The notes under the pieces: generated by a model
Told to the model about the DNA's origin: nothing
Database searches by the model: none
The model's input: the letters and a program-made list of their open reading frames with translations, nothing else
Program-made: the position numbers and the translations under genes
Part shown: positions 1-49,555 of the stretch, in pieces
How positions within the stretch are numbered: the first letter of the stretch is position 1
Layout: every line of letters starts with the position of its first letter
Source of the DNA: Pseudomonadota bacterium
Lineage (GTDB): Bacteria; Myxococcota_A; Polyangia; Polyangiales; JAFGIB01
Direction: 5' to 3'
Length of the DNA stretch: 49,555 nt
Assembly: GCA_017881185.1 (NCBI GenBank)
Contig: JADGRE010000014.1
Span: 1-49,555, forward strand

Positions 1-1002
<1,002 letters not shown>

Positions 1003-1197
1003 ATTCTAAGGCAAACGTCGTACAAATTTGAGACCAGGGTTGGGAGCAAGGTCGCCCCAGCCCGTAGGTGGCGTCAACGCGAGTTGCGTCACAAACGAGT
1101 CAAATGCGGCACTCGAGAACGGAAAGCTCGTGACACAACGCGTGTCACTGGTGAGGTGACAAAACACCGCCGTTCTCTAGAAGAGCTCTCGAAAGTT
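1003..1197 (+). other. 23S-5S internal transcribed spacer
   Basis: This spacer of about 195 bp links 23S and 5S rRNA. It has no cloverleaf, no TTCGA T-loop signature and no convincing open reading frame, so I see no tRNA here. It is presumably processed out of the rRNA precursor. Confidence 0.7.
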
Positions 1198-1314
1198 TTC
1201 GGTGGCAATGTCGAAGTGGTCATACCCGATCCCATCCCGAACTCGGAAGTCAAGCACTTCAGAGCCAATGGTACTGCGCGGGGAACTGCGTGGGAGAGTA
1301 GGACGCCGCCGGAA
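1198..1314 (+). rRNA. rrf: 5S ribosomal RNA
   Basis: A complete 5S rRNA of about 117 nt. The 5' end TTCGGTGGC pairs with the 3' end GCCGCCGGAA to form helix I. Between them lie the conserved loop segment CCCGATCCCATCCCGAACTC (about 1227-1246) and the GGGAGAGTAGG segment near 1292-1302. Its 3' portion (from 1287) is repeated 84 bp downstream, see the repeat entries. Exact termini are judged from pairing and may be off by a few bases. Confidence 0.95.
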
Positions 1315-1323
1315 TTAATAATG

Positions 1324-1355
1324 AAAGCCCCGCATGGCAACATGCGGGGCTTTTT
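1324..1355 (+). terminator. rRNA operon intrinsic terminator, copy 1
   Basis: A 13-bp perfect stem (1324-1336 with 1341-1353) closed by a GCAA tetraloop and followed by a T run (1351-1355). It sits directly after the 5S gene and is a textbook rho-independent terminator for the rRNA operon. Confidence 0.93.
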
Positions 1356-1407
1356 CTATTCGCGGTGAAGTGCGTGGGAGAGTAGGACGCCGCCGGAATT
1401 AATAATG

Positions 1408-1439
1408 AAAGCCCCGCATGGCAACATGCGGGGCTTTTT
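1408..1439 (+). terminator. rRNA operon intrinsic terminator, copy 2
   Basis: Exact second copy of the stem, GCAA loop and T run, 84 bp downstream of copy 1, carried inside a duplicated segment that also includes the last 28 nt or so of the 5S gene. Together the copies form a tandem terminator. Confidence 0.92.
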
Positions 1440-1584
1440 CTATGTGTCTACAGTGGACACACGAGCGCGCGATCCGGGCGGAAACAGTCGCATTTTCTGG
1501 CTCCGGAGTGCTTCACTCTCTGCCAGAACCAGGGATACTTGGTGGCTTGAGGAGCCGCGCTTTCCCCTGCTTCGCCAGCGAGCA

Positions 1585-3963
1585 TTGAAGATTCGTCCTG
1601 CGATCATTCGCGGGGTAGTGGTCGGTGTCCTGATTGTCACGGCCGGCGGCGTTGCGTTCCTGTTGTGGCTGCCGAGCGGAGTGAGCGCGGGCTTGGCAGC
1701 GTTTGCCGAGCAGCGCGCCGGGCTGCAGCTGACGGTGGGCGCGGTTTCGGTTGGGCTCGGGGAGGTGGAGCTGCAGGATCTGCGGCTCGCAAGCCCGGCG
1801 GGACCCGGAGTCGAGATAGCAATCACCCGCACCCGGGTGCGGGCCGGCCTTTGGGGTGTATTGCTCCACGGCGTGCGCGGTGTGCAGAGCGTGGACGCCA
1901 GCCAGGTTCGTGCCGAGATCGACGTTTCGAGTGCGGCTTTCCAGGCTCTGCGCACGAAGCTGGCCGCAGGGGCGCCGAAAGCGCAACGGGCTGGCCCAGC
2001 CGGGCAGCTCGTGCTGCATGCTGGAGATATCAGCGTGCGGGTACGCGCGGGTCGACGATTGCTCGTGTCGGCCGATGGTGTGGATGCGCAGTCCGACGCG
2101 CAGGGCGCACGGGTCGAGGTCAAGCAGGCGCAGCTCGGTGACAAGGGCGTGGGCTCTGTGTCGGGCGTCTTGCACGGGCTTCACCTCTTGGCCGAGCGCG
2201 GCTCGCGCCTGCAGCTGCGTCGTTTCGTGGTCGATGACGCCGCGTTCGAGCTCGGGCCCAAGGCGGACGACGGATCGGACACCAAGGCCGTTGCTGCCAC
2301 GGGGTCGCCGCAGGTACCCGTTGCCGTGCCGGGGACACCGGCACCTGCGTCCAACGGTTCGTCGACAGCGCTGTCCTCGCTGATGGCTCGCCTGGCGCAG
2401 GGCGCACAGCTCGAGCTCAAGCACGTCGACGTGCAGACGCGCTCGCCGGCAGGTCTCTCTCCGCTCTTGCGCGCTGTTCACGTCGAGATCCGTCAGCGGG
2501 ACGAGCGACAGCTGCAACTGATGGTGCAGGGTGCGGCGCACGGCGGCGGAAAGATCGACGCAGATCTACGCGTTTGGCCCACGGAGCTGCGCGCCGACGG
2601 CAACGTTGCGTTGTCGAGCTTGCCGCTTGGTTTGATCGCGCCGCTCTTGCCTTCGGTGCCCTGGTACGAGCCGGAGCACAGCACGCTCGATGCCGAGCTC
2701 ACGATGCACACGGAGAGCGACAAACGCATCGCGCTCTCTGGACGCGCTGCGCTGCGGGATGCGGCGCTGTTCTCTCCCAAGCTTGCAGCCGACGTCGTTG
2801 GCGACATCAATTTCAGCCTGCAGGGCAGCGGCAGTTTCTTCCCATCGCAGCGGCGGCTCGAGATCGACGAGGGGCACCTCCAGCTCGGCAAGTCCAAGGT
2901 GGATCTCCACGGTGCAGTGGAGTTGGCTGCGGACCATTACACCTTCGACCTCAGCGCCGACTTGCCGCGTACCCCGTGTACGGATGCCGTGCGCTCCATA
3001 CCCAACGATCTACTCGGCGATCTCGCGCTCGCGCAGTGGACGGGCTGGCTCGCGGGGCACGTGGTGTTCCAGGCGGATTCGCGGCAGCTGGACAAGACGG
3101 TGCTCAAGCTGGACGTCACCGATCGTTGCGAGTTCACGTCGGTGCCCGCGATGGCCGATCTGCGGCGCTTTCAGCAGCCGTTCACGCAGAGCGTGGAAGA
3201 GCCCGATGGCACGATCTTCCAGATGGAGACTGGCCCCGGCACCGAGGCCTGGACGGGTATCGATGCGATCTCGCCGTTTCTGATCTACGCCGTGCTGGCG
3301 CACGAAGATCCGCAGTTCTTCAACCACCACGGTTTTTCGCCGGCCCACATTCGCGATGCGCTGGTGCGCAACCTGCGCGAGGGGCGTTACGTGCTGGGCG
3401 CGAGCACCATTACGATGCAGCTCGTGAAGAACGTGTTCCTCCGGCGCGAAAAGACGCTCGCGCGCAAGATTCAGGAAGTCTTGCTCACCTGGTGGATCGA
3501 GCGTGTGTTCCCGAAGCGCGATGGTCTCGAGCTGTACCTGAACGTCATCGAGTACGGGCCGAGCGTGTATGGCATTCGCAACGCTGCGAAGCACTACTTC
3601 AACCGCTTGCCATCGGAGCTTTCCCCGGCGGAGTCGGTGTTTCTCGCCACGATCTTGCCCAATCCCAAGCGGTACCACTCGTTCTTCGAGCGTGGAGCGT
3701 TGTCTGCGGGCTGGGTCGGCCAGATGCGCACGATGTTGCAGCGCTTGCGCGCGCGCGGTTTCTACACCAAAGAGGCGGCGGACTACGGGCTCGGCGAGCT
3801 CGAGCATTTCACGTTCACGCCAGAGGGTACGCCGGCCCCGCCGCGCGCCATTCCGGGCGGCACCGCGCCGCTGCCGTACGTCGTTGGTGCGCCCGCTCCC
3901 CACGCCGACGAGCACGACGACTCGATGGACAGCCGGGAGCCGGCGGCGGACGGCTACGATTGA
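1585..3963 (+). CDS. AsmA-like / GT51 biosynthetic peptidoglycan glycosyltransferase
   Basis: Predicted 792-residue, single-span inner-membrane protein with an AsmA-like periplasmic region (about 35-500) and a C-terminal GT51 glycosyltransferase (about 545-715), which would polymerise lipid II into glycan strands. GT51 motifs are all present: HEDPQFFNHHG with the catalytic Glu (about 572), GASTITMQL (about 604), RKIQEVLL (about 625) and ELYLNVIEYG (about 648). No transpeptidase domain follows, so it is not a class A PBP but is much longer than MtgA. The frame is open from 1405, inside the duplicated rRNA terminator, so I chose TTG 1585, which gives a Lys/Arg start and the membrane segment VVVGVLIVTAGGVAFLLWLP. 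The start is uncertain because no clear ribosome site is seen. The C-terminal tail is Pro-rich. Confidence 0.85.
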   Translation: MKIRPAIIRGVVVGVLIVTAGGVAFLLWLPSGVSAGLAAFAEQRAGLQLTVGAVSVGLGEVELQDLRLASPAGPGVEIAITRTRVRAGLWGVLLHGVRGVQSVDASQVRAEIDVSSAAFQALRTKLAAGAPKAQRAGPAGQLVLHAGDISVRVRAGRRLLVSADGVDAQSDAQGARVEVKQAQLGDKGVGSVSGVLHGLHLLAERGSRLQLRRFVVDDAAFELGPKADDGSDTKAVAATGSPQVPVAVPGTPAPASNGSSTALSSLMARLAQGAQLELKHVDVQTRSPAGLSPLLRAVHVEIRQRDERQLQLMVQGAAHGGGKIDADLRVWPTELRADGNVALSSLPLGLIAPLLPSVPWYEPEHSTLDAELTMHTESDKRIALSGRAALRDAALFSPKLAADVVGDINFSLQGSGSFFPSQRRLEIDEGHLQLGKSKVDLHGAVELAADHYTFDLSADLPRTPCTDAVRSIPNDLLGDLALAQWTGWLAGHVVFQADSRQLDKTVLKLDVTDRCEFTSVPAMADLRRFQQPFTQSVEEPDGTIFQMETGPGTEAWTGIDAISPFLIYAVLAHEDPQFFNHHGFSPAHIRDALVRNLREGRYVLGASTITMQLVKNVFLRREKTLARKIQEVLLTWWIERVFPKRDGLELYLNVIEYGPSVYGIRNAAKHYFNRLPSELSPAESVFLATILPNPKRYHSFFERGALSAGWVGQMRTMLQRLRARGFYTKEAADYGLGELEHFTFTPEGTPAPPRAIPGGTAPLPYVVGAPAPHADEHDDSMDSREPAADGYD

Positions 3964-4106
3964 GCCGCGTGAATCGTGGGGCCGCGCGCGTGTACCCCCG
4001 CGCTTGTCGTGTTCTGCCTCCGAGGTTGCCAGTGGACCGCGCAGTTCGTTAGCTTGCGGTCGCAGCATCCACCGGCCGCTTGGCCGACAACAACACAGGT
4101 GAAGAC

Positions 4107-5129
4107 ATGAGCACGCGCGTAACTCAGGGTTGGGGCGGACCGCTGCGCGGTGTCGCGGTCGCAAGTCTTTGGCTCGCGGCAGCCTGCGGCGGGCAAGAGC
4201 CCGCGCTAGAGGCGCCCACTCCCGCTGCGACCGAAGCCACCCAGCCCGCACCCGTTGCAGCTGCGCCTGCACCCGTAGCTGCGCCTGCACCTGTTGCGCC
4301 GCCGCCCGCACCCGATCCCAACGCACCCATCATCGTGAAGGACGGCATTCAGACGCCGGAGTCGGTGCTCTATGACGCTGCAGCTGACATGTATCTGGTC
4401 AGCAATATCAATGGCTCGCCGGTGGCGGCCGACGACAACGGTTTCATCTCGAAGATCGATCCCGAGGGCAAGATCGTGGAGCTGAAGTGGATCGATGGCG
4501 CCAAGGACAACGTGAAGCTGAGCGCTCCCAAGGGCATGGCGATCGCCGGGGGCGTGCTCTACGTCTCGGACATCGATACCGTGCGCGAGTTCGACGCAAA
4601 GACCGGTGAGCCCAAGGGCGAGATCGCAATCAAGGGAGCCTCGTTCTTGAACGACATTTCCGCAGCGGCAGACGGCACCATCTACGTGACCGACAGCGGC
4701 CTCAAGATGGGTCAAGCCGGCCTCGAGTCCGATGGCAACGACGCCGTCTACAAGATCGTCAAGGGCAAGGTGAAGCCCGTGATCAAGGGCAAGGATCTCA
4801 AGGGCCCCAACGGCGTGCTCGCGGACGAGACGGGCGTGTGGGTCGTGACCTTCGGTGCGAACGAGCTGTACAACGTGAAATCCGGCAAGAAGACCGACAT
4901 GAAGAGCCTACCCAAGGGCGGGCTCGATGGCATCGTGAAGACCAACGACGGCAAGCTGCTCATCTCGAGCTGGGAGAGCAAACAGGTCTTCAAGGGATCG
5001 CCCAAGGAAGACTTCACCGCGCTCGTGTCGGACGTCAGCTCGCCGGCCGACATCGGTTACGACAGCAAGCGCAACCGCGTGCTGGTGCCGCAGTTCATGG
5101 AGAATGCGGTCTTCATCAAGCCGCTCTGA
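4107..5129 (+). CDS. SMP-30/gluconolactonase-like beta-propeller lipoprotein
   Basis: A 340-residue predicted lipoprotein: signal peptide, then lipobox LAAAC (Cys about 29), then an Ala/Pro linker to about residue 72, then a six-bladed propeller-like region. Repeated blade motifs are seen, for example FLNDISAAADGTIYVTDSG, GPNGVLADETGVWVVTFG and GLDGIVKTNDGKLLISSW. Such domains resemble SMP-30/LRE hydrolases, but I cannot identify a substrate or confirm the metal ligands, so an enzymatic role is not claimed. ATG 4107 is preferred over TTG 4080 because AGGTGAAG lies just upstream and the signal peptide follows directly. It is monocistronic, convergent with the next gene across 37 bp. Confidence 0.85.
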   Translation: MSTRVTQGWGGPLRGVAVASLWLAAACGGQEPALEAPTPAATEATQPAPVAAAPAPVAAPAPVAPPPAPDPNAPIIVKDGIQTPESVLYDAAADMYLVSNINGSPVAADDNGFISKIDPEGKIVELKWIDGAKDNVKLSAPKGMAIAGGVLYVSDIDTVREFDAKTGEPKGEIAIKGASFLNDISAAADGTIYVTDSGLKMGQAGLESDGNDAVYKIVKGKVKPVIKGKDLKGPNGVLADETGVWVVTFGANELYNVKSGKKTDMKSLPKGGLDGIVKTNDGKLLISSWESKQVFKGSPKEDFTALVSDVSSPADIGYDSKRNRVLVPQFMENAVFIKPL

Positions 5130-5166
5130 AGCGTGGCGGGTGTGTGATGCGCACAATACGCGCGCG

Positions 5167-7047
5167 TCAATCGATGCCCTTGCGGATGCGGTGTTGTTGC
5201 AGTGGGTCGTGCGCGCTGGTGTCGAGCGCACGGCTCACTTGCACACCCTGCAGCGCGACGAAGTGCTCGCCGCCATCGGTGGACTCGATGGCGAGTAGAT
5301 CGTTGCCTTCGCGCGCCGCGAGCACCACGCGCGCGCCGTCGTGCGCGAGCACGGGCACGCCGCAGAAGCCGCCGAACGGGTCCCAGCAAGTTGCTGGTGT
5401 CTGCGCCGGGGCTTGCACCTTGCCCTGCAGATCCGTGCGCAACACGCGGATCTCGCGGGCGCTGCCCGTGCCGCTCCACGCCACGAGCGTAGAGTTGCTC
5501 AACGTCAGCGCCGAGAAGCTCGCGACTTGCTCGCCGAGTTGCGTGCGCGCTGCGCAGTGGCCGTCGGCGCTGCAGGTCGTCATCCCGAGGGTGGCGTCCG
5601 CGCCCAGGGTCCAAAGCTGACTGCCGTGGCCGTCGCACGACAGGCGCACGCGATCGAGTGCCGCGTTTTCCGCGTGCAGCGGGGCGTCGACGGTCTGCGC
5701 TACGATGTCACTTGCAACGACGCCGCCATCAGCAGCAAGACGCGCGACGCGATAGCCGTCATGCGATCCGTACGCGACCCAGTGTACGTCGGCCGCCGTG
5801 CATGACAGCACCCAGGGCGCCTCGCCCGGGACCTGTGGCAGCGTGATGTCCGACGCGACCGGCGCCACGTGCACCACATGCGCGGTGACCTGGCCGTACA
5901 GTGCGCCTGCATAGACGACGCCAGGTGATTCGTTGTTCGTCAAGACAGCGCTGCAGCCCGCGCATGCCGCCGCCACCGGCCAGCTCTGCTCTGGCTGCAC
6001 GGGCGGAGCGTCCGCCACGGGCTTCACCGTCTTGTCCAAGCGGAAGCGCCGCAACTCGATGCCGCTGCCGTCTTGCGTGAGCGCGAGTAGATCCACCCGT
6101 CCGGCTGGGTCCACGCGCAGTGAACGATCGACGCGCTGTGCGGGGTGTCCCGCGAGCCACTGCGGCGTGGGCAGCTCCACGCCGCCCTTGTCGTAAGCGG
6201 CCAGACCGGTCGCGCGCCGGGCACAGTGGTCGTCGCGTTCGAGGCAACGCGCTTGCGGCGTGGCCCACACGAGGTATGGGTCGCTGCCGGCACGCACTAC
6301 CGCACGCACCAGGCTCGTGCGCTTGACGCGGTCGCGGTCGATCTTTCCGGCGTCCACGCGCAGCCACGAAGCGCCGCGTCCGTCGAGCGCTACGGCCTCA
6401 AGGGTGCTGGCTACCACCAGCAGATCGAGTGTGGAAGTCTCCGCCGCCATCAGCGGCAGGCGGGCAGGTGGGCTCAGCTTGGCCGGCTCCTTGAAGCGCA
6501 GTGCGTAGTCGTCGATGTCGGCCTCGGCGCCGGCCGCTTTCGCCATCAACGTGAGCGCCGCCTGCAGCTTGGCCAGCGCCAGCAGCGGTCGACTCGGCAC
6601 ACGCGCGCTGCCCATGCGCCGGGCGCGGTGCAGCATCGCGAGCTCGCCGTCGAGCAGCTTGACCACGGCGCGCACGTCGACCCCCGCCTCTTTCACCGCA
6701 GGCCACAGGAAGATGGCATCGGGCGCTGCGAGCTCGTGCAAGCGCTTGCGACAGCCGAGCGGCCACTGACTGGAAGCGAAGAGCACGTTGCTCGCGTAGT
6801 GATCGCGCTCCTGGTCGGGCAGCCCGAGGCCCGGCCTGCTGGGGATCTCTCCGCCGAGCAAGCATTGCGTGAAGCGTGCAAACGCCGGGCGCTCGGCACG
6901 CGCGATCTCGCGGCCGCGCCAGTACGGCACACCGAGCAGCAGGATGGCCATGGCCAAGTTGGCGCCCAGCGTGAACAGAATGGGCCGCAAGTTCGGCCGG
7001 AAGCTGTTGGCGACCTCTTGGGCCTCGAGCTCTGAGGGTTGCTTCAC
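5167..7047 (-). CDS. Hypothetical membrane-anchored protein
   Basis: A 626-residue protein starting at GTG 7047. A short cytoplasmic N-terminus (about 20 residues) is followed by one membrane span (LFTLGANLAMAILLLGVPYW), and the rest should be extracytoplasmic. The C-terminal two thirds look like repeated beta strands of a propeller type (WVLSCTAADVHWVAYGSHDG, RVRLSCDGHGSQLWTLGADA), with several Cys pairs such as CAGC and CSADGHC. I do not recognise a family and assign no function. It starts 3 bp after the stop of the shortened acyl-CoA dehydrogenase and is the last gene of the acs transcription unit. Confidence 0.75.
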   Translation of the reverse strand: MKQPSELEAQEVANSFRPNLRPILFTLGANLAMAILLLGVPYWRGREIARAERPAFARFTQCLLGGEIPSRPGLGLPDQERDHYASNVLFASSQWPLGCRKRLHELAAPDAIFLWPAVKEAGVDVRAVVKLLDGELAMLHRARRMGSARVPSRPLLALAKLQAALTLMAKAAGAEADIDDYALRFKEPAKLSPPARLPLMAAETSTLDLLVVASTLEAVALDGRGASWLRVDAGKIDRDRVKRTSLVRAVVRAGSDPYLVWATPQARCLERDDHCARRATGLAAYDKGGVELPTPQWLAGHPAQRVDRSLRVDPAGRVDLLALTQDGSGIELRRFRLDKTVKPVADAPPVQPEQSWPVAAACAGCSAVLTNNESPGVVYAGALYGQVTAHVVHVAPVASDITLPQVPGEAPWVLSCTAADVHWVAYGSHDGYRVARLAADGGVVASDIVAQTVDAPLHAENAALDRVRLSCDGHGSQLWTLGADATLGMTTCSADGHCAARTQLGEQVASFSALTLSNSTLVAWSGTGSAREIRVLRTDLQGKVQAPAQTPATCWDPFGGFCGVPVLAHDGARVVLAAREGNDLLAIESTDGGEHFVALQGVQVSRALDTSAHDPLQQHRIRKGID

Positions 7048-7050
7048 GCG

Positions 7051-7719
7051 TTACCCCTGTCGCAGCCCGAGCGCGTACTCGGCGATGAGTTTCTGGTGCA
7101 GCTCGCTCGTGCCTTCGCCTTGCGTGCGCTTGGGATCCACCAGGAATGCTGTAACGCCACGTTGCTGCAGTGCGCGGTCGAGGGTCGCCACGACGAAGAA
7201 CAGGCCCGCTTGGCTGGCGTGCGAGATGAACACCTTGCTGCCATCGAGCACATAGCCGCCGCTCACGCGCGTGGCAGTGGTCTGCATGCTCGCCAGATCG
7301 GTGCCTCCGCCAGGCTCGGTGAGACCGGCGGAAGCCAGGCATCTGCCGCTGGCGATCTTCGGTAGCCAGGTCTGCTTCTGTGCTTCGCTGCCGCGGCTCA
7401 GGATGGCGTGCGCCGCGAGCGAGTTGCTGACCGATATCACCGAGGCGAGCACCCAGTCGATGCGCGCGATCTCCTCGCACACGATCCCGTAGCTCGTGAC
7501 GTCCGAGAACGACCCGCCGTAGCGCGCTGGGATGAGCGGCCCGAGCAAGCCGAGCGGCACGAGCTTCTGCGCCAGCTCGCTCGGGTACTGCCCGGCGCGC
7601 TCGTAGCGCTCCACGTGCGGCAAGAGCTCGCTCTGTGCGAATGCACGCACGGCGCGCCGTACCTGCCGCTGCTCGGGCGTCAGGTCGAAGTCGTTCATGC
7701 GCTGCAAGAGCTCGCTCAT
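7051..7719 (-). pseudogene. Acyl-CoA dehydrogenase with internal deletion
   Basis: The frame encodes 222 residues, while acyl-CoA dehydrogenases are normally about 380. The N-terminal helical domain (1-120) and the start of the beta domain with the flavin-contact motif LASAGLTEPGGGTDLAS (about 127-143) are intact. The sequence then jumps from TAFLVDPKRTQG (about 196) straight to EGTSELHQKLIAEYALG, which matches the extreme C-terminus of the family, where the Glu of YEGT is the catalytic base in medium-chain enzymes. Roughly 150 residues, most of the C-terminal four-helix domain, are missing in frame. The product probably cannot form the normal FAD site or tetramer. ATG 7719 is 11 bp after acs. 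Labelled pseudogene on structure; it may still be translated. Confidence 0.72.
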
Positions 7720-7730
7720 CGCGCGCGCAG

Positions 7731-9683
<1,953 letters not shown>

Positions 9684-9708
9684 GCTCGCTCCTGTAGCGA
9701 CGGCGTTG

Positions 9709-9734
9709 CGCAGGTCGCATACCATAGACCTGCG
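9709..9734. promoter_or_regulatory. Inverted repeat CGCAGGTC-N10-GACCTGCG between divergent genes
   Basis: Two perfect 8-bp arms separated by 10 bp lie in the 88-bp gap between acs (minus) and the plus-strand gene at 9772. Arm and spacer geometry suit a dimeric regulator binding one face of the helix, and the location could control acs, its neighbour, or both. The regulator is unknown. Symmetry is seen, function is inferred. Confidence 0.5.
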
Positions 9735-9771
9735 TTCGTTGGGTAACGCTTGCGATCGCGCCCACGACCCC

Positions 9772-10299
9772 ATGACCGCGCTCGATGACACGCAACGCTT
9801 GCTGCTCACTGCGCTGGTGGACAAATACCGCTGCTTGCGAGAGCTGCGGCAGCGCGCCACCGGCAGCGACGCGAACGAGGCGCGGGCGCAGATGTCGGCG
9901 CTCGCCAAGCGCTTTCCGGGTGCGCTGCGCGAGCTCGATCAACTTCCCATGGCGTTGATCGAGACGCGCCTCGCAGCCCTCTGCGCCGTGCTGGAAGGCC
10001 GCAGCGCGCCGCAGCGCTGGATGCTCTTGCAGTGCGCTTACCACGGGCAGCTGCGTGCAGCGCTGCGCATCAAGCAACAGCTGCGCGCGTATGCTGGCAG
10101 CGCGCCGAGCCTCGAGCTTGCATTGGCCGGCTACCAACCCGCGGCCGACGAACCGGGCGCGGACAGCTTCGACCTCGCCGCCATCCGCAGCATCGCCCGC
10201 CCCGATGCCGGGCGCCTCAACCTCTGGGTGCTCGCTCGGGTCGCCAGCCAGCACGGCACCACGCCCGACGAGGTGCGCCAGGCCCTGTTCCTTCGCTGA
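9772..10299 (+). CDS. Hypothetical protein
   Basis: A 175-residue, Arg/Ala/Leu-rich, largely helical predicted cytoplasmic protein without signal peptide or membrane span. I recognise no family motif. Codon use matches the neighbours (strong G/C at third positions), which supports a real gene. ATG 9772 is chosen because upstream in-frame codons run into acs antisense sequence; no Shine-Dalgarno sequence is visible. It is divergent from acs and shares the palindromic control region. Confidence 0.65.
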
Positions 10300-10308
10300 G
10301 CCGCCTGG

Positions 10309-10353
10309 CATGTCCTGTGCATCTTAATGGGGGGTGGAGTTCCATGTCCTGTG
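10309..10353 (+). repeat. Short direct repeat CATGTCCTGTG (2 copies)
   Basis: An 11-bp word occurs at 10309-10319 and 10343-10353, a 34-bp period, in the gap before the exported unknown gene. It could be a pair of binding sites or chance. Confidence 0.35.
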
Positions 10354-10445
10354 TGGCCTACACCGCCGCCTCACGCCCACGGTTCGTGAGCTGCGCCTCG
10401 GGACTGTGCTTGCTTCGTACATATGCCACTGTTAGCTTCCACGCT

Positions 10446-11612
10446 GTGAAGGGCTTTGCCCAAGCCTTGCGCGGTCAATTGACCCGACTGACGATGCGCC
10501 TGGCGACAGTGGTGGCGCTGGCGCTGGCAATCGTACTGCTCGCGCAATCGGCGCTGGCGCAGGCAGCGCTCGTGGCGACGGGCGTCGATCAGAGCAAGCT
10601 GCCGCCCGAGTCCCACCTGACCCTGCGGCCCAGTGAGGGCCTCGAAGACCTGGCCAGCAAGGTTGCGCGCGTGCTGTCGCTGCGCACGGCTGCGCTCGTG
10701 GAGGTCGGAGCCACCCCGCCGCCCGGGCTGCTGGAGGCCGTTCCGGCTGGACACGTGGCGCTTGCCCGCGAAGACGGCCAGGTGCGCTTGGTGCTCGGGG
10801 CTGCGCTCGGACGCTCGTTCGAGGCGCGGGTCCAGCTCGCCGACGGCCACAGTGATGCCGACGTGCGTTCGGTTGCGCTGGCCGTCGAAGCTCTGCGCGA
10901 CCAAGCGATTGAAGCCCGCGAGCGTCTCGAGGCCTTGCCCCCGACATCGCTGCCGGCAGCTGTCGGACCTGAGGCCTCGCCCGCGCCACCTGGCGTTGCA
11001 CCCGTGCCAACTCGGGTGTCACCGCCGGGTCTGCCGGCGCCACTGGCTCAAACTGACACGGGACCCGGCTTGCGCCCATATGGGGAGGACCAGCTGCTCA
11101 AGCCCATCGTGCCGTTCTTCTTCCTGCGCGCCTACACGGGCGCGTCCACCGAGAGCACGGCGCCACGCATGGGCGTCGGCACGGGAGCCGGTCTGTGCTC
11201 CCTGGGGCATTGCCTGCTGCTCGCGGTCGAGCTGCCGATGCCGTTCGGGCTCGACGCTGGCGGCAACGACATCCGTTATCGCTACACCACTTTCACGGCC
11301 GGTTTTTACACGCACCCCGTGAGCTTCGGGGGCTTCACCCCGGCTGCGAGCCTGAGTTTTCTGTCGCGCGTGGGTCGCTTCGAGCGCGACATGGGCTTGT
11401 CCGGCGTCGGCACCGGCGGCTTGGACACGGATCTGGGCGTGCGCGGCACCCTCGAAGGTGCCTACGCTGTCGCGAAAGCCGTTGATTTGGTTGCGGAAAC
11501 TGGCCTGGACTACGCCCTGGATCGCTTTCGGGTCGGTCGCGGCGACACCATCTATCGCGGTGCGCGGGCGACTCCGTGGATGCAGGCTGCGGTGCGGGTG
11601 CGCGCCTACTAG
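10446..11612 (+). CDS. Exported protein of unknown function, possibly outer-membrane barrel
   Basis: About 388 residues from GTG 10446, or 372 from ATG 10494. Either start gives a signal peptide (ATVVALALAIVLLAQSALAQ, cleavage after AQSALA or nearby). Residues about 40-180 form an alpha/beta region, then an Ala/Pro linker, then a C-terminal part (about 220-388) rich in Gly and alternating hydrophobic strands that ends in VRVRAY, which is compatible with a small outer-membrane beta barrel. GTG 10446 is preferred because TTGCTT-N17-TAGCTT ends 7 nt before it and no ribosome site precedes either codon. It lies 75 bp before the ECF sigma gene on the same strand and may be part of that module. No named family recognised. 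Confidence 0.7.
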   Translation: MKGFAQALRGQLTRLTMRLATVVALALAIVLLAQSALAQAALVATGVDQSKLPPESHLTLRPSEGLEDLASKVARVLSLRTAALVEVGATPPPGLLEAVPAGHVALAREDGQVRLVLGAALGRSFEARVQLADGHSDADVRSVALAVEALRDQAIEARERLEALPPTSLPAAVGPEASPAPPGVAPVPTRVSPPGLPAPLAQTDTGPGLRPYGEDQLLKPIVPFFFLRAYTGASTESTAPRMGVGTGAGLCSLGHCLLLAVELPMPFGLDAGGNDIRYRYTTFTAGFYTHPVSFGGFTPAASLSFLSRVGRFERDMGLSGVGTGGLDTDLGVRGTLEGAYAVAKAVDLVAETGLDYALDRFRVGRGDTIYRGARATPWMQAAVRVRAY

Positions 11613-11687
11613 CCGTTTGTGGTGGCATCCATCAAGGTAACCGGAAATCCGCAGCGGCTCGGACGACCAAGCTGCGAGGATCACTGA

Positions 11688-12269
11688 ATGTCGCGCATCT
11701 CCGAGCCCAGCCAGAAGCCCGTCGTCGACGACGACCGGGCGCTGTTGCGTCGGGCTTCCGAGGGCGACGAGCAGGCGGTGCGCCAGCTGTACCGGGCGCA
11801 TTCGGCCAAGCTCCACCGCCACGCCGCGCGCATCCTCGGCTCGAGCGACCCCGACGTCGAAGACGTGGTCCAACAGGCATTCATCGCGGCGCTCGACGGC
11901 GCCTCCAGATTCGACGGGCGCTCCAGCGTGCAAACGTGGCTGTTCGGCATCGTCACGCGTCGCGCGCTCGACGCGGCACGCTCGCGCTTCCGTCGGCAGC
12001 GCTTCTCGCGCTTGGCCGAGTGGGTGGGCGTCGGCGGCGAATCCACTGCGGCTGCCGATCGCTCGTTCCACGCGGGTGACGAAGCCGAACAGGTGTTGGC
12101 CGGGCTCTCGCCGATGCAGCGCGTGGTGTTCGTGCTGCACGATGTCGAAGGCTACACCTTCGCCGAGATCTCGGGCCTGACCGACGTGGGCATCTCCACC
12201 TTGCACGGCCGCTTGCTCGCGGCGCGCAAGCGCATCGACGAGCTGCTGGCTGGGGGCGAAGATGCGTAG
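11688..12269 (+). CDS. ECF-type RNA polymerase sigma factor
   Basis: A 193-residue sigma-70 family factor of the extracytoplasmic function type. Region 2 spans about 20-95 (LLRRASEGDEQAVRQLY, DVEDVVQQAFIAAL, SVQTWLFGIVTRRALD), followed by a linker and region 4 at about 130-188 (LSPMQRVVFVLHDVEGYTFAEISG, then the recognition helix around VGISTLHGRLLAARKRI). There is no region 1.1 or 3. ATG 11688 has GAGGATCAC upstream. Its last 8 bases overlap the start of the FecR-like gene, so the two are translationally coupled, as is usual for a sigma factor and its regulator. Confidence 0.93.
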   Translation: MSRISEPSQKPVVDDDRALLRRASEGDEQAVRQLYRAHSAKLHRHAARILGSSDPDVEDVVQQAFIAALDGASRFDGRSSVQTWLFGIVTRRALDAARSRFRRQRFSRLAEWVGVGGESTAAADRSFHAGDEAEQVLAGLSPMQRVVFVLHDVEGYTFAEISGLTDVGISTLHGRLLAARKRIDELLAGGEDA

Positions 12270-13608
12270 GGTCATCCCCGACGTCATCACGCCTTCGCAG
12301 CACTTGGCTGCGGCGCTCAAGGACCAGCCGGCCGAGCTGGACGACTTGGTGCGCGCACGCATGGAGAAGAATCTCTTGGACGCGTGGCGCGCGCGCGGTG
12401 CGCTTTCGGTCGCGCTTTCGTCGCGCCCGTCACAGAGCCCGTCGCAACGTCCATCAGGACGTGCACAACGTAGCGTTGGAAGGCGCGCGCCCTCGCGTAC
12501 GGCTTGGATCGCGTCGCTGGCCCTGTCGGCGGCCGCGGGTCTGTTGCTCGGCTTGTACGTGCTGCGATCGCACGACGCGCAGACGTCGACCGCGCTCTCG
12601 CCCAACTTGGTCGCACACTTCGAGGTGGTGATCGACGACGGCGCGGTGCAGAGCGGCTACCTCAGCGAAGGTCAGATGCTCGAGAGCGGCAAGCACGGCC
12701 ACATCGAAGTGGGCTTGGCGCAGAGCCGGGTCGACATCTCGCCCGACAGCCGGGTGCGCTTCGAGCGTTTGTCGCGCGAGGAGCTGCGCTTGTCGCTGCT
12801 GACCGGTCGCGTCGAGGTGGCGTTCCATCCGGAGCACAAGGGCAAGGAGCACATGTCGATCGAGACGCGTGCGGCCCGCGTGCTGGTGGTGGGTACGCGC
12901 TTCAACGTGGAGGCCGACAACTCGGGCAACACCCTGGTCAGCGTGACCGAGGGCGTGGTGCAGGTGGTGCCGCGCCGTGGCGGTGAGCCGCGTTTCCTGC
13001 ATCCGGGCGAGCAGCTGCGGGTGCCCGCCGAGGCGCAAGACGATCGCGCGCGCGCGCTGCGCGAAGCGATCGAGCGGCGGCTGGCGAACCCGAACGCTGC
13101 CACGGCCGAAGACGTTGCCGACAGCGCGGAGGGTGCCAGCGCTGCGGATGCCGTGGCTGAAACGGCGACGGTCGAGCACGAGCCCAAGCACGGTGCGGCC
13201 AGCGATGAGCTGGCGCCCGAGCAGCGCCTGGAATCCGCGCGCAAGCTGCTCTTGCAGGGCAAGCACGCGGCAGCGCGCGAGCGCCTGCTGAAGTTGGCCC
13301 ACAGCACGCTGCCCACCGGCGATCGCGTCGAAGCACTGATGCTCATGGCCGAGTCGTTCACGGCGCAGGGGCAGATCCCGCGCGCGACCGATGCGTATCG
13401 CGAGGCCGTGCGCATCGCGCCGCGTCATCCGGCCGGCCACAACGCGCTGTTCGCGCTGGCCCGTTTGCTCGAACGCTACACCGAAGATCGCAGCGCGGCC
13501 GGTGCGGCCTACCGCGAGTACTTGCAGAAGGCGCCGTCGGGCGCGCTGGCGCTGCAGGCGCGGCAGGCGATGTGCCGCCTCGGCGATGCCACCAGCTGCA
13601 CCGACTGA
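12262..13608 (+). CDS. FecR-domain anti-sigma-like membrane protein with TPRs
   Basis: A 448-residue protein. The N-terminal cytoplasmic part (1-78) is followed by one membrane span (TAWIASLALSAAAGLLLGLYVL, about 79-100), a periplasmic FecR domain (about 115-260; motifs SRVRFERLSREELRLSLLTGRVEVAF and ARVLVVGTRFNVE), an acidic Ala-rich linker and TPR-like repeats (about 320-440). In this family FecR-type proteins sense a periplasmic cue and control the adjacent ECF factor. It overlaps the sigma gene by 8 nt. The cytoplasmic part lacks an obvious zinc anti-sigma HxxxCxxC motif. The envelope signal is unknown. Confidence 0.88.
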   Translation: MRRVIPDVITPSQHLAAALKDQPAELDDLVRARMEKNLLDAWRARGALSVALSSRPSQSPSQRPSGRAQRSVGRRAPSRTAWIASLALSAAAGLLLGLYVLRSHDAQTSTALSPNLVAHFEVVIDDGAVQSGYLSEGQMLESGKHGHIEVGLAQSRVDISPDSRVRFERLSREELRLSLLTGRVEVAFHPEHKGKEHMSIETRAARVLVVGTRFNVEADNSGNTLVSVTEGVVQVVPRRGGEPRFLHPGEQLRVPAEAQDDRARALREAIERRLANPNAATAEDVADSAEGASAADAVAETATVEHEPKHGAASDELAPEQRLESARKLLLQGKHAAARERLLKLAHSTLPTGDRVEALMLMAESFTAQGQIPRATDAYREAVRIAPRHPAGHNALFALARLLERYTEDRSAAGAAYREYLQKAPSGALALQARQAMCRLGDATSCTD

Positions 13609-13630
13609 CCGCATGTGATCTCGTGCGACC

Positions 13631-13693
13631 CGCGTGACCCGCGTGACCTCGCGTGATCTCGCGTGACCTCGCGTGATCTCGCGTGACCTCGCG
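13631..13693 (+). repeat. Decamer tandem repeat GCGTGA(C/T)CTC
   Basis: Six head-to-tail 10-bp units, the last five being near-perfect and alternating GCGTGACCTC and GCGTGATCTC, giving a 20-bp higher period. Degenerate units extend back to about 13614. It lies between the FecR-like gene and tmk and carries no gene. One helical turn per unit would place each unit on the same DNA face. Confidence 0.85.
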
Positions 13694-13785
13694 GCGGCGG
13701 CATCTCAGACCGTCATTACTTCGTGCGCCGGCCGGTGTAAGCTCGTGGGCCTTGGGCGCGCTGCGCGCGCCTGTGGGAGCGAAGC

Positions 13786-14433
13786 ATGCGCGAAGGTCTT
13801 CTGATCGTGCTCGAGGGTGTCGATGGTGCGGGTACCACGACCCACACCACGCGCTTGAGCGACACACTGCGCTCGCGCATTGCGGTGCGTGCCACGCGCG
13901 AGCCGACGGCTGGTCCGGTGGGTGCGCTCTTGCGACACGCGCTGACTGGGCGCCTGGTGACCCCAGGCGAGCTGACGGCGCGTGCGCCTGGCTGGACCAC
14001 CATGGCGCTGATGTTCGCCGCCGACCGCATGGATCACCTGGAGGTCGAGATCCTCCCGATGTTGCGCGAGGGCGTCAGTGTGTTCTGCGATCGCTACTAC
14101 CACTCGTCGGTTGCGTACCAGTCGCTGACGGCGGGTGGCGGCCACGACGCCATCGCCTGGATCCGCGAGCTCAATCGCCACGCGCGCCCGGCTGACCTCA
14201 CCCTGGTGCTCGACGTGCCCGCCAAGGTTGCGGCCGAACGGCGCCGGCGCCGCGGCGGTCGCGAGCTCTTCGACGACGAGCAGCTGCAAGCTCAACTCTG
14301 CGATTTCTACGCCCAACTCGAGCGGCACTTCCCAGGCGAGCGCATCGTGCACGTGAACGCCGATGGGCCGGTCGATGCCGTGGCAGCGCAGGTGCTCGGT
14401 CAGGTGGAGCGCTTGCTGGCCGAGCGCGGCTGA
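13786..14433 (+). CDS. tmk: Thymidylate kinase (dTMP kinase), variant P-loop
   Basis: A 215-residue P-loop nucleoside monophosphate kinase phosphorylating dTMP for DNA synthesis. Seen: LIVLEGVDGAGTTTH at residues 6-20, the TREPTAGPVG motif after it (dTMP-kinase family TREPGG), DRYYHSSVAYQ (about 105-115) and the LID-like basic run AAERRRRRGG (about 150). The usual GxxGxGK(S/T)T P-loop has Thr where the Lys should be (GAGTTT). The rest of the family signature is present, so I keep the name but mark the exchange. ATG 13786 is preceded by GGGAGCGAAGC, a good ribosome site. Monocistronic or leading into the lipoprotein gene 61 bp downstream. Confidence 0.88.
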   Translation: MREGLLIVLEGVDGAGTTTHTTRLSDTLRSRIAVRATREPTAGPVGALLRHALTGRLVTPGELTARAPGWTTMALMFAADRMDHLEVEILPMLREGVSVFCDRYYHSSVAYQSLTAGGGHDAIAWIRELNRHARPADLTLVLDVPAKVAAERRRRRGGRELFDDEQLQAQLCDFYAQLERHFPGERIVHVNADGPVDAVAAQVLGQVERLLAERG

Positions 14434-14459
14434 GCCCGGCTCGGGTGCCGCACGAAAAC

Positions 14460-14488
14460 TGGACCCTGCGCAGCCTTCACCGCATAAC
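14460..14488 (+). promoter_or_regulatory. Sigma-70-like promoter TGGACC-N17-CATAAC, leaderless
   Basis: A -35-like TGGACC (14460-14465) and -10-like CATAAC (14483-14488) are separated by 17 bp. The -10 ends 6 nt before ATG 14495, so transcription would begin at or next to the start codon. Confidence 0.4.
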
Positions 14489-14494
14489 TTCGGC

Positions 14495-15079
14495 ATGCGA
14501 CGGCTGCGCATTTGGCTCCTGGGTGGGCTCGTCCTCGGCAGCCTGGTTGCGCTGTGCGGGTGCGCCGGCAGCAGCGCGGAAGCCAAGCAGCCCGCCGCGG
14601 CGCATGCCGTACCGAAGGCTGTGGACGCCGGACCGGCACCCACGGCGCAGGCCGCGGCAGCCACGACGCCTGCAACCGGCGATGCGCTGGCCGTGGGCAC
14701 CAGCGCGGCCGTGCCTGGTTTGCCGGTCGAGCCTCCGCTGCCGCCCGAATTGAACGCCGGCGTCATTCCGCGCGCCACGCTCAACGCGGTGTTGTCGCAA
14801 GGGATTGGGCGCTTCCTGCGGTACGTGCGCGCCGAGCCGGATGTCATCAAAGGGCGCTTCGCGGGCTGGCGCATCACCAGCATGTTCGCCGACGTGCCGG
14901 ACATCCACGTTGAGGTGCTGCGCGCGGGTGACACCGTGCGCCGGGCCAATGGGCGGTCCATCGAGCACCCGGAAGACTTCAAGAGCGTGTGGGACAGCAT
15001 GGCGACGGCCAGCGAGCTCGTGCTGGACATCGAGCGCGCAGGCAGGCCGAGCAAGCTGCGCTACACGATCGCGCACTGA
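14495..15079 (+). CDS. PDZ-like (GspC-type) lipoprotein
   Basis: A 194-residue predicted lipoprotein: signal peptide RRLRIWLLGGLVLGSLVALCG with lipobox ending at Cys about 23, an Ala/Pro-rich linker to about 85, and a C-terminal domain (about 90-190). The latter (IGRFLRYVRAEPDVIKGRFAG, VLRAGDTVRRANGRSIEHPE, ELVLDIERAG) resembles the PDZ-like C-terminus of GspC-type proteins, where the helix-strand unit RAGDxVxxxNG is diagnostic. It may link envelope proteins. No other type II secretion gene is nearby. No ribosome site is visible, and the start follows a possible leaderless promoter. Confidence 0.75.
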   Translation: MRRLRIWLLGGLVLGSLVALCGCAGSSAEAKQPAAAHAVPKAVDAGPAPTAQAAAATTPATGDALAVGTSAAVPGLPVEPPLPPELNAGVIPRATLNAVLSQGIGRFLRYVRAEPDVIKGRFAGWRITSMFADVPDIHVEVLRAGDTVRRANGRSIEHPEDFKSVWDSMATASELVLDIERAGRPSKLRYTIAH

Positions 15080-15098
15080 ACGCGCAGTGTTCGCGTCC

Positions 15099-15134
15099 AG
15101 CGATACACCTGTTCGGTCAGGTGTATCGCTTTCC
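15099..15134. terminator. Hairpin terminator between convergent genes
   Basis: A perfect 13-bp stem (15099-15111 with 15118-15130) with a TTCGGT loop, 19 bp after the PDZ-like lipoprotein and 17 bp before the stop of the converging sctQ. On the plus strand it is followed by TTCC rather than a long T run, so termination efficiency is unclear; location and symmetry support a terminator, possibly two-way. Confidence 0.7.
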
Positions 15135-15146
15135 TGATGCACTCGT

Positions 15147-15422
15147 TCAGCCGGGCAGCAGGCGCAGGATTCGCACGCCGGTCTCGCCATCGACGTCGAC
15201 CAGCTCGCCTTCGGCGATGGCCCGGCCCGCAGCTCGCAGCGTGACGGCTTCGCCAATGCGTCGGCCGGTGCTGAGCACCTGCCCCGGACCGAGCAGCGAA
15301 AGCTCGCCGAGCGGGAGCGTAAAGCGGGCCAGCTCGGCGCACAGCTCGATCGGGGCGTCGGCGGGCAGGGCAGCGGTTGCGTGCTCGGTACGTTGCGGGT
15401 CCAGCAAGTGTCCTGTGGTCAT
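15147..15422 (-). CDS. Predicted internal translation product of sctQ (SctQ-C)
   Basis: In-frame ATG 15422 lies between the two SpoA domains of sctQ and is preceded by GAGGAG (15434-15429) with ideal 6-nt spacing. It would yield a 91-residue protein (MTTGHLLDPQ...) made only of the second SpoA domain. In YscQ and SpaO (established knowledge) such an internal start produces a short C-terminal form needed for C-ring assembly. The full-length start has no comparable ribosome site, which makes this signal stand out. Confidence 0.6.
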   Translation of the reverse strand: MTTGHLLDPQRTEHATAALPADAPIELCAELARFTLPLGELSLLGPGQVLSTGRRIGEAVTLRAAGRAIAEGELVDVDGETGVRILRLLPG

Positions 15423-16274
15423 GGTTCGCTCCTCGTGCTGTGCATGGTGGGTCACCAGCAGGGTGTTGTCTGCCGCCTCGCAGCGCAGCTGAACGCCGCT
15501 GCCGGCGACGCGCAGCGCGATCTCGCCGCAAAAGCCGCTCGGCTCGCGCGCGAGCCCGCTGTGGTCGAGCAGCACCACGTCGCCGGCTGCGAGGATCGCG
15601 AGGTCGGTGAGCTCGAGCGTGGCGCGGCCAGCTTCAGCGCAGAGCGTGAGCGGAACCGAATCGAGCCAGGCTGGTCGCGCCGCACCGGGCTGCGGTCGCA
15701 GTCGCTCCGCCGCCGACAGCGGCAGCAGCACGCGCAACGAAAGCTGATGGCGCGCGACCTGCAGCGCGGTCGGAACGACGAGCACCGAGCCTGAGCCGAG
15801 CGCATCGAGCAGCTCGTGCTTGCTGCGCAACACGGCGCGCAACACGAAGTCGCTGGTGCTACTGGCCAGCACCCGCGCAGCGAGGTACGCCAACACGCCG
15901 AGCGACAGGTCATCGAGGGGCTGCGCAACCTGCGCGAAACCTTGTTCCCCGTCACCGCCGAGGGTGAGGTCGACCAGGCGCGCGGCCTCGCTCGGTGCGC
16001 ACTCGATCACCAGCCTGTGCTCGGGGCCGCCCGCGGCCTGCTCGAGCAGCAAGCCAACCAGTGGCTCCTGCAGGCGCTCGAGCAACCCGGCGCTGCTGCA
16101 GGGCTCGGCAGCGCCGAGCTGCAGCTGTGGCGTTGCACCCAGCAATTGCGCGGCGCAGGCCTGGCCGTCGCGCAGTGCCAGCGCGGCGAGCCAGCGCAAC
16201 CACGCGTTCGCAGCGTGCACGTGCGCGACCTCGAGCTTCGGCCAGGCGTGCAGCGGGTAGGGGCGTGGACCCAT
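15147..16274 (-). CDS. sctQ: SctQ/FliM-FliN family type III secretion C-ring protein (orphan)
   Basis: A 375-residue protein with two SpoA (FliMN C-terminal) domains: about 205-275 (SVPLTLCAEAGRATLELTDLAILAAGDVVLLD) and about 305-375 (PIELCAELARFTLPLGELSLLGPGQVLSTGR, ending GELVDVDGETGVRILRLL). This two-SpoA layout and length match SctQ (YscQ/SpaO), which forms the cytoplasmic sorting platform of type III secretion; single-SpoA FliN is much shorter. The N-terminal 200 residues are divergent. No other secretion gene adjoins, but an SctU homologue lies at 44774. ATG 16274 is chosen by domain length; an earlier in-frame extension runs through the divergent kinase gene. An internal ATG (15422) with a strong ribosome site is described separately. 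Confidence 0.8.
   Translation of the reverse strand: MGPRPYPLHAWPKLEVAHVHAANAWLRWLAALALRDGQACAAQLLGATPQLQLGAAEPCSSAGLLERLQEPLVGLLLEQAAGGPEHRLVIECAPSEAARLVDLTLGGDGEQGFAQVAQPLDDLSLGVLAYLAARVLASSTSDFVLRAVLRSKHELLDALGSGSVLVVPTALQVARHQLSLRVLLPLSAAERLRPQPGAARPAWLDSVPLTLCAEAGRATLELTDLAILAAGDVVLLDHSGLAREPSGFCGEIALRVAGSGVQLRCEAADNTLLVTHHAQHEERTMTTGHLLDPQRTEHATAALPADAPIELCAELARFTLPLGELSLLGPGQVLSTGRRIGEAVTLRAAGRAIAEGELVDVDGETGVRILRLLPG
15429..15434 (-). promoter_or_regulatory. Internal Shine-Dalgarno GAGGAG in sctQ
   Basis: A strong ribosome-binding site inside the sctQ coding region, 6 nt from an in-frame ATG. It is the sequence basis for the predicted short product. Confidence 0.6.
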
Positions 16275-16394
16275 GGCGGCGGGCGGACCATAGCGCGCGC
16301 CGGAATGCAGGGCACGGCCGGATGGCGCACAAAAAGCGGCGCTGCCCCCTCGCATCGGGCGCGGATCAGGGTCTTCTTTGGTATTGTCTTCGGC

Positions 16395-17495
16395 GTGGCA
16401 GATCCCCTCATCGGCAAGAAGGTCGACAACGGGGAGTACATCATCACCGAACGCATCGGCTCGGGGGGCATGGGCTCGGTGTACAAAGCCGAGCAGCCCA
16501 GCATGAATCGGTTGGTGGCGATCAAGGTGCTCCACTCGCGCTTTGCGACGCGCGACGATCTGGTAGCGCGCTTCCGCCGCGAGGCGCGCGCCATGAGTCA
16601 GCTGGCACACCCTAACACCGCCCGCGTGTACAAGTATGGCGAGCTCGACGACGGCGCGGTGTACTTCGTCATGGACTACCTCGAGGGACGCAACCTCGCG
16701 CACGAGGTGCGTGAGAACGGCCCGATGGAGCCGCAGCGCGCGCTCAACGTGATGGTGCAGGTGTGTGGTGCGCTGGAAGAGGCGCACCGCGCGGGCATCG
16801 TGCACCGCGATCTGAAGCCCGAGAACGTCTTCCTCACCAATCAGGGCGGCACGACCGACTTCCCCAAAGTGCTCGACTTCGGCCTCGCGAAGATGAGCGA
16901 GAAGCAGATGGGGCGCGGCTCCATGATGTTCACGCAGCAGGGCATGGTGTTCGGCACGCCCGAGTTCATGAGCCCGGAGCAAGCGCAGGGCGAGACCATC
17001 GATCGTCGCAGCGACATCTACTCGCTCGCGCTGATTCTCTACGAGCTGCTCACCGGCAAGTTGCCGTTCGATGCGAAGTCGCCGATCGACATCATGAAGG
17101 CGCACGTGAAGGACAAGCCCATCCCGCTTTCGGAGCGCGTGCCGGGCAAGACCTTCGCGCCCGAGCTGGACGCCACGATTGCCAGGGCGCTGGCCAAGAA
17201 GCCGGACGATCGCTACGACACCGCCGTGGACTTTGCCGAGGCGCTCAAGGGCTGCAGCCCGGAGGGCCTGCTCAGCACGGCGGCGAGGCGCGCGGTGCCG
17301 GCGTCGCAGCCAGCGCCGAGCAGCAAGCCAGCGGGCGCATCGCACCAGCCCGCGGGTGGCAGCTCCGTCGTGCAGAACGAATCCGACCCGCCGACGGTGC
17401 CCACCTCGCGCACGCCTACGCTTCTGCTCGGGCTGGCGATCGGTGTGGGCGTCGCGGTCGTGGGCTATTTCGCGCTCACGCTGCTGTCCAGGTAA
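16395..17495 (+). CDS. Eukaryotic-like Ser/Thr protein kinase, membrane-anchored
   Basis: A 366-residue kinase. Catalytic domain about 14-285: Gly loop GSGGMGSV, VAIK Lys (about 42), catalytic loop HRDLKPENV (about 137), DFGLAK, and GTPEFMSPEQ, all canonical, so it should be active. A Pro/Ser/Ala linker (about 290-335) leads to one C-terminal membrane span (TLLLGLAIGVGVAVVGYFALTLL), leaving only a few residues outside; the kinase is a cytoplasmic, tail-anchored enzyme without a sensor domain. GTG 16395 has no ribosome site, but TATTGT lies 7 nt upstream. It is divergent from sctQ across 120 bp, so co-regulation is possible. Confidence 0.93.
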   Translation: MADPLIGKKVDNGEYIITERIGSGGMGSVYKAEQPSMNRLVAIKVLHSRFATRDDLVARFRREARAMSQLAHPNTARVYKYGELDDGAVYFVMDYLEGRNLAHEVRENGPMEPQRALNVMVQVCGALEEAHRAGIVHRDLKPENVFLTNQGGTTDFPKVLDFGLAKMSEKQMGRGSMMFTQQGMVFGTPEFMSPEQAQGETIDRRSDIYSLALILYELLTGKLPFDAKSPIDIMKAHVKDKPIPLSERVPGKTFAPELDATIARALAKKPDDRYDTAVDFAEALKGCSPEGLLSTAARRAVPASQPAPSSKPAGASHQPAGGSSVVQNESDPPTVPTSRTPTLLLGLAIGVGVAVVGYFALTLLSR

Positions 17496-17678
17496 GCATC
17501 GCGGCACAGCGCGCAATGCGCCGTAATTTCAGCCAGTTTTCGTCCTGTGCTGCGAGCCTGGCCACACGCCTGCGCGGCTTGACGCTGGCGGTGCTTTCCT
17601 ACAACATGCGCGCCCAATCGCCGGTGCGCAGTCGAGCTTTGCGCCCGGGCACGCGTTGGACCTACAGCGTTCGTTCCG
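17496..17678 (+). promoter_or_regulatory. Upstream region of the cytochrome oxidase assembly operon
   Basis: This 183-bp gap holds a possible promoter TTGACG (17579-17584) and TACAAC (17600-17605) with a short 15-bp spacer. A second -10-like TACAGC (17663-17668) lies 10 nt before ATG 17679. No reading frame here looks coding. Confidence 0.3.
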
Positions 17679-18569
17679 ATGAGTACCGCATCCTTCCGCG
17701 CGACCACTGGCCTCGTGCCGACGTTCCGTGACCTCGTCGCGCTGACGAAGCCGCGTGTCACGTCGCTGGTGCTCGCCACGGCCGGCGCTGGCATGGCGCT
17801 CGCGCCCGGCGAGTTGCCGCGTTCGCGCGCAGTCATCATGCTGCTGGGCACCTTCTGCTGCGTGGCCTCGGCCAACGCGCTCAACTGCTTCATGGAGCGC
17901 GAGAGCGACAAGCTCATGCGCCGGACGCGCAGCCGGCCGCTGCCGGCCGGCAGGCTCGATCCCAGCCTGGCGCTCGGCTTCGGATTGCTCTTGGGCGCGC
18001 TGTCCATTCCCATGCTGGTGCTCGGCGTCAATGGTGTCACGGGTGGGCTCGGCGCGCTGGCGCTGCTCAGTTACGTCGCCGTCTACACGCCGATGAAGAC
18101 CATGTCGCCGCTGGCGCTGGTGGTGGGCGCCGTGCCCGGCGCGCTGCCGCCGCTCATGGGCTGGACGGCCGTGACCGGACACATCGGCGCGTTTGGCTTG
18201 GTGCTGTTTGCGATCTTGTTCTTGTGGCAGCTGCCGCACGTCATCGGCCTTGGGTCGTTTCGGCGCGAGGAGTACGTGGCGGCAGGCATCCGAGTGCTGC
18301 CCGCGGTGTACGGCGAGCGCTTCGTGAAGACGCACGCCGTGATCTGGACGCTCGTGTTGTGCGCAGTCAGCGCGCTGCCGAATATCATGGGTTGGGCCGG
18401 CAACGCTTATCTGGCTACGGCGGTGTTGCTCGGCCTGGGCTACCTCGCAGCGACCGTGCGTGGCTTCCGCAGCGCGCCGCTAGCAGGCTGGGGTCGCCAG
18501 GTGTTCGTCAGCTCGCTCTTCTATCTGCCGCTCTTGTTCCTGTCGATGATGCTCGACGGGCGCGTCTGA
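17679..18569 (+). CDS. ctaB: Protohaem IX farnesyltransferase (haem O synthase)
   Basis: A 296-residue polytopic UbiA-family prenyltransferase that farnesylates haem B to haem O for haem-copper oxidases. Seen: TKPRVTSLVLATAGAGM, the first Asp-rich motif NALNCFMERESDKLMRRTRSRPL (about 68-90, quoted in part NALNCFMERE/DKLMRRT) and around eight hydrophobic segments; the loop after YTPMKTMSP corresponds to the YTxxLKRxTP region but differs in detail. ATG 17679 follows no ribosome site. It begins a plus-strand operon with an ABC exporter, SCO and a DUF420 protein, the typical neighbourhood for cytochrome oxidase assembly. Also called cyoE. Confidence 0.93.
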   Translation: MSTASFRATTGLVPTFRDLVALTKPRVTSLVLATAGAGMALAPGELPRSRAVIMLLGTFCCVASANALNCFMERESDKLMRRTRSRPLPAGRLDPSLALGFGLLLGALSIPMLVLGVNGVTGGLGALALLSYVAVYTPMKTMSPLALVVGAVPGALPPLMGWTAVTGHIGAFGLVLFAILFLWQLPHVIGLGSFRREEYVAAGIRVLPAVYGERFVKTHAVIWTLVLCAVSALPNIMGWAGNAYLATAVLLGLGYLAATVRGFRSAPLAGWGRQVFVSSLFYLPLLFLSMMLDGRV

Positions 18570-18571
18570 CC

Positions 18572-19579
18572 ATGCCGGCCGCCGACGCCGCGACGCCTGC
18601 GCCTGTGGCAGCTGACGCGCCGCCCGCACATAGGGGCTCGGGCACGCCGCTCTTGACCCTGCGCGGGCTCAGCCACACCTATGCCGGGCGCAAGGTGCTG
18701 GACGGCCTCGGGTTCAGCGTGCAGCCCGGCGAGATCTTCGGCCTGCTCGGACCGAATGGCTGCGGGAAATCGACCACCCTGCGTGCGCTGGCCGGCCTGC
18801 TCGTGCCCGACGCTGGCGAGCTGCTGCTGGATGGCCAAGCGGTGGCGTTCGGCGGCCGCGCGCTGCGTAACCGCCTGGGCGTGGTGTTCCAGTCGCCGAG
18901 CCTCGACCAGCGCTTGTCCGTGCGCGAGAACCTCGAGTTGAGCGCGCAGCTGCAACGGCTGCCGCGCGAGCGCGCCGCGCAGAGCGTGAAGCACGCGCTC
19001 GAGCTCGCGCAGCTGGCCGACCGTGCGTACGAACGCGTGATGACGCTGTCCGGCGGCATGAAGCGCAGGCTCGAGCTCGCGCGCGCTCTATTGCACGAGC
19101 CACAGCTCTTGATGATGGACGAACCGACCACGGGTCTCGACGAGATCTCGTATCGTCGCAGCTGGGACGAGCTTGCGCGTTTGCGTGCCAGCCGCGGGCT
19201 GACCGTGCTCTTCACGACGCATCGCGCCGAGGAAGCCGCGCTGTGCGACCGCGTCGCCATCGTCGATCACGGCAAGCTCGTGGCCATCGACACGCCGCGT
19301 GCGCTGATCGAGCGCGTGTCGGGCGACGTGCTCAGTCTGGAAGCGAGCGACCCCGAGGGGTTGTGCGCCGAGCTGCAGCAACGCTTGTCGCTGCCGGCGC
19401 AAGTGGTCGACGGCCAGGTGTTGATCGAGCGCGAGCGTGGCCACGAGCTCATCCCGCGCATCATCGAGGCGTTGCCGGCCGGGCGTGTGCAGGCGCTGTC
19501 GATGCACCGGCCTACCCTGGCCGACGTCTTCGTGAAGCTCACCGGTCATGCGCTCGGCCGCGACCAGGAGGCGTCGTAA
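18572..19579 (+). CDS. ABC transporter ATP-binding protein (DrrA/CcmA-like)
   Basis: A 335-residue ATPase, 2 bp after ctaB. Nucleotide-binding domain about 27-245: Walker A GPNGCGKST, Q-loop VVFQSPSLDQRLSVREN, signature LSGGMKRRLELARAL, Walker B LLMMDEPTTGLD and switch His TTHR. The C-terminal 90 residues match the extra regulatory domain of DrrA-type exporters. It pairs with the permease encoded next. In oxidase gene clusters such a pair is thought to serve cofactor or copper-related maturation, but the substrate cannot be read from sequence. ATG 18572 is chosen since the reading frame upstream lies inside ctaB. Confidence 0.93.
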   Translation: MPAADAATPAPVAADAPPAHRGSGTPLLTLRGLSHTYAGRKVLDGLGFSVQPGEIFGLLGPNGCGKSTTLRALAGLLVPDAGELLLDGQAVAFGGRALRNRLGVVFQSPSLDQRLSVRENLELSAQLQRLPRERAAQSVKHALELAQLADRAYERVMTLSGGMKRRLELARALLHEPQLLMMDEPTTGLDEISYRRSWDELARLRASRGLTVLFTTHRAEEAALCDRVAIVDHGKLVAIDTPRALIERVSGDVLSLEASDPEGLCAELQQRLSLPAQVVDGQVLIERERGHELIPRIIEALPAGRVQALSMHRPTLADVFVKLTGHALGRDQEAS

Positions 19580-19586
19580 ACGCGCC

Positions 19587-20396
19587 ATGAGTCAGGGTCG
19601 TGCAGAAGCTTCCGTGCTGTCTCAAGAGCTCGCCACCGTGGGCGTGCTGGTGCGTCGCGATCTCTTGCGCTTCGTGCGCGAGAAGAGCCGCGTGGTCGGC
19701 GCGCTGCTGCAGCCGCTGATCTTGTGGTGGATGCTGGGCTCCGGCATGGCCAGCACCTTTCGGCTGCCTGGCGCCGAGCAGGTGGGCTACCTCGAGTACT
19801 TCTTCCCAGGCGTGATCGTGATGGTCGTGCTCTTCACCGCGATCTTCGCGACCATGTCGGTGATCGAAGATCGCCACAGCGGTTTTCTGCAAGCGGTGCT
19901 GGTCGCGCCCGGGTCGCGCGTCTCGCTCGTGCTCGGCAAGAGCGTCGGCTCGGCGTGCGTGGCGCTCGCGCACGGGGCGCTCTTTCTGCTGCTTCTGCCG
20001 CTGTCGGGCTTTGCGCTCGGTGCGGTGCACTGGCTGCCGCTGCTCTGCGGGCTCGGGCTCACCTGCCTCGCGCTGTGCGCGCTCGGCTTTGCGGTGGCGT
20101 GGTGGCTCGACTCCACCGCCGGCTACCACGTGGTGATGAGCCTGGTGCTCTTGCCGCTGTGGATCTTGTCGGGCGCCATGTTCCCCGCGCGCGCGGGCAG
20201 CGTGCTCGCGACCATCGCCAACTGTAACCCCATGAGCTACGCGGTGTCGGCGGTGCGGCGCGGCTTGTACGGCGCCGCGCTTCCCGCAGCAATGGTGCCG
20301 GCAGGGCGCAGCGCGTGGCTCGAGCTGGCTGTGCTGGGCGGGTTCACGCTGCTGTCGGCGGCCATCGCGCTGTATGCGTGTCAGCGCAAGAGGTGA
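19587..20396 (+). CDS. ABC-2 type transporter permease
   Basis: A 269-residue membrane protein with an N-terminal amphipathic stretch (RRDLLRFVREKSR) and six predicted spans, for example GVIVMVVLFTAIFATMSVIED and VVMSLVLLPLWILSGAMFP, the latter carrying the conserved ABC-2 motif LPLxxLSGxxFP. It would form the membrane part of the exporter with the ATPase upstream. ATG 19587 is 7 bp after the ATPase stop; AGGAGG lies 16-21 nt upstream, a bit far, and ATG 19548 within the ATPase gene is an alternative. Confidence 0.92.
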   Translation: MSQGRAEASVLSQELATVGVLVRRDLLRFVREKSRVVGALLQPLILWWMLGSGMASTFRLPGAEQVGYLEYFFPGVIVMVVLFTAIFATMSVIEDRHSGFLQAVLVAPGSRVSLVLGKSVGSACVALAHGALFLLLLPLSGFALGAVHWLPLLCGLGLTCLALCALGFAVAWWLDSTAGYHVVMSLVLLPLWILSGAMFPARAGSVLATIANCNPMSYAVSAVRRGLYGAALPAAMVPAGRSAWLELAVLGGFTLLSAAIALYACQRKR

Positions 20397-20400
20397 TGGC

Positions 20401-20985
20401 GTGCTGCGCTGGGCCCTGCTCTTGGTCGTCGCGTCTGGTGCGTGCGCATGTGCAAAGTCGCCAGCGCTGCCAAGCTACGGTCGCGTCCCCGAGTTCGCGT
20501 TCCAAGATCAGCACGGGCAAGCCGCGTCGCGTGCGCTCTTGCTCGGCAAAGTGTCCATCGCCAACTTCATGTTCACCTCGTGCCCCGACGTCTGCCCGTT
20601 GCTCACCGAACAGCTCGCCGGCGTACGCAAGCAGTTGCCGCAGGGCGCAGCGCTCGGCTTCGTCTCGTTCAGCGTCGACCCCGAGCACGACACCCCCGCG
20701 AAGCTGCAGGCTTTCGCCGCGGCCCACGGCGCCGATCAAGCCGACTGGCATTTCCTGACCGGGCCCATCGACGAAGTGCGGCGCGTGGTAGTCACGGGCT
20801 TCAAGCAAGCGATGCAAGCGCAGCCCGAAGCACCCGGCAGGCCGCGCAACGTGCTGCATGGCACGCACTTCGTGCTGGTCGATCGCAGCGCCACGATTCG
20901 CGGCTTCTACCGCACGGACGCCGAAGGGTTGTCTCAGTTACGAACCGACACGCAGCGTCTCTTGCAGGAGCCGAGCTCACCATGA
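20401..20985 (+). CDS. SCO1/SenC family copper chaperone lipoprotein
   Basis: A 194-residue lipoprotein (signal peptide LRWALLLVVASGACAC, lipobox around SGAC) with a thioredoxin-like SCO domain. Copper ligands are present: CPDVC (about 62-66) and the distal His in NVLHGTHFVLVD (about 160). SCO proteins deliver or reduce copper for the CuA centre of cytochrome c oxidase on the outer face of the inner membrane. GTG 20401 has AGAGGTGA just upstream; an earlier ATG 20374 lies inside the permease gene. It overlaps the next gene by 4 nt. Confidence 0.93.
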   Translation: MLRWALLLVVASGACACAKSPALPSYGRVPEFAFQDQHGQAASRALLLGKVSIANFMFTSCPDVCPLLTEQLAGVRKQLPQGAALGFVSFSVDPEHDTPAKLQAFAAAHGADQADWHFLTGPIDEVRRVVVTGFKQAMQAQPEAPGRPRNVLHGTHFVLVDRSATIRGFYRTDAEGLSQLRTDTQRLLQEPSSP

Positions 20986-21401
20986 CCAGCTACGGGCTAG
21001 CCACACTCAATGCCTTGCTCAACAGCGCCGCGCTGGTCTGCGTGCTGCTCGGCTATCGCGCGGTGCGTGCGCGCAGGCTCGACGAGCACCGCCGCTACAT
21101 GCTGAGCGCCTTCGGTTTGTCGCTGGTGTTTCTGGCGTCGTACCTGACGCGCATGCTGATGTTCGGCGACAAACACTTCCCCGGCCATGGCGCAGTGCGC
21201 GTGGTCTACTTCGCCATCTTGATCTCGCACGTGCTCTTGGCGCTCGCCGTGGCACCCGCTGTGCTGTACACGGTCGTGCTCGGCCAGCGCGACCAGCGCG
21301 AACGACACCGGAAGATCGCGCGGCGCGTGTTGCCCGTGTGGAGCTATGTGCTCGTCACCGGCGTGCTGGTCTACCTGCTGCTCTTCCACTACGCAGGCTG
21401 A
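20982..21401 (+). CDS. DUF420 (CtaM/YozB-like) membrane protein
   Basis: A 139-residue protein with four predicted membrane spans (for example TLNALLNSAALVCVLLGYRAV and WSYVLVTGVLVYLLLFHYAG) and conserved His residues in RRLDEHRRYML, RDQRERHRKIARRV and FGDKHFPG, typical of DUF420. A DUF420 protein, CtaM of Gram-positive bacteria, is needed to mature haem-A oxidases, which fits the operon. ATG 20982 overlaps the SCO stop by 4 nt and is preceded by AGGAG. Confidence 0.88.
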   Translation: MTSYGLATLNALLNSAALVCVLLGYRAVRARRLDEHRRYMLSAFGLSLVFLASYLTRMLMFGDKHFPGHGAVRVVYFAILISHVLLALAVAPAVLYTVVLGQRDQRERHRKIARRVLPVWSYVLVTGVLVYLLLFHYAG

Positions 21402-21407
21402 GTGGGA

Positions 21408-21424
21408 GTGCGCGCAATGCGCAC
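21408..21424. terminator. Short hairpin between convergent genes
   Basis: GTGCGC (21408-21413) and GCGCAC (21419-21424) form a 6-bp stem with a 5-nt loop in the 29-bp gap between the converging DUF420 and CpoB-like genes. There is no T run, so the terminator call is tentative. Confidence 0.35.
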
Positions 21425-21430
21425 AGCGCG

Positions 21431-22297
21431 TTACGAAGTGCAGTAGCCCTTGGCGGCTGCGTCGATCGCTTTGAGCAAGTCTTTCGCGCGATCGGCCAGC
21501 GCCTTGCTCGGCTTGTGCTTGATCAGCGCGTCGACGGCGCCCTTGGCGTCGGTGCAGGCATGCAAGCGGAAGAACGCGTCGCCCATGCCGTACAGCGCGG
21601 TGTCGACCGCTGCGCTCTTGGCGTAGAGCGCGATCACCTTGCGGTACTCGCCCAGCGCCGTGGCTGGCTTGTTCTGCACGAGGTAGCTCGCGCCGATCCA
21701 GTACTGGGCGTCGCCGGCTTTGTCGTCGTCGGCGTAGCGCAGCAAGTATTCCTTGAACAGCGCCCGCGCCTTGTCTTGATCGCCGCCCTTGTACGCCTCG
21801 TAGGCTGCCGCGAAGTGCGCGGCTTTGTCGGCCGGAATCGCCGAGTTGTCGACTGCGCCCGGCTCGACGGCTGGCTTCGCGCTGCCGAGCTTGCTCAGCT
21901 TGTCATCGAGAGTGGCCTGCGCCTTCGCGGTCTGCACGATCAGGTCGCCCAGCTGGTGCTGCAGCTCGTCGACCTTGCCGTCGAGCTCGGCGAGCTTCTG
22001 CTGCTGGTCTTGCACCTGCACGCCGACGTCGGCGCTGTCGCGCGTGAGCAGGCTCTTGGCATGCTCGATGGCTTGCTCCAGCTCGCTGAGCTTGGCTTGC
22101 AGCGCGAGCTGCTTGGCCTGCGTCTCGGCCTCGAGCGCGGCGACGCGCCGGTCGAGCGCCGCCGAGGCGGTACGCAGCTCGTCGCCGTCCTTTTGCGTCA
22201 TCAAGCAGCCGCTCGCAGACAGCACGAATAGAGCGAGCAGCGCGACCGCTGGGAACGCGCGCTGCGGGTGGCGTTGCGTTGGGGCTGCGTGTCGCAT
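21431..22297 (-). CDS. CpoB/YbgF-like TPR lipoprotein
   Basis: A 288-residue envelope protein with a lipoprotein signal (FPAVALLALFVLSASGC, Cys about 31). A coiled coil (about 38-125, RRVAALEAETQAKQLALQAK and KLAELDGKVDELQHQL) is followed by tetratricopeptide repeats (about 160-285, AYEAYKGGDQDKARALFKEY, YWIGASYLVQNKPATALGEY). The coiled-coil plus TPR order is that of CpoB, which links the Tol-Pal system with peptidoglycan synthesis; here the lipid anchor is a difference from E. coli CpoB. It lies 10 bp after the Pal-like gene, supporting this role. ATG 22297 is chosen because the signal peptide follows. Confidence 0.85.
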   Translation of the reverse strand: MRHAAPTQRHPQRAFPAVALLALFVLSASGCLMTQKDGDELRTASAALDRRVAALEAETQAKQLALQAKLSELEQAIEHAKSLLTRDSADVGVQVQDQQQKLAELDGKVDELQHQLGDLIVQTAKAQATLDDKLSKLGSAKPAVEPGAVDNSAIPADKAAHFAAAYEAYKGGDQDKARALFKEYLLRYADDDKAGDAQYWIGASYLVQNKPATALGEYRKVIALYAKSAAVDTALYGMGDAFFRLHACTDAKGAVDALIKHKPSKALADRAKDLLKAIDAAAKGYCTS

Positions 22298-22307
22298 GCC
22301 CAACAGC

Positions 22308-23015
22308 CTACTTCGCCCTGATCTCGACGCGGCGATCCTTGGCCCACGAGCCTTCGTCGGTGCCCGTGGCCTTCTCCTCGCCCATGGACGAGTAGGTGAG
22401 GGTCGCGTCCGTGCCAAGCGTCTTCACGTACTGCTGTGCACTCTGCGCGCGGCGATCGCCCAGCGCGAGGTTGTACTCTTCGGTGCCGCGCGGGTCGGTC
22501 ATGCCGGTGATGTGCACTGCCTTGATGCCGCGTTCCTTGATGCACTGCGCGTCGCGCTGCAGATCGGAGCGCGCGCTGTCGGCCAGGTTGCTGGCGTCGA
22601 AGTCGAAGTACACGGGCGCGAGCTCGCACTGGCCCGCGACGGGCGTCGGCGCGGCCGGTGCCGGCGCTTCGCTCTGCGTCTGCGTCACGCACGCGTGATT
22701 CTGGCAGTCTTGGCCCACGCCGCACTGTCCGGACGAGGTGCAGTACCCGGGGATCGCCTGACAGGCACCCGACGCACAACGCTGACCGGCACCGCAGTCT
22801 TGATCGCCGCGGCACTGCTGGCACAGGTTGTTGACGCAGAATTCGCCCTTGTGGCAGTCCTTGTCCTGGTCACACTTCGGATAGGTCGGGCTGCACCCGA
22901 ATACGGACATCAGCGCCGGCACGAGCAGCACGCGCGCGAACGTCGCGAACGGCCAGCCGAACGACTGCGCCGTGACGCCAACCGTGAGCCCTGATTTGCT
23001 GCCATTGCGGCTCAT
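22308..23015 (-). CDS. Pal-like OmpA-domain lipoprotein with Cys-rich repeat region
   Basis: A 235-residue outer-membrane lipoprotein. A long signal region (FARVLLVPALMSVFGC, lipobox Cys about 41) is followed by a Cys-rich segment (about 46-112) with repeated CxxDxDCxxGxxC units (KCDQDKDCHKGEFC, QCRGDQDCGAGQRC), then a Pro/Ala linker, then an OmpA-type peptidoglycan-binding domain (about 128-235; YFDFDASNLADSARSDL, GMTDPRGTEEYNLALGDRRA). The latter holds the conserved Asp and Arg that bind meso-diaminopimelate. Pal normally lacks the Cys-rich insert. ATG 23015 has GGAGGAGAT upstream. The next gene is CpoB-like. Confidence 0.9.
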   Translation of the reverse strand: MSRNGSKSGLTVGVTAQSFGWPFATFARVLLVPALMSVFGCSPTYPKCDQDKDCHKGEFCVNNLCQQCRGDQDCGAGQRCASGACQAIPGYCTSSGQCGVGQDCQNHACVTQTQSEAPAPAAPTPVAGQCELAPVYFDFDASNLADSARSDLQRDAQCIKERGIKAVHITGMTDPRGTEEYNLALGDRRAQSAQQYVKTLGTDATLTYSSMGEEKATGTDEGSWAKDRRVEIRAK

Positions 23016-23058
23016 AATCCATATCTCCTCCCCGCCGGCGTGGCGGCAGGTGAACGGC

Positions 23059-23087
23059 TGCGTAGTCCACGTGGTACGGCTTGTCAA
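23059..23087 (-). promoter_or_regulatory. Sigma-70 promoter TTGACA-N17-TACGCA for pal-cpoB
   Basis: On the minus strand a perfect -35 TTGACA (23087-23082) and -10 TACGCA (23064-23059) are 17 bp apart. Start of transcription would be near 23052, giving a leader of about 37 nt containing the pal ribosome site. Confidence 0.6.
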
Positions 23088-23109
23088 CGCCTTGTGCGAC
23101 CCGTACATT
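23081..23109 (+). promoter_or_regulatory. Sigma-70-like promoter TTGTCA-N17-TACATT for the MATE gene
   Basis: TTGTCA (23081-23086) and TACATT (23104-23109) are spaced 17 bp. The -10 ends 11 nt before ATG 23121. The -35 box overlaps the -35 of the divergent pal promoter by five bases. Confidence 0.55.
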
Positions 23110-23120
23110 CCCGCCCTTCG

Positions 23121-24533
23121 ATGGCGTTTGCAGCAGATGACGGCAAGCCGGGCACGTTTCTTGCGCTGGCAGACGTGAAGCGTGTTTTGTTTCTGGCTGT
23201 ACCAGCGATGCTGGCGCTGCTGACGCAAACTGCGATCAACCTCGTCGATACCTATTTCATGGGCTTTCTGCGCGAACCCGAGCGCAGCGATGGCCAGGCG
23301 ATGTTGTCGTTCGCGCTGGTGCTGCTCTGGGCGATCGGGGGCTTTTTGTCGGCGATCTCCGTGGGCACGCAGGCCATGGTGGGCCGGCGCGAAGGTCAGA
23401 GTCATCCGCACGAGAGTGGCGGCGTGCTGGCCAACGCCGTGGTCTTGGCCACGCTCAGCAGCCTGGTGGTCTCGGCCCTCGCGTTCATGTTGGTGCCCAT
23501 GGTCTTCCGCTGGGTGTCCCAAGATCCTGACTACGTGCGCGTCGGCACAGCCTACACGCAGTGGCGTTTCGTGGGTTGCGTGTCGATGGTGGTCACCGCC
23601 GCGTACAAATCGTTCTACGACGGCACAGGCCGCACCTACGTGCACTTCTGGGCCGCGCTGTTCATGAACGTGGTGAACGTGTTGCTCTGCTACGCGCTGA
23701 TCTTCGGCGAGCTCGGCGCGCCGCGCATGGGCGTGGCCGGCGCGGGGCTCGCTGCTGCGATCTCGTCGTGGGTAGGCCTGGGCGCGATGATCCTGTTCTC
23801 GATGCGCGCGGTCGATCGCGTGAAGTACCGCCCGTATCGCGCCGGCGTGCTCTCGCTCTCGGTGATGAAGAACCTGGCGCGCCTGTCGGTGCCCTCGGGC
23901 GTGGCCACCACCGTGGTGATGACCGGCTTCATCCTGTTCATCCGCATCGTGCACGTGTTCGACAACCAGCTCGCGACGCAGGGCGGTACCGAGTCCATCT
24001 ACGGCGCGGCCACCACGATCATCATCAACGTGCTCAGTCTCACCTTCTTCTCCTGCATGGCCTTCGGTGTGGCGACTGCCACGTTGGTCTCGCAGAGCCT
24101 CGGTGCGGGCGACCCGGAGAGCGCCGAGCGCTACGCCTGGAGCAGCGTGAAGATTGCCGTGATGGCGTTCGGCGTGCTGGGTCTGCACGAAGTGATCTTC
24201 CCGCAGATGTGGATCGCCATCTTCAACAAGTCGCCCGACGTGATCGCAGTGGGCACGTCATCGATGCGCTTGATGGGCGCGGTCGGTCCCGTCATCGCCG
24301 CAGGCATGATCCTCACACAGGCGCTGTTCGGCGCGGGCAACCCACGCTTCGTGATGCTGGTGGAGCTGGTGCTGCACTTCGGCGTGCTGCTGCCGGTTGC
24401 GTATTGCGGCGGCATCATCTTGCACGGCGGATTGCTCGGCGTTTGGTCGGCAGCAGCGCTCTACGCGTTCTTGCTCACGGGCATCATGGCGTGGAAGTTT
24501 CGCTCGGGCAGCTGGAAGACCATTCAGATCTGA
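23121..24533 (+). CDS. MATE family efflux transporter
   Basis: A 470-residue integral membrane protein with about 12 spans in two homologous halves, the MATE fold; each half begins with a VPAMLALLTQT or LSVPSGVATTVVMTG type helix. Members export cationic compounds or drugs in exchange for H+ or Na+. Conserved features seen: the NLVDTYFMGFL segment in helix 1 and GVAGAGLAAAISSW near mid-protein. The substrate cannot be deduced. ATG 23121 lacks a ribosome site and probably gives a leaderless or near-leaderless mRNA. It is monocistronic and divergent from the pal-like gene. Confidence 0.9.
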   Translation: MAFAADDGKPGTFLALADVKRVLFLAVPAMLALLTQTAINLVDTYFMGFLREPERSDGQAMLSFALVLLWAIGGFLSAISVGTQAMVGRREGQSHPHESGGVLANAVVLATLSSLVVSALAFMLVPMVFRWVSQDPDYVRVGTAYTQWRFVGCVSMVVTAAYKSFYDGTGRTYVHFWAALFMNVVNVLLCYALIFGELGAPRMGVAGAGLAAAISSWVGLGAMILFSMRAVDRVKYRPYRAGVLSLSVMKNLARLSVPSGVATTVVMTGFILFIRIVHVFDNQLATQGGTESIYGAATTIIINVLSLTFFSCMAFGVATATLVSQSLGAGDPESAERYAWSSVKIAVMAFGVLGLHEVIFPQMWIAIFNKSPDVIAVGTSSMRLMGAVGPVIAAGMILTQALFGAGNPRFVMLVELVLHFGVLLPVAYCGGIILHGGLLGVWSAAALYAFLLTGIMAWKFRSGSWKTIQI

Positions 24534-24580
24534 TGCGTGGTGCTGGGGCTTGCGCGGGGCGGCGTTCGGTGGGGCTGAAC

Positions 24581-24645
24581 GGTCGGGGAGGAGGGCTCCT
24601 GCGCGCGGTCCGGCGGGTCCGTGCTCGGAGCCCTCCTCCCCGACC
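24581..24645 (+). repeat. 65-bp palindromic element, copy 1
   Basis: A perfect 19-bp stem (24581-24599 with 24627-24645) encloses a 27-nt loop. The loop is identical, in reverse complement, to that of copy 2. Confidence 0.9.
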
Positions 24646-24880
24646 TTGCGTCACAGCGAGCTGCGCGGGTGCGAGCACCGCGCGACGAAGACGAGAGGCG
24701 TCTTCCACTGCGCTTTGCTCACTGGGTTTGGGAGACGGCTGGGCGTCGCGCCCAAGCTGAGTAGCGGGGCGCGGGCCGCGAAGACAACCACCAAAGATGA
24801 CTCGCCGCGGCATCTGTTGCCTTGTGTGACCACGCTTCGCGAGACGCAGGGCGTTGTGCAGTCGCTGCATCGCGGCGCAA

Positions 24881-24945
24881 GGTCGGCGGGGGTGACTCCG
24901 AGCACGGACCCGCCGGACCGCGCGCAGGAGTCACTCCCGCCGACC
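24881..24945 (-). repeat. 65-bp palindromic element, copy 2, inverted
   Basis: A 19-bp stem (24881-24899 with 24927-24945, one G-T pair) encloses the same 27-nt loop in opposite orientation. Six stem positions differ from copy 1 and five are matched by compensating changes on the other arm. Confidence 0.9.
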
Positions 24946-24967
24946 GTTCAGTTGATCACAAGAAACG

Positions 24968-26086
24968 CTAGTCACGCCCAGTGCGTGTCACATTGGCTTG
25001 CTTGCTCATCGCTGCGATGGCGCGGGCGAGGAGGATGAAGCCTAGGGTCATTGTCAGTAGGCGGCCGGGGGCTCGGGGGCCGTAGCCTGAGGCGAAGATG
25101 AGGAGGGTTGCGGTTGCTGCCTGCACGCGCGCCGCACCACCGGCGACCAGCGCGCTCGCTGCGCCGGCGAGTGCCAGGCACATCGGTAGCGCGTAGAGCG
25201 CGGGCGAGCGCTCGAGCAAGAGGCCGACACGTTGTGCGTGATAGAGCAAGATGGCGAAGTCGTTGTGTAGCGCTTGGTGCGCCACACGCAGCCCGTAGCC
25301 GGCTGCAACGAGGGTGAGCAGGCCGGCGGCGCGCGCGAGCAGCTGCCGCGCCGTGGTGCCGCGCGCTGCCAGCAGCGGAAAGCTCGCGAAGAGCAAGCCC
25401 AGGTACGAGATTTCGCCCAGGCCTTGCAGCGTCTCGTAGGCGCGATGCTTCCACGGATCGAGCTGCACGTCGCTGGTGAGCTCGAGCACGATGGTCGACA
25501 GGCACAAGAGTGGTAGCGCGGTGGCGAAGCCGGCGATCACGCGCAGCAAGAGCGAGTTGGCGAGATCGAGCGCGCGCATGCCCACCATCACGCACAAGAC
25601 GCTGGCGGCGCCGACCGCGAAGTAGACGTGCTCGCGCGTGGTGTGCGTGCGATCGAGCACGGTGGCGACGACCACCTCGCGCAGCAAGATGCTCAAGAAC
25701 ACGACGAACATCACGCGCCTGCGCGCGTTGAGCAGCACGTCACCGCGCCACACGGACCACAGGCTCGCCACCAGAGCGATCAAGCCCGCGAACACTGCGA
25801 GGTTCTCTGCGAACTGGCCGGCTTGCTCGATACGACCGAGCAGCTCGCGCGCCACGCGCGTGCCGAGGCCCGGCACGACCAGCTGGTTGATGGCCATCGA
25901 TGCCAGGGCGGCGAGCGCGGTCATGAACGACAGCGCAGGTAGCTCCTCCAGCGCCGCCCACTGGGACGGGGCGGCTTGCGCGCGCGCATCGGCTTGCCGC
26001 TGCTGTGCTTGCCGCGCGGGCGCTGTGTCGCCGGCGTCGGGTGCGCGTGGCGCGCGCGGCTGGCGCGGCTGTCCACTGTCGTTCAC
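24968..26086 (-). CDS. Hypothetical polytopic membrane protein
   Basis: About 372 residues from GTG 26086 (uncertain; the frame is open to 26305, where it would overlap bioB, and ATG 25924 is a shorter option). A Pro/Ala/Gln-rich hydrophilic N-terminus (about 50 residues) precedes roughly nine hydrophobic segments, for example [38 protein letters not shown] and [19 protein letters not shown] recognise no family. It is divergent from bioB and ends next to the palindromic region. Confidence 0.65.
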
Positions 26087-26297
26087 GGGCGCATCTTGCG
26101 GTGGCTGGTCGGCGGGCGGCGGCAACGGGCTGGCTCCGGGGGCCCGAGCGCGGACAGTGCGTCGGCGCCCCAGGTTCGGCCGGCTGCGCGGCTGCGTCAA
26201 GCGCAACCTCGGGATCGGCGCCGGCTTGTCTCTGCGATGCTCTCGCGTCACGATACGGCGCTCGTTGCGGCGGCCCGCCGAGCATCGGGAGCAGCTC

Positions 26298-27323
26298 ATG
26301 GACACCGGCGTCTACACCCCCAGCGAACGACAGGTCTTCACGCTCGCCCAAGTGCGAGAGATCTACGATTTGCCGCTCACACAGCTGGTGTTTCGAGCGC
26401 AGAGCGTGCACCGCGAGCACCAGCAACCGGACGCCGTTCAGCTGTGCACGCTGCTGTCGATCAAGACCGGCGGCTGTCCTGAAGATTGCGGCTACTGCCC
26501 GCAGAGCGCGCGTCACGAAGGCGGCGTCGAAGCAGAGCCGCTCATGGACGAACGCGCCGTGCTCGGCGCCGCGCGCCGCGCCAAACAAGCCGGTGCCACG
26601 CGCTTCTGCATGGGCGCCGCGTGGCGCAACGCCAAGGGCGGCGAAGCGTTCGAGCGCGTACTGCGGATGGTGCGCGGCGTGCACGACCTGGGCATGGAAG
26701 CGTGCGTCACGCTCGGCATGCTGAACGAGGAGCAAGCCAAGGCGCTGAAAGAAGCCGGCCTCACCTCGTACAACCACAACCTCGACACCTCGCGCGAGTT
26801 CTACGACTCCATCATCACCACGCGCAGCTACGACGAGCGCTTGCAGACCATCGAGCACGTCAGCCGCGCCGGCATCAGCGTGTGTTGTGGCGGCATCATC
26901 GGCATGGGTGAATCGGTCGACGACCGCTGCGCCATGCTGCTGACGCTCGCCAACCTGGAGACGCCGCCGGAGAGCGTGCCGGTGAACGCGCTCGTGCCGG
27001 TCGAAGGCACGCCGCTCGCCGATCGTCCTGCCATCGACCCGTTCGAGCTGGTGCGCATGTGCGCCACCGCGCGCATTCTGATGCCTCGCGCACGCGTGCG
27101 TCTGTCGGCCGGTCGCAGCTCGCTCAGCCGCGAAGCCCAGATGCTGTGCTTCCTCGCCGGCGCCAACTCCATCTTCTTCGGCGAGAAGCTGCTCACCACG
27201 GCGAATCCCGATACGGACGCCGACCTGCAGTTGTTGCGCGACGCCGGTCTGAGGACATTGGCCGCGCAAGACGCGCAAGACGCGCATCACGACGGCCACC
27301 ACCACCTCGCCGTCACGCTCTGA
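26298..27323 (+). CDS. bioB: Biotin synthase
   Basis: A 341-residue radical-SAM enzyme that inserts sulfur into dethiobiotin, the last step of biotin synthesis. Seen: the 4Fe-4S motif CPEDCGYC (Cys about 60, 64, 67), [14 protein letters not shown], the 2Fe-2S ligands in EACVTLGML and [13 protein letters not shown], and the Arg of RVRLSAGR. The TIM-barrel end [13 protein letters not shown]-like segment ([17 protein letters not shown]) is intact. The C-terminal tail [12 protein letters not shown] is unusually His-rich. ATG 26298 follows GGGAG at good spacing. No other bio gene is in the window. It converges on the thioesterase gene with 24 bp between. Confidence 0.96.
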
Positions 27324-27347
27324 CTCTGAGCGCAGCGCAGGTTGTGA

Positions 27348-27800
27348 TCAGGTCGTGCGCACGCCGCGCAGGTTGCGTACGCTCGCATCCGCCAGCGCGA
27401 TCATGCTCGCGGGCATGCTGCAGATCTTGCCTTCGGGCAGGCGAATGCACGCCAGCGTGATCGCTGCTTGCGTGAGCAGCACGTCACGGCGCATCACCAC
27501 GCTGTCGAAGCGCACCTTGGCGCGGTTGGCGACGGCGATCCACGTCTTGATCTCGATCAAGTCGTCGAAGCGTGCGGGCTGGCGGTACTGAATGCTCGCA
27601 TCGACGACGGGCAGGCCGAGCTTGTCGTCGAGCTCGAAGCGCTTGTAGTCGAGGCCGCGCTCGCGCATCAGCTCGACGCGTGCGTGTTCCAGGTAACGGA
27701 AGTACGTGCCGTGATGCACGACGCCGCCTTGATCGGTGTCCACGTAGCCGACGCGTACGCGGTACACGCTTGCGCTCAGCTCAGTTGGGATCTGCGTCAT
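27348..27800 (-). CDS. YbgC/FadM-like acyl-CoA (acyl-ACP) thioesterase
   Basis: A 150-residue single hotdog-fold protein. The 4-hydroxybenzoyl-CoA thioesterase motif is clear: VRVGYVDTDQGGVVHHGTYFRYLEHAR (about 15-41), with the catalytic Asp in DTDQ and the conserved HHGTYFRY. Such enzymes hydrolyse acyl thioesters. It is the last gene of the minus-strand set 13 bp after an acyl carrier protein, so release of a carrier-bound chain is more likely here than general acyl-CoA hydrolysis (inference). ATG 27800 has no strong ribosome site. Confidence 0.88.
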   Translation of the reverse strand: MTQIPTELSASVYRVRVGYVDTDQGGVVHHGTYFRYLEHARVELMRERGLDYKRFELDDKLGLPVVDASIQYRQPARFDDLIEIKTWIAVANRAKVRFDSVVMRRDVLLTQAAITLACIRLPEGKICSMPASMIALADASVRNLRGVRTT

Positions 27801-27813
27801 GCAGAGCGCGCTA

Positions 27814-28071
27814 CTAGAGCTTGGAGCTCACCAGCTCGACGACCGAGTCGAGGTCGCGAACCTTCTCGAGCTCGGCCTCGGGCACCTTGATTTTGTAGCT
27901 GCGCTCGATCTCGGCGATGATCTCGATGGCCATCATCGAGTCGATGCCCAGCTCCTTGAAGGCGACGCTGTCGGGCACTTCGTCGATCTCTGCGATCTCG
28001 ATGACGATGGCGCGCAGCTTCTCTCGGAGCTCGTTTTTGGACATGCTGGACATGCTGGCCATGCCGGTCAT
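27814..28071 (-). CDS. Acyl carrier protein 1
   Basis: An 85-residue acyl carrier protein with the phosphopantetheine Ser in LGIDSMMAIEII (about Ser 45) and the acidic helix 2-3 surface typical of type II carriers. The start ATG 28071 overlaps the upstream carrier stop (TGATG), so translation is coupled. Four in-frame ATGs in the first ten residues (MTGMASMSSM) leave the exact start open. It is one of two neighbouring, non-identical carriers, implying separate duties. Confidence 0.9.
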   Translation of the reverse strand: MTGMASMSSMSKNELREKLRAIVIEIAEIDEVPDSVAFKELGIDSMMAIEIIAEIERSYKIKVPEAELEKVRDLDSVVELVSSKL

Positions 28072-28316
28072 CAGCTCTTGGGCAGCTTGTCAGCCACCAG
28101 GGTGATGAGTTGGCCGACCGTCTGAATGCCCACGAGCTGGTCGTCGGGGATGCGCACGTTGAGGTCGCGCTCCAGGCTGCCGATGACTTCCAGCAGCTCG
28201 AGCGAGTCGATGCCGAGCTCTGCGATCACCCGGGTCTCTTCGATGTTTTTCAGGTCTTTTTCGGCAATTTCCGAAGCGGTGGTTCGGAAGATCTGAAGCA
28301 GCTCGGGCCGGGTCAT
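28071..28316 (-). CDS. Acyl carrier protein 2
   Basis: A carrier protein of 81 residues from ATG 28316, or 86 from ATG 28331. ATG 28316 is preferred because GGAG lies 9 nt upstream, within the alternative start. Phosphopantetheine site: LGIDSLELLEVIG (Ser about 40). It differs markedly from carrier 1 in sequence. The stop overlaps the ATG of carrier 1 by 1 nt. A 91-bp gap separates it from the fatty acyl-AMP ligase, with a promoter-like TGGACG-N17-TATTAA at 28376-28348. Confidence 0.9.
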   Translation of the reverse strand: MTRPELLQIFRTTASEIAEKDLKNIEETRVIAELGIDSLELLEVIGSLERDLNVRIPDDQLVGIQTVGQLITLVADKLPKS

Positions 28317-28347
28317 AGGGCGGTTCTCCATGCAGTTGACGGTTGCC

Positions 28348-28376
28348 TTAATACGCGCATTCGGCCGCTACGTCCA
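28348..28376 (-). promoter_or_regulatory. Promoter-like TGGACG-N17-TATTAA before the carrier genes
   Basis: On the minus strand TGGACG (28376-28371) and TATTAA (28353-28348) are 17 bp apart, in the gap between the FAAL and carrier genes. It could give the two carriers and thioesterase their own transcript. Confidence 0.4.
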
Positions 28377-28422
28377 TGCGGGTCGGCGTGTGCCGGCCGC
28401 TGACGGCGGTCGCGGGTCAAGC

Positions 28423-30126
28423 TCAGACGGGGTGTTCCTCGAGCTCGCCGGCCTCGAACATGGCCTTGGTGCGGCGGCGTTGGACCTTGCCGCTCGAGGT
28501 CTTGGGCAGCGAGCCGACCTTCACGACGGCCACGTGCCCGACGGTCAGGCCGACAGTCTCCATGACCTTGGTGGCGATGGCTGTGCGCAGGTTGGCGGCG
28601 TCGGTGGAGTTGCCCTCGGCCGAGATGACCAAGGACTCCTCGCCGTTGCGCATCACGCTGAAGGCGACCACGTTGTCGCGGCGCACGCCTTCGACTTCCG
28701 CCACGGCCCACTCGATGTCTTGTGGGTAGAAGTTCGCGCCGCGGATGATGATCAGGTCTTTGAGCCGCCCGCAGACGTACAGGTTCTCGCCGCTCATGTA
28801 GCCGAGGTCGCCGGTGTGCAGCCAGCCATCGGTATAGGCCGCTGCGCTGGCTTCGGGGTTGCCGTAGTAGCCGGCCGTGATGCTCGGGCCGCGCGACCAG
28901 ATCTCGCCGACCTGGCGATCGCCCAGGCTCTGGCCTTGCTCGCTCACGATCTTCAGCTCGTGGCCCGGGAACGGATGTCCGCACGACACCAGCTCCAAAG
29001 TGCCTTCGCTACCGCTCGCAGGCTTGGCTTCACCCGCCTTCATGCGCTCGGCGTCTACAACGTCGGTGAGCAGGGGCGCGTCGCGGTCGTGGAAGGTGAT
29101 GGCCAGTGTGGACTCGGCCATACCGTACGCTGGCATCAGCGCGGGCGCGCGGAAACCAACGCTCGCGAAGCGCGCCGCGAACTCGCGCATGACGCGCGGG
29201 TTGATCGGCTCGGCGCCGCAGCCGGCCACGCGCAGCGTGCTGAGATCGAGGCCTTCGAGGTCTTTGTCGCGCGCGCGCTTGGTGGCGAGGCCATACGCGA
29301 AGTTCGGCGCGAAGGTGATGGTGCCGCCGACCTTGGCGATGGTCTCGAGCCACAGGTTGGGCCGGCGTCCGAACGCTTCGGTCGGCATCAGCACGGTGGT
29401 GATGTTGCAGACGATGGTGCCCAGCACGAAGCCGATCAGACCCATGTCGTGATAGAGCGGCAGCCACGTGACGGCGATGTCTTCGTCGCGTCGATCGATG
29501 CCGCGTGGGCCCAAGAACGCGCGCGCGTTCGCGACCAAGTTGCGGTGAGTCACCATCACACCCTTGGGCAGCGAGGTGCTACCCGAGGTGAACTGCAAGA
29601 AGCACAGGTCGCTGGCGTCGACACGCGGTGGCGTCCACTGCGACTGCGGCGGAGCCTGGTTCAATAGATCTTCCAACACCACGATGCGGCACAAGCCCGG
29701 GTGGTGGGCCAGCACCTCGTCGATGACGGGCTTGCTGGCTTCCATGGTGAGCAGCACCTTGGCGCCCGCGGCCTTCACGATGTGGCTGACGGTCTCGACG
29801 TAGGCGTTCTTGGCCTTGAAGCTGGCGCGCGGATAAATGGGCACCGGCACGACGCCCGCGACCGCAGCACCCAGGAAGCTCAGCACGAACTCTGCGGGGT
29901 CGCCGATGACCAGCGCGATGCGATCGCCCTTCTGCAGGTCGAGGCTCGCCAGCCGCGCTGCGCGGGCGTGGGCCTCGCGCTCGAGCGCCTCGAATGGGTA
30001 GTAACGCTCGCTGCCGTCCAGGGCGCGGAAGTGAAAGCCGCGCGTGCCCGCAGCCGCGCTGGCGGCACAGGAGCGTGCCAGCTGCGACAAGCAAGAGACG
30101 AGCGTATCGGCGTCGGAAGGCGTCAT
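28423..30126 (-). CDS. Fatty acyl-AMP ligase (FAAL family)
   Basis: A 567-residue adenylate-forming enzyme that would activate a free fatty acid as acyl-AMP and pass it to a carrier protein rather than CoA. Seen: phosphate loop LQFTSGSTSLPKGVMVTH (about 180), the FAAL/FadD32 hallmark WLPLYHDMGLIGFVLG (about 220), MPAYGMAESTL, the hinge GRLKDLIIIRGANFYPQDIE and the C-terminal Lys in KTSSGKVQRRR. The hallmark set is that of mycobacterial-type FAALs. Neighbouring carrier and ketosynthase genes support this reading over a CoA ligase. ATG 30126 is 9 nt after a good -10 box, with no ribosome site. Confidence 0.92.
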   Translation of the reverse strand: MTPSDADTLVSCLSQLARSCAASAAAGTRGFHFRALDGSERYYPFEALEREAHARAARLASLDLQKGDRIALVIGDPAEFVLSFLGAAVAGVVPVPIYPRASFKAKNAYVETVSHIVKAAGAKVLLTMEASKPVIDEVLAHHPGLCRIVVLEDLLNQAPPQSQWTPPRVDASDLCFLQFTSGSTSLPKGVMVTHRNLVANARAFLGPRGIDRRDEDIAVTWLPLYHDMGLIGFVLGTIVCNITTVLMPTEAFGRRPNLWLETIAKVGGTITFAPNFAYGLATKRARDKDLEGLDLSTLRVAGCGAEPINPRVMREFAARFASVGFRAPALMPAYGMAESTLAITFHDRDAPLLTDVVDAERMKAGEAKPASGSEGTLELVSCGHPFPGHELKIVSEQGQSLGDRQVGEIWSRGPSITAGYYGNPEASAAAYTDGWLHTGDLGYMSGENLYVCGRLKDLIIIRGANFYPQDIEWAVAEVEGVRRDNVVAFSVMRNGEESLVISAEGNSTDAANLRTAIATKVMETVGLTVGHVAVVKVGSLPKTSSGKVQRRRTKAMFEAGELEEHPV

Positions 30127-30135
30127 GGCGCGGGC

Positions 30136-30165
30136 TATCTACGGGCGGCGTCGTAGGTCTGTCAA
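30136..30165 (-). promoter_or_regulatory. Sigma-70 promoter TTGACA-N18-TAGATA, leaderless FAAL start
   Basis: On the minus strand TTGACA (30165-30160) and TAGATA (30141-30136) are 18 bp apart. The -10 ends 9 nt before ATG 30126, so the 5' leader would be only a few bases. Confidence 0.6.
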
Positions 30166-30172
30166 GCCGGCT

Positions 30173-30185
30173 TTTCCCCGGGAAA
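30173..30185. promoter_or_regulatory. Palindrome TTTCCC-C-GGGAAA between FAAL and ketosynthase genes
   Basis: A 6-bp inverted repeat with one central base, next to the FAAL -35 box and about 38 bp from the ketosynthase -35, is well placed for a regulator of both divergent units. A second self-complementary octamer GGCCGGCC follows near 30197. Confidence 0.4.
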
Positions 30186-30222
30186 TTAGGCCAGTCGGCC
30201 GGCCAGTAACATGGTCGGAAGC

Positions 30223-30251
30223 TTGCGGCAGTGGATCGCGCCGGCTATAGC
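30223..30251 (+). promoter_or_regulatory. Promoter-like TTGCGG-N17-TATAGC, leaderless ketosynthase start
   Basis: TTGCGG (30223-30228) and TATAGC (30246-30251) are 17 bp apart; the -10 ends 10 nt before ATG 30262, again giving a very short leader. Confidence 0.5.
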
Positions 30252-30261
30252 TGCACGCAGC

Positions 30262-31545
30262 ATGACGCGTGTCTTTGTAACGGGCTTGGGTGTGGTCAGC
30301 TCGCTTGGTCTGGGTCGCGACGCCTATTGGCGTGCGGTCGTGGAGGGCCAGAGCGGGTTTTCCACCATCCAAGGTTTCGACACCGGCAATCTCGATCGCT
30401 CGGTCGCGGGCGAAGTGCGCGGCTTCAACGCGCGCGATTTCCTCACGGCTGCCGAAGCACGTCGCACCGGTCGTTGCTCCGCGTTCGCGCTCGCTGCGGC
30501 ACGCATGGCGGTCGAAGACGCAGGCCTCTCGCGCAGCGACCTCGAGGGCGAACGCACCTCGGTGATTCTCGGCACGACCATGGGCGAAGCCGACGTCATC
30601 GGTGAGCTCGAGCACACCTGGATGCGTCGCGGCCTCAGCGCCGTGCTGCCCAACAAACTTCCGTTGTATGGCTCCACGCTCTTGCCCATTCACCTGGCGC
30701 GCGCGTTTGGGGCCCGCGGCATGGTGCAAACACTGCCGGCAGCCTGCGCAGCTGGAAACTACTCGATCGCCTTCGCCGCCGACCTGATTCGTTCCGGTCG
30801 CGCCGATGTCGTGATCGCTGGTGCGAGCGAGCTCTTGCAGAAGGTGCAGTTCGCCGGCTTCGTGCGTCTGGGTGCCGTGGCGCCCGACCGTTGCCAGCCC
30901 TTCGACAAGAACCGCAAGGGTCTGATCGTTGGTGAAGGCGCAGGCATCTTGGTGCTCGAGTCCGAAGCGCATGCCGTGCGGCGTGGTGCGACCGCGCTGG
31001 CCGAGGTCGGCGGCGCAGGTCTCGCGTGCGACGCGCATCACATCACGCGTCCGCATCCCGAGGGCCTCGGCAGCTTGAACGCGATGCGTGAAGCCATCAC
31101 GCGCAGCGGCGTCACGGCTGACGACGTCGACTTCGTCAATGCCCACGGCACCGGTACGCACGCCAACGACAAGGTCGAGGCGCTGGTCATCCGCGAAGTG
31201 TTCGGCTCACGGCCCGTGCCGGTGAGCAGCATGAAGGGCATGCTCGGTCACTGCATGGGCGCTGCAAGCGCGCTCGAAGCCGTGGCCTGCGTGCTCACGG
31301 TGCAGACGGGCATCTACCCGCCGACCATGAGCTACGAGACGCCCGATCCGGAGTGCGACTTGAACCTCGTCGCCAACCGCTCGCGCACCGGCAAGGCCGA
31401 CATCGTGCTCAACAACTCACTCGCGTTCGGCGGCTACGATGCCGTGGTCGCGTTCGCCAAGCCCGGCCGTCTGCCGGACCCGAGCAAGCTGGCCGCGCAG
31501 GTCGCCGCGAGCACTCCGCCAAGCTCTGCCAGCTTCCTCCAGTGA
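30262..31545 (+). CDS. Beta-ketoacyl-ACP synthase (KAS II/FabF-like)
   Basis: A 427-residue thiolase-fold condensing enzyme with a complete Cys-His-His set: PAACAAGNYSIAF (Cys about 162), VNAHGTGTHANDKVE (His about 296) and SMKGMLGHCMGAASALEA with Lys and second His (about 328-333). It would condense an acyl thioester with malonyl-ACP. Family members of this type are FabF or KS-alpha of type II polyketide systems. Its last four bases overlap the next gene (GTGA), a KS-alpha/KS-beta-like layout. A 30-residue C-terminal tail is Pro/Ser-rich and atypical. Confidence 0.92.
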   Translation: MTRVFVTGLGVVSSLGLGRDAYWRAVVEGQSGFSTIQGFDTGNLDRSVAGEVRGFNARDFLTAAEARRTGRCSAFALAAARMAVEDAGLSRSDLEGERTSVILGTTMGEADVIGELEHTWMRRGLSAVLPNKLPLYGSTLLPIHLARAFGARGMVQTLPAACAAGNYSIAFAADLIRSGRADVVIAGASELLQKVQFAGFVRLGAVAPDRCQPFDKNRKGLIVGEGAGILVLESEAHAVRRGATALAEVGGAGLACDAHHITRPHPEGLGSLNAMREAITRSGVTADDVDFVNAHGTGTHANDKVEALVIREVFGSRPVPVSSMKGMLGHCMGAASALEAVACVLTVQTGIYPPTMSYETPDPECDLNLVANRSRTGKADIVLNNSLAFGGYDAVVAFAKPGRLPDPSKLAAQVAASTPPSSASFLQ

Positions 31546-32744
31546 AACCCTGCGCCATCACGGGGCTCGGTTTGGTGAGCCCGCTCGGCGTCGGCTACGA
31601 CGCGCTGGTCGCTGCGCTACGCGCGCAGGACGCTGCGCCCACCGATATCTTCCACAACCACCCGACGCTGCTCGACCCCGAGACCCTTGGCGTCACGCCG
31701 CTCGCCGCCGAGTGCCACGACTTCGATCCCAAGCTCTACTTGGGTGACAAAGGTCTGCGCAATCTCGACCGTCTCACCAAGATGCTGGTGGTGTCGGCGA
31801 AATTCGCGCTCGAGCACGCGGGCTTGAAGCGCGACGGCGTGCACACGCTGTCGCCCGAGCGCGTGGGCTTGTGCTCGGCCACGGCGTACGGCTCGCTCGA
31901 GGCCATCACCGAAGCGGCGCACGTGACGGAGCTGGAAGACCCGCGCTTCCTCAATCCCAATCGCTTCCCCAACACCGTCATCAACGCGTCTGCGGGCTAC
32001 GTGAGCATCTGGGAAGACTTGCGTGCGCCGAACGTGACCGTCGTGGACGGCAACTGCGGCGCGCTCGATGCCGTGCTCAGCAGCGAGACGCATCTCTTGT
32101 ATGGCCGCGCCGACGCGTTCGTGGTGGGTGGCGGCGAAGCGCTGAGCATTCCGCTCTACCTCGCGTTCCACAAGCTCGGCGTGCTGGCCGATGGCGAGCG
32201 CGTGTTCGCACCCGGCCGACGCGAGAGCCAAGGCATGCGTCTGGGCGAGGGCGCCGCGTACCTGTGTCTGGAGACTCCCGAGGGTGCGAAGAAGCGCGGC
32301 GCGCAGGTGCGCGCGTACGTGGTCGGCTACGGCAACGCGTTCGAGCCGCCCGAGTCCGAGGCGGTGCTCGTGCACGTCTCTGCAACGGCAGTCCAGCGCG
32401 CGATCCGCATGGCGCTGTCGGATGCGGGCTTGCAGCCGCGCGACATCGACGTGGTGGCGAGCGCCGTCAGCGGCATCGCTCACTTCGATGCGGCGGAGTT
32501 GGCTGGTATCGAGACCGCGCTCGGCCCCGAGGTCGCGGTGGTAGCGCCCAAGGCCGTGTTCGGCGAGACTTTTGGTGCTTCGGGTGCGTTCGCGATGGCG
32601 TCCGCCGTCGCGTGGTTCGAAGGCCTCCGCGTGGGGCCGCTCGTGCAAGGCAAGCGCCCCGAGGTCCTCAAGCACGTGCTCGCGCTCGCCGTCGGTTACT
32701 ACGGCAACGCCACCGCAGTCATTTTGCGGCGCGCCGGCGCTTGA
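31542..32744 (+). CDS. Ketosynthase-like protein lacking both catalytic His (KS-beta/CLF-like)
   Basis: A 400-residue paralogue of the preceding ketosynthase. The nucleophile Cys is kept (VVDGNCGALDAV, about 171) and the Lys too (VVAPKAVFG), but the HGTGT His is replaced (ASAVSGIAHFD, Ala at that place, about 305) and the GH motif reads GETFGASGA (Glu, about 341). It can hardly decarboxylate malonyl-ACP. It resembles chain-length factors in operon position and loss of catalysis, yet true CLFs replace the Cys and keep other residues. A heterodimer with the upstream enzyme is likely (inference). GTG 31542 overlaps the upstream stop by 4 nt; its 3' end overlaps the converging TPR gene by 26 nt. 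Confidence 0.88.
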   Translation: MKPCAITGLGLVSPLGVGYDALVAALRAQDAAPTDIFHNHPTLLDPETLGVTPLAAECHDFDPKLYLGDKGLRNLDRLTKMLVVSAKFALEHAGLKRDGVHTLSPERVGLCSATAYGSLEAITEAAHVTELEDPRFLNPNRFPNTVINASAGYVSIWEDLRAPNVTVVDGNCGALDAVLSSETHLLYGRADAFVVGGGEALSIPLYLAFHKLGVLADGERVFAPGRRESQGMRLGEGAAYLCLETPEGAKKRGAQVRAYVVGYGNAFEPPESEAVLVHVSATAVQRAIRMALSDAGLQPRDIDVVASAVSGIAHFDAAELAGIETALGPEVAVVAPKAVFGETFGASGAFAMASAVAWFEGLRVGPLVQGKRPEVLKHVLALAVGYYGNATAVILRRAGA

Positions 32745-33936
32745 GCGGGCGCGCGGCTTCGGCGCTCTCCTCGGCTTGTAGCGTCTGCAGCTCGCGCAGC
32801 GCGGCTGCGAGGTCGGCTTGTGCCGCGGCGCGATACGGATCGCCCTCGGGTGCGGCAGCTGCAAACGCGCGGTAATTGGCCGCTGCAGCTTGCAGTGCGT
32901 CCAGGCGCAGCTCCGGCGCCGTGGTGAGGTGCGACAACGCTTCGTTGCCGAGCGCCTCGTAGTAGTGGCGCTCGTAGCTCGGTTCGAAGAACACGCCCTC
33001 CGAGTGCAAGGTGTCGAGGGTCTGCCGGTCGGCCTGCGCGGCCTTTTCGCACACTTTGAGCGCACTCTCGTGCTCGCCCAGCCGATCGAGCGCCACCGCC
33101 ATGCCGTACAGCGCTAGCGTGTACTCGCGACCCGCGTGCGAGAGCTCGAGCGCATGCTGGTACACCGCCAGCGCCGAGGCTGCGTCGCCACCGAGCATGG
33201 TGACCTCGGCGAGGTTCGCGTAGGTCACGGAGACCTCGCGCTCGTCCAGCGAGAGCTCGGCGGCGCGCGCGTAGGCCTGCGCAGCGCGCTCGAAGTCGTG
33301 CGAGCGCGTCAGCAGCACGCCGAGCTGGAAAGCCGTGTCGCTGGCTTGGAACGTCGGGTCGAGCGCCATCAACGTGCGCAGCTCGGCGATCGCCTCGCTG
33401 TCGCGTCGCCGGACGCTGCAACCATGGAGCGGCAACGGCTCTTCCCACAAACCGAGCACGCGTGCCCGCAGGTAGTGCAGCTGCGGATCGCCCGGAGCGA
33501 GCTGCAGTGCGAGCGTCAGACGTGCCAGGGCGTCGTCGAGCTCGGCCCGGCCCTCGAGCGACTGTCGCAAGAGCGCCTCGAGCGCCCGGCGGCGTGCGGT
33601 GGCAGCTGCATCGCCGCTTGCTGCGTCCGTGCCCGAGCGCGCGGGTTGCACAGGCTGCGCGCCCTGCACGCGCTCGCACAGCGTCTGCCACTCGCCTGGC
33701 AGCGTGCCAGTGGCGCTGCGCAACAGCCCGAGCGCCTGGCGCAGTAGCGCCCGTGCCCGCGCTTGCTCGGGGTGCCTTCCCAGCCGATACAGCCAGCTGC
33801 TCGCATGCGTCTGGCCCGCTGGCTGCTGCGCGTGGGCCGGCTGCGGGCAGCTGAGCAAGCTTGCCGCCACCAGCAGCAGACCGAAGCGATCGAGCCGCCG
33901 GAGCCAGCGAGACCAAGCAGGTGGGCGCCGCGCCAT
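32719..33936 (-). CDS. Exported TPR-repeat protein
   Basis: A 405-residue protein with an N-terminal signal (RFGLLLVAASLLSCPQPAHA); cleavage after AHA or lipidation at the Cys of LLSC are both possible. Helical tetratricopeptide-type repeats fill about 110-400, for example LTLALQLAPGDPQLHYLRAR, AYARAAELSLDEREVSVTYA and ALAVYQHALELSHAGREYTL. A basic RRRAAK tail ends it. TPR proteins act as protein-binding scaffolds; no partner is evident. Its 3' end overlaps the ketosynthase-like gene by 26 nt, tail to tail. Confidence 0.8.
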   Translation of the reverse strand: MARRPPAWSRWLRRLDRFGLLLVAASLLSCPQPAHAQQPAGQTHASSWLYRLGRHPEQARARALLRQALGLLRSATGTLPGEWQTLCERVQGAQPVQPARSGTDAASGDAAATARRRALEALLRQSLEGRAELDDALARLTLALQLAPGDPQLHYLRARVLGLWEEPLPLHGCSVRRRDSEAIAELRTLMALDPTFQASDTAFQLGVLLTRSHDFERAAQAYARAAELSLDEREVSVTYANLAEVTMLGGDAASALAVYQHALELSHAGREYTLALYGMAVALDRLGEHESALKVCEKAAQADRQTLDTLHSEGVFFEPSYERHYYEALGNEALSHLTTAPELRLDALQAAAANYRAFAAAAPEGDPYRAAAQADLAAALRELQTLQAEESAEAARPLKRRRAAK

Positions 33937-34075
33937 GTCGTGAATCTACCGCGTCTGCGTGCTCGGCGCCGCGCCCCGCCGCTGTGGGTCGACATCCGCG
34001 CTGGGATCACCCGTGCTCCTCGCCCCGCACATACGGTCGCTGCGGCTTCTCCCTTTTTCCTGGCTCCCCATGCGA

Positions 34076-34081
34076 TACAAT
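34076..34081 (+). promoter_or_regulatory. -10-like TACAAT before the HD-GYP gene
   Basis: TACAAT ends 10 nt before GTG 34092; no good -35 and no ribosome site are visible. It supports leaderless initiation at this GTG. Confidence 0.4.
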
Positions 34082-34091
34082 CCGAATCTCA

Positions 34092-36308
34092 GTGAACGCA
34101 TCACTCCATCCTCAAGAGGGGCCCACGCCGCGGATCAATCAGAAGCTCCTACGGGCGCTGATTTCGGAGGGGGCAGTTTCACAGAACGATATCGAGCAGG
34201 CCGAGCTCTACGCCAAGCGACGCCGCCTGCACGTGGAAGAGGCGCTGATCGAAACCGGCGCGCTCGACGAGACGCAGCTGCTGAAGTTCCTGGCGGCGAT
34301 GTACAAGACCTACTTCGTCTCGACGAAGAAGCTCTCGAGCGCACCGATCAGCGACTCGCTGCTCAAGCTGATCACACACAAGCTGGCGGTCAAGCTGTGC
34401 ATCTTTCCGGTGAAGTACGAGCCGCGTACGGGCGAGCTCTCCATTCTCACCGTGGAGCCCGACGATCCCGACATGCTCAAGAGCGTGCAGTTCGCCACGC
34501 GCGTGTCGAAGGTACGTGCGCTCGTCGCGCGGCCGGCTGCCATTCAAGCCGCCATTCGTTTGCACTTCCTGAACGAGGCGAGCGCCTTCGGTGCCGTGCG
34601 TTCCGGGTCGACCACCGTCGACAAAGCCACGGTCGACGGAGAACGCGAACGTGCTGCCGCGCGTCGCACCACGCAGACCTACGATCAGGACCTCGGCCAG
34701 CTGCCGCCCGAGCGCCCCGAGCCGCCGCCCGACGCGCGTCGGCGCACCTCCACGGCCGAGATCGCAGCAGGTCGTCCGGGTGGCCATGTCGCACCACCGC
34801 CACCGCCACCCCCGCCGCAGCTGCCGCCGCCTGTACCCATGAACATGCAGTCGCCGCTGAGTTATTCGGCGACCATGCCGCTGCAACACGCACCGAACCT
34901 GGCCACGGCCGCCACCATGATGTCGCCGCTGCCGATGCCAGGTGCACAGGCTTACGCGGCGCAGCCTGACCCGCGCTTGGCGGTGGTGCAGGCGCCTTCG
35001 TTGCCCGAGCCGATTGTCTCGTCGGTGGCGATGCACGACTTCCTCGAGACCGTGAACGTGTTGGTGGCGCTGCTCGAACAGGAGCGGGGCGATCTGCGCG
35101 GCCATTCCATGACCGTGGCGCGCGTGACTCGGCGCATGTGCGAACGGCTCGGGCTCAAGCCCGAGGAAGCCGACTCGATCGTGGTTGCAGCTTACTTGCA
35201 CGACATCGGTAAGTCGTCCGCGCATCACCTCACCGCGCTGAACGTGGCCCAGTACGACGCCCACCGCCAGCAGGCCAAGAAGAGCTACCTCACGCCGGTG
35301 CGTATCTTCGAGTCCGTGCGTCTGCCCGACAAGGTCATCCCGATCCTCACGCATCTGTACGAGCGCTGCGACGGGCAGGGCTTTCCCGATCGCTTGTCGG
35401 GCAAAGAGATTCCGCTCGGCGCGCGCATCCTGTCCATCGTGGAGACCTACGTCGATCTCACCGCGCACGCGGGCAACGCGTTCCGCAAGAAGCTGAGCTC
35501 GCAAGAAGCCTGGGATGTCATCGTCAACTACAAGGGCAAGCTCTTCGACGCCAACCTGGTCGACGTGCTCAAGCTCGTGGTGCTGGGTGACGACCTGCGC
35601 GCCAAGCTGTTGGCCGACCGCCGGCGCGCGCTAATCATCGACGCCGACGCCGAGGAGACCACGGTGCTCGAGCTGCGTCTGGCCGAGCACGGCTACGAAG
35701 TCACCATCGCCCGCAACTCGCACGACGCAGAGAACGAGCTCAGCGGCGAGTTCGACGTGGTCATCAGCGAGGTCGATCTCAAGCCGAACGACGGCTTCAC
35801 GCTGCTGCAGCAGGTGCGCGCGGCCGGCAACCAGGTGCCGTTCGTGTTCCTGAGCAGCAACGACGACAGCGAGACCGTGCAACGCGGCTTCGAGCTCGGC
35901 GCCGACGAGTTCATCACCAAGCCCGCTTCGCCCGACCTGGTCGCGCTCAAGGTCAACCGTGTGCTCGACGGCGCGGGCCGCAAGCGCAAGACCGGTGGCG
36001 TGAGTGGCTCGCTCACCGAGATGGCATTGCCGGACGTGGTGCAGATCCTCTATCACGGTCGCAAGAGCGGCAAGCTCGGCATCTCGGCGGACAACAAACG
36101 CGGCGAGATTCATTTCTCCGAAGGGCAGATCTTCGACGCGAGCTTCGGTGAGCTGCAACGCGAAGACGCGTTCTACGCGATGCTCAACCTGACTCGTGGC
36201 GACTTCGAGCTCGATCCGAACTTTCGACCCACCGAGCGCAAGATCGAAATGAGCCCCGAGAGCTTGCTGCTCGAAGGCATGCGCCGTCAGGACGAAACAG
36301 GTCGCTGA
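34092..36308 (+). CDS. MshEN / HD-GYP / pseudo-receiver / DUF4388 signalling protein
   Basis: A 738-residue cytoplasmic regulator. Order: MshEN/GspE N-terminal domain (about 12-155), in other proteins a cyclic-di-GMP binder; Pro-rich linker with a run of nine Pro (about 190-310); HD-GYP phosphodiesterase-type domain (about 318-505) with YLHDIGKS (HD about 370) and a diverged GYP motif DGQGFPDRL; receiver-like domain (about 512-632); DUF4388/PATAN domain (about 637-730, DVVQILYHGRKSGKLGIS, GEIHFSEGQIFDASFGE). In the receiver the phospho-acceptor position reads ISEVDL, Glu 560 instead of Asp; the Ser and Lys (FLSSND, FITKP) are kept. It may therefore be constitutively in one state. Input and output domains suggest cyclic-di-GMP control of motility or type IV pili, but no target is adjacent. 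Confidence 0.88.
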   Translation: MNASLHPQEGPTPRINQKLLRALISEGAVSQNDIEQAELYAKRRRLHVEEALIETGALDETQLLKFLAAMYKTYFVSTKKLSSAPISDSLLKLITHKLAVKLCIFPVKYEPRTGELSILTVEPDDPDMLKSVQFATRVSKVRALVARPAAIQAAIRLHFLNEASAFGAVRSGSTTVDKATVDGERERAAARRTTQTYDQDLGQLPPERPEPPPDARRRTSTAEIAAGRPGGHVAPPPPPPPPQLPPPVPMNMQSPLSYSATMPLQHAPNLATAATMMSPLPMPGAQAYAAQPDPRLAVVQAPSLPEPIVSSVAMHDFLETVNVLVALLEQERGDLRGHSMTVARVTRRMCERLGLKPEEADSIVVAAYLHDIGKSSAHHLTALNVAQYDAHRQQAKKSYLTPVRIFESVRLPDKVIPILTHLYERCDGQGFPDRLSGKEIPLGARILSIVETYVDLTAHAGNAFRKKLSSQEAWDVIVNYKGKLFDANLVDVLKLVVLGDDLRAKLLADRRRALIIDADAEETTVLELRLAEHGYEVTIARNSHDAENELSGEFDVVISEVDLKPNDGFTLLQQVRAAGNQVPFVFLSSNDDSETVQRGFELGADEFITKPASPDLVALKVNRVLDGAGRKRKTGGVSGSLTEMALPDVVQILYHGRKSGKLGISADNKRGEIHFSEGQIFDASFGELQREDAFYAMLNLTRGDFELDPNFRPTERKIEMSPESLLLEGMRRQDETGR

Positions 36309-36326
36309 CCTGCGACACGGCTTGTG

Positions 36327-37157
36327 CTACGGGCTGATCGTGTAGTAGACGACGGCGCCCAAGAGCGAGACGAAGAGCAGCATGCCGATGCGCAGGCGGG
36401 CCTCGGCCGCGCTCGGTGGTGGCTCGGCGTCGGCGCGGCGCAGCATGGAGCCGAGGAACACGCCGACCACGGACACGGCGAGCGCGGCGGCGACCACTGC
36501 GCTGAGCACGGCGCCCGCGCTGGCGGCGTCACCCCACGCTTGCTCGACTCCGGTGAAGTCTGGCAGCGCCGGTGCGACGACGGCGATGGCGAATGCGCCC
36601 AGTAGCATCAGCGCAGTGACCCACCAGCGCAGCAGTGGGCGTGGGTGGCCGCCGCCGACATCGGGCACGGGCCCGTCGCCGAGCGGGTAGCTCTGGGCCT
36701 CGGCCGCGTTTCGCGCGGGTTGCAGGGCCAAGAGTGCCACCGCCAGGTACGCGCCGAGCGCGACCACTGCGACGCCGATGGGCAGCGGCAACAGCGCACG
36801 CTCCAGCTGCGGCTCGGGCTGCAGCGCAAGTGACACAGCGAGCGCGGCCGGGAACGCGGCCAGCAACAGCCAACGCGCTGGCCAGCCAGAACGCTGGTCG
36901 GAGCTTAGGCCGCGAAGCATTACGCCCGCACACAGCGGCAAGAGCGCGGCAAATCCGATACCGGAGGGAGACCCCGCGGGTTGGGTCGCCACGCCCACCC
37001 AGCCTACGCTGGTGCCCCAGGCGATGGCTCCTGAACCGAGCAATACGGCCGACAGCGAGCTTTGGTTCGGCGCAGGTGACTGCAGTAAGTGCGGTGCAGA
37101 CGCCCCTGCCTCTGTCTGCAGCGTTCGGTTATCCTGGGCTTTGTGATCTTGTGCCAT
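36327..37157 (-). CDS. Hypothetical multi-spanning membrane protein
   Basis: About 276 residues from ATG 37157. After a polar N-terminus of about 35 residues there are around seven hydrophobic segments, for example GFAALLPLCAGVMLRGL, ALLPLPIGVAVVALGAYLAVALLAL, WWVTALMLLGAFAIAVVAPAL and AVVAAALAVSVVGVFLGSML. No family is recognised. ATG 37157 makes it overlap the start of the divergent kinase gene by 15 nt; a later start inside the first hydrophobic segment would avoid this. Converges on the HD-GYP gene with 18 bp between. Confidence 0.65.
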   Translation of the reverse strand: MAQDHKAQDNRTLQTEAGASAPHLLQSPAPNQSSLSAVLLGSGAIAWGTSVGWVGVATQPAGSPSGIGFAALLPLCAGVMLRGLSSDQRSGWPARWLLLAAFPAALAVSLALQPEPQLERALLPLPIGVAVVALGAYLAVALLALQPARNAAEAQSYPLGDGPVPDVGGGHPRPLLRWWVTALMLLGAFAIAVVAPALPDFTGVEQAWGDAASAGAVLSAVVAAALAVSVVGVFLGSMLRRADAEPPPSAAEARLRIGMLLFVSLLGAVVYYTISP

Positions 37158-40100
37158 CAGTGCGGCACCCCCCACGGGGAGGTCGATCGCTTCTGTCCGT
37201 CGTGCGGTGTCGCGAGTGCAGCCGGCGCCGAGGCCAGCAAAGATCCGCTCGTCGGCCGCACCATCGCCGGCTCGTACGTGATCTTGGAGCTGGTCGGCGT
37301 GGGCGGCATGGGTCGCGTCTACCGTGCCGAGCAGAGGATGCTCGGCCGCACCGTTGCGATCAAGGTCATCCATCCGCACTTGTTGTCGGACGAACAGTCG
37401 GTCGCGCGTTTCTACACCGAAGCGCGCGCGGCCAGTCGGCTCAATCACCCGAACAGCGTGAGCATCATCGACTTCGGTCGCACCGACGACGGGATCTTGT
37501 ATCTCGTGATGGAATACTTGCAGGGCAAGGATCTCGCGCGCTTGATCCGCGAAGACGGTCCACTGCCACTGCCGCGCGTGTGCGAGATCGTGCGGGCCGT
37601 GCTCGATGCGCTCGGCGAAGCCCACGCGCTCGACGTGGTGCACCGCGATCTGAAGCCCGAGAACGTCATCATCGAACGCCTGCGCGCCGGCGGCGATTTG
37701 GTCAAGGTCGTGGACTTCGGGCTCGCCAAGCTGCTGAGTGGTCAGCAACAAGGCACGACCTCGATCACCTTGCCAGGCTTGGTGTGCGGCACGCCCGATT
37801 ACATGTCTCCGGAGCAAGGTCGTGGCGAAGAGGTCGATGCGCGCGGTGACATCTACTCCGTGGGCGTGATGCTCTTCGAGCTGCTCACCGACCGCCTGCC
37901 GTTCCTCGGTGACACACCGACCAACGTGGTGCTCAAGCACATTCAGGAGCCGGTGCCCGATCCGCGCGAGCTCGTGCCCGAACGCGGCATCCCGGATTCG
38001 CTCGTCGAGATCGTGATGCATGCGCTCGCCAAGAGTCCGGCCGAGCGCTACCAGCGCACCGACGAGATGGCGAGCGACCTGCGCAGGGTCGCCATGGAGC
38101 TGTCGCCGCGCAGCCTGGAGATCACCTGCGGTTCGTGCGGACATCGGTCGCCGGTGAGCAAGCGCTTTTGCGCGGAGTGTGGTGCGCCGCTGCAGTCGCA
38201 TCCCACGCCCACCTCGCGTATGTCGCTGCCGCCGCGCGTCACCATCGCGCGCGATCAGCACCCGGTGCTGGTCGGTCGTCATCACGAGCTCGAGCAGATC
38301 GAGGCGCTGCGTGCGAGCGCCAAGCACAAGTTGGTCACGGTGAACGTGGTCGGTGAAGCGGGCGTCGGTCGCACACGCTTGCTCGCCGAGGTGGCCGAAC
38401 GTGCGGACAAAGCCGGTGACTTGGCCGTGGGCGCAGGCCCGCACGAGAGCGGTGCGCCCGTGGCGTACCATCCGGTCATCACCTTGTTGCGCACCTTGCT
38501 CGCGTGCGATGACGCGGCCTTGCTCGCGATCGCCGAGCGCGAGACCGATCCGCAGCCGCTGGTGGCGGCGGGCCTGCGCGAGGCCATCACGCCCGTGGGT
38601 GTGGTGGGCTCCACCACCGAATCGAAAGTCGGCGCGGTGGCGAGCGCTCTGGGGTTTGCGATTCGCGCGGCCGAGCAACGCGTGTCCGGCAAGCGCATCG
38701 TGATCGTGGTCGACGACTTGCACCGCTGCGATGGTCTGTCGGCGCGCGTGTTCGCAGAGCTGCCGCGCTACCTGGGCGAGGCGTCGGTGCTGCTCATCAT
38801 CGCCAGCGGCAAGGCGCGACCGGTGCCACTACCTGCCGGCACGACCGTGGTCGAGCTGCGCGGCTTCACGATGCGCGAGGCCAAGGCCTTCACCGCCGGC
38901 CGGCCGGTCGTTGCCGACGACGAGCCCGATCCAGACGATCGTCTGCTGACGCCGCTGTACCTGGTGCAGCTGCTCGGACTGAACATCGCCATCGATGGGC
39001 CACGCAACACGCTGCCGTCGCGTCTCGCCGATGCCGTCGCGCAGCGCATCCAGCGCTTGAACGTGAACTCGCGCAGGTTGTTGCAGGCCATCGCGGTGCT
39101 CGGCCGTAGCGCCGCGAAGGCCGACGTCGCGCGCATCGCGGGCCACGAAGACATGGCGGGCTTGCCGCTGCTGCTCGCGCGCGGCTTCGTGGTCGAGAGC
39201 CTGCAGAGCCTCGAGATCATCCACCCGTTCGTGCGCGACATGGTCGAGGCGTCCACGCCCGCGCAGGCACGCAAGGCGCTGCATCTGCGTGCGCTCGAGC
39301 TGGCGGCCGAGCTCGATCAGCCGCTCGAAGTGCGCGCGCACCACGCGTACGGCGCAGGCGAAGCGCTGAGCGCGCTCGTGCTGCTCGAGCGGCTGGGCGA
39401 CGTGTCGGCGCTGCGCGGCGACCTCGAGACCGCGGTGCTCGGCTATCAGCGCGGCATCGAGCTGGCGCGGCGCGAGGTGCTGGAGTCCGGAGACACTTCG
39501 CTCGACGACGCGCTCGCGAGCATGAGTCGGCGCTTGGGCATCGTGCTGGCGCGCCGCGGCGACATCACCGGCGCCGAGGGCGTGCTGCGCGAGGCGCTCG
39601 AATACTCGCGGCCCACCGGCTTGCCGCGTGCTCAGATACTGGTCGCGCTGGCGCGCGTCGCGGCCGAGCGTGATCGCGAGCGCGATGCCTCGCGCTTGCT
39701 CGGCCAGGCGCTCGAGCTCGCGTACCGCGACGACGCGCTTTCCGCGCAGGTCGAGGTGCAGGCGACGCTCGCCGAGATTCGTAGCAAGCAAGGCGACGCC
39801 AAGGGTGCAATCGCCGCGCGCAAGGCGCTGGTCGATCTGCTCGCCGATCAAGCCGCTGACCAGACCCGGCGCGCGGCTGCGGCCCTCGACCTCGCCGAGT
39901 TGCACGCCGACGACAACGACGCCGCGGCTGCGCGCACCATGCTGGCGCGCGCGCGCGGCTTGCTCGACGAACACAAATCGCCGTACCTGGCGGCGCGTGC
40001 GGCCGCGCTGCAGGCGCGGCTCGAAGGCATGGCCGGTAACCGCGAGCTCGCGCTCTCGCAATATCTGCGGGCCGTGCGCTTGTCATCGCTTGCAGGCGCG

Positions 40101-40196
40101 GCCGATCTGGCGCAACGCTACGAGGCAGCAGCAAGTCAGCTGCTCGTTCACGAATCGGGTCGCCCGGCCGCCGTGTTGCGCGACTCGTCCGCCTGA
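37143..40196 (+). CDS. Ser/Thr kinase with zinc ribbons, AAA-type ATPase and TPR domains
   Basis: A 1017-residue multidomain protein starting at GTG 37143. Order: zinc ribbon CHQC...CPSC (4-23); kinase (about 38-315) with GVGGMGRVY, VAIKVI, HRDLKPENV (about 167), DFGLAK and GTPDYMSPEQ, all intact; second zinc ribbon CGSCG...CAECG (about 327-350); a STAND/AAA ATPase like those of PknK and MalT (about 378-640) with P-loop GEAGVGRTR (about 403) and Walker B IVIVVDDLHR (about 519-528); TPR-like helices to the end. The P-loop Lys is Arg, so ATP hydrolysis by this part is doubtful. Such kinases phosphorylate partners and use the TPRs for docking. It leads a unit with a lipoprotein (6 bp), tsaD and CBS. 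Confidence 0.92.
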   Translation: MILCHQCGTPHGEVDRFCPSCGVASAAGAEASKDPLVGRTIAGSYVILELVGVGGMGRVYRAEQRMLGRTVAIKVIHPHLLSDEQSVARFYTEARAASRLNHPNSVSIIDFGRTDDGILYLVMEYLQGKDLARLIREDGPLPLPRVCEIVRAVLDALGEAHALDVVHRDLKPENVIIERLRAGGDLVKVVDFGLAKLLSGQQQGTTSITLPGLVCGTPDYMSPEQGRGEEVDARGDIYSVGVMLFELLTDRLPFLGDTPTNVVLKHIQEPVPDPRELVPERGIPDSLVEIVMHALAKSPAERYQRTDEMASDLRRVAMELSPRSLEITCGSCGHRSPVSKRFCAECGAPLQSHPTPTSRMSLPPRVTIARDQHPVLVGRHHELEQIEALRASAKHKLVTVNVVGEAGVGRTRLLAEVAERADKAGDLAVGAGPHESGAPVAYHPVITLLRTLLACDDAALLAIAERETDPQPLVAAGLREAITPVGVVGSTTESKVGAVASALGFAIRAAEQRVSGKRIVIVVDDLHRCDGLSARVFAELPRYLGEASVLLIIASGKARPVPLPAGTTVVELRGFTMREAKAFTAGRPVVADDEPDPDDRLLTPLYLVQLLGLNIAIDGPRNTLPSRLADAVAQRIQRLNVNSRRLLQAIAVLGRSAAKADVARIAGHEDMAGLPLLLARGFVVESLQSLEIIHPFVRDMVEASTPAQARKALHLRALELAAELDQPLEVRAHHAYGAGEALSALVLLERLGDVSALRGDLETAVLGYQRGIELARREVLESGDTSLDDALASMSRRLGIVLARRGDITGAEGVLREALEYSRPTGLPRAQILVALARVAAERDRERDASRLLGQALELAYRDDALSAQVEVQATLAEIRSKQGDAKGAIAARKALVDLLADQAADQTRRAAAALDLAELHADDNDAAAARTMLARARGLLDEHKSPYLAARAAALQARLEGMAGNRELALSQYLRAVRLSSLAGAADLAQRYEAAASQLLVHESGRPAAVLRDSSA

Positions 40197-40202
40197 GGAA
40201 CC

Positions 40203-40853
40203 ATGTCGCCAGTGCGTGCATCGACCGCTGCTTGTGGGCCTTGTGTGGTGCTCGCCGTGCTGCTCGTGGTCCTGAGCTTGCTCGGTGGCTGCGAGGATCT
40301 GCGGCAGTTTCGCAGCGCGCCCGGCGACCTGTTCAGCGGGGAGGTCGTGGGTAGCGACACCGATCCTGCGGGCGCCTCGTTCATTCGCCAGGGCTTCGCG
40401 TCGCACACCAAGCTCGAGCTGAGCTTCGACCCGGCGCTCGCCACCTTGCCCGTGTCCGACGACGCCGGCGCGGCCCACTCCCGCCGCGGTCCCGGCGAGC
40501 TCAACACCTACGCATGCCCGGCCGGCCTGACGCAGTGCGCGTCGGCGCTACGCACTGCCGGCCCCTTCAACCACAGCCAGCTTTTGCCCGTCGAGAACCT
40601 GGTGCACGATTCGCTCAGCCAGTACACCTTTCCTGGCGGCGGCCGTATCCGCAACTACATCTTCGGCACGCGCTTCCAGAGCAAGGCCGCAGGTGCCACG
40701 GTCTCGCGCTACGCGATGATCTTCATCTCGCTCATGGAGAGCGGGAAGATCGAAGTGCGCGCCATGGCTCCGAACGTGCTCGGCAGCGACGCTGAGACCG
40801 AGCTCTTGCCGGCGCTGTTCGGCGTGTTCGTACTGGAGCGCCACCGAACGTGA
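40203..40853 (+). CDS. Hypothetical lipoprotein
   Basis: A 216-residue predicted lipoprotein: signal CGPCVVLAVLLVVLSLLGGC (lipobox LGGC, Cys about 30), then a soluble domain with a Cys pair (YACPAGLTQCA). I recognise no family. ATG 40203 has GAGGA 3 nt upstream, and the gene sits 6 bp after the large kinase and overlaps tsaD by 4 nt (GTGA), so it is co-translated with both. Being the only exported product of this unit, it may be a target or reporter of the kinase, which is inference only. Confidence 0.8.
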   Translation: MSPVRASTAACGPCVVLAVLLVVLSLLGGCEDLRQFRSAPGDLFSGEVVGSDTDPAGASFIRQGFASHTKLELSFDPALATLPVSDDAGAAHSRRGPGELNTYACPAGLTQCASALRTAGPFNHSQLLPVENLVHDSLSQYTFPGGGRIRNYIFGTRFQSKAAGATVSRYAMIFISLMESGKIEVRAMAPNVLGSDAETELLPALFGVFVLERHRT

Positions 40854-41932
40854 TCGTGCTCGGCATCGAGTCTTCCTGCGACGAGACCGCCGCGGCCGTA
40901 GTTTCAGCTGATGGTCGTGTGCTGTCTGACGTGGTCTCCAGTCAGGTCGCCCTGCATGCGCCCTACGGCGGCGTGGTGCCCGAGCTGGCAGCGCGCGCGC
41001 ACATGGAGAACATCGTGCCGGTGATGCGGCGCGCGTTGGCAGAAGCGGGGCTGCACGCACAGCAGCTCGGGGGCGTCGCGGTCACCAGCGGCCCGGGCTT
41101 GATCGGCGCGCTGCTGGTGGGTGTGCAGGCCGGCAAGGCGTTCGCGATGGCGCGCGGCTTGCCGATCGTGGGTGTCAATCACTTGGTCGGGCATCTGCTC
41201 GCGGTGTTCTTGCAGCGCACCGAGCCTGCGCCCACGCCGACGCCGGCGTATCCGTTCATTGCGCTGCTGGTGAGCGGTGGGCACACGGCGCTCTACGAAG
41301 TGCGTTCCGCGTTCGACATCGAGCAGCTCGGTCAGACGCGCGACGACGCTGCGGGCGAGGCGTTCGACAAAGTCGCCAAGCTCTTGGGGCTCGGCTATCC
41401 GGGTGGTCCGCGGGTCGATCGCCTCGCCGCACAGGGCGACGCCAAGCGGGTGGTGCTGCCGCGGCCGATGGCTGGCAAGCAGGGTCTCGAGTTCTCGTTC
41501 TCGGGGCTCAAGACCGCGGTGGCGCAGCGCGTGCGTGAGCTCGGACCCGAGCGCAGCGAACAGCTGACGGCCGACGTGTGTGCGGCGTTCCAGCGCAATG
41601 TCGTGGAGGTGCTGGTGAAGCAATCGCTGCGGGCGTGCGAGCAGCGTGGCGTGCCGCGCTTGGTCATCACCGGCGGCGTCGCGGCCAACCGTGGGCTGCG
41701 ACAGCATGCCGAAACGGCGGGTCGTGCTGCGGGCGTTTCGGTGTACGTGCCGCCGTTCGCTTCGTGCACCGACAACGCTGCGATGATCGCCTACGCCGGC
41801 GCACAGCGGCTTGCGCACGCGCATGACGACGGCCTGGCGCTCGAGGTGTTTTCGCGCAGCCCGATTCTGGGCTTGAAGGCCGACTCACCGGCAGCACGGC
41901 GCTACAAATCCTCGCGTCTGCCGCGCGCTTGA
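40850..41932 (+). CDS. tsaD: tRNA N6-adenosine threonylcarbamoyltransferase
   Basis: A 360-residue Kae1/TsaD protein that transfers the threonylcarbamoyl group to A37 of ANN-decoding tRNAs together with TsaB and TsaE. Seen: GIESSCDETAAAVV at the N-terminus, metal-ligand His pair in VNHLVGHLLA (about 113-117), nucleotide loops LLVSGGHTALYEV, GEAFDKVAKLLGLGYPGGP, FSFSGLKTA and ITGGVAANRGLR, and the metal Asp in CTDNAAMIA. GTG 40850 overlaps the lipoprotein stop. Normal length and all motifs present. Confidence 0.96.
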   Translation: MIVLGIESSCDETAAAVVSADGRVLSDVVSSQVALHAPYGGVVPELAARAHMENIVPVMRRALAEAGLHAQQLGGVAVTSGPGLIGALLVGVQAGKAFAMARGLPIVGVNHLVGHLLAVFLQRTEPAPTPTPAYPFIALLVSGGHTALYEVRSAFDIEQLGQTRDDAAGEAFDKVAKLLGLGYPGGPRVDRLAAQGDAKRVVLPRPMAGKQGLEFSFSGLKTAVAQRVRELGPERSEQLTADVCAAFQRNVVEVLVKQSLRACEQRGVPRLVITGGVAANRGLRQHAETAGRAAGVSVYVPPFASCTDNAAMIAYAGAQRLAHAHDDGLALEVFSRSPILGLKADSPAARRYKSSRLPRA

Positions 41933-41953
41933 GATTCGTGTCACACTGCTTGC

Positions 41954-43363
41954 ATGTTACGCAACGCGCGCGCGACCATTCTCGACGCCATAGGTCACAC
42001 CCCGCTGGTGAAGCTGAACCGGCTCGGCCAGGACGTAGCAGCGAGCATCTACGTCAAGTGCGAGTACATGAACCCCGGCGGGTCCATGAAGGACCGCATG
42101 ACGCTTCATCTCTGCTCGCAAGCCGAAGCGCGCGGTGAGCTGAAGCCGGGCGGCACCATCATCGAAGCCACCAGCGGCAACACTGGTGCGGGCTTGGCGA
42201 TGATCGCTGCGGTGCGCGGTTACCAGTGCGTGTTCGTGATGCCCGACAAGATGTCGGAAGAGAAGATCGCATCGCTGCGCGCGTGGGGCGCACGCGTGGT
42301 GGTCTGCCCCACTGCAGTGGAGCCCGAAGATCCGCGCTCGTTCTACTCGGTGGCCAAGCGCTTGGCCGCAGAGACTCCCAACGCGTTCTACGCCAACCAG
42401 TACCACAACCAGGACAACCCCGCCGGGCACTACCGCTCGACCGGGCCCGAGATCTGGGAAGACTGCGGCGGTGAGATCGACGTGTTCGTCGCGGGCATGG
42501 GCACCGGTGGCACGATGGCTGGCGTGGGTCGCTACCTGAAGGAGCGTAAGCCGCAAGTGAAGCTCGTGGGCGTCGACCCGGTCGGCTCGCTCTACTACGA
42601 CTACGTCAAGAGCGCGCGTCTCACCAAGCCGTTCACCTACAAGGTGGAAGGCATCGGCGAAGACTTCTTGCCGTCGACCTTCGATGCCAAGTTGCTCGAC
42701 GACGTCGTGCGCGTCGATGACAAAGAGTGCTTCCTGACCGCGCGCGATCTGGTGCGTATGGAAGGGTTGTACTGCGGCGGCTCGTCGGGTGCGGCGGTGG
42801 CGGGCGCGATCAAGTATGCGCGGGCTACGGGCAAGGCGGAGAACATCGTCGTGCTCTTGCCCGATAGCGCGTCCAAGTACCTGTCCAAGGTGTTCAACGA
42901 CGAGTGGCTGCGCGAAAACGGCTTCCTCGGCGCCACGCAGGGCCTCGGTGTGGTGGCCGACTTGCTCGGCCAGCGTGGTCGCAACGTCATCACCGCACGG
43001 GCCACCGACCGGGTGCGCGAAGTGATTCAGTCGATGAAAGACAACGGCATCTCGCAGATGCCCGTGATCGACGGCAAGGAGCTGCTGGGCCTGGTGACCG
43101 AGGTTTCGCTGTTGCGTTATCTCGCCACGGCGGAGTACTCCCTCTCCAGCACCATCGGCGCACTCGCAGCCGGCGACTACGCCACCGTGTCGCCGCAGAC
43201 GCGTATCGAATTGTTGCAGGGCGTGCTGGTCAACGCGCGCATGGCCATCGTCATCGACAAGGGCGAGATCGTGGGTGTCGTCACCAAGATCGATCTCATC
43301 GAGTACCTGGCCAAGCGCTACGGCACCGCGTCTGTAGTCCCGCCCGCAGGTACGGCGGGCTGA
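41954..43363 (+). CDS. Cystathionine beta-synthase with C-terminal CBS pair
   Basis: A 469-residue PLP enzyme of the cysteine synthase fold (about 1-320) followed by two CBS domains (about 335-460). PLP Lys in NPGGSMKDRM (about 46), phosphate/substrate loops TSGNTG and GTGGTMAG. It should make cystathionine from serine and homocysteine (reverse transsulfuration). The Bateman pair probably binds an adenosyl ligand for regulation (known for the family). No haem-binding N-terminus is present. It follows tsaD by 21 bp. The stop codon lies inside the first copy of a 29-bp tandem repeat, and the last residues VPPAGTAG are encoded by that repeat. Confidence 0.93.
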   Translation: MLRNARATILDAIGHTPLVKLNRLGQDVAASIYVKCEYMNPGGSMKDRMTLHLCSQAEARGELKPGGTIIEATSGNTGAGLAMIAAVRGYQCVFVMPDKMSEEKIASLRAWGARVVVCPTAVEPEDPRSFYSVAKRLAAETPNAFYANQYHNQDNPAGHYRSTGPEIWEDCGGEIDVFVAGMGTGGTMAGVGRYLKERKPQVKLVGVDPVGSLYYDYVKSARLTKPFTYKVEGIGEDFLPSTFDAKLLDDVVRVDDKECFLTARDLVRMEGLYCGGSSGAAVAGAIKYARATGKAENIVVLLPDSASKYLSKVFNDEWLRENGFLGATQGLGVVADLLGQRGRNVITARATDRVREVIQSMKDNGISQMPVIDGKELLGLVTEVSLLRYLATAEYSLSSTIGALAAGDYATVSPQTRIELLQGVLVNARMAIVIDKGEIVGVVTKIDLIEYLAKRYGTASVVPPAGTAG

Positions 43364-43394
43364 GCGTCCCGCCCGCAGGTACGGCGGGCTGAGC
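43337..43394 (+). repeat. 29-bp perfect tandem repeat across the CBS stop codon
   Basis: Bases 43337-43365 and 43366-43394 are identical. Each unit holds a CCCGCC/GGCGGG hairpin and the TGA of the upstream gene. The pair may act as a tandem terminator; there is no T run. Confidence 0.92.
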
Positions 43395-43518
43395 ACTGCG
43401 CCGCGGCCAACACGGGCGGCACACGCACACCCGAGCTCGGTGTCGCACGCCCGCCGCCTGCTATGGTTCGCCCGGTCATCGAGCCGATGGCCGGCGGTCC
43501 GGCCCCACTGCGCGGCGC
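43395..43518. other. Convergent intergenic region with palindrome
   Basis: After the tandem repeat the gap to the aminotransferase stop contains an exact palindrome CCGAGCTCGG (43431-43440) set in a longer imperfect hairpin (about 43413-43453, GGGCGG against CCGCC). It may terminate one or both convergent transcripts. No gene is seen. Confidence 0.4.
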
Positions 43519-44691
43519 TCAGCGCGGGCCGCGGCCCACGTTCGCCTGCACGCGCTGCAACAGCCGCTTGACGCCCTCGTCGAAGGTGGCCTCGGGGGTG
43601 AGCAAGCTCAACACCACGTACGCCTCGTCGGCAAAATCGAAGAAGTAGCCCGGCTGCACGTGCACGGAGTCTTTCTCGAGAAAATCGAGCACCCAGCGCT
43701 CTTCGCTTTGCGTGGCAGGCAAGCGCAGCGTCGCGTAGAAGCCGCCCTCGACATGGAGCAGCGAAGCCGGCGACACCGAGCCGTTGCTGAGCAGACCACG
43801 CAGCTTGCCGAGGTTGCGGCGCAAGCGTGCGTGCAGTGCGGTCTGCGTCGGCGCCAAGAGTGACAGCAGCCGCGGCAGTGCCAGCTGCGTCGGCGTGGCG
43901 ACCGACAGATAGGTGTCGGCGATCAGCTCCAGACGCTGCGCGGCCTGCTCGGTCGGCGCCTTGGGGCCGCGCATGCAGATCCACGACACCTTCCACTGCG
44001 GCAACGCCGCTTGCTTCGATAGACCGAAGAGCGAGAACACCAGCGCCCGCTCGCTGCACAGCGCGCTCTGGCAACGCTCGGGGTCGTCGCGCAGCGGGTA
44101 CTCGCCGAACACTTCGTCGCTGATCAGCGGCAGGCCCAGGTTCTCGAGCGCGAGCAGCTCGCTGCGCTTGAGGTACGAGCCGGTGGGGTTGTTCGGACTG
44201 ACGAGCAGGATCGCACGGGTACGCGCGCTGACTGCGCTGCGCAGCTCGGGCAGACCGATGTGCCACTGACCGTCGTAGTGCAGCGGGTAGGGCACGGCGC
44301 GCACGTTCTCGAGGCGACACAAGTGCTCGAAGAGCGGGTAGCTCGGTTGCGGCACCAGCACTTCGTCGTCTGGATCGCACAGCAATTTGAACAGGTAGCC
44401 GTAGGCTTCGCTCGTGCCGGATGTGAGGAATACCTGCGCGGGGTCGACCTGCAGCTGCCGCGCCGCCATGCGCAGCGCGATCGCTTGGCGGGCGGGCAAG
44501 AGGCCGCGTGGATCGGGTGCGTAGAGCCGCACTGCAGCGTTGTCGAACGCGGCCAGTAGCTCGGGCCCAGGGTAGGGCAGGCCGGCGCGCGTGGGGTTCG
44601 ACTCGGTCAGATCGTAGCGGGGTGCAGCGGCTTCGAGCGCAAGCGTGAGGGCATTCTTGCGCTGCTCGAAAGCGCTGCGTTTGGAGAACAC
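43519..44691 (-). CDS. PLP-dependent aminotransferase, class I/II
   Basis: A 390-residue fold-type I aminotransferase. Seen: TSGTSEAYGYLFKLLCDPDDEVLVPQPSYPLFEH, LVSPNNPTGSYL, SDEVFGEYPL and the PLP Lys in LFGLSKQAALPQWKVSWI (about 225). In most members the latter motif ends P-x-x-R-x-G-W with a phosphate-binding Arg; here it is Lys followed by V-S-W. The substrate-carboxylate Arg region near the C-terminus is not obvious to me. Likely acts on an amino acid, specificity unknown. GTG 44691 starts the protein (FSKRSAFEQRKNAL). Divergent from sctU across 82 bp. Confidence 0.87.
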   Translation of the reverse strand: MFSKRSAFEQRKNALTLALEAAAPRYDLTESNPTRAGLPYPGPELLAAFDNAAVRLYAPDPRGLLPARQAIALRMAARQLQVDPAQVFLTSGTSEAYGYLFKLLCDPDDEVLVPQPSYPLFEHLCRLENVRAVPYPLHYDGQWHIGLPELRSAVSARTRAILLVSPNNPTGSYLKRSELLALENLGLPLISDEVFGEYPLRDDPERCQSALCSERALVFSLFGLSKQAALPQWKVSWICMRGPKAPTEQAAQRLELIADTYLSVATPTQLALPRLLSLLAPTQTALHARLRRNLGKLRGLLSNGSVSPASLLHVEGGFYATLRLPATQSEERWVLDFLEKDSVHVQPGYFFDFADEAYVVLSLLTPEATFDEGVKRLLQRVQANVGRGPR

Positions 44692-44755
44692 GACCCAGCA
44701 TCGCGCGCTGCGCCGGGCTTGGCAATGAGCGGCTGCGGGTGCCTGCGGGCTGCGC

Positions 44756-44761
44756 TATCCT
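44756..44761 (+). promoter_or_regulatory. -10-like TATCCT before sctU
   Basis: TATCCT ends 12 nt before GTG 44774. The same hexamer lies 7 nt before GTG 37143 of the large kinase. No clear -35 or ribosome site is seen at either. Confidence 0.3.
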
Positions 44762-44773
44762 CTGCGGCCCGCC

Positions 44774-45828
44774 GTGACCGAGACCCGCACCCACGAAGCT
44801 TCGCCGCGCACGCTGGCACGCGCGAGCGCCCGCGGTGATGTCGCGCGAAGTCCCGAGCTGGTCTCGGCCGCAGTCTTCGGCGCCACGGCCCTGTGCGTGG
44901 GCGTGACGGGCTCCGGTGTCATGCGCGCGTTCGGCACGCTCGTGCATGTCACAGGGCTCGCCATCGCGGGTGTGGCGGCAGGTGGAGACGGCGTGCAGAG
45001 CTTGGCTGCGCCGCTGTGGCAGCTGCTGCAGCAGCTCGTGCCGCTGCTCGCCTGCGTGCCGGCTGCTGCGCTCGCAGCAGGGCTGCTGCAGTCGGGCTTC
45101 TGGGTCGGCGTGCCCAGTCGCCCAGACTGGCTCGCGCGCTTGCGACGCGGACTGTCGTGGGACGGCATGCTCGGCGCGGGCAGCAGCTTGCTCAAGCTCG
45201 CGTTGTTGGTCGGGGTGCTGGCGCACGCGCTCTACCGCAGCGTGCCGGGGGTCTTCGACAGCTGGCAGCGTGCGCCAGGCGAGCTTGCTGCGATCGTGGG
45301 CTTGCTCGCGCGCGCGCTGCTCTGGCGTGCTGTGCTCGCACTCGCGTTGGTTGGGGCCATCGAGTTCGTTCTGCAGCTCTGGCGGCGCCGCCGTCGGCTG
45401 CGGATGAGCACGCGCGAGCTCCGAGACGAACAACGTGCCTCCGAGGGCGACCCCCACTTGCGTGCCGAGCGTCGACGGCGCGCTGCTGCGCTGACGGCAG
45501 CGGCCACGCTCCAAGAGCTGGACCGCGCCGCGCTCGTGGTGCATGGGGCGCAGGGGCGGCTCGTGGCGCTGCGCTTCGATGCCGAGCACGACGCCGCGCC
45601 CGTGCTGTGGTTGAAGGCCGAAGGCGAGCTCGCGTTGCGCGTGCTCGCGCGCGCTGCCGAGCATGGCCTGCCATGTCACGACGACGCCGCGCTCTGCGAG
45701 CAGCTGTTTCGCTTGGAGATCAGCCAGAGCGCTCCCGAAGGCACGCATGTGAAGCTCGCGCAGCTGTGGGTGTTGGAACCCTCGCGCGCGCCCGCCGAGC
45801 CCTCCGCCCGCGCGCCCGGAGCACGCGC

Positions 45829-45832
<4 letters not shown>
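44774..45832 (+). CDS. sctU: SctU/FlhB family export-apparatus protein, NPTH motif absent
   Basis: A 352-residue membrane protein with the FlhB/SctU layout: basic N-terminus (ASPRTLARASARGDVARSPEL), four spans (about 28-50, 82-112, 138-158, 170-205) and a cytoplasmic domain introduced by the family motif MSTRELRDEQRASEGDPHLRAERRRR (match to EYKxSEGDPxxKxxxRxxQ). The self-cleaving NPTH loop, expected about residue 255, reads VVHGAQGRLVALRF, so autocleavage is presumably lost. The Ala-rich C-terminal tail is unstructured. It overlaps priA by 4 nt (ATGA). GTG start. With sctQ at 15147, it is the second isolated type III secretion homologue here. FlhB itself is less likely as no flagellar genes are seen. 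Confidence 0.78.
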
Positions 45833-48117
<2,285 letters not shown>

Positions 48118-48125
48118 GCCGGCGC

Positions 48126-48154
48126 TTGCCGCTGTCGGGGCCGGATGTTAAGAA
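48126..48154 (+). promoter_or_regulatory. Promoter-like TTGCCG-N17-TAAGAA before def
   Basis: TTGCCG (48126-48131) and TAAGAA (48149-48154) are 17 bp apart in the 59-bp priA-def gap, so def may have its own promoter. Weak -35. Confidence 0.35.
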
Positions 48155-48176
48155 CTAGCTACAGGTCCGCCTCGCC

Positions 48177-48698
48177 ATGGCCATTCGCCCGATTCTGCAC
48201 TACCCCGACAAACGCCTGCGCGAGCTGGCGCGGCCGGTGACGCGCTTCGACGCCGAGCTGGCCAAGCTGGTCGACGACATGGCCGAGACCATGTACGCCG
48301 CGCCCGGTGTGGGCCTTGCTGCGCCGCAGATCGGCGTCGCCCTGCGCTTGTTCATCATCGACGTCGCCACCCGCGACGATCAGCCGAGCGAGCTGCGCAC
48401 CTTCATCAATCCGGAGCTCATCGACCAGGTCGGTGAAGTGCGCAACGAAGAAGGCTGCCTCTCGTTCCCCGGCGTGCACGAAGAAGTGCGTCGCGCCGAG
48501 CGTGTTCGGGTGCGTGCCCAAGACGCCACGGGCAAGAGCTTCGAGCTCGAGGCAGAGGGCTTGCTCGCGATCGCCATTCAGCACGAGCACGACCATCTCG
48601 ATGGGCGCTTGATGGTGGATCACCTCAGCTTGTTGCGACGACGCTTGGTGCATCGGGCCATGGTGAAGCGCGCGGCAGCTGACTCGGCGTCGGTGTAG
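48177..48698 (+). CDS. def: Peptide deformylase
   Basis: A 173-residue metalloenzyme that removes the N-formyl group from new proteins. All three motifs are intact: GVGLAAPQIG (about 44-53), EGCLSFPG with the metal Cys (about 98) and QHEHDHLDG with the two metal His and catalytic Glu (about 139-147). ATG 48177 lacks a clear ribosome site. The functional partner fmt follows 132 bp downstream. Confidence 0.97.
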   Translation: MAIRPILHYPDKRLRELARPVTRFDAELAKLVDDMAETMYAAPGVGLAAPQIGVALRLFIIDVATRDDQPSELRTFINPELIDQVGEVRNEEGCLSFPGVHEEVRRAERVRVRAQDATGKSFELEAEGLLAIAIQHEHDHLDGRLMVDHLSLLRRRLVHRAMVKRAAADSASV

Positions 48699-48830
48699 GA
48701 CTGCGCGCTCGCAGGCCCGAGCCCCAGCCCTGCACAGCGCGCCCCGTTCGCCGGCGCTGCGTCTACAGTCCCACGGCCTCACCGTCTCTCTGGTTTGACA
48801 GCCGCGCGACTTCGGGAGAGCGTGGCGACC

Positions 48831-49555
48831 GTGAGCGGCTCGGTAGCGAAAGCACGCACGATCTTCTTCGGCACCCCCGACTTCGCGGTGCCCTGCTTGT
48901 CGGCGCTGGCGGAGCTGAGCGAGGTCGTGCTCGTCATGACCCAACCCGATCGCCCTGCAGGGCGCGGCATGAAGCTCACGGCGCCGCCGGTCAAGGTGCG
49001 TGCACTGCAGCTGGGCCTGCCGGTGCTGCAGCCGGTCAAAGTGCGCACGCCCGAGTTTGCTGCGCAGCTGCGCGATCTGCGCGCTGAGGTCGCGGTGGTG
49101 GTCGCGTACGGGCGCATCCTGCCGAGCGCGGTGCTCAGTGCGCCAACTCTAGGCTGCGTGAACGTGCATGCCTCGCTCTTGCCGAAGCTGCGTGGCGCAG
49201 CGCCCATTCAGTGGGCGATCGTGCGTGGCGAGCAAATCACTGGCGCGTGTTTGATGCAGATGGACGAAGGCATGGATACGGGGCCCGTGCTCGCACGTGC
49301 GGAGCTGACCATCGGCGCCCAGGAAACCGCCGGCGAACTCACGCCGCGCCTGTCGGTGCTCGGTGCCGAGCTGTTGCGTCGCGAGCTGCCGCGTCTTCTT
49401 CGAGGTCAGCTGCAACCTATCGCGCAAGACCCGGCGCAGGCCACGCTCGCCCCCGTGCTGCGCAAGGAACACGGCCAAGTCGACTGGCGCGCGAGCGCCA
49501 CGCAAGTGCACGATCTGGTGCGCGGCATGAATCCGTGGCCGGGCGCGTACACCTT
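48831..49555 (+). CDS. fmt: Methionyl-tRNA formyltransferase, 5' part (runs off window)
   Basis: The frame from GTG 48831 is open to the window end and encodes about 241 residues of Fmt, which formylates Met-tRNA for initiation. Seen: TIFFGTPDFAVPCLSAL, the substrate loop QPDRPAGRGMKLTAPPVK, VVVAYGRILP, the catalytic segment VNVHASLLPKLRGAAPIQWA (Asn and His) and MQMDEGMDTGPVL with the catalytic Asp, then the start of the C-terminal domain (VDWRASATQVHDLVRGMNPWPGAYT). GTG 48822 is an alternative start; GGGAG lies 3 nt before it and 12 nt before GTG 48831. Pairs with def. Confidence 0.95.
   Translation, partial: MSGSVAKARTIFFGTPDFAVPCLSALAELSEVVLVMTQPDRPAGRGMKLTAPPVKVRALQLGLPVLQPVKVRTPEFAAQLRDLRAEVAVVVAYGRILPSAVLSAPTLGCVNVHASLLPKLRGAAPIQWAIVRGEQITGACLMQMDEGMDTGPVLARAELTIGAQETAGELTPRLSVLGAELLRRELPRLLRGQLQPIAQDPAQATLAPVLRKEHGQVDWRASATQVHDLVRGMNPWPGAYT

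Follow-up and report, generated by a model that had tools for sequence, protein, structure and literature searches.

The window, i.e., the whole stretch of 49,555 nucleotides that was analyzed, is contig C324 of the draft genome (410 contigs with a total of 5,986,425 bases, completeness 94%) of a bacterium that belongs to the phylum of the myxobacteria. It contains an open reading frame (ORF) with similarity to acyl-CoA dehydrogenases (ACADs), which is located between acs, the gene for acetate--CoA ligase, and a downstream gene for a protein of 626 aa. The coordinates are summarized in Table 1. The sequence-only reading had named acs as the neighbor of the ACAD gene, and the NCBIfam model TIGR02188 confirmed this assignment. 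Searches of Pfam, NCBIfam and PADLOC gave no match for the 626-aa gene, and homologues with 37-53% identity directly follow acs, or acs and the ACAD gene, in the related genomes G001, G002, G003, G004 and G006. This gene is fast-evolving and tied to acetate activation in the host's family, and by eye its product has a hydrophobic N-terminal stretch.

Table 1. Features of the acs-linked ACAD locus (positions in the window).
Feature	Position	Strand	Remarks
Internally deleted ACAD ORF	7051..7719	-	222 aa + stop; intact relative 392 aa
Retained 5' part (residues 1-201), with N-terminal helical domain and first part of beta domain	7117..7719	-	
Retained 3' part: final 21 residues EGTSELHQKLIAEYALGLRQG, motif Glu included	7054..7116	-	
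Deletion join GGC/GAA	7114..7119	-	510 bp of orthologues missing here
acs, acetate--CoA ligase, upstream neighbor	7731..9683	-	start codon at about 9683; TIGR02188, 992 bits vs cut-off 725
626-aa downstream gene	5167..7047	-	GTG start 3 bp past ACAD stop

The ORF listing revealed neither a stop codon nor a frameshift within the ACAD remnant. The ATG at 7719 is the counterpart of the GTG or ATG start codon of the relatives, and an inner ATG is present at 7698. The protein passes from ...FLVDPKRTQG directly into EGTSELHQKLIAEYALGLRQG, which is followed by the stop codon. It could be aligned to the 392-aa ACAD of a relative, and the proposed in-frame ACAD with a missing middle was therefore verified. 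In the Pfam search the N-terminal helical domain PF02771 was found whole (residues 14-125, 120 bits, profile positions 1-112 of 113) and the middle domain PF02770 only partially (62 bits). The beta domain is thus incomplete, and the residues after 201 are missing by alignment. The C-terminal helical domain PF00441 had no match in the remnant in the profile search, and the same profile matched 32 other places in the source genome. The intact relative contains all three domains, with PF00441 at 144 bits. As noticed before, the glutamate of the EGTSE motif, which we take to be the catalytic base on the grounds of the MCAD and SCAD literature, is retained. It is residue 202 of the remnant (EGTSELH), but it is placed outside its normal structural setting.

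Alignment to the full-length orthologues showed that exactly 170 residues, i.e., 510 bp, are missing in frame, and not about 150 residues as first estimated. These are residues 195-364 in the 385-aa numbering, or residues 202-371 in the 392-aa numbering that begins at the upstream start codon. The join had been expected within 7120-7145, but the break is at 7117/7116, just outside of this interval, and its exact point is ambiguous by the shared GGC codon. In the orthologue of G006, GGC is present at both deletion ends, the window has GGC at the join, and each of the three orthologues that were compared has a conserved glycine codon at either end. The conserved glycine codons and the GGC at the join point to a deletion that took place between two identical words of very short length. 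The missing part comprises the last two strands of the beta domain (202-207 and 217-228 in the intact model) and four C-terminal helices (239-275, 287-315, 322-352 and 357-371). The lost segment is thus not confined to the helical domain, as the sequence-only reading had assumed. A chance similarity is not an issue, since the sequences on the two sides of the join have their matches in a single gene at a single conserved locus. An in-frame outcome is expected by chance in about one of three cases, and thus the preserved frame argues little either way.

Several other origins of the join were considered and rejected. A fusion of two different paralogues does not fit, because one and the same orthologue is matched by the two ends, and its locus has the same flanking genes. 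A relocation of the missing segment within the genome was also discarded: the 170 residues are present on no other contig of this 94%-complete genome, the best matches being paralogues with 43% identity. The junction DNA occurs once in the genome. Imperfect repeats of 33, 23, 17 and 15 nt were found in the region 6900-7900, but they are not at the join.

The same locus was compared in close relatives, i.e., in two species of the window's genus (G001, G002), one species of genus g2 (G003) and two genomes of the sister genus g3 of the same family (G004, G006). In G004 and G006 a full-length ACAD gene is located between acs and the homologue of the 626-aa gene, and both flanks are syntenic with the window. 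The remnant has 65-68% identical residues in the alignment with these two orthologues, and all residues of the EGTSE motif are kept. In G001, G002 and G003 acs is directly followed by the homologue of the 626-aa gene, with gaps of 64, 10 and 18 bp, respectively, and no ACAD gene in between. A close orthologue of the ACAD was not found elsewhere in these three genomes either (best match about 42% or less, none at 1e-80). Thus, at one locus within one family the gene is present in full, internally deleted or absent. The comparison with the acs neighborhood in relatives, which had been proposed as a check, therefore yielded a full-length gene in the sister genus and an ACAD-less locus in species of the same genus. 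The ACAD gene is dispensable here, as it has been lost altogether in two congeneric species. The host's family is sampled by 7 genomes only, so that it is uncertain in which order gains and losses took place.

Among the 183 genomes of the order, the gene was present only in G004, G006 and the window, the next best matches were about 42-43% identical, and the short form did not recur among close orthologues. At the phylum level 68 of 377 genomes contained the gene at E <= 1e-95. Because the window protein scored 7.4e-89 against the query of that search, this threshold would have hidden short forms, and the 377 genomes were searched again, now with the window protein and a threshold of 1e-60. 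This search returned 70 matches in 68 other genomes, none of which extended past residue 203 of the 215 residues of the query. The matched frames were at least 394 aa long, with the exception of G323:C114 (361 aa) and G334:C447 (276 aa). These two were rejected as short relatives because both are cut by contig ends, and thus none of the 70 matches is a short form, which is accordingly known only from the genome of the window. The best matches with a name in a GTDB-based collection were the MAG of G006 and "Deltaproteobacteria bacterium OFTM159" (JAJDAP010000019.1). The latter has a full-length gene, without acs in the 6.6 kb covered. At 12 phylum loci, inspected up to about 1.5 kb on each side, no close acs adjoined the gene, and two of the 12 had only distant AMP-ligase-like matches (about 24%). 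The titles and abstract openings of the papers retrieved contained nothing on this locus.

In a tree of 16 sequences the window ACAD was the sister of G004 and G006, with a support of 87 for all columns and of 92 for the retained columns. This is as expected for vertical descent, and a horizontally acquired odd copy was rejected on the basis of the same grouping. The retained part was then compared with the other 15 sequences. In the N-terminal part, three of the 87 columns that are invariant in the others are changed in the window (E29Q, I80V and C132G, alignment numbering), and in the C-terminal part none of 13; the same counts for the other 15 sequences are 0-3 and 0-1, respectively. The window branch was 2.0 times as long as the mean of the G004 and G006 branches in the ACAD (bootstrap 1.3-3.1), versus 2.3 times in acs (1.7-3.0).

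Because the NG86 synonymous distances were near saturation, a branch codon model was written, and it was applied to nine of the 16 alignment sequences, chosen for speed. Omega was 0.05 on the window branch versus 0.042 on the rest of the tree, a difference of 0.06 lnL units. Setting omega to 1 on the window ACAD branch was worse by 11 lnL units, and leaving the final 5% or more of this branch neutral cost over 2 lnL units. Fitted branch lengths were very large, with the window branch at about 7 in neutral units, and synonymous sites are saturated, so that these omegas are qualitative and weak on timing. For acs the window branch was somewhat faster than its background, with an omega of 0.058 versus 0.022, and thus the ACAD does not stand out in this respect. 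Relaxed selection on the remnant was not seen by omega, by the invariant columns or by the branch ratio, and the deletion is thus either recent or the remnant is still under selection. Qualitatively, the aligned sequences indicate that the retained part has been under ordinary constraint for nearly all of its history.

The effect of the deletion on the protein was analyzed by AlphaFold, with the same 15 sequences for both proteins. For the intact G004 protein the mean pLDDT was 86.6, and the beta domain was mostly at 70-95. For the window protein the mean was 63.9; residues about 11-130 were at 75-93, and residues 131-222 at 33-47 (blocks of ten). The N-terminal helical domain of the remnant is thus predicted with confidence, and no fold is predicted for its beta domain, although truncated chains often get low AlphaFold confidence, whatever the biology. 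Ordinary acyl-CoA dehydrogenases were the PDB matches to the window model, among the matches listed. In the ACAD family, FAD and the substrate are bound between the beta domain and the C-terminal domain, and the latter forms the core of the tetramer. The remnant has lost almost the entire C-terminal helical domain, together with a part of the beta domain that binds FAD and the substrate, and therefore no active dehydrogenase is expected. The remnant is probably not a working enzyme, a conclusion that can be drawn with good confidence from the domain content. In comparison with the full-length acs-linked orthologues of G004 and G006, which have PF02771, PF02770 and PF00441 and occupy the same locus, it lacks 170 residues, namely the end of the middle domain and almost the whole of PF00441. 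Among the named models, glutaryl-CoA dehydrogenase Acd (NF045552) and acryloyl-CoA reductase (NF042972) were the best for the intact relative as well as for the remnant, but the intact relative is far below the curated cut-offs (271 versus 470 and 291 versus 640, respectively). Annotation pipelines may call the remnant an acyl-CoA dehydrogenase, and the locus is a warning that an ORF can bear this name though most of the catalytic half is gone.

Taken together, the locus is probably explained by the recent inactivation of a dispensable, acs-linked ACAD gene through an internal deletion that kept the frame, as one step of gene loss. The ancestor of the genus and the sister genus would have had a normal ACAD gene between acs and the downstream gene. 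A single internal deletion of 510 bp, for which slippage or end joining at the short shared GGC is the probable mechanism, would then have removed the middle of the gene in the lineage of the window. As the frame was kept, ribosomes could still read to the old stop, three bases before the next gene. The sequence-only reading had offered a recent pseudogene within the acs operon as one option. Of its three options this one fits best, given the orthologues at the same place in the sister genus, the absence of the gene within the same genus and a remnant in which marks of decay have not accumulated. The open frame and the constrained retained part would also be expected of a useful remnant. Pseudogenes formed by internal deletion are a general kind in bacteria, and there, too, a single deletion at a very short shared sequence and a patchy loss in relatives are found. 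In contrast to them, the frame is preserved in this case, and no further disabling change has occurred. The gene looks like one that has been caught part-way through loss and is ordinary in kind. The full gene, the in-frame deleted gene and its clean absence among close relatives make steps of gene loss visible.

An artefact of the assembly or the strain, i.e., a false join or a minority deletion allele in a population that has the intact gene, is rather unlikely. The genome is a draft in 410 contigs and full-length relatives exist, which would fit an artefact. However, only about 3 bp are shared at the join, far below the word lengths of assemblers, and a false join over such an overlap would be unusual. 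In addition, both sides stem from the same syntenic locus, and the single-copy junction and the lack of the missing piece on any other contig also argue against it. The recent deletion has also a variant, which does not exclude it: the short form could be old and ancestral to the genus, so that G001 and G002 deleted the remnant and not the intact gene. This variant is unlikely. The trees of acs and of the downstream gene group the window with G002 and leave G001 outside, though weakly (support 70 and 56); with G001 outside, separate losses in G001 and G002 are needed anyway. An old remnant should have drifted neutrally, but no neutral drift was seen, and more than about 5% of neutral branch carries the likelihood cost given above.

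That the remnant is a functional small protein, or an in-frame spacer that couples translation of the downstream gene to acs, is very unlikely. The open frame without a sign of decay, the confident prediction for the helical N-terminal domain and a downstream GTG start only 3 bp behind the stop codon would all suit a function. However, no second short form was present in the 377 phylum genomes or, as a close orthologue, in the 183 order genomes. Sister species do without the gene, with the downstream gene 10-64 bp after acs, and no fold is predicted for the remainder of the chain. Retention by selection, with a new role for a folded N-terminal ACAD domain or as a translated coupling spacer, is accordingly regarded as most improbable. 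The "new small protein" of the sequence-only reading thus found no support, and orthologues of the same short length, which it had named as evidence against a pseudogene, were absent from the 377 genomes.

Further genes were noted in the window. A gene for an 852-aa protein with a transglycosylase domain (PF00912) is located at 1405-3963 (+), and, by reading, similar long proteins are encoded near the acs locus also in G002, G004 and G006. At 11688-13608 (+) a gene for an ECF sigma factor is followed by a gene for a FecR-domain protein, with an overlap of 8 bp. One protein with MshEN, HD_5, response-regulator and DUF4388 domains is encoded at 33861-36308 (+). Elsewhere in the same genome, at G000:C257:5846-6244 (-), the PF00441 search revealed another ACAD copy with one in-frame TGA, which might be another decaying paralogue or a match that overruns the end of the gene.

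Follow-up and report, generated by a model that had tools for sequence, protein, structure and literature searches.

Two inverted palindromes between convergent genes

In the window, which is the whole stretch of 49,555 nucleotides that was analysed, a gene for a MatE-family transporter and a gene without a Pfam match converge, and each is followed by one copy of a palindromic element that we call type I (Table 1). The stop codon of the MatE gene lies about 40 nt before copy 1, and the stop codon of the convergent gene precedes copy 2 when the latter is read on the - strand. A sequence-only reading had described two 65-bp palindromes with a 19-bp stem and a 27-nt loop, and both are present. 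All 19 stem positions pair in copy 1 (24581-24599 with 24627-24645), and 18 of 19 pair in copy 2 (24881-24899 with 24927-24945). The loops are exact reverse complements for which the chance expectation in the window is 0, so that the copies are inverted, as had been described. The same reading counted six differences between the arms, five of them compensated and the sixth a G.T pair. The count holds, but the G.T pair exists on the + strand of the window only; on the (-) strand of copy 2 itself it is A.C. The repeat unit is wider than the palindrome, and it extends from CTGAAC to TTGCG (I1: 76 nt, 86% complementary).

Table 1. Positions of the type I palindromes and adjoining genes in the window, and of related hairpins in genome G054.
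Feature	Position	Strand	Remark
MatE-family transporter gene	23121..24533 (longest ORF form starts 23040)	+	PF01554, E 1.1e-31
Type I copy 1, 5' flank CTGAAC	24575..24580	+	same flank in most genome copies
Type I copy 1, 5' arm of 19-bp stem	24581..24599	+	
Type I copy 1, conserved 27-nt loop/core TGCGCGCGGTCCGGCGGGTCCGTGCTC	24600..24626	+	21 genome copies, at most 3 mismatches
Type I copy 1, 3' stem arm	24627..24645	+	100% complementary
Type I copy 1, conserved 3' flank TTGCG	24646..24650	+	
Type I copy 2, conserved 3' flank TTGCG (read on -)	24876..24880	-	
Type I copy 2 (19-bp stem, loop 24900-24926)	24881..24945	-	98.8 bits on - strand; inverted relative to copy 1
Type I copy 2, conserved 5' flank CTGAAC (read on -)	24946..24951	-	
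Convergent gene, no Pfam match	24968..26086 (longest ORF form ends 26305)	-	
Hairpins with type I outer frame CTGAACGG...CCTGCG, structured loops	L245/L248/L285 (G054 contig C22)		

Elsewhere in the window, a canonical-looking hairpin with a T-run (AAAGCCCCGCATGgcaaCATGCGGGGCTTTttct) occurs twice after a 5S rRNA gene, at 1324-1353 and 1408-1437.

Type I copies, arms and core

A genome-wide search with the loop had been proposed, and it found more than the two copies of the window: the draft genome (G000, 5.99 Mb) contains 21, and a reversed-pattern control gave 0. A covariance model was also built, which recovers all 21 copies and adds a half copy on contig C21, 80 nt upstream of the full one. 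Most copies are preceded by CTGAAC and followed by (T)TGCG or a close variant, and three inverted pairs are found (contigs C324, C313 and C214). When the 182 further genomes of the order were searched, the loop pattern had one match, in G055, a congener, and within the order the type I core was found only in these two genomes. A search of the species collection with the core returned 16 matches, two of them in records of isolate Chersky_785 (JADGRG), labelled as Sandaracinaceae, a family of Polyangiales, Myxococcota. The remaining matches were judged to be chance, since the long arms and flanks of the family are absent from them. No exact match to the core was found among viral contigs, and no Rfam family matched at or near its gathering score. 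A general outer stem around type I was considered and rejected, as only two or three copies had one that exceeded mismatched-flank controls; nor did folding reveal a fixed second hairpin downstream.

The left arms average 59% identity, a difference of about 40% between copies, and the loop is near-identical throughout. In an alignment of 16 copies, 96.8% of the cells are paired, and two-sided change occurs at 13 of 19 arm pairs, compared with 7.6 in shuffles. The covariation score is 0.362 against 0.118 in shuffles, none of which matches it, and the signal is lost when the partner is slid by one to three columns. Uncompensated arm changes, which the sequence-only reading had named as evidence against itself, do occur in some copies (L006-, C212 and the half copy at C21:8277), yet the arms covary overall. 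The claim that pairing is kept while the sequence drifts is thus borne out; selection as its sole cause is not proven, since template-switch correction would also yield perfect Watson-Crick arms. Within the loop there is a fold of its own: an invariant 6-bp helix that includes a G.T pair, then a T.T mismatch, and a tetraloop with CC/GG as the closing pairs.

A larger hairpin family, type II

Near one type I copy lies an intergenic hairpin in which the two halves of the loop stand in opposite order. Swapped loop halves are found at 7 places in the genome of the window, and the control gave 0. These seven places are hairpins of about 148 nt with ends AAACAG...CTGTTT and covarying arms, which we call type II. 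A type II model (R2) gave tens of matches each in G000, G054 and G055, shorter and longer variants included, although some places were matched on both strands; there are at least 20 places in each of the three genomes. Across the order, the type II covariance model detects the family in 29 of 177 genomes and 15 of 79 genera (E 1e-6 or better). Several genomes of the order have at least 17 candidates, and all copy numbers per genome are lower bounds, as several copies lie at contig ends. A search for type II with a loose 17-base pattern gave too many chance matches to be of use, and phage and plasmid sequences gave no match to the type II consensus.

In 47 aligned type II copies, 91.2% of the cells are paired and two-sided change is seen at 31 of 57 pairs, a value equalled in 0 of 500 shuffles. 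Internal mismatches T.T, C.T and C.C are retained. Most type II cores read GGTGCGTGC/GCGCGCTCC, and the type-I-like ones read GGTCCGTGC/GCGCGGTCC, which is a compensated change inside the core. Because the halves recur swapped, what is kept seems to be the core as a fold and not the loop as a linear sequence. The sequence-only reading had held that the loop is conserved and is what is recognised, and the analysis supports this, recognition being probable. Type I appears to be derived from this larger hairpin family, which is found in many myxobacteria. The shared sequence and fold suggest that it is a derivative of the GGTCC subgroup of type II with a permuted core.

The terminal inverted repeats AAACAG...CTGTTT are present in nearly all copies of the genus. 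Many copies read C-TA-AACAG...CTGTT-TA-G, with TA at both ends, which is compatible with insertion at TA and a possible target-site duplication; no clean pre-insertion site was read.

Several type II copies have small hairpins of 30-45 nt nested in their arms (L180, L181, L185, L187, L205, L206 and L207), and half copies persist. In a tRNA cluster (L133:4797-5786), two type II copies surround a tadA-like gene, one adjoining the 3' end of a tRNA and the other a tRNA 5' end. Several small genomes of one genus (L303-L307, f4/g20) have only one or two type II copies; one of these directly follows tRNA-Lys, and that same sequence also precedes another.

Placement, turnover and origin of the hairpins

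Gene ends for the type I copies were taken from a codon-usage gene caller. Of 20 placeable copies, 14 lie in sense orientation within 60 nt after a gene end, compared with 13% for random intergenic positions (p 1e-8). The exceptions are the plus-strand copy of C313, the C102 copy and the decayed C212 copy, and the copies on C21, C293 and C267 are more than 60 nt from a gene end. The placement of type II is tighter. Three congeneric species supplied nearly all of the 60 copies examined, and 45 of these have a 5' end that is flush with a stop codon or a tRNA 3' end (-18 to +1 nt), against 1.8% expected by chance (p 1.6e-65). The junctions read TAA|ACAG, TGA|AACAG, TGA|AAACAG and once TAG|ACAG, so that all three stop codons occur. 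Flush placement of the 3' side is less frequent (10 of 59 copies), and three copies adjoin tRNA 5' ends. In other families of the order, 13 or 14 of 20 type II copies are flush, including after an encoded CCA end. The youngest copies are flush in 8 of 14 cases versus 25 of 31 (p 0.15), a difference that is suggestive only.

Comparison between species reveals turnover of these sites. In the G055 orthologue of the window site, the two genes lie some tens of nt apart with no hairpin between them. The site of the C214 pair is likewise empty in G055, and in G054 it is occupied by a different inverted hairpin pair that has the same CTGAACGG...CCTGCG frame and loops of 68-77 nt. Sister type II copies in G055 are up to 97% identical. 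Two apparently orthologous type II sites suggest maintenance in place, with 7 compensated and 5 single changes at one and 5 compensated and about 7 single changes at the other. The hairpins are probably mobile, as judged from comparisons between species and not from observed movement.

The mismatches that remain in the arms bear on which strand is under constraint. On the core (sense) strand of type II, A.C occurs 33 times and G.T 9 times, counted in columns that are no more than 20% non-Watson-Crick (p 3e-4 on an assumption of independence that does not hold for these related sequences). The excess has the same direction in G000, G054 and G055, and type I leans likewise; counted by column it is 15 to 9, which is not decisive. 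Since a fold of the sense RNA should tolerate G.U, the excess of A.C favours DNA or the opposite strand, and speaks against upkeep by a sense-RNA fold. The invariant G.T pair of the core points the opposite way.

Taken with their observed copy number, covariation, position, permuted core and site turnover, the palindromes are probably copies of a dispersed, non-coding and non-autonomous mobile hairpin that belongs to a broader Polyangiales set with type II as its main branch (probability about 0.55). They are best read as a new family of REP/MITE-like mobile palindromes that either target the 3' ends of genes or are retained there. Copies would multiply and be lost over evolutionary time; they are found at gene 3' ends with the 5' side of the element towards the gene, type II being flush with the stop codon or the mature tRNA end. 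The arm sequence would be free as long as the arms pair. The apical core (a GCGCGG/CCGTGC-type helix, the conserved T.T mismatch and a TGC/TC internal loop) hardly varies and persists even with its halves swapped, and from this we infer that a dedicated trans-acting enzyme may recognise it as a folded single strand, probably DNA. More tentatively, the whole might be an undescribed, order-wide Polyangiales element that dedicated machinery, reading a folded single strand through a conserved and topologically permutable core, places precisely at gene ends, behind stop codons and mature tRNA 3' ends. A plain transposon would not usually be placed at gene ends in a single orientation, which could be a sign of function, and a second role at transcript ends may coexist with mobility.

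That function could also be the whole explanation. The hairpins may work in RNA as a terminator, a 3' processing site or a 3' protector, with a protein binding the core and copies spreading because they are useful. The sense orientation, the 3'-end placement and the flush junctions with stop codons and tRNA 3' ends would all follow, as would inverted pairs between convergent genes with one copy per gene, as in the window. The A-rich and T-rich ends of type II (AAACAG...CTGTTT) resemble a bidirectional terminator, and the core keeps its G.T pair on the sense strand. We consider this account, the main rival to mobility, possible but doubtful. There are only tens of copies per genome, the sites turn over between congeners, three type II copies adjoin tRNA 5' ends, and on the sense strand G.T is rarer than A.C. 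Bidirectional intrinsic terminators share with type II the hairpin at convergent gene ends and the A-tract and T-tract. However, type I has no T-run and is followed by TGCG, type II has only 3-4 T, and the hairpins are very long and conserved in core sequence. Before the C21 element there is a canonical terminator-like hairpin with a T-run. The covariation could instead have no selective cause. Correction of quasi-palindromes is known in bacteria, and template switching of this kind would keep the arms complementary, with the loop conserved through youth or because it alone matters. The arms are indeed nearly pure Watson-Crick, with G.T very rare. Yet they differ by about 40% between copies that have a near-identical loop, the internal mismatches of type II stay uncorrected and decayed copies persist, all of which makes this explanation unlikely.

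Among known systems, an integron attC site is a folding site after a stop codon in which structure and not sequence is kept. A recombination site of this kind, with a folding bottom strand, an adjoining stop codon and covarying stems, would account for the sense placement and the stop codon at the site edge, and the A.C excess suggests tolerance of wobble on the bottom strand, the use of which PMC2727003 describes for attC. It is nevertheless very unlikely here. The copies are dispersed rather than in cassette arrays and some adjoin tRNA genes, and the conserved tip is the part that varies in attC. The attC boxes are also missing, as the type II ends CTAAAC/GTTTAG depart from RYYYAAC/GTTRRRY at the fourth position and type I has no such ends. 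Ordinary REP/BIME elements moved by RAYT are largely refuted. A REP is a palindrome of 20-40 bp with an unpaired GTAG or CGTC tag at one end; REPs lie mainly downstream of coding regions, often as pairs in opposite orientation and with several types per genome, and the CGTC families have no known transposase (PMC3733652). The hairpins described here share the downstream location and, in part, the opposite-orientation pairs. They differ in length (65 nt with a CTGAAC flank in type I, about 148 nt in type II), they have no GTAG/CGTC tag, and their structured tip is fixed while the arms are free but covary. The search for a TnpA-REP (Y1 HUH) gene that had been proposed found none in the genome of the window. 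Y1_Tnp (PF01797) is also absent from G054, with positive controls, and G055 has two weak matches; type II hairpins are present in all three genomes alike. The likeness to REP/BIME or a MITE that the sequence-only reading had noted thus holds for dispersal, inverted pairs and location downstream of genes, but not for the REP tag, the size or RAYT.

MITEs such as ERIC/RU-1, RUP and Correia are about 100-200 bp long and intergenic, with short terminal inverted repeats and a long stem-loop transcript (PMC2229807). Type II shares the terminal inverted repeats, the size and the intergenic stem-loop, and is set apart by its covarying arms, its conserved core and its oriented placement at gene 3' ends. 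The analysis identified neither a transposase nor a verified terminal duplication for the hairpins, nor an autonomous or IS partner, and none of the half elements inspected in 20 regions formed the second end of an element around an open reading frame. Literature searches found papers on REPs and MITEs, but none on such hairpins in myxobacteria.

Most bacterial palindromic repeats are defined by stems of fixed sequence. In these hairpins it is the tip that does not change, and the stem need only pair; the core tolerates an exchange of its two halves, and in many genera the larger family lies flush with stop codons and tRNA ends. The hairpins thus form a natural covariation data set. They raise the question of how a mobile sequence finds, or is retained at, the exact end of a gene, which bears on how REP, ERIC and attC hairpins come to lie after genes.

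Other hairpins were noticed in passing. Another family in the genome of the window (L066:3304-3357, L066:3678-3725 and L110:12238-12285) has the loop gg[ac]cgcgctacctg and GCGTTTGGCA arms, with outer arms that are also variable. At L059:775-823 and L109:86-136 the stem is conserved (CGCGGCCCCGCGAC) and the loop is variable, which is the reverse of the type I pattern.

Follow-up and report, generated by a model that had tools for sequence, protein, structure and literature searches.

Within the window, which is the complete stretch of 49,555 nucleotides of contig JADGRE010000014.1 that was analyzed, six genes form a divergent locus (Table 1), with TE, ACP1, ACP2, and FAAL on the minus strand and KS and CLF on the plus strand, separated by 135 bp. 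These coordinates agree with the first-pass annotation of this DNA, which had described two divergent, tightly coupled units sharing this region, with a GTGA overlap between the end of KS and the start of CLF. Pfam assigned the products to the families recognized there, namely, a FAAL, two ACPs, a hotdog thioesterase, and a ketosynthase accompanied by a His-less ketosynthase.

Table 1. Features of the divergent locus and the evidence for their assignment
Feature	Position	Strand	Evidence
TE, hotdog (YbgC/FadM-type) acyl thioesterase	27348..27800	-	Pfam 4HBT_2/4HBT; NCBIfam TIGR00051 above cut-off
ACP1, acyl carrier protein, attachment Ser in GIDSMM	27814..28071	-	Pfam PP-binding
ACP2, acyl carrier protein, attachment Ser in GIDSLE	28071..28331	-	Pfam PP-binding
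FAAL, fatty acyl-AMP ligase, AasR-related	28423..30126	-	Pfam AMP-binding and DIP2-like C-terminal domain
Divergent intergenic control region, 135 bp, FAAL-KS gap	30127..30261		
KS, ketosynthase, start ATG 30262	30262..31545	+	Pfam; Cys162-His295-His330, Lys325, Phe389
CLF, His-less ketosynthase partner, start GTG 31542	31542..32744	+	Pfam; Cys172, Glu342

The best NCBIfam match of FAAL was the “fatty acyl-AMP ligase” model NF006624 with 523 bits, below the cut-off of 600. FAAL aligned with AasR of Escherichia coli, which serves as acyl-ACP synthetase in sphingolipid synthesis, at 35% over 563 amino acids (E = 1.6e-108). The best solved match was 3pbk, the aligned sequence of which is essentially that of E. 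coli AasR, and the solved-structure matches indicated a resemblance to long-chain ligases.

The Cys-His-His triad of KS was invariant in 45 of 45 relatives. CLF possesses neither catalytic His, as had been noticed before, and carries Glu342 at the second His position while the Cys172 of the active-site slot is retained; of 49 proteins across the relatives, 41 have this Cys and 48 the Glu. A KS with the triad and a coupled partner short of catalytic residues (no His, Cys mostly present) is the arrangement of type II polyketide systems, but no dedicated ketoreductase, cyclase, or aromatase was conserved around the related loci. An aryl polyene-like set was rejected because neither a ketoreductase nor a dehydratase recurred there. 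Although KS shares fold and triad with housekeeping FabF, it reached 397.7 bits on the fabF equivalog model, below the cut-off of 493.75, and its clade (support 100/100) was separated in the tree from E. coli FabF and from the FabF-type protein of its own genome. The firm grouping with FabF that the first-pass annotation had named as speaking against a separate system was thus not found. The trees of KS and CLF largely mirrored each other. Both proteins had their best solved match in the KS-CLF-ACP complex of PDB entries 9s5h and 9s5i (KS, 395 bits; CLF, 154 bits), CLF matching chain C of 9s5h, which is a KS partner. The ACP of this complex was among the best matches of ACP1 and its CLF also has GE in place of GH, but lacks the Cys. 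The ACP matches hint that 9s5h may be an anammox protein, as we suspect.

The arrangement recurs across the Polyangiales, an order whose members inhabit soil and water, and is therefore not a product of chance. A neighborhood comparison, as proposed with the initial description, revealed synteny in relatives with proteins about 45 to 87% identical. TE was present in only 12 and FAAL in only 22 of 42 related loci, which indicates that neither belongs to the core. ACP2 was not detected in several related loci, so the second ACP is not constant either. TE is accessory and probably recycles stalled chains.

A more frequent companion is an alpha-oxoamine synthase (AOS), which was located at 32 of the 42 related loci. 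With few exceptions it follows CLF directly downstream on the plus strand, and the order KS-CLF-AOS was retained across several families. In the genome of the window, AOS resides apart from the locus on another contig (C106:10638-11873), with a product 74% identical to AOS of another locus; the parts are thus dispersed in this species, as they are in the closed genomes G017 and G032. The AOS proteins form a clade with a support of 100/100, which is sister to serine palmitoyltransferase (SPT) and joined to the SPTs at 96/93. The catalytic His, Asp, Lys, and Arg are retained, and the substrate loop reads SSSR-xQATT versus TGSRxxNGS/T in SPT. AOS matched the BioF, KBL, and SPT models but stayed below the cut-off of each, with 324.8 bits on the bioF model (cut-off 426.45) and 312.9, 286.2, and 229.6 bits on the SPT models NF047600 (640), NF047599 (500), and NF047603 (670), respectively, which places it outside SPT as defined by these family models. 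As judged from the sequences, this clade is new and previously unnamed. A third AOS occurring in many genomes, AOSx, was rejected as a hidden SPT; it contains the motifs FICGT and GKALGGASGGY, which we take to be those of KBL, and occurs in SPT-type and AOS-type genomes alike.

The distribution of these genes was compared in 57 Polyangiales genomes and in a 237-genome sample of the phylum. AOS was present in 47 and a classic SPT in 7 of the 57 genomes, never both in one genome. Among CLF-positive genomes, AOS was found in 42 of 43 from the Polyangiales and in 23 of 23 from the phylum sample, with the reservation that the genomes are related to each other and tests of co-occurrence overstate their independence. 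A homologue of the ceramide synthase bCerS/YghO was encoded in 55 of the 57 Polyangiales genomes and was not universal across the phylum (95 of 237). The bCerS protein of genome G039 aligned with E. coli YghO at 39% (E = 8e-100), and the genome of the window (G000) encodes two homologues at 53% and 51% to this G039 protein. bCerS adjoins AOS in genome G003. In eight AOS-type genomes without a classic SPT, bCerS was adjacent to, or at most 2 kb from, the gene for a CerR-like reductase. The CerR candidate in the genome of the window was weak (34%), and clear CerR orthologues were situated beside bCerS in other AOS-type genomes. A CerR homologue alone was rejected as a marker, the SDR family being too broad for this purpose. 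Genus g8 possesses AOS without KS or CLF, with no close FAAL in the two g8 genomes tested, which means that AOS does not strictly need KS-CLF. In this genus, an ACP1-like protein adjoins AOS, and for this reason ACP1 is likely the acyl donor for AOS.

To understand their biological meaning, the six genes may be read as a dedicated module that supplies acyl-ACP to an AOS replacing SPT in the initiation of sphingolipid-type lipids, and this reading is, on balance, the probable one. FAAL would activate a free fatty acid and load it onto a dedicated ACP, as Caulobacter and E. coli B do with AasR and AcpR, and KS-CLF would extend the chain on the ACP by malonyl units. The SPT-like AOS would condense the finished acyl- or beta-ketoacyl-ACP with an amino acid, and a bCerS-type enzyme would N-acylate the amino product into a ceramide-like membrane lipid. 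Each catalytic step, substrate, and product in this scheme is predicted from sequence, starting from the gene families, the synteny, the co-occurrence of CLF and AOS, the lack of a classic SPT alongside AOS, and the bCerS homologues. Speaking against the scheme are the separate position of AOS in the genome of the window, its scores under the SPT cut-offs and its differing substrate loop, the occurrence of AOS without KS-CLF in genus g8, the weak CerR candidate, and the relatedness of the genomes. A PLP-dependent condensation that joins the chain to an amino acid is the likely terminating step, and the product is likely of the sphingolipid type and not a free beta-keto acid. KS-CLF may contribute either a beta-keto extension or an elongation that sets the chain length. 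Tentatively, and with less confidence than the supply module as such, KS-CLF could produce a beta-ketoacyl-ACP that AOS condenses directly with the amino acid, so that the backbone would arise by polyketide extension plus PLP chemistry. If so, an additional oxygen function at C5 or a cyclized pyrrolinone head would be expected, and sphingoid-like membrane lipids would then have a third route of synthesis.

Evaluation of this supply module needs to consider other uses of the same enzymes. In prodiginine biosynthesis, RedL and PigJ/PigH work in the order ligase, ACP, KS, ACP, and AOS. A dissociated pathway of this kind, in which FAAL loads the chain, KS-CLF adds one malonyl unit, and AOS condenses the resulting beta-ketoacyl-ACP with glycine, alanine, or serine, would lead via an aminodiketone to an alkyl-pyrrolinone, a small metabolite or signal instead of a ceramide. 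The order of activities, which equals that of prodiginine biosynthesis, the full condensing triad of KS, the substrate loop of AOS unlike that of SPT, and a further KS-CLF cluster in the genome that includes a prolyl-PCP dehydrogenase of the PigA type are consistent with such a pathway. It is nevertheless rather unlikely, since AOS never shares a genome with a classic SPT and bCerS is retained, the locus is present almost throughout the AOS-type families and maintained in the order as a whole, which sets it apart from most clusters for natural products, pyrrole-tailoring genes do not recur beside the related loci, and KS reached only 78.5 bits on the PigJ model with its cut-off of 900, too low for membership. 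Alternatively, KS-CLF and AOS may be neighbors for reasons of regulation only, with the KS-CLF set producing a second lipid and AOS receiving acyl-ACP from ordinary fatty acid synthesis. The combination of AOS and ACP without KS-CLF in genus g8 and the dispersed parts in the species of the window, G017, and G032 would agree with this, but CLF is nested near-perfectly within the AOS-positive genomes and the KS-CLF-AOS order is common to several families, making a purely regulatory neighborhood unlikely.

The initial interpretation as a self-contained minimal type II fatty acid or polyketide path, with TE releasing a free beta-keto or reduced acid, was correct in that the six genes for TE, FAAL, both ACPs, KS, and CLF lie side by side and are coupled. 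Self-containment and release by TE were not supported, as AOS occurs at more of the related loci (32 of 42) than FAAL (22) or TE (12), and such a path is regarded as improbable. Least probable is a supply of pimeloyl-ACP for biotin, suggested by the adjoining bioB at 25638-27323, the product of which scored 395.9 bits, above the cut-off of 225; a bioB is also situated about 5 kb from AOS in genus g8, and BioF is itself an AOS. Among the 42 loci, however, bioB adjoins only in the genus of the window, a true bioF (432.2 bits, cut-off 426.45) is present with bioD elsewhere in the genome, and FAAL resembles long-chain ligases, so that the link to biotin was rejected as the main reading.

Bacterial sphingolipids are thought to begin with SPT. 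In most of the sampled Polyangiales genomes, SPT was absent, a homologue of the ceramide N-acyltransferase was retained, and the unnamed AOS clade was present instead, nearly always together with KS-CLF. If the supply-module reading is true, the first committed enzyme of sphingolipid-type lipids would be identified for a large order, explaining SPT-free synthesis and suggesting backbones with an unusual chain chemistry. The annotation of AOS, which now appears under the BioF, KBL, and SPT models below all cut-offs, would be corrected. The conserved set of fatty-acid-handling genes accompanies AOS and probably supplies it with an acyl chain in a way not previously described. The literature searched contained nothing on KS-CLF or on RedL together with an oxoamine synthase, and the matches listed for sphingolipids of Sandaracinus or Polyangiales were only unrelated papers. 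A description of this gene set was not found there either, in agreement with the first-pass annotation, which knew no named system of this composition.

The closest known system is the AasR/AcpR/SPT pathway of sphingolipid initiation, in which yghO is the orthologue of the N-acyltransferase gene CC_1154 (PMC9386255). This system of Rhodobacteria comprises CC_1162-1165 in Caulobacter and ECD_02850-02854 in E. coli B. Shared with it are the AasR-related, homologous FAAL, dedicated ACPs (here two, adjacent to FAAL, with a weak similarity to AcpR of 28% over 32 amino acids), an SPT-like AOS as partner, and homologues of bCerS, also in the genome of the window, and often of CerR, for which the genome of the window has the weak candidate only. 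The locus differs by the addition of KS-CLF, usually a second ACP, and sometimes TE, and by an AOS that belongs to another clade, remains under the SPT cut-offs, and is unlinked in the genome of the window. Genomes G039, G042, and G050 possess the classic SPT of the Bacteroidetes/deltaproteobacterial type, to which the AOS clade is sister; they belong to the same order, the Polyangiales, and share the bCerS family, but have no CLF or KS orthologue, and no close FAAL was found in G039 and G042. Compared to RedL and PigJ/PigH, the activities of ligase, ACP, KS, ACP, and AOS match in order, but here they reside on separate proteins, with CLF present and no AT.

The path proposed by the first-pass annotation, in which the fatty acyl-AMP ligase FAAL loads a carrier, the ketosynthase KS and its His-less partner CLF extend the chain and the hotdog thioesterase TE releases it, was half right: the genes are as observed, but the missing partner, a new clade of alpha-oxoamine synthases (AOS), is encoded outside the claimed coordinates and is the main interest. 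All six genes and their overlaps, including the GTGA shared by KS and CLF, were re-derived, and each family assignment was upheld. FAAL and KS diverge across a 135-bp gap. The window is contig C324 of a 5.99-Mb assembly (G000), 94% complete and kin to Sandaracinaceae MAGs.

Coordinates of the genes in the window and of related features elsewhere
Feature	Location	Strand	Family match
TE	27348-27800	minus	Pfam, NCBIfam
ACP1	27814-28071	minus	Pfam, NCBIfam
ACP2	28071-28331	minus	Pfam, NCBIfam
FAAL	28423-30126	minus	Pfam, NCBIfam
KS	30262-31545	plus	Pfam, NCBIfam
CLF	31542-32744	plus	Pfam, NCBIfam
BioB, window	25638-27323	plus	
bioB, genus g8	L157 14303-15349		
Desaturase between ACP2 and ACP1 genes	L064 608-1432	minus	FA_desaturase_2
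Desaturase between ACP2 and ACP1 genes	L072 5196-6107	minus	FA_desaturase_2
Desaturase between ACP2 and ACP1 genes	L165 11294-12097	plus	FA_desaturase_2
AOS, G000	C106:10638-11873		
AOS, sister group	L208 4218-5408		
AOS, sister group	L209 7630-8829		
bCerS-type homologue, G000	C8:21853-22977		
bCerS-type homologue, G000	C24:25887-27011		
Second KS-CLF cluster, G000 C347	L010 4283-10024		

Across 45 KS sequences there was no variation in the Cys, the two His, the Lys or the Phe gate. As annotated for CLF, neither His was found in 49 CLF sequences, the second being Glu in 48 of them, and the Cys was kept in 41. Judged by these residues, the pair is a condensing KS with a partner that is either inactive or transfer-only. 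The phylogeny suggested as a check placed the KS clade apart from FabF of E. coli and the FabF-type protein of G000 itself. The KS and CLF trees were concordant for most members, and the KS-CLF pair of PDB 9s5h/9s5i was the top solved match for both proteins. G000 has a second KS-CLF pair, encoded together with an ACP-like ORF, a prolyl-PCP dehydrogenase of the PigA type (NF053553, 579 bits versus a cut-off of 500) and an enzyme that adenylates amino acids; this appears to be a type II polyketide cluster with a pyrrole-2-carboxyl primer.

When GTDB genomes were scanned for CLF relatives, 42 loci were obtained, the named ones nearly all from Myxococcota MAGs, and the expected synteny was recovered, with KS ahead of CLF in about 39, an ACP close by in 33, FAAL in 22 and TE in 12, all of these counts being minima as several loci are incomplete. 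In two closed genomes (G032 and G017; L160 and L161), KS and CLF were about 4 to 5 kb apart on opposite strands, AOS was still downstream of CLF, and the FAAL of G017 was encoded away from this locus. An acyl-ACP desaturase gene sits between the two ACP genes in three loci, which suggests that those ACPs carry long acyl chains.

Clustering of all ORFs around the 42 loci revealed a family with alpha-oxoamine synthase motifs at 32 of them, in all but one as a plus-strand gene downstream of CLF. No AOS gene follows CLF in the window; the orthologue in G000 is located at a contig end. In this orthologue the catalytic residues of AOS enzymes are kept and a loop is distinctive, and the protein scored below every model cut-off for serine palmitoyltransferase (SPT), BioF and KBL. 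The clade (support 100/100) joined the SPTs at 96/93, apart from BioF and KBL-type enzymes, although several long branches make the exact join less certain. AOS proteins of genomes G048 and G263, 44 to 47% identical to the clade, form its sister group; a homologue of the ceramide synthase bCerS lies about 11 kb from the AOS-like gene in G048.

Among 57 Polyangiales genomes, AOS (at least 63% identity) was present in 47 and an SPT-type protein (440 to 461 bits on NF047600) in 7, never both (Fisher P about 5e-7, although these genomes are related to one another). CLF occurred in 43, 42 of them with AOS; the exception is 82% complete. When the phylum was sampled evenly with 237 genomes, AOS accompanied CLF in 23/23 cases, and every genome with the AOS clade belonged to Polyangiales. 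The new clade appears to replace SPT and accompanies this KS-CLF set. In five AOS-bearing genomes of genus g8, KS and CLF orthologues were not found; an ACP gene adjoins AOS in all three whose neighborhood was read. A bioB gene (biotin synthase) is about 5 kb from AOS in g8 and another adjoins TE in the window, which may be coincidence.

In the most probable scheme, FAAL would load a fatty acid onto ACP1, KS-CLF would elongate it using malonyl units, AOS would join the chain to an amino acid with loss of CO2, and bCerS would then N-acylate the product. KS-CLF may add one unreduced unit, so that AOS would yield a 3,5-dioxo base, and the altered AOS loop leans this way. Alternatively, KS-CLF may set the chain length while housekeeping reductases finish each cycle; the g8 genomes, in which just AOS and ACP are kept, speak for an AOS that does not need KS-CLF to function and lean towards this second variant.

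The classic SPT in three genomes (G039, G042 and G050) is accompanied by a GNAT-like protein (bCerS), followed in G039 by an SDR gene. This protein is 39% identical along its length to YghO of E. coli B, the orthologue of CC_1154, an N-acyltransferase required for dihydroceramide (PMC9386255). The bCerS family was present in 55/57 Polyangiales genomes and in only 95/237 phylum-wide, and in the rest of the phylum its gene frequently adjoins an AOS gene; in G003, it is the divergent neighbor of the new AOS, and in eight AOS-type genomes a CerR-like SDR adjoins bCerS or lies within 2 kb. The two bCerS-type homologues of G000 could act on different amines. FAAL of the window shares 35% identity with AasR of E. 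coli, and its top solved match, 3pbk, has an aligned sequence that is essentially AasR itself; AasR acylates AcpR, and acyl-AcpR is preferred by the SPTs of that group (PMC9386255). Considered jointly, these observations suggest that ceramide synthesis is retained in AOS-type Polyangiales, the new AOS standing in for SPT.
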